47,821 nucleotides of DNA from Microcaldota archaeon (lineage in GTDB: Archaea > Micrarchaeota > Micrarchaeia > Anstonellales > Anstonellaceae), in contig JAKAJC010000002.1 of NCBI GenBank assembly GCA_021814005.1, positions 68,325 through 116,145 on the forward strand. Direction: 5' to 3'. Of this stretch, positions 1-47,821 are shown piece after piece; positions within the stretch are counted from its first letter, which is position 1; each line of letters begins with the position of its first letter. The translations under genes and the position numbers were made by a program. Under the pieces are notes generated by a model. The model was given only the letters and a program-made list of their open reading frames with translations, was not told where the DNA came from and made no database searches.

Positions 1-104
1 GATGCACGCGCTTTTCTGGAGACCGGGACTTTTGCGCCGTATCTCTCCTGCTGAAGCTGTTCGTCGTCCGAATTTTCCAGCCGGTTTTTCTGGCGTACAG
101 CCAT
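1..104 (-). CDS. Start of an unidentified protein, cut by the window edge
   Basis: On the minus strand an ATG at 104 opens a frame that stays open for 34 codons to the edge, beginning MAVRQKNRLENSDDEQ. A perfect AGGAGG lies ten bases before the ATG (complement of 115-120), and an AT-rich TATA-like element (complement of about 149-156) lies about 45 bases upstream, so both a promoter and a ribosome binding site fit this start. The visible part is charged and hydrophilic with no signal peptide. It lies 100 bases downstream of pyrG on the same strand but seems to have its own promoter. Too little is visible to name a family. Confidence 0.6.
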   Translation of the reverse strand, partial: MAVRQKNRLENSDDEQLQQERYGAKVPVSRKARA

Positions 105-114
105 ATCTGCAATG

Positions 115-120
115 CCTCCT
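115..120 (-). promoter_or_regulatory. Ribosome binding site of the edge gene
   Basis: AGGAGG on the minus strand, ten bases before the ATG at 104. It is a full match to the archaeal anti-Shine-Dalgarno complement and decides the start of the edge gene. The same spacing is seen before rpl11 in this window. Confidence 0.6.
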
Positions 121-204
121 GGTCGCGAATGAAAAATGCGCGGGGGTATTTAAAAAGATGGGGTAGACGACGAGAAAAGGGGCGCGCTCACTATTCTCTC
201 TTTT

Positions 205-1833
205 CTAATCTTTTTTCTCTTTCTCTTTCTGCCTTTTCAGTGCGGCTTTCACAAATCCCACAAACAGCGGCGCCGGCACTTCGAGGCGGCTCTTCAATTC
301 GGGATGCGCCTGCGTGCCAACGCCCCAGCCCTCTTTCCACTCGGCCATTTCAACAATAACGCCGTCGGGAGAGCGGCCGGAGAAAATGAGGCCCGCCTCC
401 TCCAATTTGGGCACAAGCTCATTATTCACTTCAAAGCGGTGGCGGTGGCGCTCGAAAATCTTCTCTGTTCCATAAGCCTCAAACGCCTTGGTGCCTTTCT
501 TCAGGTGGCATTCCCACGCGCCGAGGCGCATGGTGGCGCCCTTCTCCTTCACCTTGAGCTGCTCGGGCATGATGTGAATTACGGGATATGGTGATTTCTC
601 GTCCATCTCGGTCGAGTTGGCTCCCTCCATTTTGGCAACATTGCGCGCATATTCCACAGTCATGAGCTGCATGCCGAGGCACAATCCCAAATATGGCACG
701 CCCTTCTCGCGGCAGTATTTGATTGCCTTAATTTTGCCCTCGATTCCACGGTTGCCAAATCCGCCCGGAACTATGATGCCATCATATTCTCCAAGAAGCT
801 CGGACGGCTTGACGTCGTCTTTCTCCAGCTTTTCGGTATCCACCCAGTCGATGTGCACGCGGGTGTTGTTTGCGGCCGCCGCATGCACCAGCGCCTCTTT
901 GACAGAAACATAAGCGTCCTTTACAGCCGTGTATTTGCCCGAAATGGCCACCTTTATCTCGTTTTTCGGGTCCTTTATTTTGGACACAAGGGCAGACCAG
1001 CCCTTCAAATCCTCAGGCGCAGGCTTGAGCCCGAAGTGGGAAAGCAGGCGCTCTGAGAATTTCTGTTTTTCCAGGGCAATGGGAAGCTCGTAAATAGTCT
1101 CAAGGCTCGGGTCGTCGAAAACATCCTCGGGCGAAACATTGCAGAAAAGCGAAATCTTCTCGCGCGCGTCCTTGTCAAGCGGCTCGTCGCCGCGGCAGAG
1201 TATGAGTTTGGGCTGAATTCCCATGGAGGTGATGAGGCGGTTTGCGTGCTGCGTCGGCTTTGTCTTGAGCTCGCCCGGCGAGAGGGCCGTTATGTAGGTG
1301 AGCTGGATAAACAGCATGCGCTCGCCCTCTTCGCGCGCCATCTGCCTCATGGCCTCGATAAAGTAGGCGTTTTCCAAATCTCCGACCGTTCCGCCAACTT
1401 CAATAAGCACAAAATCTGATTTCTTTTCAGCGCCGACATTTCTTATCCACGCCTTGATTTCATCTGTCAAATGCGGAACAATCTGCACGTCGCGGCCAAG
1501 ATATCCGCCCGCGCGCTCCTTCTGGATGATGCGCTGGAAAAGTTTTCCGCCCGTAATGGAATTTATGCGGGTGAGCGAATTTCCCAAAAAGCGCTCATAT
1601 GTTCCGAAGTCCATGTCGCATTCTGTTCCGTCGTCAAGAACAAACACCTCTCCGTGGCGCAGGGGGTTCATGGTGCCGCAGTCAACGTTGAGATATCCGT
1701 CGAATTTGATGGGCGAGGCCGAGTATCCTTTGGACTGCAAAATGCGGCCCACCGATGCGGTAACAATGCCCTTGCCAAGGCCCGACATGAGCGAGCCTAA
1801 GACGACGATATAGCGCGGGACTTTGTCTCCCAT
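205..1833 (-). CDS. pyrG: CTP synthase
   Basis: Makes CTP from UTP, ATP and glutamine, the last step of pyrimidine nucleotide synthesis, in the cytosol. The 542-residue product has the usual family length. The N-terminal synthetase domain starts PRYIVVLGSLMSGLGKGI, the P-loop-like opening of CTP synthases. The C-terminal class I glutamine amidotransferase domain carries the nucleophile elbow GLCLGMQL and a terminal His-Glu pair in QAHPELKSR. The ATG at 1833 is chosen because a TATA box (minus strand, centre about 1859) lies 26 bases upstream, giving a leaderless transcript; a longer frame would need a TTG inside that TATA box. The gene is monocistronic or followed by the edge gene. It complements the pyrD-pyrK-pyrC operon further right. 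Confidence 0.97.
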   Translation of the reverse strand: MGDKVPRYIVVLGSLMSGLGKGIVTASVGRILQSKGYSASPIKFDGYLNVDCGTMNPLRHGEVFVLDDGTECDMDFGTYERFLGNSLTRINSITGGKLFQRIIQKERAGGYLGRDVQIVPHLTDEIKAWIRNVGAEKKSDFVLIEVGGTVGDLENAYFIEAMRQMAREEGERMLFIQLTYITALSPGELKTKPTQHANRLITSMGIQPKLILCRGDEPLDKDAREKISLFCNVSPEDVFDDPSLETIYELPIALEKQKFSERLLSHFGLKPAPEDLKGWSALVSKIKDPKNEIKVAISGKYTAVKDAYVSVKEALVHAAAANNTRVHIDWVDTEKLEKDDVKPSELLGEYDGIIVPGGFGNRGIEGKIKAIKYCREKGVPYLGLCLGMQLMTVEYARNVAKMEGANSTEMDEKSPYPVIHIMPEQLKVKEKGATMRLGAWECHLKKGTKAFEAYGTEKIFERHRHRFEVNNELVPKLEEAGLIFSGRSPDGVIVEMAEWKEGWGVGTQAHPELKSRLEVPAPLFVGFVKAALKRQKEKEKKD

Positions 1834-1856
1834 GGGATTGCATTTTAGTCCCAAAA

Positions 1857-1862
1857 TTTATA
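1857..1862 (-). promoter_or_regulatory. TATA box of pyrG
   Basis: TATAAA on the minus strand within CTTATAAATTTT, centred 26 bases from the pyrG ATG at 1833. The spacing predicts transcription starting at or within a base or two of the start codon. Confidence 0.6.
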
Positions 1863-1984
1863 AGCGCCAGCTTCTCAGCCGTTTTGTCCCCGCATGCGAT
1901 GATTTATATTCATGAGTTATCATAATCAATAACATATGTCCGCGCGCTTTAGGGGAATCCCTGTCGCCCCGCCCGGTTGATTGC

Positions 1985-2686
1985 ATGAGAAAGGAACGCA
2001 AAATCATAGACCCGGTAATTCTTCACGCACGCATGCCAGCCCCGCACAGGCTTGCGGGCGACGGGTTGAGCGCAAAAGACCGGGCGGATTTGGACAAAAT
2101 AGAAAACCCGTTCATGCGCGCAAGGGCCGAATACCTGCGCCGCGCCGGCAAGGTCGCAAATGCGCTCGAGCTGTTTGTGAGGGGGCATGACATGCGCGGC
2201 AAGCTCATGCGCAGCAAAGTCCTCACTCCATTGTTCTATCAGAACGGCCGCCCGCTCTTTGAGTCTTACCAGTATCCGCAGGAATTTCTGCCGGTTCTCG
2301 ACGCCATATTAAACGCGCCTTATCTGAATCAGGACTATTCATGGCCCAGCACAAACGACGTTTCGGCGGTAAAGTCAAAACTCGATTTTGTCTATGAGGG
2401 CGGGCTGGTTCCAGAGCGGCCAGTTCTGCGCCTCGCAATGTTCGGCGCGCGCAGCGAGGTTCTGGCGACGGGCGAAAAAGCGTGCAAGCTGATGCTTGCA
2501 TCAGAACTGGATGTGGCCGCCTCTGCCGCAATACTTCTCTTTGCCTTCAAAAACAGCCAATCGCAGGAGTTTGCCCTTGCCAAACTGCTCTACTCGGCCA
2601 GCGCATACAACGACGACGAAATCCTGTTCAAGGCGGCCGACACCTATCTCAAAGCCATAGAAAACGGGCATAGGCCGTCTTTCTAA
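1985..2686 (+). CDS. Conserved-looking hypothetical protein, mostly helical
   Basis: A 233-residue soluble protein I do not recognise. It has no signal peptide or membrane segment. The first 75 residues are basic and helical (KDRADLDKIENPFMRARAEY), and the C-terminal 100 residues are Ala-rich helices (ASELDVAASAAILLFAFK), possibly an alpha-helical repeat. The coding region has the strong GC-rich third positions of its neighbours, which supports a real gene. It is divergent from pyrG across about 150 bases. A TATA-like sequence near 1905 and another near 1930 could serve it, but neither has the 27-base leaderless spacing. Function unknown. Confidence 0.75.
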   Translation: MRKERKIIDPVILHARMPAPHRLAGDGLSAKDRADLDKIENPFMRARAEYLRRAGKVANALELFVRGHDMRGKLMRSKVLTPLFYQNGRPLFESYQYPQEFLPVLDAILNAPYLNQDYSWPSTNDVSAVKSKLDFVYEGGLVPERPVLRLAMFGARSEVLATGEKACKLMLASELDVAASAAILLFAFKNSQSQEFALAKLLYSASAYNDDEILFKAADTYLKAIENGHRPSF

Positions 2687-2739
2687 AACAGTATTTTTCA
2701 ATTCCCACATCCGGCCCATTTGCAATCATAAGCATCATC

Positions 2740-2746
2740 TTTTTAT
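2740..2746 (+). promoter_or_regulatory. TATA box of the AbrB-ACT gene
   Basis: TTTTTAT centred about 27 bases before the ATG at 2770; the transcript is predicted leaderless. Confidence 0.5.
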
Positions 2747-2769
2747 CCTGTGCTTCCGTCGCTCCCAAT

Positions 2770-3159
2770 ATGTCCTCCAAAAACGTCTCCTCCATAGATG
2801 AAAAGGGCCGCGTGCTCATCCCGCAGTCTTTGCGCGAGCAGGTCTCGCTGGCTGCGGGCGAGAAAGTGCTTCTCTCGGCAGACCCGGCCTCGAAAATGAT
2901 TTTCATCGAGCCCGCGCACGAGAAAAAGCTCCTCTCGCTCTCAATCGAGCTGGCCGACACGCCGGGCGCGCTGGCAAAGGCCGCGCTGGCGCTTTACGAC
3001 ATCAACGTCGACCTTGTCTCCACGCGCTCGCGCTCGTCGAAAAGGGGCGAGGCTGCTGTGTGGCTTGTGGAATGCAACCCGCAGGGGGCATCGATTGCGC
3101 AAATCAAGAATGCGCTGGGAAAAGCCGGGGCAAAAATCGAAACAGCCAAATGGGAATAA
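2770..3159 (+). CDS. AbrB/SpoVT DNA-binding domain fused to an ACT domain
   Basis: A 129-residue two-domain protein. Residues about 5-45 match the swapped-hairpin AbrB/SpoVT fold (SSIDEKGRVLIPQSLRE, then GEKVLLSADP), a dimeric DNA-binding domain. Residues about 57-129 look like an ACT domain (LSIELADTPGALAKAALAL, then DINVDLVSTRSRS), a small-ligand sensor that often binds amino acids. The combination predicts a ligand-responsive transcription factor. The promoter has leaderless spacing. The next gene, 65 bases downstream on the same strand with its own TATA box, encodes another ACT-type protein, so the two may act together. The ligand and target genes cannot be read from sequence. Confidence 0.82.
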   Translation: MSSKNVSSIDEKGRVLIPQSLREQVSLAAGEKVLLSADPASKMIFIEPAHEKKLLSLSIELADTPGALAKAALALYDINVDLVSTRSRSSKRGEAAVWLVECNPQGASIAQIKNALGKAGAKIETAKWE

Positions 3160-3224
3160 AAAAACATTTTTCCAACCGGCTGTCTCATCTCTTTTTTTAA
3201 CTCTTTGTTACATTCATCACATTC

Positions 3225-3929
3225 ATGCCTACAGTCGCCCATCTTGTCAGTTCCTATGTGCGCGAGCTGCCGCACCTTGAGCAGTTCATCGAGCGCGACC
3301 TTGTCTCATTCCACCGCCTTGCCCGCTATTTGAGCCCCCGCCTCTCGGCCGATTTGGGCCGCGAGGTTGAGGAGGGCGCCATTGTGATGGCCCTCTCGCG
3401 TTTGCGCGACAAGATGGGGGAGCGCAGGTCAGAACAGCAGGCAAACCCCCTCTGGGGCCAAATCCAGCTCTCTTTGCGCGAGGGCGCGGTTGAAATCGAT
3501 TTGAGAAAGGGGGCGCGCACCGAAGAGGCAACCCACCGCCTGCGTTCGCTTCTCGACGGCTCGCCCGACGACATATTCAACATAGTTTCGGGCCAGTACG
3601 AAATCACGCTCATCACCTCGGCCAAATATGAAAAGAAATTCTTGCAGGCGCTAAAGGGCGAGAATGTAATCCACATCGAGCGCGACCTGTCATTTCTCTA
3701 CCTGCGTTTTCCGGCCGAGATTCTTTACCTGCCCGGCTTTTACGAGCGCGTGCTTTCCGAGCTGGCGTGGGAAAACATCAACGTGTTCGAGCTTGTCTCC
3801 ACGCTCAACGAGCTTATTCTGGTGCTCAAGGCAAAAGACGCCGCGCGGGCATATGATTTGCTGCGCCACAGGCTGAAGGAAAAACCGGCTCAGAAAGAAA
3901 AAGGCGCCAAATCAAAAAGCGAAAAGTAG
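3225..3929 (+). CDS. ACT-domain-like regulatory protein
   Basis: A 234-residue soluble protein. Residues 1-60 form a helical segment resembling a small DNA-binding or dimerisation domain (HLVSSYVRELPHLEQFIERD). The centre (about 75-150) is alpha/beta. Residues about 155-215 follow an ACT pattern (YLPGFYERVLSELAWENINV, then ELVSTLNELILVLKAKDA), with the same FELVSTL-type strand as the AbrB-ACT neighbour. The end is Lys-rich. A T-rich TATA element near 3197 is about 28 bases from the ATG. It is probably a regulatory protein of an archaeal family; no catalytic motif is visible. Confidence 0.7.
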   Translation: MPTVAHLVSSYVRELPHLEQFIERDLVSFHRLARYLSPRLSADLGREVEEGAIVMALSRLRDKMGERRSEQQANPLWGQIQLSLREGAVEIDLRKGARTEEATHRLRSLLDGSPDDIFNIVSGQYEITLITSAKYEKKFLQALKGENVIHIERDLSFLYLRFPAEILYLPGFYERVLSELAWENINVFELVSTLNELILVLKAKDAARAYDLLRHRLKEKPAQKEKGAKSKSEK

Positions 3930-3938
3930 CTGCCGAGC

Positions 3939-6416
3939 CTACATTGTTTTGAGGCATTTCTGCACGGCGTAGTTGAACAGCGCGTGCTTGTATGTGTGCA
4001 CCGCGTCCGCCCTGCGCTGCTTTGTCGGGAAGCGCCGGGCCTTCTCAATGTCCTCCTGCGCTGCCTTGACATGGTGGCGCTTGAACAGCTTGTCGACTCC
4101 CATGGGCTTGCCTTCCAGAAGAAGTGCCTTGTTGCCGAGTGCACGCCCCTCATCTATGCGCATCTTTGTGCGCACCAGCTCCGCGCTGAGAATTGACGAA
4201 ATCTCGTGCACGCTGTTTTTCTCTTTCAGAAGCAGGCAGTCAACCTCGTAGTTCATGCCGCCGTCCATCACCGAGGCGGCGATGCTCTGGTATTCGCTGC
4301 GTATGTTGTTCAGCGGTGCGGCCAGTCCGGTCTTGAACGGCACTCCGTACGCGCCCTCCATGAGCGGCAGGAGGAATGTCTGGGCCACCTCATCGCTCAT
4401 GGGCTTGAATTTGGTGGAAAACTCGATTTTGTGGGCATTGTCCTGACAGTGAAGCTCAAGCATGACTGGCTGGTCTCTCACGCCCCCGTGCTCTGTCATG
4501 CGGGTTTCAAGCTGAATCGCCTGCGTGCTGAAGCCAGGATACTGCTCCTTGAATTTTTTGGGATTCACCATCTGGTCGCCCAAGGGGTCGCGCTCCATGA
4601 AATAGAGGGGAATGTCCTCTTTCGGCCAGAGCGCCTTGCGCACTTCGGCCTGCCCTATCATCTGCTCGATAAACACGAGTCCGTTGGCGTTGGCTTCCAC
4701 AAGCTCGCGGCCGAGCTGGCTGATGACCTCTACCCCCTGATTGCGGGTCGATGTTGAATTGTTTTTGGCCAGCTTGCCGCGGCCCTCTTCAAACGCCTTG
4801 GTGATTTCGGTGTCATAACCGTCAATGCCGCAGAGCGCCAGAGCGTCAAGGGGATGCTTGCTCAAAACGTCCAAAAACTGCAGGGCCGCCTGCGCACGCC
4901 TCTCCGGCGTCATTTCGTAGAGGCGGTGCAGCCCGAACTTGTAGGGTCCGTGCATCTGCTTGTCGCGGTGCACAATGTGAAGCATGGCCAGCCCGTCAAT
5001 CGGGGCGTCGCGCATAAGCCATGCAATCTGTGTCAGCATCTGCGCTTCCAGCTTTTTTCGCGTCTGCTTGTAATCCTCGCCTTCACCCTGCTTGGTGAGG
5101 CGGGCGTAGTCCGCCTCAACATGAGTTTGCCAATCTTTTATTTTTCTGGCATAAACGCGCGTTTCGTCTTTCGGCCAGCGCGGCAGGCCGAGTCCGCTGG
5201 CCTCGTTCAGCATTTTCTCCTCCAATGCCGCGTCTGTCCAGCTCACTTCGAGTATGACGTCAACCAGCATGCGCCGCGCGCCGTGCAGAAGCATGCTCTC
5301 CACAGTTCCCGGCTCCGTGCCGTTTCCGGCCGCCAGACTGCACAAACCCTCCTGCGCGGTCTTGAGCACAATGTCGCGCGTGCGCTGAAGCTGGTTCAGA
5401 AATTCCAAAGTCTTGTAGTCATGCGAATCCGCTGCCAGCCAGCTGGGCAGGCGGCGGCACAAATTCTCGTATTGCAAAAAGCTCTCCACCAGGCGCAGGC
5501 TCCATTCGCCGCGCGCCTCCCCGACCACTCTGGCCTCGACCAGCGCGTCTATGGCGTTTTTGATGCTCATGCGCAGCCGGTATTTTGGCGCGCGCGGCTG
5601 CCATTCGGCGCACATCTTGAGATAGCGCACTGCCCACTCGCCGGCAAGTTTTGAGAGTGCCGGATCCCTGAGCCCTTTCTTGAGCGCCCCGTTCTCGTAG
5701 CTTTCGCAGACCGGCCATTCGGGCCTCACCTGATGTTCCCAAAAGGTTGTGTCATAGTAGTGGCGCGCGCGGAAAGCATCCTGGCTTTTCTTCAGCTGCT
5801 CCCAGGTGGTGCGTATGCTGAGCACCATCGGCTCAATCTCCTTGTAGCGCCGGCCCTGCACGCGGTCGATTTCGTCCATCAGAGCCTTTTCTATTTCCAG
5901 CTGCTTGCCGGTATTCATGTAAAGCGCGCTCAAAGTCGCCAGCAGGCCGGCCTCTTCCGTTTTTTCAATCAGCTTTGCGAACTCCTTGATATCGGGCTTC
6001 GGCTCGTATTCAAGCATGAAACGAAGGGGCTCCTCTCCGTTGATTACATGGTCGCGCATGGTTGTCGCAAGAATGGAGGCCGGATGCTTTACCCCGACAA
6101 TCCAGGTGTCGTTGTCATATTTGAGGCGGAAGCGGTCCTTGAGCGCGTCGGGCGGCGGCTGCAGCTCGACTTGGAGCGGAATGTCCTTGAAATAGACCTG
6201 CTTGATGTCGAGCGTAATCTTGTAGGCGCCCTCCCTCATCAGCCTCGGGGCCGTTTCCTCGCCCATGGCGGACCTGGCGCGTCTGGAAAAGTCTGCATCA
6301 ATGTACGCTTTTTGCAGGTCGTTTACGAAACGCATTTGATGAACTAGGGCTTCAAGAGTGGGCTGCTCCATCTCTGACTGGGCGGCCAGCAGGGGGTCTT
6401 CTGAGGAGGGCTCCAT
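3939..6416 (-). CDS. Large unknown cytosolic protein (825 residues)
   Basis: I do not recognise this protein. It has no signal peptide, membrane segment, nucleotide-binding loop or metal-binding cluster that I can see. It appears to have a beta-rich N-terminal portion (about residues 60-150, ITLDIKQVYFKDIPLQVELQ), a long helical middle (150-560) rich in Trp, Arg and Glu, and a second alpha/beta portion (about 600-780, with strands such as VMLELHCQDNAHKIEFSTKF) ending in a Lys/Arg-rich helix. A symmetric TATA box at 6442-6449 lies about 29 bases before the ATG, so the mRNA is leaderless or nearly so. It is convergent with the ACT-type gene, ten bases apart. It may be lineage-specific. Confidence 0.85.
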   Translation of the reverse strand: MEPSSEDPLLAAQSEMEQPTLEALVHQMRFVNDLQKAYIDADFSRRARSAMGEETAPRLMREGAYKITLDIKQVYFKDIPLQVELQPPPDALKDRFRLKYDNDTWIVGVKHPASILATTMRDHVINGEEPLRFMLEYEPKPDIKEFAKLIEKTEEAGLLATLSALYMNTGKQLEIEKALMDEIDRVQGRRYKEIEPMVLSIRTTWEQLKKSQDAFRARHYYDTTFWEHQVRPEWPVCESYENGALKKGLRDPALSKLAGEWAVRYLKMCAEWQPRAPKYRLRMSIKNAIDALVEARVVGEARGEWSLRLVESFLQYENLCRRLPSWLAADSHDYKTLEFLNQLQRTRDIVLKTAQEGLCSLAAGNGTEPGTVESMLLHGARRMLVDVILEVSWTDAALEEKMLNEASGLGLPRWPKDETRVYARKIKDWQTHVEADYARLTKQGEGEDYKQTRKKLEAQMLTQIAWLMRDAPIDGLAMLHIVHRDKQMHGPYKFGLHRLYEMTPERRAQAALQFLDVLSKHPLDALALCGIDGYDTEITKAFEEGRGKLAKNNSTSTRNQGVEVISQLGRELVEANANGLVFIEQMIGQAEVRKALWPKEDIPLYFMERDPLGDQMVNPKKFKEQYPGFSTQAIQLETRMTEHGGVRDQPVMLELHCQDNAHKIEFSTKFKPMSDEVAQTFLLPLMEGAYGVPFKTGLAAPLNNIRSEYQSIAASVMDGGMNYEVDCLLLKEKNSVHEISSILSAELVRTKMRIDEGRALGNKALLLEGKPMGVDKLFKRHHVKAAQEDIEKARRFPTKQRRADAVHTYKHALFNYAVQKCLKTM

Positions 6417-6598
6417 GACGATATATATTAAAGTGTTTAAATTTATAAATACGTGGTATTACAGCCAAAGCTGGTTTTATGGCTTTCATCCGACGTGCGT
6501 TTGCACGCTTTTTGGCCCTGTTTTTGGCTTCTGGCCATTTGGCTTTTGACCAGTTGCTTCTCTTTTGGCCATTTGTCTGGCCATTTAGCCGTTTGCCT
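6417..6598. other. Intergenic region with TATA box and TGGCC-type repeats
   Basis: Between the helicase stop and the 825-residue protein's start. It holds the latter's TATA box (TTTATAAA, 6442-6449), a short hairpin CGTGC-GTTT-GCACG near 6494-6507, and a T-rich tract with at least four TGGCC units plus several TTTGGC units between about 6508 and 6590. In the helicase mRNA this is 3' untranslated sequence rich in GCCAAA. I see no tRNA or convincing gene in it; a minus-strand frame here is low-complexity and runs into the next gene. Confidence 0.5.
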
Positions 6599-8338
6599 CT
6601 AATTCTGCCGGCCAACGTAGTGGTGCCCGCGCGAATCGCCTTCAGGTTTCGACGGCTTGAGGGGCCTTTCGCGGATTTTCTTGAGAGTCATGGGCGAAAT
6701 CGGGGTTCGTCCGCCGCCCATGGGCGCATCTCCGGAGCGAGGGCCTGAATCATGGCCGCGGCCTCCAAAGCCTCCTTCGCGTCCGCCGCCATGCCCGCGT
6801 CCGCCAAATCCGGAGCCGCCTTCACGTCTGCCGAATCCCGAACCGCCTTCGCGGCTTCTTCCTTCGCCGCCAAATTGACGGCTGCCTGAACTGCGACCGC
6901 CAAATCCGGAGCCTCCCTCGCGTCCGCCAGCGCCTGAACCGCCTTCACGATGTCCAAAGCCGCTTCCAAAAGCACGGCGTTCACCGCCGGCTCCGCCGGT
7001 TGAATGGCCCATTCCGCCGGCAGGCCGGCCGCCGAATCCGCCGCCGAAACTTCTGCTCACTCCCGCATGATGGCTGTGAGCAACCGGCTCATTCTGCGCG
7101 CCGCCAAGCTTGTGGCTTCCGCGCCCGTATCCGGCGTGAACCGGCGGGGCGGGGCCCTCGACTGCGCCCATAGGCTGCATCAAACTCGGCTCGGGCAGGC
7201 CTTCAATCTTGAGCTGGTTTATCACTGCCCCGATTTGCTTGCTCCAGTCGGCCATCAGCGTTGTCTGGTCAGGGAAAACAAGCGAGATTGCCTCGCCTGC
7301 AGCGCCCATGCGGCCGGTGCGGCCGATTCTGTGCACATAAGTGAGATGATCTTCGGGCAAATCGTAGTTGATGACATGGGAAACATCAAACACGTCAAGC
7401 CCGCGGCTGGCCAAGTCTGTTGCAACCAAAACCTGCAGTTTGCCGGTCCTGAAATGGTCCATTGCCTCGTCGCGCTGCTTTTGCGTCAAATCCCCGTGAA
7501 GCGCCTTGGCCTTGAAGCCCGCGCCGCGCAGCATCATGCCGACGCGGTCCGCGCCGCGCTTGGTGCGGCAGAATATGAGCGTGAGGCCCGCGTGCCGGGC
7601 ATGCAGCACGCCTTTGAGCGCGCGCATGCGTGTGAGCGCGTCCACAACAACATAGTGCTGCTGGATTTTTTCCACAGCCAATTGTTCGGGCGTCACCGTG
7701 ACGCTTTGGGGGCTTTTCATGAATTCGTAAGCAATGTTAAGCACTTCGCGCGGCATGGTTGCCGAGAAAAGCGATGTCTGTCTTGCAGCCTGCGTGTGGC
7801 GCAAAATGCCCACAACGTCGTCAACAAAACCCATGTCAAGCATGCGGTCCGCCTCGTCCAGCACCGCGACCTGCACATTCTCGAGTTTCAGTGTGCCGCG
7901 CTCCATGTGGTCCATTATTCGCCCGGGCGTGCCGACCACGATGTCGACCTGCGACTGGAAACGCTTCATCTGCTTTTCCATCTCCTGCCCGCCGTAAACC
8001 GGCACCACGTTGATTTTTGCAAAATGGGCCATTTTCTCCATCTGCTCGCACACCTGAATGGCAAGCTCGCGGGTGGGGCACATCACAAGCCCGAACGGCT
8101 GGGCCACTCCCGAATGGGTTTGGGGCCTCTGCTCGGGCGGCATGTGCAAAAATCTGTCCAGCATGGGCAGGCCGAACGCGGCCGTTTTGCCGGTTCCTGT
8201 CTGCGCCTGACCTATGAGGTCCTCGCCCTGCATGAGAAGCGGAATTGACTGCTCCTGAATCGGGCTGGGGGTTTCGAATCCCATTGCTTTGACGCTCTCC
8301 AGCAATTTGGGGTGGAGGCCGAAGTCATCGAATTTCAT
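6599..8338 (-). CDS. DEAD-box ATP-dependent RNA helicase with RG-rich tail
   Basis: ATP-dependent RNA unwinding in the cytosol. In order: Q motif region (FDDFGLHP...TPSPIQEQSIP), motif I AQTGTGKTAAF, Ia PTRELAIQ, Ib TPGRI, II DEAD (VLDEADRMLDMGF), III SAT, then the second RecA domain with ATDLASRGLDVFDV and motif VI HRIGRTGRMG. After residue about 420 comes a low-complexity Gly/Arg/Ser tail of about 130 residues (repeats such as REGGSGFGGR), typical of RNA-binding and condensate-forming tails. The core resembles the bacterial RhlE/CshA group, which suggests old transfer, though archaeal DEAD-box enzymes of this kind exist. An AGGTGA ribosome site (complement of 8346-8351) lies seven bases from the ATG. 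The 263-base leader region may carry regulation. Confidence 0.95.
   Translation of the reverse strand: MKFDDFGLHPKLLESVKAMGFETPSPIQEQSIPLLMQGEDLIGQAQTGTGKTAAFGLPMLDRFLHMPPEQRPQTHSGVAQPFGLVMCPTRELAIQVCEQMEKMAHFAKINVVPVYGGQEMEKQMKRFQSQVDIVVGTPGRIMDHMERGTLKLENVQVAVLDEADRMLDMGFVDDVVGILRHTQAARQTSLFSATMPREVLNIAYEFMKSPQSVTVTPEQLAVEKIQQHYVVVDALTRMRALKGVLHARHAGLTLIFCRTKRGADRVGMMLRGAGFKAKALHGDLTQKQRDEAMDHFRTGKLQVLVATDLASRGLDVFDVSHVINYDLPEDHLTYVHRIGRTGRMGAAGEAISLVFPDQTTLMADWSKQIGAVINQLKIEGLPEPSLMQPMGAVEGPAPPVHAGYGRGSHKLGGAQNEPVAHSHHAGVSRSFGGGFGGRPAGGMGHSTGGAGGERRAFGSGFGHREGGSGAGGREGGSGFGGRSSGSRQFGGEGRSREGGSGFGRREGGSGFGGRGHGGGREGGFGGRGHDSGPRSGDAPMGGGRTPISPMTLKKIRERPLKPSKPEGDSRGHHYVGRQN
6735..7040 (-). 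repeat. Tandem imperfect repeats encoding the RG/GGSGFG tail
   Basis: Short degenerate direct repeats of about 20-40 bases inside the helicase gene encode GGR, RREGGSGFG and GGSGAGG units. Such tracts expand and contract easily, so length may vary between strains. Confidence 0.7.
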
Positions 8339-8601
8339 CTTATATTCACCTGTGTGTGTGCTCGGCAGCTTTCAAAACTTCGGAAAGCGGCAGCGGCGTT
8401 GCCAATCTAAGCGGTCACACTTACTCGAAAAAGAGCTTTACTCCAAATCTCGCAAGCGTTACGGGCGATTAAGCCAAACCGTTATTCGGGCGCATGTTAC
8501 GTCATACTTGGCGGGCATAGAATACAAAAAGGTATGCCTTTTTCAGCGCTCTTTTTTTGGCAAGCCTTTTTTGCCGTCCTTTTGGCCAAGCCTCTTTCCC
8601 T
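8339..8601. other. 263-base intergenic region, no gene seen
   Basis: It lies between the lipoprotein-like gene and the helicase, both on the minus strand, so it is the 3' region of one and the leader of the other. It contains the helicase ribosome binding site, a perfect 7-bp inverted repeat AAAAAGG-TATG-CCTTTTT (8526-8543), and a run of TTTTGGC/GGCAAGCC-like units at 8547-8590 resembling those after the helicase. Base composition is less GC-rich than the flanking genes. No tRNA fold or open frame convinced me. Confidence 0.4.
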
Positions 8602-9174
8602 CTACCAGTCCCGCCAAATCCTGAACTTGGCCGCACCGGCAACATAAGTCGCGCTCGAATCAACGATGTCGAGGCATTTGAAATGGAACGCCTTTATGCT
8701 GTCCAGCTTCGTGCCTGTGCTGTCGACTTTGGTGTACGCATACGCGGTCACCATGCTGTCTCTTGTAAGCCAGTATTCCCAGTGGTTGTACGCGCTGGTT
8801 GTGTCGTCGATAAACACGTCCGCCACGCGCGTGGAGTCGGTCAGGCTTTTCGGAAGCAGGTAGCGGCCCGTGATGCGGTATTTGCCAATTATTGTGTCCT
8901 GGCCGAAGCCAAGCATTTTAGTGGTGTTGTCAAACGCGATGTCAACCGGTCCGCTCGGGCCGGTAATCGGGGAGCAGCCGGCAATGGTTGCAACCATTGC
9001 CACGCCGGTGATTGTCTTGCGCGTCGCGAGCGAGAAAACGGCGCGGGCATTTTCCAGCCTGTTTGCCACGTGTTCAAGGAGCCTGCGATAAAATGCGGGT
9101 TTTGAGCCGAGGCTGGCCGCAGTGTTTTGAATATCCAGCTTCTGAGAAGAATTGGCTATTTTTCGATTAAACAT
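8602..9174 (-). CDS. Secreted, lipoprotein-like protein of unknown function
   Basis: A 190-residue protein with about 50 polar N-terminal residues, then a hydrophobic stretch (KTITGVAMVATIAGC) ending in a lipobox-like IAGC at about residue 67. This suggests export and lipid anchoring of the mature part at the Cys, but the long N-region is unusual, and an internal start closer to the hydrophobic core is possible. The mature region looks beta-rich (DTIIGKYRITGRYLL, YNHWEYWLTRDSMVTAYAYT) with many Thr, Ser and Asp. Its upstream region is shared with the divergent winged-helix-like gene at 9256 and contains a palindromic TATA element. Codon usage is slightly less GC-rich than the neighbours. Function unknown. 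Confidence 0.65.
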   Translation of the reverse strand: MFNRKIANSSQKLDIQNTAASLGSKPAFYRRLLEHVANRLENARAVFSLATRKTITGVAMVATIAGCSPITGPSGPVDIAFDNTTKMLGFGQDTIIGKYRITGRYLLPKSLTDSTRVADVFIDDTTSAYNHWEYWLTRDSMVTAYAYTKVDSTGTKLDSIKAFHFKCLDIVDSSATYVAGAAKFRIWRDW

Positions 9175-9217
9175 AGGGACACCAATTTGTTTCTAATAGT
9201 GTTTAATTGAGGGCTCA

Positions 9218-9232
9218 AACCTTATAAAGGTT
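9218..9232. promoter_or_regulatory. Palindromic TATA element in a divergent promoter
   Basis: AACCTTATAAAGGTT is a perfect palindrome (arms AACCTT and AAGGTT around ATA). It lies about 31 bases before the ATG at 9256 and about 50 before the ATG at 9174, so it can act as the TATA box of either or both. The arms extend beyond a normal TATA box and could also be an operator. Confidence 0.6.
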
Positions 9233-9255
9233 GGCACCAAGACTCTTTTGGTCTT

Positions 9256-9723
9256 ATGTCATTGCCAGAAAGTTCGCTCATTCGACAAGAACACATTGTC
9301 AGAGACATGCAGCTGCTCTCGGAAGTGAAGCTCACCAAACGGGGGCTTATCCGATACCTTGCTCTTTCTCTCGGCCTCATTTCCCCCAATGAGAGCCGCA
9401 CGCTCATGCTCGACATTTTGGAAGCCCTTTTTGGCGCGCACTTTGCCCATGACGAGCCGGACGTGAACCAGCTGATGGAAAGAATCAACGCCGTGCGGCC
9501 TGCCGACTCTCCAGCGCAAATCAAGGCTGTGCGCTACCATTTGCACGTGCTCAAAGAGAAAGGCATTTTGCAGAGAAAGGCGGGCCGCTACAAATTCGCC
9601 CTACCGCCAATGGCCGAGCGGGCTGATTTGGGGGATGCGCTGGAATATGTGTATTTGACCAATGCGAAAAACGCGCTCGAGAAAACAAAAATTGCGCTCA
9701 AAACACTCGAGCACATGGATTGA
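9256..9723 (+). CDS. Winged-helix-like DNA-binding protein (putative)
   Basis: A 155-residue soluble protein. The first 70 residues are helical. Residues about 75-115 (INAVRPADSPAQIKAVRYHL, then VLKEKGILQRKAGRYKFAL) follow the pattern of a winged helix: a recognition-like helix followed by a two-strand wing with a basic tip. The C-terminal part is a helix suited to dimerisation. This is an inference from the helix-wing pattern and not a family match I can name. The promoter overlaps a perfect palindrome, as expected if the protein regulates itself and the divergent lipoprotein-like gene. A short inverted repeat, AAGAC-N7-GTCTT, lies just before the ATG. Confidence 0.7.
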   Translation: MSLPESSLIRQEHIVRDMQLLSEVKLTKRGLIRYLALSLGLISPNESRTLMLDILEALFGAHFAHDEPDVNQLMERINAVRPADSPAQIKAVRYHLHVLKEKGILQRKAGRYKFALPPMAERADLGDALEYVYLTNAKNALEKTKIALKTLEHMD

Positions 9724-9793
9724 ATTGGCAGGTTCTCGAATTCGACTGTCAATCCGACTGTTTATTACACTCTCGCGCCCAAATAAAGTGCAT

Positions 9794-10438
9794 ATGACTT
9801 CTATCCCCGAGCGTGCAAAAGCCATACGCGCCTCGCTTGCGCCCAACATCCGCCTCGTGGCGGTTGGCAAGGGGCACACTGCCGCCGAAATAGAGCAGGC
9901 CGTTTCTGCCGGATGTTTTGAATTGGGCGAGAGCAAGGTGCAGGAAGCCGAAGGCAAGATTCCTCTTCTCAAGGCCGCGCATCCAAATCTAATTTTTCAC
10001 ATGGTGGGCCGCCTGCAGAGCAACAAGGTGAAAGAGGCGGTCGCCCTCTTTGACGTCATCCAGTCTGTTGATTCGGTCGCTCTGGCGCAGAAAATCTCGC
10101 GCGAGGCATCGGAGCAGAAAAAGAAAATCGCCGTCTTTATCCAGTTCCGCATTTCGGGCCGCGAAACCCAGTCAGGCTACACAAGCGAGGCCGAGCTGGC
10201 GCAGTCAATCGGCGAAATCCGCAAGCTCGAGCAAATCTATGCCCCCTATTTCAAGCTCGAGGGGCTTATGGGCATCGCGTCGCGCGAGAGGCCGCGCGAA
10301 GATTTCAAGCGTTTGAAACAGCTGGCCAAATCATTTGCCCTTCCTCTTTTGTCGATGGGCATGAGCGAAGATTATGAAATCGCGGTGGAAGAAGGCAGCA
10401 CCATGGTGCGCATCGGCAGGGCAATATTCGAAGGATAA
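9794..10438 (+). CDS. PLP homeostasis protein, YggS/PLPBP family
   Basis: A 214-residue single-domain TIM-barrel protein that binds pyridoxal phosphate and helps keep free PLP and amino/keto acid pools in balance; no firm catalytic activity is known for the family. The PLP lysine is in VAVGKGHT near residue 28, followed by FELGESKVQEA, HMVGRLQSNKVK, and the phosphate-binding end SMGMSEDYEIAVEEGSTMVRIGRAIF. The ATG at 9794 gives the standard length; a longer frame starts inside the previous gene. A TATA-like sequence near 9763 lies about 30 bases upstream. It is convergent with the ThiF-like gene, one base apart. Confidence 0.93.
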   Translation: MTSIPERAKAIRASLAPNIRLVAVGKGHTAAEIEQAVSAGCFELGESKVQEAEGKIPLLKAAHPNLIFHMVGRLQSNKVKEAVALFDVIQSVDSVALAQKISREASEQKKKIAVFIQFRISGRETQSGYTSEAELAQSIGEIRKLEQIYAPYFKLEGLMGIASRERPREDFKRLKQLAKSFALPLLSMGMSEDYEIAVEEGSTMVRIGRAIFEG

Positions 10439-10439
10439 A

Positions 10440-11177
10440 CTAATCGAGTTTTTCCTCTCTTACTATTTTTTGCGCAAATGCGTCAATCATCCAGCATTTC
10501 GGCGCGCGCGGATACTGCTTGCCCAGCAAAAAGTTCAACCCTGCATTTGCTGCCAGCACTCCGGCCAGATTGGTTGCCGGCCCCCACGCGCTGCGGCACT
10601 GCGGATAATGGACAAGAGAAGACTCGACATCTTCGTCCTCCCGCCCGCGCGAGGGCAAACGCAGAATTTTCTCCAAATCATTTTTCCCATCAACAATTGC
10701 CACCATTCCCCGCTCCCCGCTCGCCGCAGCATAAACGTATGGAATGCCGGCCTGTTTGCACATTCTCCACAAAAGCACCCGCGAGCCGGCGTTGTCCATG
10801 GTGTCGATGACAATAAGAGGGGCAAAAGCGGAAATAGCACGAGAGAAAAATTCGAACGAGGCATACTCTAGCTTTTTGTTTATTTTTTTTATTTCAATTT
10901 TCTGGTTTATCGCTTTTGCATGCGCCGCGAAGACCGATGCTTTGCTCTTTCCAATTGTTTTTTGGGTGGCATGAATTTGGCGGTTGAAATTTGAATGCTC
11001 GAATTTGTCGAAGTCGGCCACCATAATCCCGCCGGCTCCCGCCCTCACCAATAATTCAGCCGTTATGCCGCCCACTCCGCCCAATCCAAATACGGCGATG
11101 TGCGCATGGGCAAGCTTTCGCTGCTGCGCTGGCGTTATTGCCCCTGCATTTCGCGAAAAACATGCTGCCTTGTCCAT
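10440..11177 (-). CDS. ThiF/MoeB/HesA-family E1-like adenylyltransferase
   Basis: A 245-residue E1-like enzyme expected to adenylate a substrate at the cost of ATP. The Rossmann nucleotide loop FGLGGVGG is at about residue 30, followed by the family signature DKFEHSNFNRQ (adenylation Asp, Asn, Arg, Gln) and DTMDN. The zinc-binding CxxC pairs found in MoeB and ThiF are not visible, which points toward the TcdA/HesA-like branch, and TcdA makes cyclic t6A in tRNA. The substrate is not certain. The start at 11177 is preferred over 11198 because a shared TATA box at 11202-11209 is 28 bases away. It is divergent from the tRNA deacylase gene, which fits a tRNA-related role but does not prove it. Confidence 0.85.
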   Translation of the reverse strand: MDKAACFSRNAGAITPAQQRKLAHAHIAVFGLGGVGGITAELLVRAGAGGIMVADFDKFEHSNFNRQIHATQKTIGKSKASVFAAHAKAINQKIEIKKINKKLEYASFEFFSRAISAFAPLIVIDTMDNAGSRVLLWRMCKQAGIPYVYAAASGERGMVAIVDGKNDLEKILRLPSRGREDEDVESSLVHYPQCRSAWGPATNLAGVLAANAGLNFLLGKQYPRAPKCWMIDAFAQKIVREEKLD

Positions 11178-11201
11178 GTCATCTTTTTGCGCGCCCATGC
11201 G

Positions 11202-11209
11202 TATTTAAT
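11202..11209. promoter_or_regulatory. Shared bidirectional TATA box
   Basis: TATTTAAT, almost symmetric, centred 28 bases from both the minus-strand ATG at 11177 and the plus-strand ATG at 11233. One element appears to drive both divergent genes as leaderless transcripts. Confidence 0.55.
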
Positions 11210-11232
11210 CCCCCTCTCCCATTTCAATTCTT

Positions 11233-12063
11233 ATGAAGGGCGCAATTCTTTTCTCAACAACAAATGCAGCCTCGCTCAACATAATGGCGCATTTGGAAAA
11301 AGACTGGAAATGGAAAAAGAAGAGCGGCACGCTCTACTCATTTTCTGCATGTGGCAAGGAAAACTGCTGCACCGGTTTCGAAGCCCGCGGCTTTGAAAAA
11401 ATAATCATCGACATCGAGCCTCCTGCTGACTTGGAAGCCGATTATTTCCTCTACGCCAGCACGCACAAATCCGAGGCCGGCACGCCGTCCCTCACGGCGC
11501 ACGTGCCCGGCAACTGGGGCGCGGCTGAAATGGGCGGCTCGCCCCGCACGCTCAACATGGCATATGCCTCCAAGCTCAAGCAAATTTTGCAACTCTTGGA
11601 CGAGTCTGCCAAAAAACACAAATTAGACTGGCCGATTAACATGGAAGTGGACCACCACGGCCCAACTCCACAAGGCGGAAAAAAAGCTCTTATCTTCGTC
11701 GAAATTGGCTCAAGCCCGGAGCAATGGGCAAACGAAAAAGCAGGGGCTGTTGTTGCAGAAGCAATGATGAAAGCCCTCATGCGCCCCGCGCCCGATGTAA
11801 AAGCATATTTGGGAATCGGCGGCGGGCACTATTCGCCCAAATTCACGCCATTCATGCTGGGCAGCGAGGGGCGGGCAGTCGGCCATGTGTTGGCCAAATA
11901 CCGCGCAGCAGATTTTGACGAGCACATGCTCAAACAGGCAATAGAAAAAACAATTGAGAAAGTGGAAGGCGCGCTCATTGACTGGAAAGGAGTCGGCAAA
12001 GAGGAGCGCGAGAGAATTATTTCGGTGCTTGACAAAGCCGGAATGAAGTGGGAGCGAATCTGA
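11233..12063 (+). CDS. dtdA: D-aminoacyl-tRNA deacylase, archaeal DTD2 type
   Basis: Removes D-amino acids, and possibly aldehyde-modified ones, from tRNA, protecting translation. The 276-residue length is normal for the family. Recognisable motifs are ASTHKSEAGTPSLTAHVPGNWG near residue 75, MGGSPRTLN, MEVDHHGPT, FVEIGSSPEQW and the C-terminal YLGIGGGHYSPKFTP; the His-rich segments are hallmarks of DTD2. The gene is leaderless from the shared TATA box and ends ten bases from the convergent htpX stop. This is one of the clearest archaeal signature genes in the window. Confidence 0.96.
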   Translation: MKGAILFSTTNAASLNIMAHLEKDWKWKKKSGTLYSFSACGKENCCTGFEARGFEKIIIDIEPPADLEADYFLYASTHKSEAGTPSLTAHVPGNWGAAEMGGSPRTLNMAYASKLKQILQLLDESAKKHKLDWPINMEVDHHGPTPQGGKKALIFVEIGSSPEQWANEKAGAVVAEAMMKALMRPAPDVKAYLGIGGGHYSPKFTPFMLGSEGRAVGHVLAKYRAADFDEHMLKQAIEKTIEKVEGALIDWKGVGKEERERIISVLDKAGMKWERI

Positions 12064-12072
12064 ATTATTTTT

Positions 12073-12981
12073 CTACATCGCTCTCAATGCCTTAATTCTC
12101 TCGTCCAGCGGCGGATGAGTTGAAAACCATCCCGCCATGCGCTGCACCACGCCCTTCTTGTCGCCGCCGTGCACGGGGTCTGAAATAAACAGCGAAGCGG
12201 TTGCATCTGACGCGCTTTTGAGGGGCGGCGTGCCTTTCAGTTTTTCCAAGGCATCTGCCAGCCCGTCGGGATTGCGGGTCAATTGCGCAGCCGATGCATC
12301 CGCCAATGATTCGCGCGAGCGTGAAATTGCAAGACGAACCAGTTGCGCCAGAATGGGGCCGAAGATGACAAGCAGAAGTCCGATGACAACAAGCAGCATG
12401 TTTCCGCCGCCGCGCTCGTTTCTGTCCGAGTGCCCGCCGCCAAACCAGAACATGCGTCCAATCATGTTGGCCATTATGGCCACAAGGCCGACAAGCACAA
12501 TAGTAATTGTCATAAAGCGGGAATCAAGATTTCGCACGTGCGACATTTCATGCGCCAGCACTCCTTCCAATTCTGCGCGGTTCATGGTGTTGAGCAGGCC
12601 GGACGTGACGGCAATTGACGCGTGCTTGGGGTCACGTCCTGTTGCAAATGCATTTGGCGACGGATCCTCGATAACATACATCTTCGGCTCGGGAATGCCT
12701 GCAGCCAGCGCAAGGCCCTGAACCGTGTTGTACAAATAGGCGTCTTTTATTGCATCGGCCGGCCGCGCGCCGTGCACCGCCAGCACAATCTTGTCGCCCA
12801 AGTAATACCCGCCGATTGAATATGCAATTGAAATCACAATGGCAACCGGCAGGAGCCATTCGCCTCCGCCAACCAGCTCGCCGGCAAACCACACCAGCAC
12901 AGCCACCATGACCAGCACTACGCAGATGAGCAGGTAAGACTTGGTCTTGTTGGCTTTCTGCACATCCCAAAAGCTGGCCAT
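12073..12981 (-). CDS. htpX: HtpX-like membrane zinc metalloprotease
   Basis: A 302-residue integral membrane protease (M48 family) involved in membrane protein quality control. Two N-terminal membrane helices occur near residues 17-60, the zinc-binding motif HEMSH at about residue 145 (VLAHEMSHVRNLDSR), two more membrane helices around 160-210, and the third zinc ligand in SRESLADASAAQ. A GGTGAT ribosome site lies seven bases before the ATG. It follows lemA by 42 bases on the same strand, so the two are probably cotranscribed. LemA-HtpX pairing is common in bacteria and some archaea. Confidence 0.95.
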   Translation of the reverse strand: MASFWDVQKANKTKSYLLICVVLVMVAVLVWFAGELVGGGEWLLPVAIVISIAYSIGGYYLGDKIVLAVHGARPADAIKDAYLYNTVQGLALAAGIPEPKMYVIEDPSPNAFATGRDPKHASIAVTSGLLNTMNRAELEGVLAHEMSHVRNLDSRFMTITIVLVGLVAIMANMIGRMFWFGGGHSDRNERGGGNMLLVVIGLLLVIFGPILAQLVRLAISRSRESLADASAAQLTRNPDGLADALEKLKGTPPLKSASDATASLFISDPVHGGDKKGVVQRMAGWFSTHPPLDERIKALRAM

Positions 12982-13023
12982 AAAAAATCACCGCTGAAAA
13001 AAATTTAAGAAAAAAGAAAAAAC

Positions 13024-13584
13024 CTAGAATTTGACTTTTACCGCTTCACGGGCGCCCTCTTCGGCCTTGAAGTATTCGCGGGGTCCGAAGCCCAGGGGGC
13101 CTGCGATGATGGCGTCAGGAATTGTCTGGATGCGGGTGTTGTATTCAAGCACCGAGTCGTTGTAGAACTGGCGCGCGTAGGCAACCTTGCTCTCTATTCC
13201 GTCCAGCTGCTCCTGCAAAAGCTTGAACTGCTCATTCGCGCGAAGCTGGGGGTAGTTCTCGGCAACCGCAATCAGCGATTTGAGCGCGCCTGCAAACGAG
13301 GCGTCGGCCTTGGCCTTCTCGCCCACAGTCTGCGCGCCGGCCCACGCCGAGCGGGCTTTGGTCACGTTCTCAAACACTTCCTTCTCGTGTTTGGCATAGC
13401 CCTTCACGGTTTCGACCAGGTTGGGCACAAGCTCGTACCTTTTGGTGAGCTGCACGTCGATTTGCGCCCATGCGTTGTCCACGCGAGCGCGCAAAGACAC
13501 CAGGCCGTTGAAGGCAAATATGAGAAACAGCACGACCAGCACTATGACGCCGATCACGCCTATGAGCAACATATCGAGAGCCAT
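13024..13584 (-). CDS. lemA: LemA family membrane protein
   Basis: A 186-residue protein with one N-terminal membrane helix (residues about 5-27) followed by a long helical bundle. The family signature is clear: RARVDNAWAQIDVQLTKRYELVPNL, followed by YPQLRANEQFKLLQ and VLEYNTRIQTIP. LemA proteins are anchored with the bundle outside the cytosol; the precise function is unsettled. An AGGTGAT ribosome site precedes the ATG and a TATA-like TTTATTTAG lies about 36 bases upstream, so this is the first gene of a lemA-htpX operon. Confidence 0.95.
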   Translation of the reverse strand: MALDMLLIGVIGVIVLVVLFLIFAFNGLVSLRARVDNAWAQIDVQLTKRYELVPNLVETVKGYAKHEKEVFENVTKARSAWAGAQTVGEKAKADASFAGALKSLIAVAENYPQLRANEQFKLLQEQLDGIESKVAYARQFYNDSVLEYNTRIQTIPDAIIAGPLGFGPREYFKAEEGAREAVKVKF

Positions 13585-13653
13585 TGTTTATCACCTGAAC
13601 ACAAATGCGAACCCTGACTAAATAAAGCTATTCCCAAAAATCAAAATTTGTTT

Positions 13654-14118
13654 TTATTGACTTGCCGTAATCTTCACGCCGGGCCGCTCGGTCCCGGCCG
13701 CATCAGGTATCCACTTGTAACGCAGATAGGCCCGCTGCGTGTAATTGCCGGCATCCGCTTCCACGGCGCAAAGCACTGTGCGCGAATAATTCCAGCCTTT
13801 GCGCGAAATCGTGAGATTTTTCGACAAATCGTCATAGCTCAAAACAAATTCCACCGGAGCCAGCGCCACGCTGCGCGCGTTTCCCTCGCCCATCACGCAT
13901 ATTTCATCCGCATAGTGGCCCATTTCCTCGGCTTCCATGCGCAAAATGTTGCGCTCGGCCAAATCCGTCTGTGCGCCTGATGCGTGCGTTATGGCGGTTG
14001 CGGCTATGGCAAGAAGGGAGAGGGCGAGAAGCGCAAGCATGAGCCATTCGGCCGTAAGCTGTCCACGAAAAAAACGAAAAGGCGGATTGGGGCGGCGGGG
14101 CGTGTGCGCTTTCGGCAT
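13654..14118 (-). CDS. Class III signal peptide (pilin-like) protein
   Basis: A 154-residue protein with a basic N-terminal leader, then GQLTAEWLMLALLALSLLAI at about residue 19. The Q-x-x-x-E pattern followed by a hydrophobic helix is the archaeal class III (type IV pilin-like) signal peptide, cut before the Gln by a prepilin-type peptidase. The remainder looks beta-rich with two Cys (DEICVMG, RTVLCAVEA), which could form a disulfide. It lies 18 bases downstream of another class III gene on the same strand, so the two form a short operon divergent from the larger surface-protein operon. It is probably a minor pilin or pilus-associated component. Confidence 0.8.
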   Translation of the reverse strand: MPKAHTPRRPNPPFRFFRGQLTAEWLMLALLALSLLAIAATAITHASGAQTDLAERNILRMEAEEMGHYADEICVMGEGNARSVALAPVEFVLSYDDLSKNLTISRKGWNYSRTVLCAVEADAGNYTQRAYLRYKWIPDAAGTERPGVKITASQ

Positions 14119-14136
14119 AAATGCGCCCCCGTCGCT

Positions 14137-14370
14137 CTACTTTGTTTTGTATGCGCAGTGCTCAGTCGTGTCGCAAACCAGATTTCCGCTGCTGCCGCAC
14201 TGGCTGTCATCCGAACACGCGTTTCCGACCAGAACCGCATCGTCTGTCTTGGCCTGCATGCCGTCTCCGGCGGTGTTCACGGCCTTCGTCATGTAGGTGA
14301 AAGCGATGGCAACAAGCGCCAGCACAAGCACAAGCAGAATCAGCATCTCGGCCGACAGTTGTCCCCTCAT
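14137..14370 (-). CDS. Mini-pilin with Cys-rich C-terminus
   Basis: A 77-residue protein. MRGQLSAEMLILLVLVLALV at the N-terminus is a textbook class III signal peptide (Q-L-S-A-E). After a 25-residue linker the protein ends in a Cys-rich stretch with the pattern C-x5-C-x7-C-x5-C (ACSDDSQCGSSGNLVCD, then HCAYK), like small disulfide-rich modules in other archaeal secreted proteins. A GAGGTGGT ribosome site sits just before the ATG, and the TATA box at 14402-14411 is shared with the divergent gene at 14434. It could be a major subunit of a thin pilus or a pilus-anchored disulfide module. Confidence 0.8.
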   Translation of the reverse strand: MRGQLSAEMLILLVLVLALVAIAFTYMTKAVNTAGDGMQAKTDDAVLVGNACSDDSQCGSSGNLVCDTTEHCAYKTK

Positions 14371-14401
14371 TCAACCACCTCGTAATTCTGCCCTCGCGCA
14401 G

Positions 14402-14411
14402 CTTTATAAGG
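14402..14411. promoter_or_regulatory. Shared TATA box of the pilin-like cluster
   Basis: CTTTATAAGG is nearly palindromic. Its centre is 27-28 bases from the plus-strand ATG at 14434, giving a leaderless transcript, and about 36 from the minus-strand ATG at 14370, where the transcript would start right before a GAGGTGGT ribosome site. It appears to control both arms of the surface-protein cluster. Confidence 0.6.
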
Positions 14412-14433
14412 ATTTTAATATCATTCGGTTGAT

Positions 14434-15069
14434 ATGCAGCGTCGGCAGGGTTTTGTCTTCTCATTGGACGCGTTCGTCTCCTTCTCGCTCATCGTCATAG
14501 CCATTCAATCCATGGTCATCATGGCGTCGGTGCCCTCCGGCTACTGGCACGGCCTTCTGCAGGCCGAGAATCTGGCCAAAGACACTTTGCACGTCGTTTC
14601 CAGCACCATGGTAAGCTCGGGCGTGACAGTGGTCGGCCAGGCATCGGAGCGCATCATGGCCGGCACGAACTTCAGCTCCGGCGACAACATCATCATCATG
14701 ACAAACCGCCTCATCCCGCGGCCATATTCCTATGCCTACAACTACTACGATTTGGGCACTCACCAGTGGGTTCTGCTCTACAATGCCTCCGACCCCAACT
14801 TCAATCCAGACCCGGCAGACCCGCATTACAATGTGACATTCCATCGAGTGTCGGCCAGCTCCCAAATGCTGGTGCTTGACTATTCCTCGCCTGTAATCCG
14901 GCCCCAGTCGCCCTATTGCAATGTCTACTGCCACGGCTGGGACCCGGCAACGCACACTTATCGCGCCCCGCAGGACTGCGTAGAGACTCCGTGCACGGCA
15001 ATGCCGGCCTCCACTTTCCAGACGGGCAATCTGACCTTCGGCCTTCTGCGGCTGACGGTGTGGGGTTGA
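14434..15069 (+). CDS. Pilin-like anchored surface protein
   Basis: A 211-residue protein starting MQRRQGFVFSLDAFVSFSL, a short basic leader, then Gln-Gly and a long hydrophobic helix with an acidic residue. This is a variant of the class III arrangement. The extracytoplasmic part contains several N-glycosylation sequons and four Cys near residues 165-190 (YCNVYCHG, DCVETPC). The gene opens a tandem of five surface-protein genes (14434-18783). A similar N-terminus (QYFSADAIIAAF) occurs in the last gene of the row, suggesting paralogous roles. Specific function unknown. Confidence 0.75.
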   Translation: MQRRQGFVFSLDAFVSFSLIVIAIQSMVIMASVPSGYWHGLLQAENLAKDTLHVVSSTMVSSGVTVVGQASERIMAGTNFSSGDNIIIMTNRLIPRPYSYAYNYYDLGTHQWVLLYNASDPNFNPDPADPHYNVTFHRVSASSQMLVLDYSSPVIRPQSPYCNVYCHGWDPATHTYRAPQDCVETPCTAMPASTFQTGNLTFGLLRLTVWG

Positions 15070-15076
15070 TGAAAAC

Positions 15077-16996
15077 ATGAAACCAGCCCCAATTTCCCAG
15101 ACCGGCGGCAAGCGCGGATTCTTTTTCACAGTGCTTGCGCTGGTCATCCTCACCTTCATTTTCATCTCGATCCAGCTGTGGGCTCAGGCCCAGACCGCGG
15201 CCGAGAACCACGCTGCGGAGCGCTTCCGCGCCGAGGCGTTGCAGACAGCGCTCAGCATGGTGAGCAACGAGACATTCACCAAATTCGTCAACGCTTCGGC
15301 CATTTACGCAATCAACAAGCTGGCCACCTCATTGGAGGAGCAGCCCGACTGCGCGATTCGCGGCATCCCCTACGACACCGGCCCGTCCAATCTGTTCCCT
15401 GACGGCACCTACTATCTCAACTCCAGCATCTACGAGCTCATGACTTACGGCAACACCAGCGCGCATCTGTATTCCGACAGCACGGGCCTCTATTTCTACC
15501 AGACTCCGCACAGCAACCTGACCTACAGCGGCGAGGAGCACAAGTACGATTTGAACAATTTCTTCAACCAGACGCGCGCAGCCGTCGAGACTCTCGGCTA
15601 CCGCGTGCAATGGGGCGAGGTGGAGAACTTCACCTTCAACCAGAGCGACGCGTGGAACATGCAGGTGAGCTTCCGCGTGAGCATGAACTTCAGCGATTCG
15701 CGCGGGCTGGTCAACATAAACCGCATCATGCAAATCAACCTCACAGTGCCGGTTGACGGCTTCACCGACCCCTCGATTTTGCGGGGGGACATCAAGCACC
15801 GCGACTCGCTCTGCTCCGACCTGTCCTGCAGCACCAAAATCATCACCGCGATGTCGGCGCGCCCGCACCGCAACGTCTACCGCGGCATCGACGCCTCAAC
15901 CGGCGCGCTGGTGATTGACAATTCATCGGACGCGCAGGCGTCCCTGCTCAAATACGGCGACGAGGGCCTCGGCTGGTTCTTCGGGCCTGTTTCGAGGGAA
16001 AAGAACACTTCTTTCAGCAACACAAGCTACCGGTACAACCTTTCCACAATACGCTCCTACATCTACCAGACCGACAACGCGGCCGATGCGCTGGAGCAGT
16101 CGGGCTATTTCGGCGGCATCATCCTGACCAAAAAGTCCGACCTGAACATCACGAGCGAAATCAGGGGCAATTGCACTTTCACGAACTACACCCAGACGAA
16201 CTGCCTTTACTGCATCTCTTACCAGACCGTGACCGGCTCCCCCTGCCCCGCCCCCGCGCCGGCGTTTATCGTTCCCCAGACAATTCCAAACGACCCCTAC
16301 ATCCCATACATCCAGACGGACGGAGACCCGCCATTTATCGCAACCCACAAGAACTACCGCACCGGCCTTGACGAGGCGCTCATTGCCAACAACCTCAATG
16401 CCACCGACCTGTGCGGCTCAACGTTCAACAGCACCAACCGGGCCTGCGCTTCGGGCAACGCCGACCCCACGCCGCTCAGGCGCAAGGAGACATCGGAAAG
16501 CAAGCTGTGGGACATCACAGGCCCGCGCGACATGGCCATCTGCGGCTTTTACGTGCGCTCAACCTACGGCCCCTCGTACACGCAGAGGTTCACCGACTTC
16601 TGGCCCCACATCGACGCCATAAACGGCAACTATTCGCGCCTTAACCAGGGCATCGAATCATTCGTGCTGGGCAAGTGGGCCGGCGGCGCCGACGATTCGT
16701 GCGCAAACAACGCCCCTGCCGCCGGCATCGAAACCTACTCGAGGGTGGACTACCAGTTCTATTCGCATGACCTGACCGGGCAGACATGCAGCGGACCGTA
16801 TGTGCAAGGCCTGCCGGGCTGCAAGCAGATAGGCCACTGCGCGTCGGAAGGCCCGCTGGTGAACGGAACCGGCCGCTTCGCCCTCTGCATCGCAACCACC
16901 GACCCGCTCAACACTCCGAGCCCGGCGCAGCGCTACAATACAACCAACCTGACCTTTGTGCCAGGCGTCAACCCCGGCTTCCAGGTGTGCAGATGA
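15077..16996 (+). CDS. Large Cys- and sequon-rich anchored surface protein
   Basis: A 639-residue protein with one N-terminal membrane helix (residues about 13-35, GFFFTVLALVILTFIFISIQ) preceded by a basic leader, and a large extracytoplasmic domain. That domain carries more than twenty N-x-S/T sequons and roughly seventeen Cys (for example LCSDLSC, NCLYC, TCSG...GCKQIGHC), so it is probably glycosylated and disulfide-stabilised. The gene starts seven bases after the previous stop, and its own stop overlaps the next start (ATGA), which suggests translational coupling. By size and position it is the best candidate for an adhesin or tip protein of a pilus-like structure; that is inference. Confidence 0.78.
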   Translation: MKPAPISQTGGKRGFFFTVLALVILTFIFISIQLWAQAQTAAENHAAERFRAEALQTALSMVSNETFTKFVNASAIYAINKLATSLEEQPDCAIRGIPYDTGPSNLFPDGTYYLNSSIYELMTYGNTSAHLYSDSTGLYFYQTPHSNLTYSGEEHKYDLNNFFNQTRAAVETLGYRVQWGEVENFTFNQSDAWNMQVSFRVSMNFSDSRGLVNINRIMQINLTVPVDGFTDPSILRGDIKHRDSLCSDLSCSTKIITAMSARPHRNVYRGIDASTGALVIDNSSDAQASLLKYGDEGLGWFFGPVSREKNTSFSNTSYRYNLSTIRSYIYQTDNAADALEQSGYFGGIILTKKSDLNITSEIRGNCTFTNYTQTNCLYCISYQTVTGSPCPAPAPAFIVPQTIPNDPYIPYIQTDGDPPFIATHKNYRTGLDEALIANNLNATDLCGSTFNSTNRACASGNADPTPLRRKETSESKLWDITGPRDMAICGFYVRSTYGPSYTQRFTDFWPHIDAINGNYSRLNQGIESFVLGKWAGGADDSCANNAPAAGIETYSRVDYQFYSHDLTGQTCSGPYVQGLPGCKQIGHCASEGPLVNGTGRFALCIATTDPLNTPSPAQRYNTTNLTFVPGVNPGFQVCR

Positions 16997-17568
16997 GCGA
17001 CGGGAAAAAATGCGCATCCACGCTTCGGGCGCAGGCTGCTCTCGAGACTCTTCTCATGGTGGGCATAGTATTCGCATTCGTCATTCCCCTGGTGCTGGTT
17101 TTCTTTTCATCCACCGGCGCGCGCACCCAGGCCCTCAACGAGGTGCAGGCGATGGCGCTGGCGCAGGTGATGTCAGACACGGCCGGAGAAGTGTGGTATG
17201 CGGGCAACGGCACGCGCATGATGCTGCTGGTGAGCTTCCCCTCCGACATGCACAACATCTCTCTGGGCGGCGACGACGTTCTGGATTCGAGCCTGCCGAT
17301 GCAGGGGCATGAAATATCCATCGTGCTTGACAATTCCCCCATAGGCGTGGACGAGATAATGATTGTGGCGCCGGCGCCGGTGCGCAGCGTGCCGCCTCTC
17401 CTGGCGCCAGACGGCACTTTCCTCACGCAGGCGGAACAGAACCGGACGCGCCTTGTCCAGCGCGTATCCCAAACAAGCCCGCGCCTGCGCTCCGGACTGG
17501 TTGCGCTCATATTTGAAAACAAGGGGAATTACGTGAACATCATCCGCAAGGTGGACAAGATCAGCTAA
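16993..17568 (+). CDS. Class III signal peptide (pilin-like) protein
   Basis: A 191-residue protein. The start at 16993 overlaps the preceding stop by four bases (ATGA); a longer upstream frame lies within the previous gene and is not used. The N-terminus has a basic leader, then LRAQAALETLLMVGIVFAF, a class III signal peptide with Q-x-x-x-E, followed by a hydrophobic helix. The mature domain appears beta-rich without Cys (MLLVSFPSDMHNISLGGDD, ISIVLDNSPIGVDEIMIV). It is probably a pilin subunit or pseudopilin of the same structure as its neighbours. Confidence 0.8.
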   Translation: MSDGKKCASTLRAQAALETLLMVGIVFAFVIPLVLVFFSSTGARTQALNEVQAMALAQVMSDTAGEVWYAGNGTRMMLLVSFPSDMHNISLGGDDVLDSSLPMQGHEISIVLDNSPIGVDEIMIVAPAPVRSVPPLLAPDGTFLTQAEQNRTRLVQRVSQTSPRLRSGLVALIFENKGNYVNIIRKVDKIS

Positions 17569-17593
17569 ACGAAATTTTTTGGAACGTGAACAG

Positions 17594-18184
17594 ATGACAG
17601 GCAAAAAAACAGAATGCATCTCCCGGGCTGTTTCGTCCCGCATGCCGAGCCTGTCTTCCGCCTCTTCGCCCGCCGTTCGCGGCCAGTCGTCGGTCGAGGT
17701 GATGGTTTACCTTGGCTTTTTCATGCTCATGTTCGTCTCGCTCTCAATCCTTTTCCTCTCGCAGGTCCATCAGGACATTTCCCAGCGCGAGATACAGGCG
17801 AGCCAGAGCATCGCCTCGCAGGTGGCCCAGAACGTGGACCTCGCCCTTCTGGCAGGCATCGGCTTCAATGCGACCTTCCCGATTCCTGAAAACATCAACG
17901 GCAGGCAGTATTCTCTCAATTTCACCAACTCCAGCTCGCTCTATGTATACATCGACCAGGGCCCGCTGAGCGCGCCCGAGGTATTCTACTTCCCGCTCTC
18001 CACGCGAAACATACGCCTGGGCTGTTTCGACCCCGACCCGCTCTGCCCGGGCAACCAGCAGTCGACCTACACCGACGTGCAGGGCAATCTGCGCCAGGAA
18101 TGGGGCGTGAACGCATCCAAGGGAACGCTTCACATCGAGACAGTGCAGGACGCCAGCGGCGCGCTGCTTTTGGAGGTGAGCTGA
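17594..18184 (+). CDS. Class III signal peptide (pilin-like) protein
   Basis: A 196-residue protein with a long leader of about 33 residues before GQSSVEVMVYLGFFMLMF, a class III signal peptide with Q-S-S-V-E. The mature region has a helix (HQDISQREIQASQSIASQ) typical of the exposed part of a pilin helix, then beta-rich sequence with one Cys pair (LGCFDPDPLC). The ATG at 17594 is preferred over an upstream TTG. Its stop overlaps the next start (ATGA arrangement at 18182-18186), implying coupled translation. Confidence 0.8.
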   Translation: MTGKKTECISRAVSSRMPSLSSASSPAVRGQSSVEVMVYLGFFMLMFVSLSILFLSQVHQDISQREIQASQSIASQVAQNVDLALLAGIGFNATFPIPENINGRQYSLNFTNSSSLYVYIDQGPLSAPEVFYFPLSTRNIRLGCFDPDPLCPGNQQSTYTDVQGNLRQEWGVNASKGTLHIETVQDASGALLLEVS

Positions 18185-18783
18185 TGATGCCGATGCGCCT
18201 GTTCCCAGCAGCGAAAAAAGGCCAGTATTTCTCCGCCGACGCCATCATCGCGGCATTCATCTTCGTGATGGCCCTCTCGCTCCTTACTGCGCAATGGTTT
18301 GCCCTGCGCTCGCAGGCCGACTCCCAGTCGATTTCGCTTCTCGAGGACGCCAACCGCGTATCCGACCTTCTCATCACAGTGGGCAATCCGGACAACTGGT
18401 ATCTCTCCCCGGCCGCAGCCCGCTCGGCCGGATTTGCAATAAACGGCACGCGGGGCGGAACGCTTAACCAGACGATGCTGGCGCTGGCAGGCCCGGCCTT
18501 CAGCAACATGGCCCGCTACAACCAGTCCAAGCTGCTGCTGGCGTTGCCTGTGGATTATTACATCGAATTCAACCTGACTTCGCTGGATCCGGCAGCTCCG
18601 GCCTATCCATCTATTGACTTCCCCTACATCGCCATCGGCCTTCCTCCCATGCATCCCACTCAAAAGGTGCAGGTGTATCGCGGCGTGGTGGTTCCGGCCA
18701 CCGACACAATGACGCCATCCACAGTTTACTATTACTACGGCACAATGACCGTGACGCTGTGGACCAACCGCTCGAACATGTAA
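18184..18783 (+). CDS. Pilin-like anchored surface protein
   Basis: A 199-residue protein starting at the ATG that overlaps the previous stop. The N-terminal leader is followed by GQYFSADAIIAAFIFVMALS, a variant class III segment resembling the N-terminus of the first gene of the row (QGFVFSLDAF). The extracytoplasmic part has several sequons (NGT, NQT, NQS, NLT, NRS) and many Tyr near the end. It is the last gene of the surface-protein operon, followed by a T-rich stretch at 18792-18818 that may terminate transcription. Confidence 0.78.
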   Translation: MMPMRLFPAAKKGQYFSADAIIAAFIFVMALSLLTAQWFALRSQADSQSISLLEDANRVSDLLITVGNPDNWYLSPAAARSAGFAINGTRGGTLNQTMLALAGPAFSNMARYNQSKLLLALPVDYYIEFNLTSLDPAAPAYPSIDFPYIAIGLPPMHPTQKVQVYRGVVVPATDTMTPSTVYYYYGTMTVTLWTNRSNM

Positions 18784-18804
18784 AAAAAGCCCTGTTCTTT
18801 TTCT

Positions 18805-19791
18805 CTAGTCTTTCTTTTTCTCTTCCCATTCTACAGGCAGGCCGCGGCCAATCCAGTCTTTTTTCTTGAGCTCGATGATTGTGGAGGCCTGCACGCCCTC
18901 GGGCACCGGCCCTGCGCCAAGCCTCATGGCCGCCTCTTCCAAACTCGAGAATTTGACAACATGGCCGTCGGCCCGAATCACGCAGCCCTCTTTTTCGCTG
19001 GCCGTTATCTCGTCAATCTTGGGCCTTTGTGCAGGTTCCATCCATTCCATAAGCAGCCGTCCGGCAGAATTAATGTGAATTTCACCGCCCCTGCGCGTGC
19101 CGTTCTCTATGCCGACCTTTTGGCCCGCTTTCAGCTGCCCCGCAAGCCCTGGGCTGTCCCACAAAACAACGCGGGCCTTGCCTGACTCGTCCTGCAGTTC
19201 AAATGAGGTCATCAGCGCGCTGCCCGCCTCGCCGCTCAGGCGGCTCTGCCCGCGCCTGTATGGAAAGTCTCCGAACACAGCCGTCACCACTCCTTCGAAA
19301 TTTGCAATCTGGTTTGGAATTTCTTTTTCCTCTTTTATTTTGGCGCGCACGCCTTTTTGCACGCACGTCAGCACGCCGTTGCCCAGCAAATGGAATTCTC
19401 CCCCCCGCACGCGCACGGGGCCTGCCTGCAGCAAATCTCCGGCCATCAGCTCGCGCTCAAGCGGCGCGCACGCCGAATCATAAACAACAAGAGTGCCCGC
19501 GCCCGTCTGGTCGGAGAGGGCCGCGCGCTGGCTTTTGCTTTTTCCCCCATTTTTCTCAATAATTCTTGGCGGAAACACTCTTTCTATTCTTGCCTGAAGA
19601 ATAACCGGAGAATATGACTGCAGCGCCCTCGCCAGTGTTTCTACGCGGGCCGCCGCGCCTCCGCTTTCAAGCGAAATAAGATAGAGCGCAGCATCGCGGG
19701 GGATGAGCTGGTGATATTCCTTGAGCTTTGCGGCGAGGCGCTCCTCGAACTCGTCGCCCAAGAGCTTGCGCAATTCCTCTTCAAGTGGCAT
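18805..19791 (-). CDS. OB-fold nucleic-acid-binding protein (RPA-like)
   Basis: A 328-residue soluble protein. After a helical N-terminus (MPLEEELRKLLGDEFEERL), residues about 75-145 and 165-245 read as two OB folds; the second has the pattern ANFEGVVTAVFGDFPYRR, then MTSFELQDESGKARVVLWD, which is characteristic of archaeal replication protein A and related single-strand-binding proteins. No zinc finger is visible. It may act in replication, repair or RNA binding. The gene is convergent with the surface-protein operon. A neighbouring link to rhomboid (76 bases apart, same strand) is probably incidental. Confidence 0.78.
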   Translation of the reverse strand: MPLEEELRKLLGDEFEERLAAKLKEYHQLIPRDAALYLISLESGGAAARVETLARALQSYSPVILQARIERVFPPRIIEKNGGKSKSQRAALSDQTGAGTLVVYDSACAPLERELMAGDLLQAGPVRVRGGEFHLLGNGVLTCVQKGVRAKIKEEKEIPNQIANFEGVVTAVFGDFPYRRGQSRLSGEAGSALMTSFELQDESGKARVVLWDSPGLAGQLKAGQKVGIENGTRRGGEIHINSAGRLLMEWMEPAQRPKIDEITASEKEGCVIRADGHVVKFSSLEEAAMRLGAGPVPEGVQASTIIELKKKDWIGRGLPVEWEEKKKD

Positions 19792-19866
19792 ATGGGGTGG
19801 AAAGGAAGGCAGAGCTAATTAAGATTCGGGCGGCGATTTTCCGCCGCATTTGCAAATCTTTCTTTT

Positions 19867-20484
19867 TTATTTCCAGCTCTGCCGCCACTGCATCTTCATC
19901 TGCTCCAATTCCCACTTGCCCCACACAAATCCCAAAATCAGTCCGCCCAAATGCGCGGCTGAAGCAATGCCGGAGCCTGTGTTGAATGTGCCGACCGCCT
20001 CAAGCACCACCCACAGCACTGCCGCCTGCCTCATGGTGAGCGGCACTATTCCGAAAAGCAGCACAACCAATTCCGGCGTGAGCACGGCCATGGCGCCAAG
20101 CACGGCATAAACAGCGCCCGACGCGCCAAGCGCCGGATATGCCGGCGTGATGTGCATGAGGATTGTGGCATAATAGCCCAAAGAGCCCGCAATCCCGCCG
20201 GCAAAAAAGAGGGCCATGAAATTTCTGAACCCTATTTTTCTCTCAAGCACGGGCCCGAACATCCACAATGCATAGGCGTTGAAGAGAATGTGGATGATGT
20301 TGGCGTGAAGAAAAATGCTTGTGACAAACATCCACGGCATCAGGTTGTTGGGGTTGAACATGAAATTTGTGGTGACGCTGTGGTCGATGTTCTGGGCTAT
20401 GAAGGCCAGAAATATTGCGCCCAGAAGAATCTGCACGGCCGTAAAGCCGTGCGGCCTCGGCTGAATCGTATGCATCATCGGCAT
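19867..20484 (-). CDS. Rhomboid-family intramembrane serine protease
   Basis: A 205-residue membrane protein with six predicted helices. The catalytic serine is in GASGAVYAVLG and the partner histidine in ASAAHLGGLILGF, the two hallmarks of an active rhomboid; the HANIIHILFNAYALWMFG segment carries the oxyanion-side His and Asn. Rhomboids cut single-pass membrane proteins within or near the membrane, and the many single-anchor surface proteins encoded nearby are conceivable substrates. An AT-rich element around 20502-20511 lies about 22 bases upstream of the start, so the transcript is leaderless or nearly so. Confidence 0.95.
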   Translation of the reverse strand: MPMMHTIQPRPHGFTAVQILLGAIFLAFIAQNIDHSVTTNFMFNPNNLMPWMFVTSIFLHANIIHILFNAYALWMFGPVLERKIGFRNFMALFFAGGIAGSLGYYATILMHITPAYPALGASGAVYAVLGAMAVLTPELVVLLFGIVPLTMRQAAVLWVVLEAVGTFNTGSGIASAAHLGGLILGFVWGKWELEQMKMQWRQSWK

Positions 20485-20559
20485 CTTTTAGCGGGCAGAG
20501 AATTTTTAATGAGAGCAATTGGATATGTGTTTTATTCAAAGTGTCAGAAGATGGATAGA

Positions 20560-20567
20560 TATATAAA
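20560..20567 (+). promoter_or_regulatory. TATA box of the secreted-protein gene
   Basis: TATATAAA centred about 26 bases before the ATG at 20589; leaderless transcript predicted. It is separate from the rhomboid promoter. Confidence 0.6.
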
Positions 20568-20588
20568 CTCTTTTTGCGTAATTTATTT

Positions 20589-21242
20589 ATGAAAATGAAA
20601 AACCTTACCCTAGCCGTTGCAGCCGTTGCCATCATGACAACCAGCGCCCTTTTCCCAAAACGGGCCAATGCACAGGAGCTTTCAGCCCAAATTGTCGGCG
20701 GCTCTTACAAGAACGGAACCGAGCAGATGGTAGGCCTCGGCTTTGCAGCCAAAAAGCCGCTCAACGACAAAATAACGGCCGGCTTTGACCTCACATTCGC
20801 AGTCTCCAAATCAAAAGACATTGTCGAGTCAGCGCAAATCTGGGCCTCTTTCAAGCTTGGGGGCAACTCAAATATTTCCCTTACTCCCTACCTGTGGAAA
20901 AACAACTTCTATGGAGTTGACCCGTACGGCGTGGGCCTGGTCGCCTCCTTAGGCAACATCGACGTTATTGGCGAATACGACAAGCCCAAGACCGCAGCTG
21001 ACCCGAATACATTTGCCGAAGCCGTCTGCTACAAACTGAGTCTGGGCAAACTGAACCTGTTCCCCAAGCTCATTGGCGTGCAATTCAGCAACAAGGTTTT
21101 CGACATGCTCGGCCTCGAGCTGAAGGCGTCGTACAACGCAGGCCGGGGGATTGCGCCCTTTGTAATAGTCAAGACCATGGACCTGCTCGAGACTGGAAAA
21201 TGCTCCACAAATCTGCAGGGCGGCATGAGCGTCCAGCTCTAA
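20589..21242 (+). CDS. Secreted protein, possibly beta-barrel-like
   Basis: A 217-residue protein with a classical Sec signal peptide: MKMKN, a hydrophobic core (LTLAVAAVAIMTTSALF), and an A-N-A cleavage site near residue 28. The mature part is a succession of short strands with alternating polar and hydrophobic residues (GTEQMVGLGFAAKKPLNDK, ITAGFDLTFAV, AQIWASFKLGGNS, GVGLVASLGNIDVIGEY), resembling bacterial outer-membrane barrels or autotransporter-like sheets. There is no terminal Phe of the kind needed by bacterial barrel assembly. It has its own leaderless promoter. It may be a soluble beta protein; this is an unusual type for an archaeon. Confidence 0.75.
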   Translation: MKMKNLTLAVAAVAIMTTSALFPKRANAQELSAQIVGGSYKNGTEQMVGLGFAAKKPLNDKITAGFDLTFAVSKSKDIVESAQIWASFKLGGNSNISLTPYLWKNNFYGVDPYGVGLVASLGNIDVIGEYDKPKTAADPNTFAEAVCYKLSLGKLNLFPKLIGVQFSNKVFDMLGLELKASYNAGRGIAPFVIVKTMDLLETGKCSTNLQGGMSVQL

Positions 21243-21306
21243 ATCAGCCATGTTTGACCTCAAGCCTGAGCCGAAGGCATATAATCCTCCTCTTTCTTTT
21301 CCCCCC

Positions 21307-22215
21307 ATGGCCTCCCTCGACCTTGTCTGCATCGGGCATCTGGTCTATGACATCCGCGACTATGTCGAGGCGTTCCCCTCTGCCGACCGCACCGTGCTTT
21401 TGCGCCGCGCACCCCAAATATCGGCCGGAGGCAGTGCGGCCAACGTTGCCCTCAACGCCATCCGCCTCAACCATTCTTCCGGCCTTGTGGCCAACGTGGG
21501 CGACGACCAGCACGGCCGTTTTCTTCTCTCCGAACTGGCGCGCGAGGGAATAAACAGCTCGCATGTCAAGCTCGTGAAATCCGGACGCACCGCACTTTCC
21601 ATTATCTTAATCGACCCGCAGGGCGAAGTGATGGTAGTGGAGGATTTAGGATGCGTGAACGACCCGCGCCGAATCCCGGCCCATCTTCTTGAGAGCGGCA
21701 AATGGGTGCACCTCTCAGGCTGCACCCTGCAGTGGATGAAAGACACTGCCAGAATCGCGGGCAAGGCAGGCCTGCCGCTCTCGTTTGATCCGGGCCGCGC
21801 GGCCTCGCGCATGGGGAAAACTGCGCTCGAACCCATACTAAAACACGTCGACCTTCTCATCATCAACCGCAAGGAGCTGGCCGCAATCACCGGCTCGTTT
21901 TCCCTTGACGGCGTCAAGGAGCTTTCGCGCGAATACGACTGCTCGGTGGTGTTAAAGCAGGGCAGTGGGCCGGCCCTCTCATGCACGGGCGGGCATGATG
22001 TCTTTTCTGTCAAATCTTTTCATGCGCCCGAAGTGGTGGACACTCTGGGCGCGGGCGACGCATTTGACGCGGGCGTGATTTGCGGCAAGCTGGAAAACCG
22101 CCCGCTTTACGAGTCAATCAAGATGGGCCATGCATGCGCGGCGGCAAAAGTGATGCATGCGGGCGCGCAGTCCATGCCGAAAAGAAGCATGGTTCGAAAA
22201 TTGTTCAAATTCTGA
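21307..22215 (+). CDS. PfkB-family carbohydrate/nucleoside kinase
   Basis: A 302-residue ribokinase-fold kinase that transfers phosphate from ATP to a sugar, nucleoside or related alcohol. The N-terminal LVCIGHLVYDI and GGSAANVALNAIRL match the first PfkB signature region; VDTLGAGDAFDAGVI near residue 250 carries the catalytic Asp and the anion hole. The substrate cannot be told from sequence; nucleoside (adenosine, inosine, cytidine) or ribose are typical. The start at 21307 is preferred because TATAAT at 21280-21285 lies 25 bases upstream, giving a leaderless transcript; an in-frame ATG at 21250 lies upstream of that TATA. Confidence 0.92.
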   Translation: MASLDLVCIGHLVYDIRDYVEAFPSADRTVLLRRAPQISAGGSAANVALNAIRLNHSSGLVANVGDDQHGRFLLSELAREGINSSHVKLVKSGRTALSIILIDPQGEVMVVEDLGCVNDPRRIPAHLLESGKWVHLSGCTLQWMKDTARIAGKAGLPLSFDPGRAASRMGKTALEPILKHVDLLIINRKELAAITGSFSLDGVKELSREYDCSVVLKQGSGPALSCTGGHDVFSVKSFHAPEVVDTLGAGDAFDAGVICGKLENRPLYESIKMGHACAAAKVMHAGAQSMPKRSMVRKLFKF

Positions 22216-22267
22216 TTTTTTCGGGCGCAGGCGTGGTTTTTTATCCCTTATCTCCCACTACCAGCCT

Positions 22268-22489
22268 ATGGCCTCCAAAACAAAAGCACTCTTGAGCATA
22301 GCCAAAATCCTCATCTCACTAGGTTTTGGCTACGCTGTCTATTACTACTGGGCCAGCTGGCGCATAAACACCGGCAAAGGCCTTATGCCGGGCGAATCAA
22401 TTGAATGGGCTTATGCAGCCGGCATAATCTGCGCAGTCATCGTCTATGTGATGCTGGGCAAAATCAACAAGGGCGGCGACGCGGGCTAA
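22268..22489 (+). CDS. Small two-helix membrane protein
   Basis: A 73-residue protein with two membrane helices (residues about 8-27 and 48-66) and a short loop containing GKGLMPGESIEWAY. The ATG at 22268 is supported by a T-rich TATA element near 22240, about 28 bases upstream. It precedes the ABC exporter genes by 48 bases on the same strand, so it might be an accessory membrane subunit, but it could be independent. Unknown family. Confidence 0.7.
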   Translation: MASKTKALLSIAKILISLGFGYAVYYYWASWRINTGKGLMPGESIEWAYAAGIICAVIVYVMLGKINKGGDAG

Positions 22490-22536
22490 GGCCGACGATT
22501 GGCCGCAAGCGCGAATCCGCCTCTTAAGTTGGTGCT

Positions 22537-23382
22537 ATGGCCGCAACGCGAACACACTCCTCGTCAAAGCATGAAGTGGCCAGCGGAGCCAAGCCGGGCC
22601 GCGAAACAGCCGGCAAATCATCTTCAGCGCAGGCCGGCCGCAATGCCCGCCACGGCGGCGAGGTTCTGCGCCTTGACACAGTCACCAAAGTCTATGACAT
22701 GGGCCCGATACAGGTGCGGGCCCTCCAAAACGTCAGCCTGTCGGTGAAGGCCGGAGAGCGCGTTTCCATCATCGGCCCGTCCGGCTCGGGCAAGAGCACG
22801 CTTTTGCACATCCTCGGCCTTCTGGACAAGCCGACCAGCGGGCGGATATTTATCGAGGGGGCGGACACATCGCAATTCGGCGACGCGGAGCTGTCGTCAT
22901 TTCGCGGCTTGAAAATCGGATTCATCTTTCAGGCATTTCATCTGGTGCCTTCGCTGAACGCGCTGGAAAACGTCATGCTGCCCATGATGCTCTACAACGT
23001 TCCTCTTGCCGAGCGCAAATTGCGGGCGGAAAACGCCCTCGCCCGCCTCGGCCTCGGAGACAGGGCACACCATCTTCCTGCGGAGTTGTCGGGCGGCCAG
23101 CGCCAGCGCGTGGCAATCGCCCGCGCACTTGTCAACAACCCCACCATCCTTCTCGCGGACGAGCCGACCGGCAATCTCGACTCGACATCGGGGCGGGAAG
23201 TGATGGCCATCTTCGACCAGTTGCATGCCGACGGCCGCACGCTGATTGTTGTCACCCATGACCCTGGAGTTGCGGGCCTCTCGCCGCGGGTGGTGGCTCT
23301 GCGGGACGGGCTCATCGAACACGATGGAGGCCCGGAGCATCTGGGCCGCTCCTATATTCAGAATGTCAAGCCGGTCAAATAG
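22537..23382 (+). CDS. ABC exporter ATP-binding subunit, LolD/MacB type
   Basis: A 281-residue ATPase. Walker A is GPSGSGKST, the Q-loop is in FIFQAFHLVPSLNALEN, the signature LSGGQRQRVAIARAL, Walker B ILLADEPTGNLDS and the switch His in VVTHD. The GNLDS end is typical of the MacB/LolD/FtsE group that powers mechanotransmission rather than transport through the membrane domain. About 45 N-terminal residues are a polar extension rich in Ser, Ala and Lys, not seen in most family members. The downstream genes encode a surface CARDB-like protein and two FtsX-type permeases, forming a complete exporter. Confidence 0.95.
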   Translation: MAATRTHSSSKHEVASGAKPGRETAGKSSSAQAGRNARHGGEVLRLDTVTKVYDMGPIQVRALQNVSLSVKAGERVSIIGPSGSGKSTLLHILGLLDKPTSGRIFIEGADTSQFGDAELSSFRGLKIGFIFQAFHLVPSLNALENVMLPMMLYNVPLAERKLRAENALARLGLGDRAHHLPAELSGGQRQRVAIARALVNNPTILLADEPTGNLDSTSGREVMAIFDQLHADGRTLIVVTHDPGVAGLSPRVVALRDGLIEHDGGPEHLGRSYIQNVKPVK

Positions 23383-23490
23383 AAATGATGATGTACGATA
23401 GAAAAAGGCAAGTATGATAAACAGCGCAATGGTGCTAGTCATGTATTTGGGCCGAGACGCCGGCAATGTATTGAAGCGGGGTGTGTGCTG

Positions 23491-25050
23491 ATGTTTGCAA
23501 ACAAGAATTCAAACCAATTCAATGCAGCTTTCGCGGCCCGTCTGGCCGTGTCATTCATTTTCATGCTGCTGCTTCTTCCGCTCTCATTTGCCGACCTCTC
23601 GGTCTCCGATGTGTCCACCCTGCCGGCCATCATCCGCCCCGGAATGTCGGGCGTGGTGGTGATGACGGTTTCCAACACCGGAACCGGCGAAGCGCTCGGC
23701 GTGCTCATCGAGGGGCCGAGCGAGGCCGGCGCAATCAACGCCAAGGGCCAGGTTTATCTCGGCGATTTCAACACCAGTCTTTCCTCTTCAGTGACATTTC
23801 CGTTCAGCGTGCCGTCCACCACCGAGGCCGGCGTCTACACCATTTCTCTGAAAATCAGCTGGTCAAGCTCAAGCGGCGCGCGCTACAAATACGTCCGCCT
23901 GCCCCTTGTGGTGACAAATCCGGCCATTCTCTCGGCTGACGCTGGGCGCGAAGCCATTTCCACCACCGGCGACTTCAGCCTGCCGCTGCGCATTTCAAAC
24001 AGCGGGGGCGCGGCACGCTCGGTGCGCCTCTCCCTCAATTCAACCCAGTTTTTCCAGACAGGCTTCAACCCCCTCATAATCAGCGACTTGGACACCGGCT
24101 CAAGCCAGAACGCGACGCTGGGCGTAAGTCTTGCCTCCAACGTCACTTCGGGCGCCTACTCGGTTCCGATGATAGTCTATTATGAAGACGAGGCCGGCCA
24201 GCAGACTTCGGCCCTCGTCTCCCTGCGGCTTCTGGTGAAGCGGCAGAGCCCCCAATTCTCGGTCTCGCTGCTCAACACGGAAGGCCTCTCGCCCGGCCAG
24301 CAGCTGCAGGTCAGGCTCAACATCAAAAATTCCGGCGACGCGGCCGCCTACTCGGTGCGCCTGCGCCTCGGCAACGACTCGGTCCTCACTTCATTGGGCG
24401 CGTCCGACGCGCAGGTGGGCGACCTTGCGCCGGGGGAGAGCAAAACCATTGTGATGGAGTCGGGAGTGAATGATGTCACTCCGGGCTTCTACAATTCCGA
24501 TTTCCTGATTTCATACAAGGACGTGCACGGCGACGAGCAGGCGCAGGTTTCTGTTCCGGTCGGCCTCAGCGTGGAGAGCACGTCTGACATAAGCGTGTTC
24601 GTGACCGCCAAGCCCTCGCCTGTGGTGTCGGGCGACATGCACACCCTCTCGGTGACAGTGTCCAACACCGGCTCGGCCAAAATAAAGGCGGTGGCGATTA
24701 AGATGCAGCCCTCGTCAGTCTTCATCCTGCAGGAGGCTCAGGACCAGCAGTTTATCGGCGGCCTCAACGCGGACGATTTCTCGTCCGTGCAGTTCAAGGT
24801 GCAGGTGGCCGACGTGCCTGACGGCAAATATCCGGTTAACCTCACCCTCACATTCAAGGATGCCTACAACCGCGAGAGTCAGGTGAGCCAGAAGGTGGAG
24901 CTGAGCGTGATTTCCAAGGCCTCGGCCGCAAAGCTGAGCGGCAACGGCTCTGGCTCGCAAATCATTCTGCTGGCCGGAGCTGTCGTTGTAGTTGGCGGCG
25001 CATACCTGCTCTGGCGGCGCTCTCACGCCAAGAAAAAGCAGTCCGGCTAG
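23491..25050 (+). CDS. Anchored surface protein with CARDB-like repeats
   Basis: A 519-residue protein with an N-terminal signal peptide (hydrophobic LAVSFIFMLLLLPLSFA), about four Ig-like domains of roughly 110 residues, and a C-terminal membrane helix (QIILLAGAVVVVGGAYLLW) followed by a short basic tail. The repeats show the CARDB/S-layer-related pattern (VVVMTVSNTGTGEALGVLI, LPLRISNSGGAARSVRLSL, QVRLNIKNSGDAAAYSVRL, HTLSVTVSNTGSAKIKAVA). It lies between the ABC ATPase and permease genes, so it is probably the extracytoplasmic partner of the exporter, comparable to archaeal COG1361 proteins found beside ABC exporters. The true start at 23491 follows two in-frame non-ATG codons. Confidence 0.88.
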   Translation: MFANKNSNQFNAAFAARLAVSFIFMLLLLPLSFADLSVSDVSTLPAIIRPGMSGVVVMTVSNTGTGEALGVLIEGPSEAGAINAKGQVYLGDFNTSLSSSVTFPFSVPSTTEAGVYTISLKISWSSSSGARYKYVRLPLVVTNPAILSADAGREAISTTGDFSLPLRISNSGGAARSVRLSLNSTQFFQTGFNPLIISDLDTGSSQNATLGVSLASNVTSGAYSVPMIVYYEDEAGQQTSALVSLRLLVKRQSPQFSVSLLNTEGLSPGQQLQVRLNIKNSGDAAAYSVRLRLGNDSVLTSLGASDAQVGDLAPGESKTIVMESGVNDVTPGFYNSDFLISYKDVHGDEQAQVSVPVGLSVESTSDISVFVTAKPSPVVSGDMHTLSVTVSNTGSAKIKAVAIKMQPSSVFILQEAQDQQFIGGLNADDFSSVQFKVQVADVPDGKYPVNLTLTFKDAYNRESQVSQKVELSVISKASAAKLSGNGSGSQIILLAGAVVVVGGAYLLWRRSHAKKKQSG

Positions 25051-25111
25051 CGGGCCTGCAAGCGCGCCCATCATATTGCGGGGCTCATTCCCCGCATGAG
25101 GAGTCTTTCAT

Positions 25112-26329
25112 ATGGCGTCATGGGGCGACCTTCTGAATTACGCTTTCATCTCCCTGCGCCACCGCTCCCTGCGCTCCTACCTGACGGTGCTGGGCATCGT
25201 GATAGGCGTGGCGGCGGTTGTTTCACTTATTTCCATAAGCGACGGGCTGATGGCCAGCGTGGCAGAGCAGCTTGAGGCATTCGGCCCCAGAAACGCCGTG
25301 GTGACGCCCGGCGACATATCGGGCATGGCCATGAGCGGCGGGGGCTATGCCCCGCCCAGTCAGGGAAAACTTTTTGAAAAAGACCTTGAGCGGGTGCGAA
25401 GCATTCCCGGCACAATCTATGTGTCACGCACGCTTTCGGTGCGCATGCCCCTCGAATTCAAGGACGAGACAATAACGGCGACCGCCAACGGGATAGAGCC
25501 TGAGCCGTTTTTGAAAATGATGAAAATTTCTGTCTCGGAAGGGCGGTTTTTGGACGAGAACGACCACGGCACGGCGGTAATCGGCCGGAATTATGCAGAC
25601 AAGTCGATTTTCAAGCGCAATGCGATGTCGGTCGGCTCGGTCTTCTATCTGGGCGAGAACAAAAAGAAATTCCGCGTGGTCGGAATACTGGACTCGTCGA
25701 GTTCGGTTTCAAAATCCATGCTGGTCATCCCCTTTGACGACGCAAAAGAACTGGCCGGCGACACCATTATGGAAAACGAGCTTTCCTCCATCCGCTTTGC
25801 GGTTGCCGAAGGATACAATTTCGACGCAACCATAGACGATGTCACCTGGACTCTGGCCTCCTCGCGCAGCGTGAAAACAGACAAAAAGGATTTCTCCATC
25901 GTCACATCCGCGTTCATTTTGCAGCAGGTGGGGCAAATCATCGGCGTGCTCACGGCATTTTTGGGCTTTATCATCGCCGTGTCGGTTGTGGTCGGCGGGG
26001 TGGGCGTGGCCAACACAATGTACATGGCAGTGGTGGAAAAGACAAAGGAAATCGGCACCCTGCGCGCAATCGGGGCGTCGAGCCATGTGATTCTCATGCT
26101 CATTGTTTTGGAGAGCGCCATACTGGGCCTTGCCGGAGGGGCGATAGGCCTTTTCATAGGCTGGCTCATCTCGCTCATTGTCTCGTTCTTCGGCTTCAAG
26201 GCCGTAATTTCGGTATGGCTTGCATTCTCCGCCCTTTTGTTCAGCGTTCTGCTCGGGGTGGTGTTCGGATTTTTGCCTGCGCGAAAGGCGGCAAAGCTTT
26301 CGCCCGTGGTGGCGATGGGGCAGGGTTGA
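25112..26329 (+). CDS. ABC exporter permease, MacB/FtsX type
   Basis: A 405-residue membrane protein with the MacB layout: one membrane helix near the N-terminus (SYLTVLGIVIGVAAVVSLISI), a large external domain (about residues 50-265, including EGRFLDENDHGTAVIGRNYA and VVGILDSSSSVSKSMLV), and three C-terminal helices with the FtsX signature (MYMAVVEKTKEIGTLRAIGAS, then FLPARKAAKLSPVVAM). It is paired with a paralogous permease gene one base downstream, implying a heterodimer. The substrate is unknown; related exporters move lipids, lipoproteins or peptides, or act mechanically on surface proteins. Confidence 0.95.
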   Translation: MASWGDLLNYAFISLRHRSLRSYLTVLGIVIGVAAVVSLISISDGLMASVAEQLEAFGPRNAVVTPGDISGMAMSGGGYAPPSQGKLFEKDLERVRSIPGTIYVSRTLSVRMPLEFKDETITATANGIEPEPFLKMMKISVSEGRFLDENDHGTAVIGRNYADKSIFKRNAMSVGSVFYLGENKKKFRVVGILDSSSSVSKSMLVIPFDDAKELAGDTIMENELSSIRFAVAEGYNFDATIDDVTWTLASSRSVKTDKKDFSIVTSAFILQQVGQIIGVLTAFLGFIIAVSVVVGGVGVANTMYMAVVEKTKEIGTLRAIGASSHVILMLIVLESAILGLAGGAIGLFIGWLISLIVSFFGFKAVISVWLAFSALLFSVLLGVVFGFLPARKAAKLSPVVAMGQG

Positions 26330-26330
26330 C

Positions 26331-27557
26331 ATGGTTTCCTTTGTCGAGCTTGTGTGGTACTGCTACCGTTCCATCGCCTACCGCAAAATCCGCTCCTACC
26401 TCACAATTCTGGGCATCATCATCGGCGTGGCTGCCATCGTTTCCCTCATCTCGCTGAGCGAGGGCCTCGACTACATGATAAACGACATGATTTCGGCGTT
26501 CGGGGCAAGCAATGTCATGGTGATGCCCGGAAGCCTCTCAAGCATGTTCGGCGGCGGCAGCCCCGGCGCCAGCCCGCTCATAGGCAGGCTTTTCGAAAAA
26601 GACCTCAACACCATTTCGTCGGTTCCGGGAGTGGAAAAAATAACCGGCATACTGATGGGAGGCCAGCCGGTAAAATTCAGGGACGAGGAATTCACAATAA
26701 CGTTTATGGGCGCGCGCCTAAGCTCGCTTTTTGACATCTACGGCGGCTACTATGTTCTGCGGGAAGGGCGTTTCCCGACCGATTCCGACCGCGGCGTGGC
26801 GCTTTTGGGGGCCAGCGTGGCCGACGATGTTTTCGAGCGGCCAGTCTCGGTTGGCCAGTACCTCTATGTCGGCAAGGAGAAGCAGCCGTTTAGGGTAATC
26901 GGCATACTTGAGAAAAAAGGTTTCGGCGCGGAAGACAATGACAATTCGGTAATAATCAATTTTGACGACGCCAAGGAGCTGATGGCCGGCAAGATTGCAA
27001 AAAACGAAATCAACTACATCGTGTTCAGCGTTTCGGAAGGGGCCGATGTTCCATCAGTTGCCGGACGGGTGGAAACGCAGCTGGCGTCGGCCCATCATCT
27101 CAAAGTCGACGACAAGGATTTCAGCCTCCTGACCTCGGAATCCATGATGGAGCAGATAAACACCATAACGGGCCTTGTCTCAATCTTTCTCATATTCATC
27201 TCCTCAATCTCGCTTGTTGTCGGCGGAGTGGGGGTGATGAACACGATGTACATGTCTGTCATGGAGCGCACGCACGAAATCGGCACGCTCAAGGCAATCG
27301 GCGCCTCCAATGGCGTCGTGCTCGCCCTCTTTATTGTGGAAAGCGGCATCTTAGGGCTTTTCGGCGGATTTATCGGGCTTTTCATTGCCTGGCTTCTCAC
27401 CGTTGTCATCAGCCTCTTCGGCTTTCATGTTGTGGTGAGCCTTCCGCTGGCCTTGTTCGCGCTCGGATTCAGCTTTTCAATCGGCGTGCTTTCCGGCGTG
27501 CTTCCGGCGCGGCGCGCGGCAAACCTTGACCCGATCGAGGCACTGAGATACGAGTAA
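26331..27557 (+). CDS. ABC exporter permease, MacB/FtsX type, second subunit
   Basis: A 408-residue paralogue of the preceding permease with the same topology: N-terminal helix (RSYLTILGIIIGVAAIVSLIS), external domain (about 50-270) and three C-terminal helices with the signature MNTMYMSVMERTHEIGTLKA and PARRAANLDPIEALRYE. The ATG at 26331 follows the previous stop by one base; a longer upstream frame runs inside the first permease gene. Two distinct permeases in tandem after one ATPase indicate an obligate heterodimeric membrane part. Confidence 0.95.
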   Translation: MVSFVELVWYCYRSIAYRKIRSYLTILGIIIGVAAIVSLISLSEGLDYMINDMISAFGASNVMVMPGSLSSMFGGGSPGASPLIGRLFEKDLNTISSVPGVEKITGILMGGQPVKFRDEEFTITFMGARLSSLFDIYGGYYVLREGRFPTDSDRGVALLGASVADDVFERPVSVGQYLYVGKEKQPFRVIGILEKKGFGAEDNDNSVIINFDDAKELMAGKIAKNEINYIVFSVSEGADVPSVAGRVETQLASAHHLKVDDKDFSLLTSESMMEQINTITGLVSIFLIFISSISLVVGGVGVMNTMYMSVMERTHEIGTLKAIGASNGVVLALFIVESGILGLFGGFIGLFIAWLLTVVISLFGFHVVVSLPLALFALGFSFSIGVLSGVLPARRAANLDPIEALRYE

Positions 27558-27597
27558 GAAGAATTAGAGAATAAGATAATTCAGCGCGCCTGTTTTG

Positions 27598-28113
27598 TCA
27601 ACGCGCCTGTTTTATTTCCTTAAGCAATTCCCGCGCCTCTTTCTGTTTTTTCTCGTCAATTTCCACCCACACCATGCCCGCATTCGGCTGGCCGTAGAGA
27701 AGCACGCTGCCGATGCGCGCATAAGCCATGACAACAAGGCTGGCCAAATCGTCCTCCCCGTTTATTTCAACCCAGCCGCTGCCGATGCCAAGGCAGTCGC
27801 GCACGCTGTCCTCCATCAGGGCATTGACCGTTCCGGGGGCGTTGAATGCGCGCACCGCGCCGCCCTCGCGCCTTGCGGCCGCCTCAAGCTTCTTTTTCCA
27901 TTCGGGCGGCACCTCTTTTCTCTGGCAAAGCAAATCGAATATCCCGATGTCGGGCGTCAGGCCGGCGTCAAGCAGATGCATTATGGTCTGGTCGCCCACC
28001 GCGGCAAGAAGGGAAGGGCGCGCCGAGCGAATCCGGCCCGCCACATCATTGAAGTCCAGCACCTCGCCGAACGGCTTTGCGAGGCGTGCACGTAATGTTT
28101 CGTTCATTGGCAT
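27598..28113 (-). CDS. GTP-dependent dephospho-CoA kinase
   Basis: A 171-residue enzyme of the archaeal DUF359 family that phosphorylates dephospho-CoA with GTP, the last step of coenzyme A synthesis in archaea that lack bacterial CoaE. Visible family features are LAKPFGEVL, VGDQTIMHLLDAGLTPDIGIFD, FNAPGTVNALMEDSV and the acidic EINGEDDLASLVVMAYA. Three in-frame ATGs (28119, 28113, 28107) are possible; 28113 is preferred because the TATA box at 28138-28143, shared with argS, is about 27 bases away on both sides. The standard length is 170-180 residues. Confidence 0.92.
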   Translation of the reverse strand: MPMNETLRARLAKPFGEVLDFNDVAGRIRSARPSLLAAVGDQTIMHLLDAGLTPDIGIFDLLCQRKEVPPEWKKKLEAAARREGGAVRAFNAPGTVNALMEDSVRDCLGIGSGWVEINGEDDLASLVVMAYARIGSVLLYGQPNAGMVWVEIDEKKQKEARELLKEIKQAR

Positions 28114-28137
28114 GGGCATGTCTATCCACCGAACGGA

Positions 28138-28143
28138 TTTAAA
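28138..28143. promoter_or_regulatory. Shared bidirectional TATA box
   Basis: TTTAAA, a perfect palindrome, is centred 27 bases from the plus-strand argS ATG at 28167 and 27-28 from the minus-strand ATG at 28113. One element appears to serve both genes, each as a leaderless transcript. Confidence 0.6.
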
Positions 28144-28166
28144 CCAAAGCCCGCCTAAGCCCGAGC

Positions 28167-30173
28167 ATGAAGAAATCATCTGCGGCCACGCCGCCCCGCA
28201 CTCCGGCCAAAAAATCATCAAAAAAGAAAACAGCCAAAACATCCACAGTCAAATCTTCGCCGTCCGCCCGCAAATCTTCCCCCGTACCTCAGGTGCATTC
28301 TATCGACTGGAAAGCCGAGCTGGCAGCAGCTCTTTCATCAGCAGCCGGCGTGCCGGTTGAGCAGGCTGCCGGCAGCCTCATGCCGCCCTCCACCCCCGTG
28401 GCCGACTGGTGCTCCAATCTCGCGTTTTCGGTCGCAAAAGAAAAGAAAACAAATCCGGCCAAACTCTCTGCAGAGTGGGCCTCCTCTCCAAACGCGAAGT
28501 GGCCCTCTTTTATTTCAAAAGTCGAGGCAGTCGGACCCTATCTCAATTTCCATTTCGCCTCCTCATTCTGGACAGCCCTCCTCTCGCAGGCCGTTTCCAG
28601 CCCCTCATGGGGCAAGGGCGAGCCAAAGGCAGCCAAAGTACTTGTCGAATTCCCCTCTGTAAATCCAAACAAGCCGTGGCATGTCGGCCATTTGCGCAAC
28701 GCTCTCTTGGGAGATTCAATTGCGCGCCTTCTGGGCGCGTCGGGCCGCACTGCCGAGCGCATGGACTATATCGACGATTTGGGTTTGCAGGTTGCCCAGT
28801 CTGTTTGGGGAAAGCAGAAACTTGCAGGAGTTCAACCTCCAGCAGGCTCGCCATTCGCAACGAAGCTCGACCACCAGTTGGGCTGGCAGTATGTTGAAGT
28901 TGCCAAGAAGCTGGCCGACCCTCAAGTCGAAGAAGAGGTGCGCTCTCTTCTCAAGCAGGTGGAGGAAGGCCACGAGCCAATTGCCTCGTCCGCCCGCGCG
29001 CTCGTCGAGTCATGCGTGAAAGCCCAATACCAAACAGCTTTCTCTTTCGGCATCTACCATGACGCGCTCATCTTCGAATCGGATGTCATTCGTACCATAT
29101 TCAAAGAGGGCCTGAATAAAATCATCTCATCGGGCATGGCCGTGAAAGAGACTGAAGGAAAAAATGCCGGCTGCCTTGTGGTGCGCTTGGCCGACCAGCC
29201 GGAATTCGCTGGCATGGAGAATGCAGACAAAATCCTCGTCCGCTCAGACGGCACCGCCACCTACACCGGCAAGGATGTGGCATTCCAATTGTGGAAATTC
29301 GGCCTGCTGCAAGACAAATTTGTCTATTCTCCTTTCATGGTTCAGCCTAACGGGCAGACCGCCTACAAAAGCTCGCGCTCAGGCGACCCGTTCCCGTTTG
29401 CCCGTGCGCAGGCGGTGGTCAATGTCATCGGCGCAGAGCAGGCATACCCACAGAAGGTCATCGCGGCCGTCATGCGCAAGATAGGCTACAAAACGCAGGC
29501 CGCCGCATGCATACATCTGGCCCACGAGCTCGTTGTTCTGCCCGAAGGAAGATTTTCCGGAAGGGCGGGCACATGGATGTCTGGAGAAAAGGGCGGCCCC
29601 GGCTTTACAGCCGACGAGCTGCTTCATGAGATGAAACAGCTTGCCATTGAAAAAATAACAGCGGAAAATTACTCTGCCGAAGAAAAGCAAATCATCGCAA
29701 ACGGCGTCGCAGTTGCATCGATTCGCTTCTGGTTTTTGCGCCCCTCAGCAATGCAGAAAATCACGTTTGACTACGAGAAAGCTCTTTCATTTTCCGGCGA
29801 TTCCGGCCCCTACATCCAGTATGCCTATGCGCGCGCCGGAAGAATAATGGAAAAAGCCGAAGAGGCGGGAATAGCGGCCAAACTGCCTCCCGCAGATTAT
29901 GTTTTCAACGAGAAAGAAATCGCCCTCTTGCGCCTCCTGCTGCGCTGGCCCTCGGCAGTAGAGCACGCGGCCTCCAAATATCAGGTGCACCCGATTGCCG
30001 ACTATGCGCTTGACGCCGCCGGCAAATTCAACGAATTTTACACCACAACTCCGGTGCTGGGCGAGAAGGCGGGCGGGCATTCATCGTCGCGCCTGATGAT
30101 GGTTGCGGCGTCGCGCGCGCTTTTGGGCCAGAGCATGGACATTCTCGGCCTGCCGCGGCTTGAGAAGATGTAA
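28167..30173 (+). CDS. argS: Arginyl-tRNA synthetase with Lys-rich N-terminal tail
   Basis: Charges tRNA-Arg with arginine. The 668 residues consist of a 45-residue Lys/Ser/Pro/Thr-rich tail, the N-terminal additional domain, and the class I catalytic core with the HIGH-type motif as HVGH (NPNKPWHVGHLRNALLGD). The second signature loop is degenerate (SGRAGTWMSGEKGG in place of KMSKS), as often seen in ArgRS. The C-terminal DALR domain includes GPYIQYAYARAGRIME. The tail is real if the leaderless start at 28167 is right: the TATA box sits 27 bases upstream. It may bind RNA non-specifically. Confidence 0.97.
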   Translation: MKKSSAATPPRTPAKKSSKKKTAKTSTVKSSPSARKSSPVPQVHSIDWKAELAAALSSAAGVPVEQAAGSLMPPSTPVADWCSNLAFSVAKEKKTNPAKLSAEWASSPNAKWPSFISKVEAVGPYLNFHFASSFWTALLSQAVSSPSWGKGEPKAAKVLVEFPSVNPNKPWHVGHLRNALLGDSIARLLGASGRTAERMDYIDDLGLQVAQSVWGKQKLAGVQPPAGSPFATKLDHQLGWQYVEVAKKLADPQVEEEVRSLLKQVEEGHEPIASSARALVESCVKAQYQTAFSFGIYHDALIFESDVIRTIFKEGLNKIISSGMAVKETEGKNAGCLVVRLADQPEFAGMENADKILVRSDGTATYTGKDVAFQLWKFGLLQDKFVYSPFMVQPNGQTAYKSSRSGDPFPFARAQAVVNVIGAEQAYPQKVIAAVMRKIGYKTQAAACIHLAHELVVLPEGRFSGRAGTWMSGEKGGPGFTADELLHEMKQLAIEKITAENYSAEEKQIIANGVAVASIRFWFLRPSAMQKITFDYEKALSFSGDSGPYIQYAYARAGRIMEKAEEAGIAAKLPPADYVFNEKEIALLRLLLRWPSAVEHAASKYQVHPIADYALDAAGKFNEFYTTTPVLGEKAGGHSSSRLMMVAASRALLGQSMDILGLPRLEKM

Positions 30174-30243
30174 AAACATTGTAACCGCGCGCACCCAAAG
30201 CCTTGATAAAGCCAGCCTTCCTTTTTTCAATGGGGCGATTTTC

Positions 30244-31323
30244 ATGCAATTGGCAAAAGCTGTAACCATCGAGGCAAACGAGCCGCTCTCAAAAGCCGTT
30301 TCCCTTATCGAAAAGAACGGCGTGGGCGTGCTGGTCTTTGAAGGCTCAAAATACCTCGGCGTAATCGAGGAGCGGACCATCCGCCTGGGGGCCGACAATC
30401 CGCGCACCACCCTGTGCCGCTCGGCAGCCGTGAAAACCCCGATTCTTCTGCCCTCGGCATCGGCATCGGACGCATGCGGGGCATTCTTCACCGGCCGCTT
30501 CAAGACACTGCCTGTCATGGAGGGCTCCAAGCTTCTCGGCTCGGTCACGCGCTGGGAAGTGCTTGCCGCAATGCGCGAGGACGGCCTGTTCAGCGGCCAC
30601 TCCGTGCGCTCGCACATGACAAGCCCCATTCTTACCGTCGACGCGCAGGCTCCGGTTTCTCTGGCTGACGCCATGATGAAGCAGGCGCACGTGCGCCGCC
30701 TCGCGGTGCTCTCAAACGGCCATCTGGTCGGCCTTGTCTCCATATTCGACCTTCTCAAGGCCAAATCGGGGCCGAAGCAGCGCAGGCCCCAGATGCGCAC
30801 GGGCGCGCGCGGCGAGCTGAATTCGTCGGTGTCCTCTTTCATGAAGGTGGAAGTCGAGACAATTCCGCCCGAAGCCAGCCTGCTGCAGGCGGCCGAGAAG
30901 ATGCTGGACACTCAGGTGCCGGCCCTCATAGTTGTCGACGGCCAGAGGCCTGTTGGCATAATCAGCGCTAAAGACATATTCGAATCCGCCCTCTACCACG
31001 AGGACGAGCGCAACGTGCTGGTGTCAGGGCTTTCGGCTCTCGACAGAGAGGCTGCAGATGCAGTGGTGGACGACGGCCGCAAGATGCTGGGCAAAATCGG
31101 CCACAGCCTGCCTGTCGAGGCGCTCACCTTCCATGTCAAGAAAACCGGCAAGGAATATTTTGTGTCAGGCCACATCCGCGGCCCCGTCGCGCAGCTGAGG
31201 GCGTCGGCGTCTGATTACGACCTCATGGGCGCTGTCAGCATGGTGCTGGACGAGCTGCGCACGCAGGCGCTCAAGCACAAGCACAGCGGAATAGAGAGGC
31301 GCAAAAACAAGCGGCTCGGATAA
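30244..31323 (+). CDS. Four CBS domains fused to a ribosome-hibernation (HPF/S30AE)-like domain
   Basis: A 359-residue soluble protein. Two Bateman modules are visible: CBS pair 1 (about residues 1-105, KAVSLIEKNGVGVLVFEGSK; GRFKTLPVMEGSKLLGSVTR) and CBS pair 2 (about 120-255, MTSPILTVDAQAPVSLAD; MLDTQVPALIVVDGQRPVGII). CBS pairs usually bind adenosine nucleotides. The last 100 residues align by eye with HPF/RaiA proteins: an alpha helix (DREAADAVVDDGRKMLGKI), a beta strand LTFHVKKTGKEYFVSGHI, then ASDYDLMGAVSMVLDELRTQ and ALKHKHSG, like the YAAIDGLIDKLARQLTKHK end of bacterial HPF. This suggests nucleotide-controlled ribosome silencing. A GGGGCGAT-like ribosome site precedes the start. Confidence 0.8.
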   Translation: MQLAKAVTIEANEPLSKAVSLIEKNGVGVLVFEGSKYLGVIEERTIRLGADNPRTTLCRSAAVKTPILLPSASASDACGAFFTGRFKTLPVMEGSKLLGSVTRWEVLAAMREDGLFSGHSVRSHMTSPILTVDAQAPVSLADAMMKQAHVRRLAVLSNGHLVGLVSIFDLLKAKSGPKQRRPQMRTGARGELNSSVSSFMKVEVETIPPEASLLQAAEKMLDTQVPALIVVDGQRPVGIISAKDIFESALYHEDERNVLVSGLSALDREAADAVVDDGRKMLGKIGHSLPVEALTFHVKKTGKEYFVSGHIRGPVAQLRASASDYDLMGAVSMVLDELRTQALKHKHSGIERRKNKRLG

Positions 31324-31418
31324 ATAAACAAAAGTCAATTTCTTCTTTTTCTTTTCTCTTTGGCCAGCTGGCGCGCCCAGCGGATATGTTTTTAATCTCC
31401 CCTTCCCCATCGCCGTTT

Positions 31419-31847
31419 ATGCGCACACGCGGTCAGGCCTCATCCGAGTTTCTCATGGTATTGGCCCTAATCTCGGCCGCCATCCTGCCCCTTCTTCTCA
31501 TGCTTGCCTGGAATTCGCGCGCCTCGCCCGAGCAGCTCTCGGTGGGCGTTGCCACCTTCTCCGCCTCGCGCCTTGCCGCGGCAGTCAACGCCGTCGGCTC
31601 ACTCGGCCCCGGCGCGGCACTGCGCACCCAAATAGTGCTGCCGCGCACGCTTTATGCCAGCGCGTCGGGGCGCGAAATAGTCATAGATTTGAACACTTCA
31701 TATGGCGAGGTGGCGCTGGTTCAGCCCACGCGCTTCAACATCTCCTCCGTAGGCTTCGAGCGCATCAATCGGGAAGGCACATATATCATTGATGTGCGCG
31801 CGCCAAACAGCACCGACTCGCCAAACGTGACACTGACGCTGCCTTGA
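31419..31847 (+). CDS. Class III signal peptide (pilin-like) protein
   Basis: A 142-residue protein starting MRTRGQASSEFLMVLALISA, a textbook class III signal peptide (Q-A-S-S-E then hydrophobic helix). The mature part is beta-rich without Cys (IVLPRTLYASASGREIVID; FNISSVGFERINREGTYIID) and has several sequons near the end. The ATG at 31419 is supported by TTTTTAAT, about 27 bases upstream (31389-31396). It stands alone, 13 kb from the main pilin-like cluster. Confidence 0.82.
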   Translation: MRTRGQASSEFLMVLALISAAILPLLLMLAWNSRASPEQLSVGVATFSASRLAAAVNAVGSLGPGAALRTQIVLPRTLYASASGREIVIDLNTSYGEVALVQPTRFNISSVGFERINREGTYIIDVRAPNSTDSPNVTLTLP

Positions 31848-31905
31848 GCATCGTTTGTCATGAGCAATAGGCCTCTTTTTTAAATGTGTTCAGATAAATA
31901 ATTTC

Positions 31906-33045
31906 ATGAATATTATCAGCCAAGCCAGCCTCAAGACTGACCGGCAGGTGGGCATCGTCATCCCGACAGCCCTGCGCCACGACTTCACGCCTTTTCTTCA
32001 CAAGCTGGAAAATCAGATGGTCCAAAACGGCATGAAGCCGCTCTTCTTTATCCAGGCCGCGCCGCTTGCAGACGCAGAAAAAGGAATTTCCGTCATTCGC
32101 TCCCAATTCCCGCAGGCCGAAATTTCAATCGGCCCGGCCCCGGTCGGCCAGCGGGTGCAGATGGGCCTTAGCGCGGCTTCGAAAAAGACGGACGTGATGT
32201 TTTTCACATGTGACGATTTCGACCATCTTTTGGGCAGCGCGCAGGGCATCACGTCTGCCTCTCTGCCCGGCTTTGCCAAACAAATCGGCGAAAAAAACGA
32301 CGTGCTTCTTGGCTCATGGGACTGCCTATCTGCCAGCTATCTGCCCTATCCGATGTGGCTCAACGAGGCCGGCATATCGGCAGCAGTCACCTATGCGCGT
32401 CCGAACCACCCCGCGTCATTTGTTCCAATCCCCGATGTTATTGCACTTGCTCCAGACACGGCCCTGCTATTGGATCGACTGACCGGAATGGGCATTATTG
32501 GCGGCATGGGCCCCGACCTGCTGCCTGACGGCAAGCCTTTCAACCGCTCCTGGCTGAATGCGTTTATCTCAAAATCAAAAAACTTCGGCACATGGGTGCA
32601 GGTCTATATCGGCGTCGACGGCATCGTGTCAGGCAAATGGGACGGCATTCATGCGCGCATGCACCATCTCTTCGGGCACGAGTCCACGCTGCCATGCCTG
32701 TATGGTGTCGGCACCGAAGTGGGAATCCCGCTCGCCGCTTTTGACATGCACCTGGAAGTAGGCTCATACAAGATGCGCAAGCGCTTCGAGCATTCCATCA
32801 ATGTGGAGAAAGGGAGTGTTTCTGAGACGCAATTTGCCAAGAGCCGCCAAAACCAGTTTCTGGACGGCGCGGCCGTCATCCTGCGCTATGTTGTCTCCAC
32901 ACACCAGCCTGAAAAGGCCCAGTTTCTCTATTCTTATCTGAATATTTTATCCAGCGCGATCGCATCCGCGCCTTTCCACTGGCCGGGGCATGAAAATTGG
33001 CCGAGGGCAAGCGACGCGAACAGCGAAATCAGAACCGGATTCTAG
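31906..33045 (+). CDS. Putative GT-A-type glycosyltransferase
   Basis: A 379-residue soluble protein. The N-terminal 130 residues read as a Rossmann-like alpha/beta domain (VGIVIPTALRHDFTPFLHKL; ISIGPAPVGQRVQMGLSAAS) followed by DVMFFTCDDFDHLL, in which the acidic stretch could be the metal- and sugar-nucleotide-binding D-x-D region of a GT-A glycosyltransferase. The rest (HASFVPIPDVIAL; GVDGIVSGKWDGIHARMHHL; FEHSINVEKG) is not diagnostic. If correct, it could glycosylate the sequon-rich surface proteins encoded in the window. A TATA element (about 31877-31884) at leaderless spacing supports the start. The family is uncertain. Confidence 0.65.
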   Translation: MNIISQASLKTDRQVGIVIPTALRHDFTPFLHKLENQMVQNGMKPLFFIQAAPLADAEKGISVIRSQFPQAEISIGPAPVGQRVQMGLSAASKKTDVMFFTCDDFDHLLGSAQGITSASLPGFAKQIGEKNDVLLGSWDCLSASYLPYPMWLNEAGISAAVTYARPNHPASFVPIPDVIALAPDTALLLDRLTGMGIIGGMGPDLLPDGKPFNRSWLNAFISKSKNFGTWVQVYIGVDGIVSGKWDGIHARMHHLFGHESTLPCLYGVGTEVGIPLAAFDMHLEVGSYKMRKRFEHSINVEKGSVSETQFAKSRQNQFLDGAAVILRYVVSTHQPEKAQFLYSYLNILSSAIASAPFHWPGHENWPRASDANSEIRTGF

Positions 33046-33076
33046 TTTTTGGCTTCCATTCCCGCTTTCTAATCCC

Positions 33077-34438
33077 TTACTGCAGCGAGTATCTTTCTTT
33101 TGCGTGCTTTCTCAAGTCAAGGCGCTCGGTGCCGATCATGGGCGCGCGCTGAATGGGCTTGCCAAAGCCGGGGCGCACAAGAAGCTCGTTGTCCCACACC
33201 GCCTGCTCGCCGCGCAGCACCACTCCCATGAGCTTGCCGCGCAAACGCCAGCCCTCGTAGGGCGACCAGCCGGCCTTGCTTCTCAAGTCATTGATATTCA
33301 CGGTCCAGTGGTCCTGCGGATTGAACACGATAAAGTCGGCATCATAGCCTGGCGCAATTCTTCCCTTGGTCTGCATCGTAAATGCAGATGCGGGCCCGCT
33401 TGCGAAAAGGCGCACAGCCTCCTCGAGTTTGAGCTTGCCGCCCACCACTGCATGAAGCAGCAGGGGAACCATTGTCTGCACTCCGGGAAATCCGGGCGCT
33501 CCTGTCTCCTTGTCCGCAGGCAGATGCGGGGCGTGGTCTGACGCAACCATGTCCACCTGTTTGAGCATTCTCCACAGCTTGGCAACTTCCTTGCGGTCGC
33601 GCAATGGCGGGTTGCAGTTGCCCCAGCCTTTTAGGCGCTCCAAATCGGCGGTGGACAGGAAGAGGTGGTGCGGCGTAACTTCCACTGTGTGCAGGGGCAG
33701 GCCCTTCTTTTTCTTGTCAAATGTAGGCATGAAACCCGCGCCGGCCTTGGCCAGCTTCACTTCAGCCGCGGTGGTGAGATGGCAGAAATGCATTCTGCGG
33801 TGGTATTTCTTTGCAAGAGCGGAGGCAGATTTAACGCCGGCCACTGCCACTTCGATGCTTCTGATTTCCTCATGCTTGTCATATTTGGCGGCCCGCTTTT
33901 CGGTCAGCCCGCGGTCCTCGCAATGCACGCACAGCGGCTTGGTTGCATCCAAACCTGAGCATATGCGCTCAAATCCGGAAGGCGTGAGGCTGAGCGGAGA
34001 GCCGGTGTCGGAGAGAAATGCCTTCACAGACGGCGGCTGGAGGCGGCGGATAAGGTCTGCATTTTCATTGCTTGCGCCAAGATGAAATCCGAAGTCTGCA
34101 ACGCTTTTTGCGCCCGCCGCCCTCTCCTTTTCGGTGAGTGCGCCCACTGTTGTGGTGGCTGGCGAGTTGTAGCACGGCATGTCAAGATAGGATGTCACTC
34201 CCCCGCAGAGGGCGGCGGATGAGCCTGAGAAGAAATCCTCCTTGTGCGGCGCCTCGGGCTCGCGCATGTGGGTGTGCACATCCACCGCGCCGGGCAGAAT
34301 CAGCCAGTTGCCTGCGTCCAGTGCTTGGGAGGCCATGTAGGTGTAGGAATGAATTTCACCAATGTGGCCCGAGTGGACCGAAATGCAGGCGGGCTTGAGT
34401 TTTCCGTCGAGAAATACGCGTTTAGAGCGAATGAACAT
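33077..34438 (-). CDS. pyrC: Dihydroorotase
   Basis: Closes N-carbamoyl-aspartate to dihydroorotate, the third step of pyrimidine synthesis. The 453-residue amidohydrolase has the metal motif DVHTHMREPEAPHKEDF near residue 50, the segment VKAFLSDTG where the bridging Lys is expected, the ligand region CHLTTAAE, and the catalytic VASDHAPH. The ATG at 34438 is chosen over an upstream frame that runs into pyrK. It is the last gene of the pyrD-pyrK-pyrC operon, 46 bases after pyrK. Confidence 0.95.
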   Translation of the reverse strand: MFIRSKRVFLDGKLKPACISVHSGHIGEIHSYTYMASQALDAGNWLILPGAVDVHTHMREPEAPHKEDFFSGSSAALCGGVTSYLDMPCYNSPATTTVGALTEKERAAGAKSVADFGFHLGASNENADLIRRLQPPSVKAFLSDTGSPLSLTPSGFERICSGLDATKPLCVHCEDRGLTEKRAAKYDKHEEIRSIEVAVAGVKSASALAKKYHRRMHFCHLTTAAEVKLAKAGAGFMPTFDKKKKGLPLHTVEVTPHHLFLSTADLERLKGWGNCNPPLRDRKEVAKLWRMLKQVDMVASDHAPHLPADKETGAPGFPGVQTMVPLLLHAVVGGKLKLEEAVRLFASGPASAFTMQTKGRIAPGYDADFIVFNPQDHWTVNINDLRSKAGWSPYEGWRLRGKLMGVVLRGEQAVWDNELLVRPGFGKPIQRAPMIGTERLDLRKHAKERYSLQ

Positions 34439-34484
34439 TTTTTCAACCTCCAAATGATTGGATGAATATGAAATTTTCAAAATC

Positions 34485-35318
34485 TCAATATTTGATTTTT
34501 CGTCCGGCTCTGTCGGTGTGATATACCCCGAATGCCGGATTTGCCAGCGCTTCCTCGCCGTCAATCGATGGGCCGTCTATGCATGAGAGCCAGCCGCCCA
34601 TGGCGCAGTGGCCGCACACGCCGAATCCGCATTTCATGTATCGCTCGACCGACAATTGGGAGTGTGTGCCGTATTTCTTGGCCATTTCCGCAACTGCCTT
34701 CATCATTTTCTCGGGCCCGCATGAATAAACGCAGTCAAAATTCATTTTTTTGTCAGCGAGCAGGGGTTCGAGCACGGCAATCACATTTCCTTTCTTTCCG
34801 GCCGAGCCGTCATCCGTCGTGATATGGTTCTTTCCGGGCGCTTCTTTCATCAGCAAATCCTTTGTCCGCGCGCCGCAAATTGATTCCACGCTGCAGCCGC
34901 TGTCCATCCCCACTCTTGCCAAAAAGCGCAAAGGGGCGAATCCATACCCGCCGCCCACCATCAGCCATTTCTTGCCGACAGGCCAGAATGGTTTTCCAAG
35001 CGGGCCGCGCACAAAAATATATTCTCCAGCCTTTGTCTCGCTCAATTTCTTGGAGCACGGCCCCGCAGCCGCAATGGCCAGCTGCAGCGAGGGTTTCACT
35101 TCGGCAATGCTCATCGGCTTCTCGTCCATGCCAGGCTTCCATGCCATCACGAACTGGCCCGGCAGGGCGCCCAGATGCAAATCAAGGGTGAGCAGCGACA
35201 CGAGCGAATTTTCTTTCTCGTTTTTGATGACCTTGGCCCGCAGCGGGAGCAGCGAGAGCGAAGACAAGTAACCGCTCTCGGGGTTGGTTTTCATTCTCTT
35301 GGTTGCGAGTTTTTTCAT
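34485..35318 (-). CDS. pyrK: Dihydroorotate dehydrogenase electron-transfer subunit
   Basis: Passes electrons from dihydroorotate oxidation to NAD+ through FAD and a 2Fe-2S cluster, as partner of PyrD. The 277 residues comprise an FAD-binding beta domain (LGALPGQFVMAW), a nucleotide-binding domain (LMVGGGYGFAPLRFLA, CGPEKMMKAVAEM) and the cluster loop MKCGFGVCGHCAMGG with a fourth Cys in WLSCIDGP. The start codon lies 18 bases after the pyrD stop, and the two genes are almost certainly cotranscribed. Confidence 0.93.
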   Translation of the reverse strand: MKKLATKRMKTNPESGYLSSLSLLPLRAKVIKNEKENSLVSLLTLDLHLGALPGQFVMAWKPGMDEKPMSIAEVKPSLQLAIAAAGPCSKKLSETKAGEYIFVRGPLGKPFWPVGKKWLMVGGGYGFAPLRFLARVGMDSGCSVESICGARTKDLLMKEAPGKNHITTDDGSAGKKGNVIAVLEPLLADKKMNFDCVYSCGPEKMMKAVAEMAKKYGTHSQLSVERYMKCGFGVCGHCAMGGWLSCIDGPSIDGEEALANPAFGVYHTDRAGRKIKY

Positions 35319-35336
35319 GCGGGCCCTCTGTTTTTT

Positions 35337-36245
35337 CTATTCTTCCAATTTGATGTCAGACAGTCTGTGGTAACCTTCCTCTTTCATGAAAGCCGCAAGC
35401 TCGGCTTTTATTTCGCCGAACGCATCTGTCCTGTACCAGACAGCAGAGCCGATTGACACTGCGCTCGCGCCTGCCATGAGCATGCGGGCGGCATCCTCGC
35501 CAGAAGTTACGCCGCCGCCTCCGATAATCGAAATTGAGGGGCAGGCCTTTCGAATAGAATTCACGCAGCGAAGCGCCACGGGCAGAAGCGCGGGACCTGA
35601 CAATCCGCCGTATTTGTTTGCCAGCACAGCCCTTCTTGCGCGCACGTCCACCCACATCGCAGGCATGGTGTTGATTGCAGTGATGCAGTCTGCGCCGCTC
35701 TTTTGGCATTCTGCCGCAATTGCGCCGATGTTCGGAACATTTGGCGCGAGCTTGGCTGAAATCGGGATGTTTTTCACTTTTGCCTTGACCGCTTTTGTCA
35801 CAGCGCCTGCCGCTTGCGGGGTTGACGAGAACATCTCGCCCTCATTATGCACGTTGGGGCATGAAATGTCAAGTTCAATCATGGCCGGCTTTGCAACCGC
35901 AATTCGGGCCGCAACATTTGCAAAATCGTCAACAGAGCCTGCGAAAACAGATGCAATGACAGGCACGCCCGCCTCTTTCACCGCCTCTTTTATCTCGTCT
36001 ATTTCAGCCTCAACGCCCGGATTTGACAAACCGATTGCGTTGAGCATGTAAGTCGGGGCGGCTATCGCGGTGGGATTTGCGTGCCCTTCGCGCGGCTGCA
36101 GTGAGCATGATTTCGAGGTGACCGCGCCCGCGCCCTCTTTGGCAGCCCTAATCAGCAATTGCGCGTTGTTGCCCCGAACGCCCGAGGCGAGCACTAATGG
36201 GTTGCCCAATTTCACGCCGGCGAGGGTGGTAGACAAGTCGATCAT
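35337..36245 (-). CDS. pyrD: Dihydroorotate dehydrogenase, class 1B catalytic subunit
   Basis: Oxidises dihydroorotate to orotate with FMN, working with PyrK. The 302-residue TIM barrel has PLVLASGVRGNNAQLL near residue 16, CSLQPREGHANPTAI, IELDISCPNVHNEG, VPISAKLAPNV and the phosphate-binding IIGGGGVTSGEDAARMLMAGA. The TATA box at 36277-36284 on the complementary strand lies about 35 bases upstream, and a GAGGAT ribosome site precedes the ATG by two bases. It is the first gene of the operon with pyrK and pyrC. Confidence 0.95.
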   Translation of the reverse strand: MIDLSTTLAGVKLGNPLVLASGVRGNNAQLLIRAAKEGAGAVTSKSCSLQPREGHANPTAIAAPTYMLNAIGLSNPGVEAEIDEIKEAVKEAGVPVIASVFAGSVDDFANVAARIAVAKPAMIELDISCPNVHNEGEMFSSTPQAAGAVTKAVKAKVKNIPISAKLAPNVPNIGAIAAECQKSGADCITAINTMPAMWVDVRARRAVLANKYGGLSGPALLPVALRCVNSIRKACPSISIIGGGGVTSGEDAARMLMAGASAVSIGSAVWYRTDAFGEIKAELAAFMKEEGYHRLSDIKLEE

Positions 36246-36379
36246 AATCCTCGTATATCCTCTTTATCAAAAGGGGTTTATATAGCTGTCCCGCCGAAGC
36301 TCCGTCGTGCATCGGGGTGAATTCGGGCTGTTTTTTCATAATGTTGTAATTTATATACTCTTGGCGATAAAATATTGTC

Positions 36380-37018
36380 ATGTCATTGCGTCCAATCGAA
36401 CAAATAAACTCCGTCAGCACGGGCCTTGGCGAGAAGAAAAAAGAAGACAAGACTGGGAACGGCTCGGCCGCCGGCGCATGCCTCACCGAGCGCATTGTAA
36501 AATCCGTTTCCGCGGCCCTGCGCACCCCTGCATATGAGCATGAGGCGTACCGGCATCTGCGCTCATTTTTCTTTATGCGCGGCCCCGTGCTGCAGTTTCA
36601 TGTGCAGTGCGCAAGCGATTTTGCCCAAACAGCCCGCTTCTCGCCGCAGGATGCGCACAAGCTCGTCACATTGCGCAGGCACATGGCAATGTCGGCCGAT
36701 GCAATAAGAGAAGCAATTGGCAATGAAATCGAAGCCGCCGAATCCGCCGGACTGGGCGAGCACGATGCGAGACTTGACGCAATTTTCGGCCTGCAGCATC
36801 TTTTCGGCACGCTTTCCGCCCCTGTTTGCACCTATGCAGACCTATTCATGGCCGTCAAGCCGGAGCAGAGGGCGGAAATTCTTGACAAGCTGGACAACTC
36901 GATTGTGCCGCTTGCCCAAGTATACGAAAAACTCAGCACATTAGCCGCCAACCAGCAAAACGCGCCAGACTTTCTCTACTCCACGCTAAACCCGAAAAAT
37001 CTTGACGAAAAAGTGTGA
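36380..37018 (+). CDS. Hypothetical protein, helical
   Basis: A 212-residue soluble protein I do not recognise. It has a polar N-terminus, then long helices (HEAYRHLRSFFFMRGPVLQ; HKLVTLRRHMAMSADAIREA; ARLDAIFGLQHLFGTLS) and no motif of a known enzyme. TTTATATA at 36350-36357 lies about 26 bases before the ATG, so the transcript is leaderless, which supports the gene. It is divergent from pyrD. The next gene on the same strand is ftsZ, but that has its own promoter. Confidence 0.75.
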   Translation: MSLRPIEQINSVSTGLGEKKKEDKTGNGSAAGACLTERIVKSVSAALRTPAYEHEAYRHLRSFFFMRGPVLQFHVQCASDFAQTARFSPQDAHKLVTLRRHMAMSADAIREAIGNEIEAAESAGLGEHDARLDAIFGLQHLFGTLSAPVCTYADLFMAVKPEQRAEILDKLDNSIVPLAQVYEKLSTLAANQQNAPDFLYSTLNPKNLDEKV

Positions 37019-37078
37019 GAGAGGCATGGCTCTTCGCCAGCCATTTTTGCCCCGCCGTTTTTTTGCCCCGCCGTCATC

Positions 37079-37086
37079 TATATAAA
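37079..37086 (+). promoter_or_regulatory. TATA box of ftsZ
   Basis: TATATAAA. Transcription should start near 37108, so ftsZ has a leader of roughly 50 bases, longer than most in the window. The leader carries a C4-TTA-G4 inverted repeat at 37119-37129. Confidence 0.6.
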
Positions 37087-37161
37087 TTTGCCCCGTGCCA
37101 ATGCTTTTGTAACTTACCCCCCTTAGGGGACCAAACAATACAGATTTGTGCGGTGCATGTC

Positions 37162-38262
37162 ATGACGCTTGAAGACAAGGCTCTCGAAGACCAGCTGCCG
37201 AAAGAAATCATCGTATCTTCCGACGACGAAGAATTGCTCAAATTTTTGGAGCAGACAAAGCCCAAAATATATGTTGTGGGCACAGGCGGCTCGGGCTGCA
37301 ACACCCTTGCGCGCATGACCGAGCTCGGCATCGAGGGCGTGCATTTCGTCGCCATGAACACCGACGTGCGCCATCTAATCAAAATGCGCGCAGACAAAAA
37401 AATCCTGCTGGGCAAAACAACCACAAAAGGCATGGGCGCCGGCTCCAACCCAAGCGTGGGCGAGGCGGCCTCCAAGGAATCGGCTGCCGACATCAAGGCC
37501 GCAATGGGCGACGCCAGCATGGTGTTTATCGCCTGCGGCATGGGCGGCGGCACGGGCACGGGCTCGGCCCCCATCATTGCCGAAATGTCCAAGGCGGCCG
37601 GCGCGCTCACAATCGCCGTAGTCACATTGCCGTTCCTTTCCGAAGGCCCTGTGCGCATGCGCAACGCGCTCGAAGGCCTTGACAAGCTCCGCAAGCATGC
37701 CGACACCGTAATCGTGGTGCCCAACGACAAACTGCTCTCAATCGCGCCCGACCTGCCCCTCAACACCGCGTTCAAGGTGTGCGACGAGGTGCTGGCCGGA
37801 GCTGTGAAATCCATCGCAGAGCTCGTGACGCGCGCGGGCCTTGTCAATCTAGACTTCGCCGATTTGAGGACCATCCTCTCGTCAGCCGGCTGCGCCGTAG
37901 TTGGAGTGGGCGAGGCGTCTTTGGATGCCAAGGCCGACCAGCGCGCAATCATTGCGACCGAAATGGCCCTCTCATCCCCGTTGCTCGACGTGGATTTGTC
38001 CACCGCCAACCGCGCCCTTGTGAACGTGGCGGGCGGCGAGGACATGACGCTCAAAGAGGCCGAGCTCATAGTGGCCGAGGTCTCCAAGCGCATCGACCCG
38101 TCGGCGCACATCATCTGGGGTGCGCGTGTGGAGAAAACCACCAAGAAGTCATCAATTCGCGTGCTTGTGGTCATCGCGGGCGCCAAGTTCCCGCACTATG
38201 AGGCAAACGCCTCCCGCGCAATTTCGACGGCCGAGTCGCTCGACCTCGATCTGATATCGTAG
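37162..38262 (+). CDS. ftsZ: Cell division protein FtsZ
   Basis: Tubulin-like GTPase that forms the division ring. The 366-residue protein has IYVVGTGGSGCNTLARM near residue 35, FVAMNTDVRHL, the tubulin signature CGMGGGTGTGSAPIIAE at about 130, and the T7 loop NLDFADLRTILS. A polar extension of about 30 residues precedes the core, as usual. A longer frame open from 37015 would place the start in front of the TATA box; the ATG at 37162 fits the family. It is followed by secE (11 bases) and spt5, the conserved archaeal order. Confidence 0.96.
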   Translation: MTLEDKALEDQLPKEIIVSSDDEELLKFLEQTKPKIYVVGTGGSGCNTLARMTELGIEGVHFVAMNTDVRHLIKMRADKKILLGKTTTKGMGAGSNPSVGEAASKESAADIKAAMGDASMVFIACGMGGGTGTGSAPIIAEMSKAAGALTIAVVTLPFLSEGPVRMRNALEGLDKLRKHADTVIVVPNDKLLSIAPDLPLNTAFKVCDEVLAGAVKSIAELVTRAGLVNLDFADLRTILSSAGCAVVGVGEASLDAKADQRAIIATEMALSSPLLDVDLSTANRALVNVAGGEDMTLKEAELIVAEVSKRIDPSAHIIWGARVEKTTKKSSIRVLVVIAGAKFPHYEANASRAISTAESLDLDLIS

Positions 38263-38273
38263 GGTGATTTCCC

Positions 38274-38438
38274 ATGTTCAACGTTGCTGAAGAGTGGCGC
38301 AAAATCGACCGCATCATGCGCGTGGCCAGCCGGCCCCGCCTGCGCGATTTTGAGCGCATGGCGACCGTGACCGCAGGCGGCATCGTGGTGATGGGCGTCT
38401 TGGGCGTTCTCATCTCATACGTGTTGAGCATCCGCTAA
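38274..38438 (+). CDS. secE: Preprotein translocase subunit SecE/Sss1 type
   Basis: A 54-residue single-anchor membrane protein, small and easily missed. It begins MFNVAEEWRKIDRIMRVASR with an amphipathic cytosolic helix and ends in one membrane helix (GGIVVMGVLGVLISYVLSI). This size and pattern match archaeal SecE, the clamp of the SecY channel. GGTGAT, six bases before the ATG, is the ribosome site. Its position between ftsZ and spt5 is conserved in many archaea and supports the call. Confidence 0.9.
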   Translation: MFNVAEEWRKIDRIMRVASRPRLRDFERMATVTAGGIVVMGVLGVLISYVLSIR

Positions 38439-38480
38439 AAACGGCGAAAAATCAAACAACATTCTCATGATGTGATTTGT

Positions 38481-38939
38481 ATGGCGATTTTCATCTACAG
38501 GGTAACGGCAGGCCAGGAGCGCGTGGTCATGGAAATGATGTCCAAGCGCGTCAAGGCCGAAACGCTGGGAATCTATTCAATCGTGCATTTCGAGGATTTG
38601 CGCGGCTACATGATTGTGGAGGCTGCCGACGCGCTTTCCGCGCGCGCGGCCGGATTGAAAATCCCGCACATCAAGGGCGTGCTGGACAAGCCGGCGGCCC
38701 TCTCAGAGCTTGATTCGCTTCTCTCAGCCGCCAAGCCGGTTTCGGCGCAGGTGGCCAAGAACGACATCGTGGAGCTCATCTCCGGCCCGTTCAAGGGAGA
38801 GCGCGCCAAGGTTATTCGCATCGACGAAAACAAGGACGAGCTTACCGTGGAGCTGACCGAAGTGGCTGTGCCTATCCCTGTCACCATCAAGTCGAACACG
38901 ATAAGGCTTTACCAAAAGGCCGAAGACGCGAACCAATAG
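38481..38939 (+). CDS. spt5: Transcription elongation factor Spt5 (NusG-like)
   Basis: A 152-residue elongation factor that with Spt4 clamps RNA polymerase on DNA. The N-terminal NGN domain (IFIYRVTAGQERVVMEMMS, RGYMIVEAADALSARAA) is followed by a KOW domain (KNDIVELISGPFKGERAKVI). The length fits archaeal Spt5. The ATG at 38481 is favoured over an upstream GTG. The gene is followed by a T-rich stretch that probably ends the ftsZ-secE-spt5 transcript. Confidence 0.96.
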   Translation: MAIFIYRVTAGQERVVMEMMSKRVKAETLGIYSIVHFEDLRGYMIVEAADALSARAAGLKIPHIKGVLDKPAALSELDSLLSAAKPVSAQVAKNDIVELISGPFKGERAKVIRIDENKDELTVELTEVAVPIPVTIKSNTIRLYQKAEDANQ

Positions 38940-38992
38940 TTTTTTTCTTTTTAATTTTCTTATTTTTATTTTATTTTTAATTTTTATTTTTC
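38940..38992 (+). terminator. T-rich terminator of the ftsZ-secE-spt5 operon
   Basis: About 50 bases consisting almost only of T with scattered A and C directly after the spt5 stop (TTTTTTCTTTTT and further T-runs). Archaeal RNA polymerase stops at oligo-T tracts, so this is a strong terminator in the plus direction. Confidence 0.6.
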
Positions 38993-38997
38993 CGCCC

Positions 38998-40770
38998 TTA
39001 CTGCACTCGGGAATAATCAGTCGGCGCAGCCACTCTTTTCTTGCGCGTGAGAAGGAAATACAAAAGGCCGATGACCAGCATCACGCCGAGCACCGCAATG
39101 CCGACAAACATTCGCTGGTCTGCCTGCACGCGCACGACCGTTACTGCTGTCTGAAATCCTGGCTTGTTTGCCGTGATGTTGTAGGTGCCTTCTGTCGAGG
39201 GCGCGGTGAGGGTGAACGGGCTCGAGAGCGTCTGCTTCTTGCCGTTGAATTCCACTTCAACGTCCTGCATGTCATATGCGCCGGGGTTGCGGACATAGAC
39301 GCTGATTGTTTTGCCCGGCTCCGCCGCCTGCGGTGCCGTGATGCTCATCTCGGCCTGTGCCGCCGTGAAAGAGAGAATTGGCGACGACTTGCTGGGCCCG
39401 TTGTCCACTTCGCTCGAGCCGTCCCGGCCGTCAGCCAGGCATCTGATATCAACCGAGCCCTCAGTCAGGCCGCTGAGGTCGAGCATGGTGCGGAACGGGC
39501 CTGACTGGTTTACAGTTACATCCTGTCCGCGGCCCTGCACTGTGAGTGAAACGCGGCTCACTCCGTCCCACGCCCAAGCGCGGCCGTTCAGTTCGACGAA
39601 CGGGGCTATGGGCTGCAGGCTGCGGGGCGAGTCGATGGTGCACATTGGCGAAAGAATTACCAGATAGAGCATGCGATCGCGCGTTGCGACCGCGCCGAAC
39701 CGCGAGTCTGACGAGACGGCCACATCCGACGCCCAATCGGAGAGCGGGTAATTCCACAGAAGCGCCCCGTCGGCAGCGCTGACCGCCGCAATGGAGGGCG
39801 CCTGCGTCGGCACAAGCAGGATTTTGGCGCCTCCGCGCGTCACTTCGCTTATGCGGCCCATGACCGGCGCGCCGAGGTCTGTGCTCCAGCGCAGGCCGCC
39901 GCTGTCACGATTGAGCGCACGCAGGCGGCCGTCGTTTGCGCCCACTATGACCATATCTCCCGACACCAGCGGCGTGACCATGGGCCAGCCGTTGAGCGGG
40001 TATTGCCAGGCAACGTTTCCGCTGTCGGAGCGAATCGCCATCACATATCCTTTCGTGGTGGCAACATACACTTTCGCGGCGTTCTCGTCAACCGCAGGGT
40101 ATGTCTTGAAGAGCGGGCCGGTCTGCAAAGTCCAGCCTGCGCCGCCCGTGGCCGAGAATGCCCTGAGCGTGTCGCCGTCCATCACATAGAGCCGGCTGCC
40201 GTCAGCCGCCGCCGGACCCGCATCATCCAAAGTCCAGTTCCTCTGCACATGGCCGGTTGTCGCATCCAGAGCTATCGTTTTGTTGGAATACACCGCATAA
40301 ACGCTGTTTCCGCCCAAGACCAGGGAGCGCAGCTCAAGTGTTTCGTTGCCCTTGTTCGCGCCGCTAAAAGAGGATTCGGCGCTGTTTGACAAGTTGTCAA
40401 GCTGGCCGTTTTTTGTTTCCAAAGGTTTTGCGGGATAAGTCCACAGTTGCTGCATCTGCTCCCTATCAAACGCCTCGATGCGGCCGTCGTCCGTGCCTAT
40501 GACCAGCGTATTGCCAAAAGCAAGAGGTTCGACATGGGTGGGTTTGCCAAAGTCGTAGGGGCGCTGTGGCGTGCCCTGCGCAAGCTCGTAGATGTTGAGC
40601 CGCCCGTCCACGCCCATCACATATACGCTGCTGGCCGTAAAGACTGGCGCGCCGACCGGCTCGCCTCCGAATCGCGCCGTCGGCCATTTCAGGCCGGCGG
40701 AGAGAAGGCCGGCGCACAGGAGAATGGCGAGGACTGCAGCCATTATCGGCATCGTTTTTCGCAACGACAT
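38998..40770 (-). CDS. Anchored PQQ-type beta-propeller surface protein
   Basis: A 590-residue protein with an N-terminal hydrophobic helix (MAAVLAILLCAGLLSAGL) and a PQQ-like propeller with repeats such as VYVMGVDGRLNIYELAQG, TLVIGTDDGRIEAFDREQMQ, VYVATTKGYVMAIRSDSGNV and MVIVGANDGRLRALNRDSGG, like BamB or archaeal PQQ-propellers. Two Ig-like domains follow (about residues 385-530, ISVYVRNPGAYDMQDVEVEF), then a C-terminal membrane helix (GIAVLGVMLVIGLLYFLL) with a basic tail. It is likely an extracytoplasmic scaffold; no catalytic role is evident. It has inserted itself, or been retained, between spt5 and rpl11. Confidence 0.88.
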   Translation of the reverse strand: MSLRKTMPIMAAVLAILLCAGLLSAGLKWPTARFGGEPVGAPVFTASSVYVMGVDGRLNIYELAQGTPQRPYDFGKPTHVEPLAFGNTLVIGTDDGRIEAFDREQMQQLWTYPAKPLETKNGQLDNLSNSAESSFSGANKGNETLELRSLVLGGNSVYAVYSNKTIALDATTGHVQRNWTLDDAGPAAADGSRLYVMDGDTLRAFSATGGAGWTLQTGPLFKTYPAVDENAAKVYVATTKGYVMAIRSDSGNVAWQYPLNGWPMVTPLVSGDMVIVGANDGRLRALNRDSGGLRWSTDLGAPVMGRISEVTRGGAKILLVPTQAPSIAAVSAADGALLWNYPLSDWASDVAVSSDSRFGAVATRDRMLYLVILSPMCTIDSPRSLQPIAPFVELNGRAWAWDGVSRVSLTVQGRGQDVTVNQSGPFRTMLDLSGLTEGSVDIRCLADGRDGSSEVDNGPSKSSPILSFTAAQAEMSITAPQAAEPGKTISVYVRNPGAYDMQDVEVEFNGKKQTLSSPFTLTAPSTEGTYNITANKPGFQTAVTVVRVQADQRMFVGIAVLGVMLVIGLLYFLLTRKKRVAAPTDYSRVQ

Positions 40771-40857
40771 GGCTTCCCCTATGCCCGCATAGAATAAAAA
40801 CAAACCGCCGAAGGGGGAAATTCAAAAATAAAAGAAAAATAAAAATGAAAAGAAGAT

Positions 40858-40909
40858 GGCCCGCCCGAGCGGGCCCCGAGGCCGGCCTGCAGGGGCGCTC
40901 GAGCGCCCC
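40858..40909 (-). terminator. Three tandem GC-rich palindromes after rpl11
   Basis: Downstream of rpl11 on its strand lie GGGGCGCTC/GAGCGCCCC (40892-40909, perfect 18-bp palindrome), AGGCCGGCCT (40879-40888) and GGCCCGC-CCGA-GCGGGCC (40858-40875), followed on the minus strand by T-rich sequence (complement of about 40820-40855). The layout resembles a bacterial intrinsic terminator and is unlike the plain T-tracts elsewhere in the window. Confidence 0.55.
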
Positions 40910-40936
40910 GTTGCTTTTGTATTTTATTTTTTGTTT

Positions 40937-41425
40937 TTATCCTACGAGAACTGCGTCGTATTTGCCGGCGTCAACGTCCTTTTTCACGAGCTTGGCGTCC
41001 TGCCCGTTCACGGTGATGCCCATGGAAACGCAGGTGCCGATGACTTCAGACACTGCCGCCTTGGTTCCCTTTGCAAGAGTGCCTGCAGCTTTTGCCTTGG
41101 CCACCTTGATTGCCTGTTCGATTTTCAAATCGCCGACAACTTTGGGCTCCTCGCCGCCCCCTTTGCGGCCCTTCTCAAGCCCGAGCTCTTTTTTGATAAG
41201 CTCCGAGGTGGCGGGGAAGCCGACCTCGATGCGCCAGGCCTTGGTTCCCTTGTCAACAAACACCTTGACAGGCACCTTGACTCCCTTGAATCCGGCGGTC
41301 TGCTTGTTGATTTCAGCGATAATCTGGCTGATATTGACGCCCATCGGGGCGAGCGCGGGTGCGAGCGGCGGGCCGGCTTTGGCCTCGCCTCCATCAACAA
41401 TTGCGGAAATGGCAGTTTCTGACAT
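40937..41425 (-). CDS. rpl11: Ribosomal protein L11 (uL11)
   Basis: Large-subunit protein at the GTPase-associated centre. The 162-residue product matches archaeal L11: GGEAKAGPPLAPALAPMGV near the start, NISQIIAEINKQT, and the RNA-binding C-terminal domain (IKVAKAKAAGTLAKGTKAAV, GTCVSMGITVNG). AGGAGG (complement of 41436-41441) precedes; the ATG at 41425 (spacing ten) is chosen, 41431 is possible. L11 normally follows spt5 in the archaeal order; here it is on the opposite strand with another gene between, an unusual arrangement. Confidence 0.95.
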   Translation of the reverse strand: MSETAISAIVDGGEAKAGPPLAPALAPMGVNISQIIAEINKQTAGFKGVKVPVKVFVDKGTKAWRIEVGFPATSELIKKELGLEKGRKGGGEEPKVVGDLKIEQAIKVAKAKAAGTLAKGTKAAVSEVIGTCVSMGITVNGQDAKLVKKDVDAGKYDAVLVG

Positions 41426-41565
41426 AAGCATCAATCCTCCTAAATCTTAGAAGACAGTCGTACTTGGTATCTAAAATTAATAAACCCGCCGACAGGCCGC
41501 CTTCGTGATTGGTTTTTTAAAGTCCAGCGCAGAATGCAAAATTACTCTTCATGGGAGGGTATTTC

Positions 41566-42837
41566 ATGCCCGACACTTCTGCTGATTCCTTTGATGTCAT
41601 CGTCGTTGGCGCCGGCCCGGGCGGCTCTTCAACAGCCGCATACTTGGGCCGCTTGGGCCGCAAAGTCCTGCTTTTGGACAAGGCATCCTTTCCGCGCGAC
41701 AAGACCTGCGGCGACGCCCTGTCCGGCAAGAGCATGCGCGTAATCCGCGAGCTTGGCCTTGTTGCCGAGGTGGAGAAGCTTCCCCACGGCTCCATCACGG
41801 GCGTGACTTTCTCCTCTCCCAATAGCACGCAGGTGTCCATTCCATTCCAGTCAAGCGACCCCAACCGCGAGGGGGGCACGGGCTACTGCATCCGCCGCTA
41901 CAACACAGACAACCTCTTTTTCACCGCAGCCAAAAAAACGCCCAATGTCACCACAATGGAAAAATTCCAAGTCAATGAGGTGGTGATGGAAAACGGCATG
42001 GCAGTCGGCGTCAAAGGCATCGCATTAACCGACCCCGCCCGCGCAGAGCGCATCTACCGCGCCAAGGTAGTGGTCGGCTCGGACGGGGTGAATTCGGCCG
42101 TGGCCCGCGCCGTGCTGGGCGAAAAAGCGCAGCTCGACCCCTCCCATTCCTGCGACGCGGTGCGCGCCTATTATTCGGGAGTAAAAGGCATGAACGGCCA
42201 GATAGAAATTCATTTTGTAAAATCGGTTATGCCCGGCTATTTCTGGATTTTCCCACTCGACAACGGCACAGCCAACGTTGGCCTCGGCCTCTTGTCCGGC
42301 GATTTGGCCAAGAAGATGAAAAAAGACAAAACAAACCTGATTTCGATGATGAACAACATCATCCAAAATGAGCCCATGTTCAAGGAGCGTTTTGCAGACT
42401 CAAAGCCGCTGGGCCCAATTACTGGCTGGCGCCTGCCGTTCGGCTCCAAGCGGCGGCAGCTGGCCGGAGACGGCTGGGTGCTGGTGGGCGATGCGGCTTC
42501 TCTTGTCGACCCGTTTTCGGGCGAGGGCGTGGGCAATGCCACCAATTCAGGCCGCATAGCGGCCCAATTCATCGACGAGGCCATTGAGCGCAATGATGTT
42601 TCGCGCCTCTCTCTTGCACGCTACGAGGTGGCGGTGTGGGACGAGTTTGGCAAAGAGCTTTCCACAAGCTACAAAATGCAGCAATTGGGCCGCCACTCAT
42701 GGCTTCTCAATCTTGTGGTGGGCAAGGCGGCCACAAAACCGAAAGTTCGCGAGCTTATTTCGGCCTCTCTTTCCAACGAGGAGGCCAAGAAGAAATTCGA
42801 AAATCCGCTCACTTATCTGTGGCTGCTTTTGACGTGA
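41566..42837 (+). CDS. Geranylgeranyl reductase family flavoprotein
   Basis: A 423-residue FAD enzyme of the digeranylgeranylglycerophospholipid reductase type, which saturates the isoprenoid chains of archaeal membrane lipids. The FAD loop is DVIVVGAGPGGSSTAAYLGR, followed by FPRDKTCGDALSGKSM, the second FAD motif LVGDAASLVDPFSGEGVGNA and the substrate-side segment GYFWIFPLDNGTANVGLG. GGGAGG lies eight bases before the ATG at 41566, and a TATA-like TTTTTTAAA near 41515 fits. A catalytic activity assigned to another GGR branch (halogenase or hydroxylase) cannot be ruled out. Confidence 0.9.
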   Translation: MPDTSADSFDVIVVGAGPGGSSTAAYLGRLGRKVLLLDKASFPRDKTCGDALSGKSMRVIRELGLVAEVEKLPHGSITGVTFSSPNSTQVSIPFQSSDPNREGGTGYCIRRYNTDNLFFTAAKKTPNVTTMEKFQVNEVVMENGMAVGVKGIALTDPARAERIYRAKVVVGSDGVNSAVARAVLGEKAQLDPSHSCDAVRAYYSGVKGMNGQIEIHFVKSVMPGYFWIFPLDNGTANVGLGLLSGDLAKKMKKDKTNLISMMNNIIQNEPMFKERFADSKPLGPITGWRLPFGSKRRQLAGDGWVLVGDAASLVDPFSGEGVGNATNSGRIAAQFIDEAIERNDVSRLSLARYEVAVWDEFGKELSTSYKMQQLGRHSWLLNLVVGKAATKPKVRELISASLSNEEAKKKFENPLTYLWLLLT

Positions 42838-43015
42838 ATGAAACCGATGATTATATGCCTCGCATCAGGTTCCATGGGCGAGTATATGCCCCAAAATCCC
42901 TGGAGCGTTCGCTTTGGTTGGAAACCCAGAATAGAGATAATCTTCAGTGTAGACTATGGACGTCTGATTGCTGAACCGAATGCTTTGCATTGAGCGGAGC
43001 CTGTCCTCGTGTGCT
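42838..43015 (+). other. Intergenic region after the reductase, small frame of doubtful status
   Basis: No clear gene. A 51-codon plus-strand frame starts with the ATG immediately after the reductase stop (42838-42993, MKPMIICLASGSMGEYMP at its start), and a second frame starting at 42855 overlaps it. Neither has a ribosome binding site of the quality seen elsewhere. The region separates two convergent genes and is lower in GC than the flanks. Confidence 0.3.
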
Positions 43016-44002
43016 CTATTTTGGCCTCCCCTTTAGCATCTCCTTGTACGCAGGCATCCACCTCTCCTCTATCATTATCAGGTGCTCGTAGTTGCGAATC
43101 ACATGCGGGAATCTCTGGCGCATCTCGTTGATAATGGAATTGAACTGCTGGTAGTTTTCCACCACGAACTCGAACTCCACCTCCCATGGGGCGAGGGAGC
43201 GGATGGCATACAGGCTTGACGGGTGCATCTTCATCCACACGAACAGGGCTTTTTCATCTTTTGGCGACAACTCGCGGAAATAGATGATGGCCTTGAAGAA
43301 TTCGAGCCCTAATCGGTTGAAATCAACGTCTATTCTGTGCGAGAGAATAATCCCCTTCTCTTTCATGTGTTTCATGCGCGCGCGCACGGTCTCCATAGAT
43401 GAATTGACTTTTCTGGCCAGCTGTGCTAAAGGTATTCTTGCGTCATTGGCAAGGATGGCCAAGATGGCGAAATCCAGCGAGTCCACCCTGTTATTTACTG
43501 TGTCTCCTCCGAACATGACCTGGTCGCAGTCTTCCTCATTTGTGAAGAATTTCTTGTCATACTGCACCGTATCCACCATGGTGCCCAATACTTTGCTCAC
43601 CACAAGATGCTTGTAGCGCGAGAGCAGCGCGTTGATTTTCTCGAAATAATCTGTCACGTCATGGGAGAGGATGATGAATACGCAGTCAAACGCGCCGTCG
43701 GAGATGCCCATCCAGTAGATGTCCTTGTTGCGCTTGAGTTCGTCGAAGAAGCGCTCGCGCTCTTTGGGGATATTCTCCAATTTGAGGTAGACCTTGAACA
43801 TGCGATACCCCAGCTTGTTGGGATTTATCGACGTGATGAAGCGCAGCAGGACGCCTTTCTCCTGCAATTGTGCTATGCGGTATTTGACCGCCTCTCTCGA
43901 CTTTCTGACCTTTCGCGCTAATTGCGCATTTGAGATTCGGCAGTTTTTGTCAAGCTCGGCCAAAAGACGGCGGTCGGTCTTGTCAAGCACAATATGCTCC
44001 AT
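43016..44002 (-). CDS. Double-length Lrp/AsnC-family transcriptional regulator
   Basis: A 328-residue protein composed of two Lrp units in tandem. Unit 1 (about residues 5-155) begins LDKTDRRLLAELDKNCRISN, an HTH of the Lrp type, followed by the RAM-like ligand domain. Unit 2 (about 170-320) begins VDSLDFAILAILANDARIPL, again an Lrp HTH, followed by a second RAM-like domain. Usual Lrp proteins have one unit of about 150 residues and assemble as dimers or octamers; this is an internal dimer. The promoter carries nested palindromes that could be its own operator. Ligand unknown; amino acids are typical. Confidence 0.93.
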   Translation of the reverse strand: MEHIVLDKTDRRLLAELDKNCRISNAQLARKVRKSREAVKYRIAQLQEKGVLLRFITSINPNKLGYRMFKVYLKLENIPKERERFFDELKRNKDIYWMGISDGAFDCVFIILSHDVTDYFEKINALLSRYKHLVVSKVLGTMVDTVQYDKKFFTNEEDCDQVMFGGDTVNNRVDSLDFAILAILANDARIPLAQLARKVNSSMETVRARMKHMKEKGIILSHRIDVDFNRLGLEFFKAIIYFRELSPKDEKALFVWMKMHPSSLYAIRSLAPWEVEFEFVVENYQQFNSIINEMRQRFPHVIRNYEHLIMIEERWMPAYKEMLKGRPK

Positions 44003-44004
44003 AA

Positions 44005-44052
44005 TTGACCGATATAACTGATAATTTTTAATATTATCTAAAAAACGGTCAA
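44005..44052. promoter_or_regulatory. Nested palindromes at the lrp promoter (putative operator)
   Basis: Outer arms TTGACCG (44005-44011) and CGGTCAA (44046-44052) are perfect inverted repeats. Inner arms GATAAT (44020-44025) and ATTATC (44033-44038) are also perfect. The two share a centre within half a base (44028.5 and 44029) and enclose the TATA-like ATATTAAAAATTAT that serves the regulator gene, whose ATG is at 44002. A regulator bound here would block the promoter. Confidence 0.6.
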
Positions 44053-44109
44053 AAATAGCTCATAACTTTAATATCTGTCCGGTGCGCCAGAAAAGAACAG
44101 GTGATTGAT

Positions 44110-44691
44110 ATGAAGCAGAAAGAAAAATTCAACTCCGCGAACGTAGAAACAACCCCCGTGCAGCCAAAATTGTTTTCGGCCATGAAACTATTGTCTCCAG
44201 ATTCCCACGCGGCATTGCAGTCCATGATGAGGGACGTTTACCCTAAAGACGGTGTTGGTTCGAAGTTTGGGGAGGCCCGCGACGCTCTGATTGGCGGAAA
44301 CGTGGAAACGGCAATTAAAGCCTGTCAGAATGCCATCGAAATCATAGCGGGCGGTGTGAATCACAACAAAAGCACATTGAATCTACATGTAATGTATGCC
44401 ACCCAGATGGACGATAATTTCAACCGCGCCAGCAACTCCTATCAATGCGAATTTCTCTATGCCCATTCAGTGCAGAATCTGGCGCAGGCTTTCATAAGCG
44501 ACCTGGACGGAAACAGTCTTGGTTGCAAAATTTGTCTTTCATACGCCAAGTCTGACCTCCATAAAGTTCTCTTTGTAATGAATGACATGCCCGATGTTTT
44601 AACCTCCCCTCTCTCGTCATTCGCAATCGACATCAAAACCTGCGAGTCCCAAATCAGCGCATTAAATGAGTTGGTCGGTCTGTTGAACTAA
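44110..44691 (+). CDS. Hypothetical protein, helical
   Basis: A 193-residue soluble protein I do not recognise. It is helical throughout (DSHAALQSMMRDVYPKDGV; FGEARDALIGGNVETAIKAC; CQNAIEIIAGGVNHN) and has no signal peptide. The pattern of paired helices could hide a degenerate TPR-like repeat. AGGTGAT precedes the ATG by four bases. Codon use is less GC-rich than in neighbouring genes, hinting at recent acquisition. Its promoter region lies just outside the nested palindromes of the divergent Lrp gene, so it may be regulated by it. Confidence 0.75.
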   Translation: MKQKEKFNSANVETTPVQPKLFSAMKLLSPDSHAALQSMMRDVYPKDGVGSKFGEARDALIGGNVETAIKACQNAIEIIAGGVNHNKSTLNLHVMYATQMDDNFNRASNSYQCEFLYAHSVQNLAQAFISDLDGNSLGCKICLSYAKSDLHKVLFVMNDMPDVLTSPLSSFAIDIKTCESQISALNELVGLLN

Positions 44692-44722
44692 GAGCTGATG
44701 GTTATGCGCATGTGGTGAAAAG

Positions 44723-44848
44723 ATGGAGCAAGCTCCCAAATTCTACTCCTGCCGCCAGAAGTTTCTCAAGGATGCAGGAGCGGCCGTCTGCCTCGGTGTC
44801 ATCGCCATATTTTTAGAGCAGGATAGAGATAAAACCAGTAAAATTTAG
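44723..44848 (+). CDS. Possible 41-residue small protein
   Basis: A short frame starting MEQAPKFYSCRQKFLKDAG, with a hydrophobic patch AAVCLGVIAIFL and a charged end. GGTGAAAAG precedes the ATG by one base only, so the ribosome site is poorly spaced. It lies 31 bases after the preceding gene on the same strand and is equally AT-rich. It may be a small membrane-associated peptide or chance; no family is known to me. Confidence 0.35.
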   Translation: MEQAPKFYSCRQKFLKDAGAAVCLGVIAIFLEQDRDKTSKI

Positions 44849-44949
44849 GCAACAGGCATTTATTATCTCCACAATCTGGCTTCTTGCCAGTCTTCAAGCT
44901 CCTGTGCTGGGAGGAACATTTTTATTTATCTTTTTCCAATAATTGTAAC

Positions 44950-45780
44950 ATGCTTTATCATCCGCCAGTCGCCGGCAACACTCCTCTGCGCAAGCTGCCC
45001 GCGCTCTGCAAACTCTACGGCATTTCCAATCTTCTTGTCAAAGACGAGAGCGTGAATCCGACCGGCACGCACAAGGACAGGCGCAGCCAGCTTGTTGCAA
45101 AAGATGCCGGCACCCTGCATCCCGACAAGCTGGTCATCATCACCTCGGCCAATTCGGGCATCAGTCTTGCGCGCGCCTGCCGATTGAGCGGCGCGCAGAT
45201 TGTGTGCATCGTGGATTCCGCAATGAAAAAAGAAACCAAAAACCGCCTCTCGGCGCAGGTTCACCGCGTAATCGAGAAAAACCTCTCAACCGGCATTCTT
45301 CTTACCGAACAGACAATTGCGCTGGCGCGCGAAAGCGAACACGAAGTAATCTGGGATGTCACCAACAATTATCATGAGGCATATATGGGCCTTGTTGCCG
45401 AGCTTGTCAACGTCCAGCCGTCGCACATCATAGTTCCGGTCGGCAGCGGGGAGCTTTTCGTAGGGCTGTACATCGGCCTCAAAAAATACGGCCTGAACTC
45501 CCGTCTGGTGGGAATCGGCGTGAGCGATCCGAACAGCGTTGCAGACAAGCTCTATGCCAAATGGACGCCGTATGAAACAGTCATCAAATCCATTGCGAGG
45601 GACGGGCACATCTTCGCGCGCGCGGACGAGCAGGCTGTGCGCTCCGCCATTTCAAAATCTGCCTCATTCTCGCTGCGCGCCGAGCCTTCCGCGCTGGCCG
45701 CTTTCGCTGCTTTCGAGATGTTTGACATTCCAAAAGACGGCACAGTTGTCTATGTGAACACTGGCAAGGGCATTCTCTGA
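44950..45780 (+). CDS. PLP-dependent lyase/synthase of the threonine-synthase fold
   Basis: A 276-residue fold-type II PLP enzyme. The PLP Lys lies in NPTGTHKDRRSQL near residue 42, as in threonine synthase, cysteate synthase and related enzymes; the substrate loop is TSANSGISLARA (replacing the S-G-N-T-G loop), the phosphate-binding glycine loop VPVGSGELFVG, and the C-terminus YVNTGKGIL. The protein is shorter than threonine synthase (usually over 350 residues), so it may be a specialised relative. The start is supported by a TATA-like TTTATTTAT about 27 bases upstream. Confidence 0.85.
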   Translation: MLYHPPVAGNTPLRKLPALCKLYGISNLLVKDESVNPTGTHKDRRSQLVAKDAGTLHPDKLVIITSANSGISLARACRLSGAQIVCIVDSAMKKETKNRLSAQVHRVIEKNLSTGILLTEQTIALARESEHEVIWDVTNNYHEAYMGLVAELVNVQPSHIIVPVGSGELFVGLYIGLKKYGLNSRLVGIGVSDPNSVADKLYAKWTPYETVIKSIARDGHIFARADEQAVRSAISKSASFSLRAEPSALAAFAAFEMFDIPKDGTVVYVNTGKGIL

Positions 45781-45810
45781 GCGGCAAGGGCATTTTCTAA
45801 ATCCGGCGTT

Positions 45811-46350
45811 CTATTCTGTCAGCCGCGTCTTCTCAATCAGCTTTTCCACCAAATCTTTTGTGCCCTTTTCCACCGCCGGACTTTTGGCTATGAACTGCTT
45901 GTTGAAATTCTCAAGCATGACGACACAGCCCGCTTTGTTGAGCGCCACCGCCTCAGCTATTCTGTTGCGCGCCTCGTCTGGCTTGCCCAGAACCGCCTGC
46001 ACTATTCCCAGCGCTGCGCTTGCCTCCATGCTGTCGGGCTTCAGTGATTTGGCGTATTCGAGATACTGCACAGACTCCTCATAGCGGCGCAGGGCGACAA
46101 GGGTGTAGCCCATGAGCAGCCACACATCCGGCGAATTGTTCTGAATCGATGCGGCTTTTGAAAGGGCGGCGAGCGCCTCCTCGTGCTCGCCTGAAATATA
46201 ATGCACCTTGCCCTTGAGATACCAGACTATGGCGTCTTTGGGGTCAACGCGCGCGAGAGCGTCGGCCGATTCCGCCGCCTCCTTGTTTTTGCGGGCGTTG
46301 AGATAGCCCTGCGTCTTGGCGATTATCTGGTCCTCGAGTTCGTCTGTCAT
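45811..46350 (-). CDS. TPR-repeat protein
   Basis: A 179-residue soluble protein with about three to four tetratricopeptide repeats (residues about 38-140): IVWYLKGKVHYISGEHEEAL, VWLLMGYTLVALRRYEESV and MEASAALGIVQAVLGKPDEA. TPRs form a scaffold for protein-protein contacts; the partner is not evident. The TATA box at 46375-46380 is about 27 bases upstream and is shared with the divergent small gene, so the transcript is leaderless. Confidence 0.9.
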   Translation of the reverse strand: MTDELEDQIIAKTQGYLNARKNKEAAESADALARVDPKDAIVWYLKGKVHYISGEHEEALAALSKAASIQNNSPDVWLLMGYTLVALRRYEESVQYLEYAKSLKPDSMEASAALGIVQAVLGKPDEARNRIAEAVALNKAGCVVMLENFNKQFIAKSPAVEKGTKDLVEKLIEKTRLTE

Positions 46351-46374
46351 AGCCTAGGGAGCCCAAGCCAGCTA

Positions 46375-46380
46375 TTTAAA
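46375..46380. promoter_or_regulatory. Shared bidirectional TATA box
   Basis: TTTAAA within TATTTAAAG, centred about 27 bases from the minus-strand ATG at 46350 and about 26 from the plus-strand ATG at 46403. One element appears to drive both divergent genes. Confidence 0.55.
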
Positions 46381-46402
46381 GATTGCCCGCATCGGCCTTC
46401 TC

Positions 46403-46621
46403 ATGGCAATGGCTTCCCAAGCACAGGCCCGCGCGCCGGCCGCACCGGTTTCGGCGCCTCTCTCCGACAAGGCAGTGGCCGAATATCAGGCGCTTAAGCG
46501 CTCGCTCAACGAGCTGGCCTCATGGGAATTGAGCGGCTCGGGATTTGACACATGCCCCATGATGTTTTCGGAAAGCGGCAACGAGCAGCACGCGCGCAAT
46601 TTCGCGCAGGCATTGCAGTAA
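46403..46621 (+). CDS. Small hypothetical protein
   Basis: A 72-residue soluble protein (an ATG two codons in is an alternative start). It has an Ala/Pro-rich N-terminus and a helical remainder (LSDKAVAEYQALKRSLNELA; NEQHARNFAQAL). No known motif. The leaderless promoter shared with the TPR gene and the GC-rich codon usage support a real gene. Confidence 0.6.
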   Translation: MAMASQAQARAPAAPVSAPLSDKAVAEYQALKRSLNELASWELSGSGFDTCPMMFSESGNEQHARNFAQALQ

Positions 46622-46652
46622 GAAAAAAAACAAAAGAAGAAAAACAAATTTC

Positions 46653-46670
46653 GCGCGCCCGCAGGCGCGC
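46653..46670 (-). terminator. Hairpin-plus-T-run terminator after the F-type membrane protein
   Basis: On the minus strand GCGCGCC-TGCG-GGCGCGC forms a seven-base-pair GC stem directly after the stop of the membrane protein gene, followed by a T-rich run (complement of about 46622-46650). It has the form of a bacterial-style intrinsic terminator. Confidence 0.6.
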
Positions 46671-46675
46671 TCTCG

Positions 46676-47716
46676 TTACATAAACACTCCAAGGAATTCG
46701 TGCAGGAACGTCTTTACCCCAAGATAAACCAGATATGAAACAATGGCCAGCGGCGGCCAGTACTTAAGCCCGAAAAGCACCTTGCCTTCCGAAATTACCC
46801 CGACGAATATGGCCACAAGCAGCGCAGTGCCGACTATGATGACCGATGCCATCTGGTTGACAAAGGCGGGAGAGAGGTTGAGCGAGGGCGCCAGCATGCT
46901 GCCCATCATTTTGACCGAGTCTGTGTTGATTTCAGCCTGCATTTTCGAGAATATGGCCAAGAATTCTGTCGAGATGGCCAGAAGCAGCGGCAGGCCGCCG
47001 ATGAGAATGAAGATGAGGAAAATGGTGTATGTGCGCGTGTTTAGCACAGTCTCTTTTCGCAGCTCCTCCAAATCACGGATTTCCTCGGCAGCGGTTTCAA
47101 GCAGGTTGGCCAGCTTTCCTCCCGAGCGCAGGCCGTTTTCGAAGAACGAAATCGTGCGCCTCAGAACCGGCGAGTCGATGTGGTCTGCCAATTGCAGCAG
47201 GGCGTCTGTAAAAGTTTCGGTTCCTACCGAGCGGGCCGCAATCGTTTTGACCTCTTTTTCCAGCGGCCCGAATTCTGGGCGCGCGGCCGCGTTGAAGGCG
47301 GCGAAAGGCGTCAAGCCGGCGTGCATCTGCGCCGCCACCATCAGCAAAAAGTCCGGCAGCACCTCTTCAACACGCCGCGTGCGGTCATGGATGATGTAAT
47401 ACAAATGAAGATAGACCAGCGCCAGCACCAGCGCGAAACCGGCCAGCGCCGACAGAACCATGTACCCTATCATGAAAGTGAAATTCAGCTCGCCCGGCAC
47501 CCCGAATCCGATGTCGCTGTTGCTCACATACACGACTATGGGGGGCAGCAGCAGCGCGGCCAGCGCCACGCTGATGGCAAGAAGCAGGCGCGAGCCAAGC
47601 CAGATTTGCGGAGGCTGCTCTATTCCGGCCATGCCGAGCAGGCGGCTCAGCGATGACCCTCCCGCGTGCGGAGCCAGCGGCACGAAGCGCCTTTGCACAA
47701 TGATTCTTGATGCCAT
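46676..47716 (-). CDS. Type II secretion F / TadC-FlaJ-like membrane protein
   Basis: A 346-residue integral membrane platform protein of type IV pilus or archaellum-like machines. Hydrophobic segments lie near residues 45-65, 78-107, about 230-250, 285-305 and 318-335. The cytosolic domain between them has the T2SSF pattern: EVLPDFLLMVAAQMHAGLTP near residue 140, and ENGLRSGGKLANLLETAAEE near 215. A partner F-type gene ends 15 bases upstream, so the two form a pair as in Tad or archaellum systems. It may assemble the class III pilin-like proteins encoded elsewhere in the window. Confidence 0.9.
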   Translation of the reverse strand: MASRIIVQRRFVPLAPHAGGSSLSRLLGMAGIEQPPQIWLGSRLLLAISVALAALLLPPIVVYVSNSDIGFGVPGELNFTFMIGYMVLSALAGFALVLALVYLHLYYIIHDRTRRVEEVLPDFLLMVAAQMHAGLTPFAAFNAAARPEFGPLEKEVKTIAARSVGTETFTDALLQLADHIDSPVLRRTISFFENGLRSGGKLANLLETAAEEIRDLEELRKETVLNTRTYTIFLIFILIGGLPLLLAISTEFLAIFSKMQAEINTDSVKMMGSMLAPSLNLSPAFVNQMASVIIVGTALLVAIFVGVISEGKVLFGLKYWPPLAIVSYLVYLGVKTFLHEFLGVFM

Positions 47717-47731
47717 GTCTTCACTCTCAAT

Positions 47732-47821
47732 CTATTCATACAGCCGCGGCCTGCGCATGAACACGTATCCGATAATCATGCACTGCATCGTCATTCCGCC
47801 CAGCACCAGCATTGTGTATAT
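47732..47821 (-). CDS. C-terminus of a second F-type membrane protein, cut by the window edge
   Basis: The last 29 codons of a gene whose start lies beyond the window. The visible end (MLVLGGMTMQCMIIGYVFM, then RRPRLYE) is a membrane helix with a short basic tail, as at the end of TadB/TadC or FlaJ proteins. The stop is 15 bases before the start of the F-type gene at 47716, so the two are probably cotranscribed partners. Confidence 0.6.
   Translation of the reverse strand: MYTMLVLGGMTMQCMIIGYVFMRRPRLYE

Follow-up and report, generated by a model that had tools for sequence, protein, structure and literature searches.

A conserved five-gene type IV pilin set in Micrarchaeota and its candidate role at an adhesive pilus tip

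The pilin-like gene cluster and its conserved unit

The window, meaning the whole 47,821-nucleotide stretch of DNA that was analysed, is C15:68325-116145 of a 1.2 Mb micrarchaeal genome comprising 34 contigs and 92% complete. A sequence-only reading had placed seven ORFs with class III or variant signals at 13654-18783, two on the minus and five on the plus strand, and all seven are present there:

13654-14118, minus strand: accessory pilin-like protein, 154 aa, QLTAEW
14137-14370, minus strand: accessory class III signal protein, 77 aa, QLSAEM, tail with Cys
14403-14411, no strand assigned: near-palindromic TATA box TTTATAAGG serving the five-gene operon, 31 nt upstream of the F1 start codon
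14434-15069, plus strand: F1, pilin-like, 211 aa, mature start FVFSLDA, Asp at +6
15077-16996, plus strand: F2, large pilin-like protein rich in Cys and sequons, 639 aa, mature start FFFTV, proposed tip cap
16993-17568, plus strand: P1, pilin-like, 191 aa, QAALET, Glu/Asp at +5
17594-18184, plus strand: P2, pilin-like, about 196-201 aa, QSSVEV, Glu at +5, alternative TTG start at 17579
18184-18783, plus strand: F3, pilin-like, 199 aa, QYFSADA, Asp at +6, overlapping the P2 stop

Each of the seven N-termini consists of a charged leader, Gly or Ala at -1 and a hydrophobic stretch of about 20 residues, in agreement with the signals claimed. Also borne out are the stop-start overlaps (ATGA at 16993-16996, TGATG at 18182-18186), the description of the 639-residue member as rich in cysteines and sequons, of which 16 and 23 were counted, and the single TATA box. 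The curated cut-off of PF04021 (Class_IIIsignal) was reached by none of the cluster proteins, the only one near it being the 77-aa protein (22.2 bits, under the cut-off of 23.7). Among the loci read, the minus-strand pair is shared with close family members alone (L047, L048, L053), and it is accessory, outside the conserved unit. The proposal of a dedicated surface complex therefore stands for a pilin-type complex, but not for seven genes as a unit, five being conserved and two lineage-specific. Beside the cluster, at 12073-13584 on the minus strand, lie a LemA family gene (PF04011) and an apparent HtpX-like metalloprotease gene, and a lone P1-like pilin of 153 aa (GQASSEFLMV; P1 profile E 4e-19) is encoded at 31386-31847 on the plus strand, with no partners adjoining.

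The order F1-F2-P1-P2-F3 on one strand is exact in 55 of the 62 loci with enough upstream sequence, out of 77 distinct loci that all come from Micrarchaeota relatives, and it is retained by divergent copies of the module in other families. The flanks vary between loci while the internal order stays fixed, and the arrangement holds through most of the taxonomic order to which the genome belongs. On this comparative evidence the five plus-strand ORFs are genes rather than chance ORFs, because orthologues occur in conserved order across tens of genomes. F2, with the 639-aa protein as query, was matched in 69/99 relatives, and an F2 profile gave matches, some of them weak, in 77/146 genomes drawn from the phylum. 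At locus L118 F2 is represented by two consecutive matches, split or duplicated, with the rest of the module intact. The records found by a scan for the F3 motif [KR]GQYFSFD all bear the names Micrarchaeota, 'ainarchaeum' or just archaeon. A correlated loss of the module and the AMEYLMTYGWA pilin (described below) in genus g23 was considered but given up once the F2 profile had revealed divergent copies in G036 and G039, overlooked by a single-sequence search.

In 40 of 47 loci, counting that of the window, a TTTAWA box precedes F1 by 22-45 nt, as against 1.8% of random positions. Its position, about 30 nt before F1, predicts that the transcript of the module is leaderless. The two divergent minus-strand genes may share the TTTATAAGG box.

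Assembly residues, head and predicted folds of the subunits

Class III (prepilin) signals were found in all five families, with 15-43 aligned members each. In mature numbering, an acidic residue occupies +5 in every aligned member of P1 (19/19) and P2 (19/19), and Asp occupies +6 throughout F1 (43/43) and F3 (15/15 aligned members). F2 has an acidic residue within +1 to +11 in none of 40 members. The F2 of the window carries 23 N-glycosylation sites against 7.6 in shuffled sequences, a count equalled in 0/500 shuffles; the sequon excess recurs in 42/42 aligned members of the family, and the cysteines are nearly invariant in the alignment.

Structure prediction, which had been suggested for each subunit, was run for F1 and F2, and both models begin with a long N-terminal helix. 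The AlphaFold2 model of F1 (pLDDT 87) has a helical stretch of about 50 residues followed by antiparallel strands, and is predicted to be pilin-like, while that of F2 (pLDDT 79) has three strands at 175-225 after the helix, and a large head. Foldseek searches of the PDB gave no meaningful match for either model, the best E being 1.7 for F1 and, for F2, 0.015 with an unrelated protein as the hit. None of the five subunits had a significant match to a Pfam or NCBIfam family, the PDB contained no sequence match to them, and Pfam detected no known adhesive-type domain in the window's own F2. Deeper Micrarchaeota homologues carry LamG domains on F2, F1 and P2, and DUF2341 on F2.

Paralogous pilin sets and pilus machines

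Second copies of F3 adjoin ATPase and platform genes, and a machinery-linked paralogous set, P1'-P2'-F3'-F1'-F2'-[CBS]-ATPase-F-F, opens complete type IV pilus (T4P) operons at about 17 loci. When profiles of the module were compared with this set, E-values were 9e-31 for F3, 6e-21 for P2, 3e-12 for F1 and 1e-6 for F2, the support for F2-F2' homology being limited to the N-terminal 57 columns. The counterpart of each tested subunit (F1', F2', F3', P2') was the best match in its own row, in a matrix that is not blind for F1' and F2', which were chosen by position and N-terminus before the comparison. In one T4P operon subtype (L125-L131, L133) a CBS-domain protein is encoded between the pilin set and the ATPase, where nucleotide control of the motor is possible.

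One such operon reaches into the right end of the window, where two features were recorded:

46676-47716, minus strand: T2SSF platform protein (PF00482), closing a second T4P operon, P2'-F3'-F1'-F2'-ATPase-F-F, that continues on contig C3
47695-47821, no strand assigned: assembly overlap, 127 bases that also open contig C3 of the same genome (L013) without a mismatch

Contigs C15 and C3 are taken to be adjacent in the genome because of this identical overlap, and the same arrangement around the second platform gene is found in unbroken operons in G003, G005, G006 and G009. The sequence-only reading had offered the gene at 46.7-47.8 kb as the platform of the cluster, a candidate that was rejected: it is the last gene of an operon that continues on C3 with its own pilin set, and it belongs to the other pilus. 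The statement that the window holds no ATPase is correct within its limits, but one lies about 1 kb beyond the right end.

Three T2SSE ATPases and several T2SSF genes are encoded in the genome, together with one A24 prepilin peptidase (PF01478, contig C27). Contig C7 carries an ATPase, two platform proteins and a major pilin. In most genomes examined, operons of this C7 type run ATPase, variable protein, two platform genes and one pilin, AMEYLMTYGWA. The motif EYLMTYG occurs in 76/99 genomes and is missing from the reversed control; most relatives have one or two matches and G095 has 19. The highly variable protein between the C7-type ATPase and the first platform gene (L011:7623-11081, counterparts L161-L175) ranges from about 210 to 1150 aa, and the one protein scanned has no Pfam family. 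The third ATPase (L012:7705-10859, contig C17) is accompanied by a 580-aa two-domain platform protein, with metabolic genes around it and no pilins nearby. The suggested co-occurrence of the module with ATPase and platform genes was checked and rejected as a test, since T2SSE and T2SSF are found in 99/99 relatives and give no contrast.

An orthologous cassette, in the order P1-P2-F3-F1-F2, directly converges on the ATPase/platform operon of a C7-type machine in ten genomes belonging to three deeper families (f13, f16 and f17); in 2/10 an additional pilin-like ORF separates the two:

Cassette abutting a C7-type machine: G088, G090, G095, G098, G099, G100, G110, G115, G131, G157

Homologues of the cluster are thus found with T4P machinery, so that the refuting condition set in the sequence-only reading, homologues never occurring with such machinery, did not hold, and the view of a pilin-type surface complex is supported. 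The platforms beside the cassette in these families have C7 as their best match; in G090 and G095, where just two T2SSF matches and hence a single platform pair are present, that pair is the one beside the cassette. The module lies about 11-16 kb from the C7-type operon in several g22 genomes and 25-27 kb from it in g13. C7-type operons are mostly without a five-pilin set, the exception being family f5, in which a complete C3-type operon follows. Cassette and C7-type operon are considered complementary because elsewhere the C7-type operon mostly has one major-type pilin and no cassette. Given the adjacency in f13, f16 and f17 and the proximity in g22 and g13, the orphan module would appear to have once formed a single system with the C7-type operon, from which it parted in the lineage of the window. 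Against this partnership, G037 (93% complete) and G009 (84%) have C7-type machinery with no module detected, and G035 and G048 have the module with no C7-type platform detected.

The same neighbourhoods bear on whether the five proteins could instead be a whole filament or short pseudopilus, a heteropolymer acting on its own at the surface or in secretion and not as the tip of the AMEYLMTYGWA pilus. Five different pilins share one operon, which in most genomes has no major pilin beside it, and the ordinary Glu+5 signals of P1 and P2 could allow polymerisation; nevertheless, this is unlikely, as the machine that the cassette abuts in the ten genomes mostly has its own single major-type pilin, and a subunit of 500-1500 aa lacking the acidic residue would be hard to place in a helical shaft. 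It is quite unlikely, too, that the cassette is an alternative tip of the C3-type machine, swapping with that machine's P2'-F3'-F1'-F2' set. The C3-type operon is about 30 kb from the module in this genome, and in Myxococcus xanthus unlinked paralogous clusters of minor pilins provide alternative tips that are exchanged on one pilus, several being usable (PMC12075869), a likeness tempered by the fact that KilLMN of M. xanthus is trimeric and belongs to a bacterial Kil/Tad system (PMC12075869). The C3-type operon, however, already possesses a pilin set, and both the C7-like platforms beside the deep-family cassettes and the genomes with a single platform pair argue against it. Assignment of the module to a C7-type pilus is preferred.

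A candidate adhesive tip and priming complex

The five genes of the module form a type IV pilin set, placed in the T4F superfamily by the class III signals of its subunits, by ATPase and platform genes that are linked to it in relatives, and by the prepilin peptidase. In bacteria, filament assembly starts from a complex of minor pilins, the capping one of which lacks Glu5 (PMC10191384), and GspK/PilX, without Glu5, is located at the tip (PMC7541494). The module resembles GspHIJK/PilHIJK in being an operon of several minor pilins that includes a putative capping one without Glu5 (PMC10191384, PMC7541494), and in its proposed role at the start of the filament. It differs in having five subunits, with Asp at +6 in two, and in its lack of detectable sequence similarity, fold similarity having been searched for F1 and F2 only and none found. 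By analogy, the module is considered to work like a minor-pilin tip complex and to follow the same logic as the bacterial ones; it is kept out of HIJK/GspK because homology to GspH/I/J/K was looked for in Pfam, NCBIfam, PDB sequences and the F1 and F2 folds, and not found.

A second precedent is PilABC of Streptococcus sanguinis, modular glycan-binding minor pilins proposed at the tip, of which one bears an added concanavalin A-like lectin and one lacks Glu5 (PMC9934059). The likeness is one of architecture, the LamG domains lying on proteins of deeper Micrarchaeota only and not on those of the window. In archaeal T4P loci, pilins with class III signals, several minor ones among them, are encoded alongside a single ATPase and one or two TadC-like platforms, and DUF2341 proteins, tied by Makarova et al. 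to PilY-type tip adhesins, have been proposed at the tip (PMC4858521). The present module departs from these loci in that its pilin set is split from the machine and reordered, and in the occurrence of DUF2341 as part of a pilin-like fusion protein; a text search of the 2016 census found no mention of Micrarchaeota (PMC4858521). The part of the Micrarchaeon Mia14 account used here describes two T4P systems, LamG genes linked to T4P loci, and pili-like contacts of ARMAN cells with hosts (PMC5498576), whereas a set of five subunits, with its order and paralogy and a member lacking the acidic residue, does not figure in that part of the account.

Taken together, the bacterial tip-complex precedents, the LamG and DUF2341 domains on deeper homologues and the reports on ARMAN contacts and LamG genes make adhesive tip and assembly primer the most likely function of the module, and a probability of roughly 0.6 is given to its being the adhesive tip/priming complex of a C7-type pilus encoded on another contig. 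The leaders of all five subunits would be cleaved by the A24 prepilin peptidase, and the mature subunits would form one hetero-oligomer at the pilus tip. F2, with its large Cys- and sequon-rich head and no acidic residue of the kind by which the next subunit up is normally neutralised, would cap the complex; F1 and F3 (Asp+6) and P1 and P2 (Glu+5) would connect it to the shaft. The complex would prime polymerisation of the AMEYLMTYGWA major pilin by the C7-type machine and would then be displayed as an adhesive tip, probably contacting another cell. A position at the pilus base, like that of minor archaellins, with the cassette as adaptor or stator to the cell envelope, is improbable: Makarova et al. 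(2016, PMC4858521), taking archaella as the model, did put archaeal minor pilins close to the base, but the missing acidic residue of F2 and the lectin-type LamG and DUF2341 domains on F2 and its partners suit a tip cap better.

Extended to the family, the adhesive tip/primer reading leads to a more tentative proposal, which falls somewhat short of an even chance: the module may be the archaeal counterpart of the GspHIJK and PilABC tips, a widely conserved five-pilin cassette in which charge roles are fixed (two Glu+5 subunits, two Asp+6 subunits and one uncharged cap), with a paralogous version for each pilus type, armed with LamG in deeper lineages and then likely to act as an organ of host or cell contact.

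The module bears on the question of how other cells are recognised and held by DPANN archaea. As a syntenic pilus-tip candidate, it offers five named proteins as a handle on cell contact in Micrarchaeota, and would tie together, in one defined complex, the pili-like contacts of ARMAN cells and the LamG genes found close to T4P loci. A further suggestion is that capping of the tip complex by a Glu5-less subunit is a rule that reaches the archaea.
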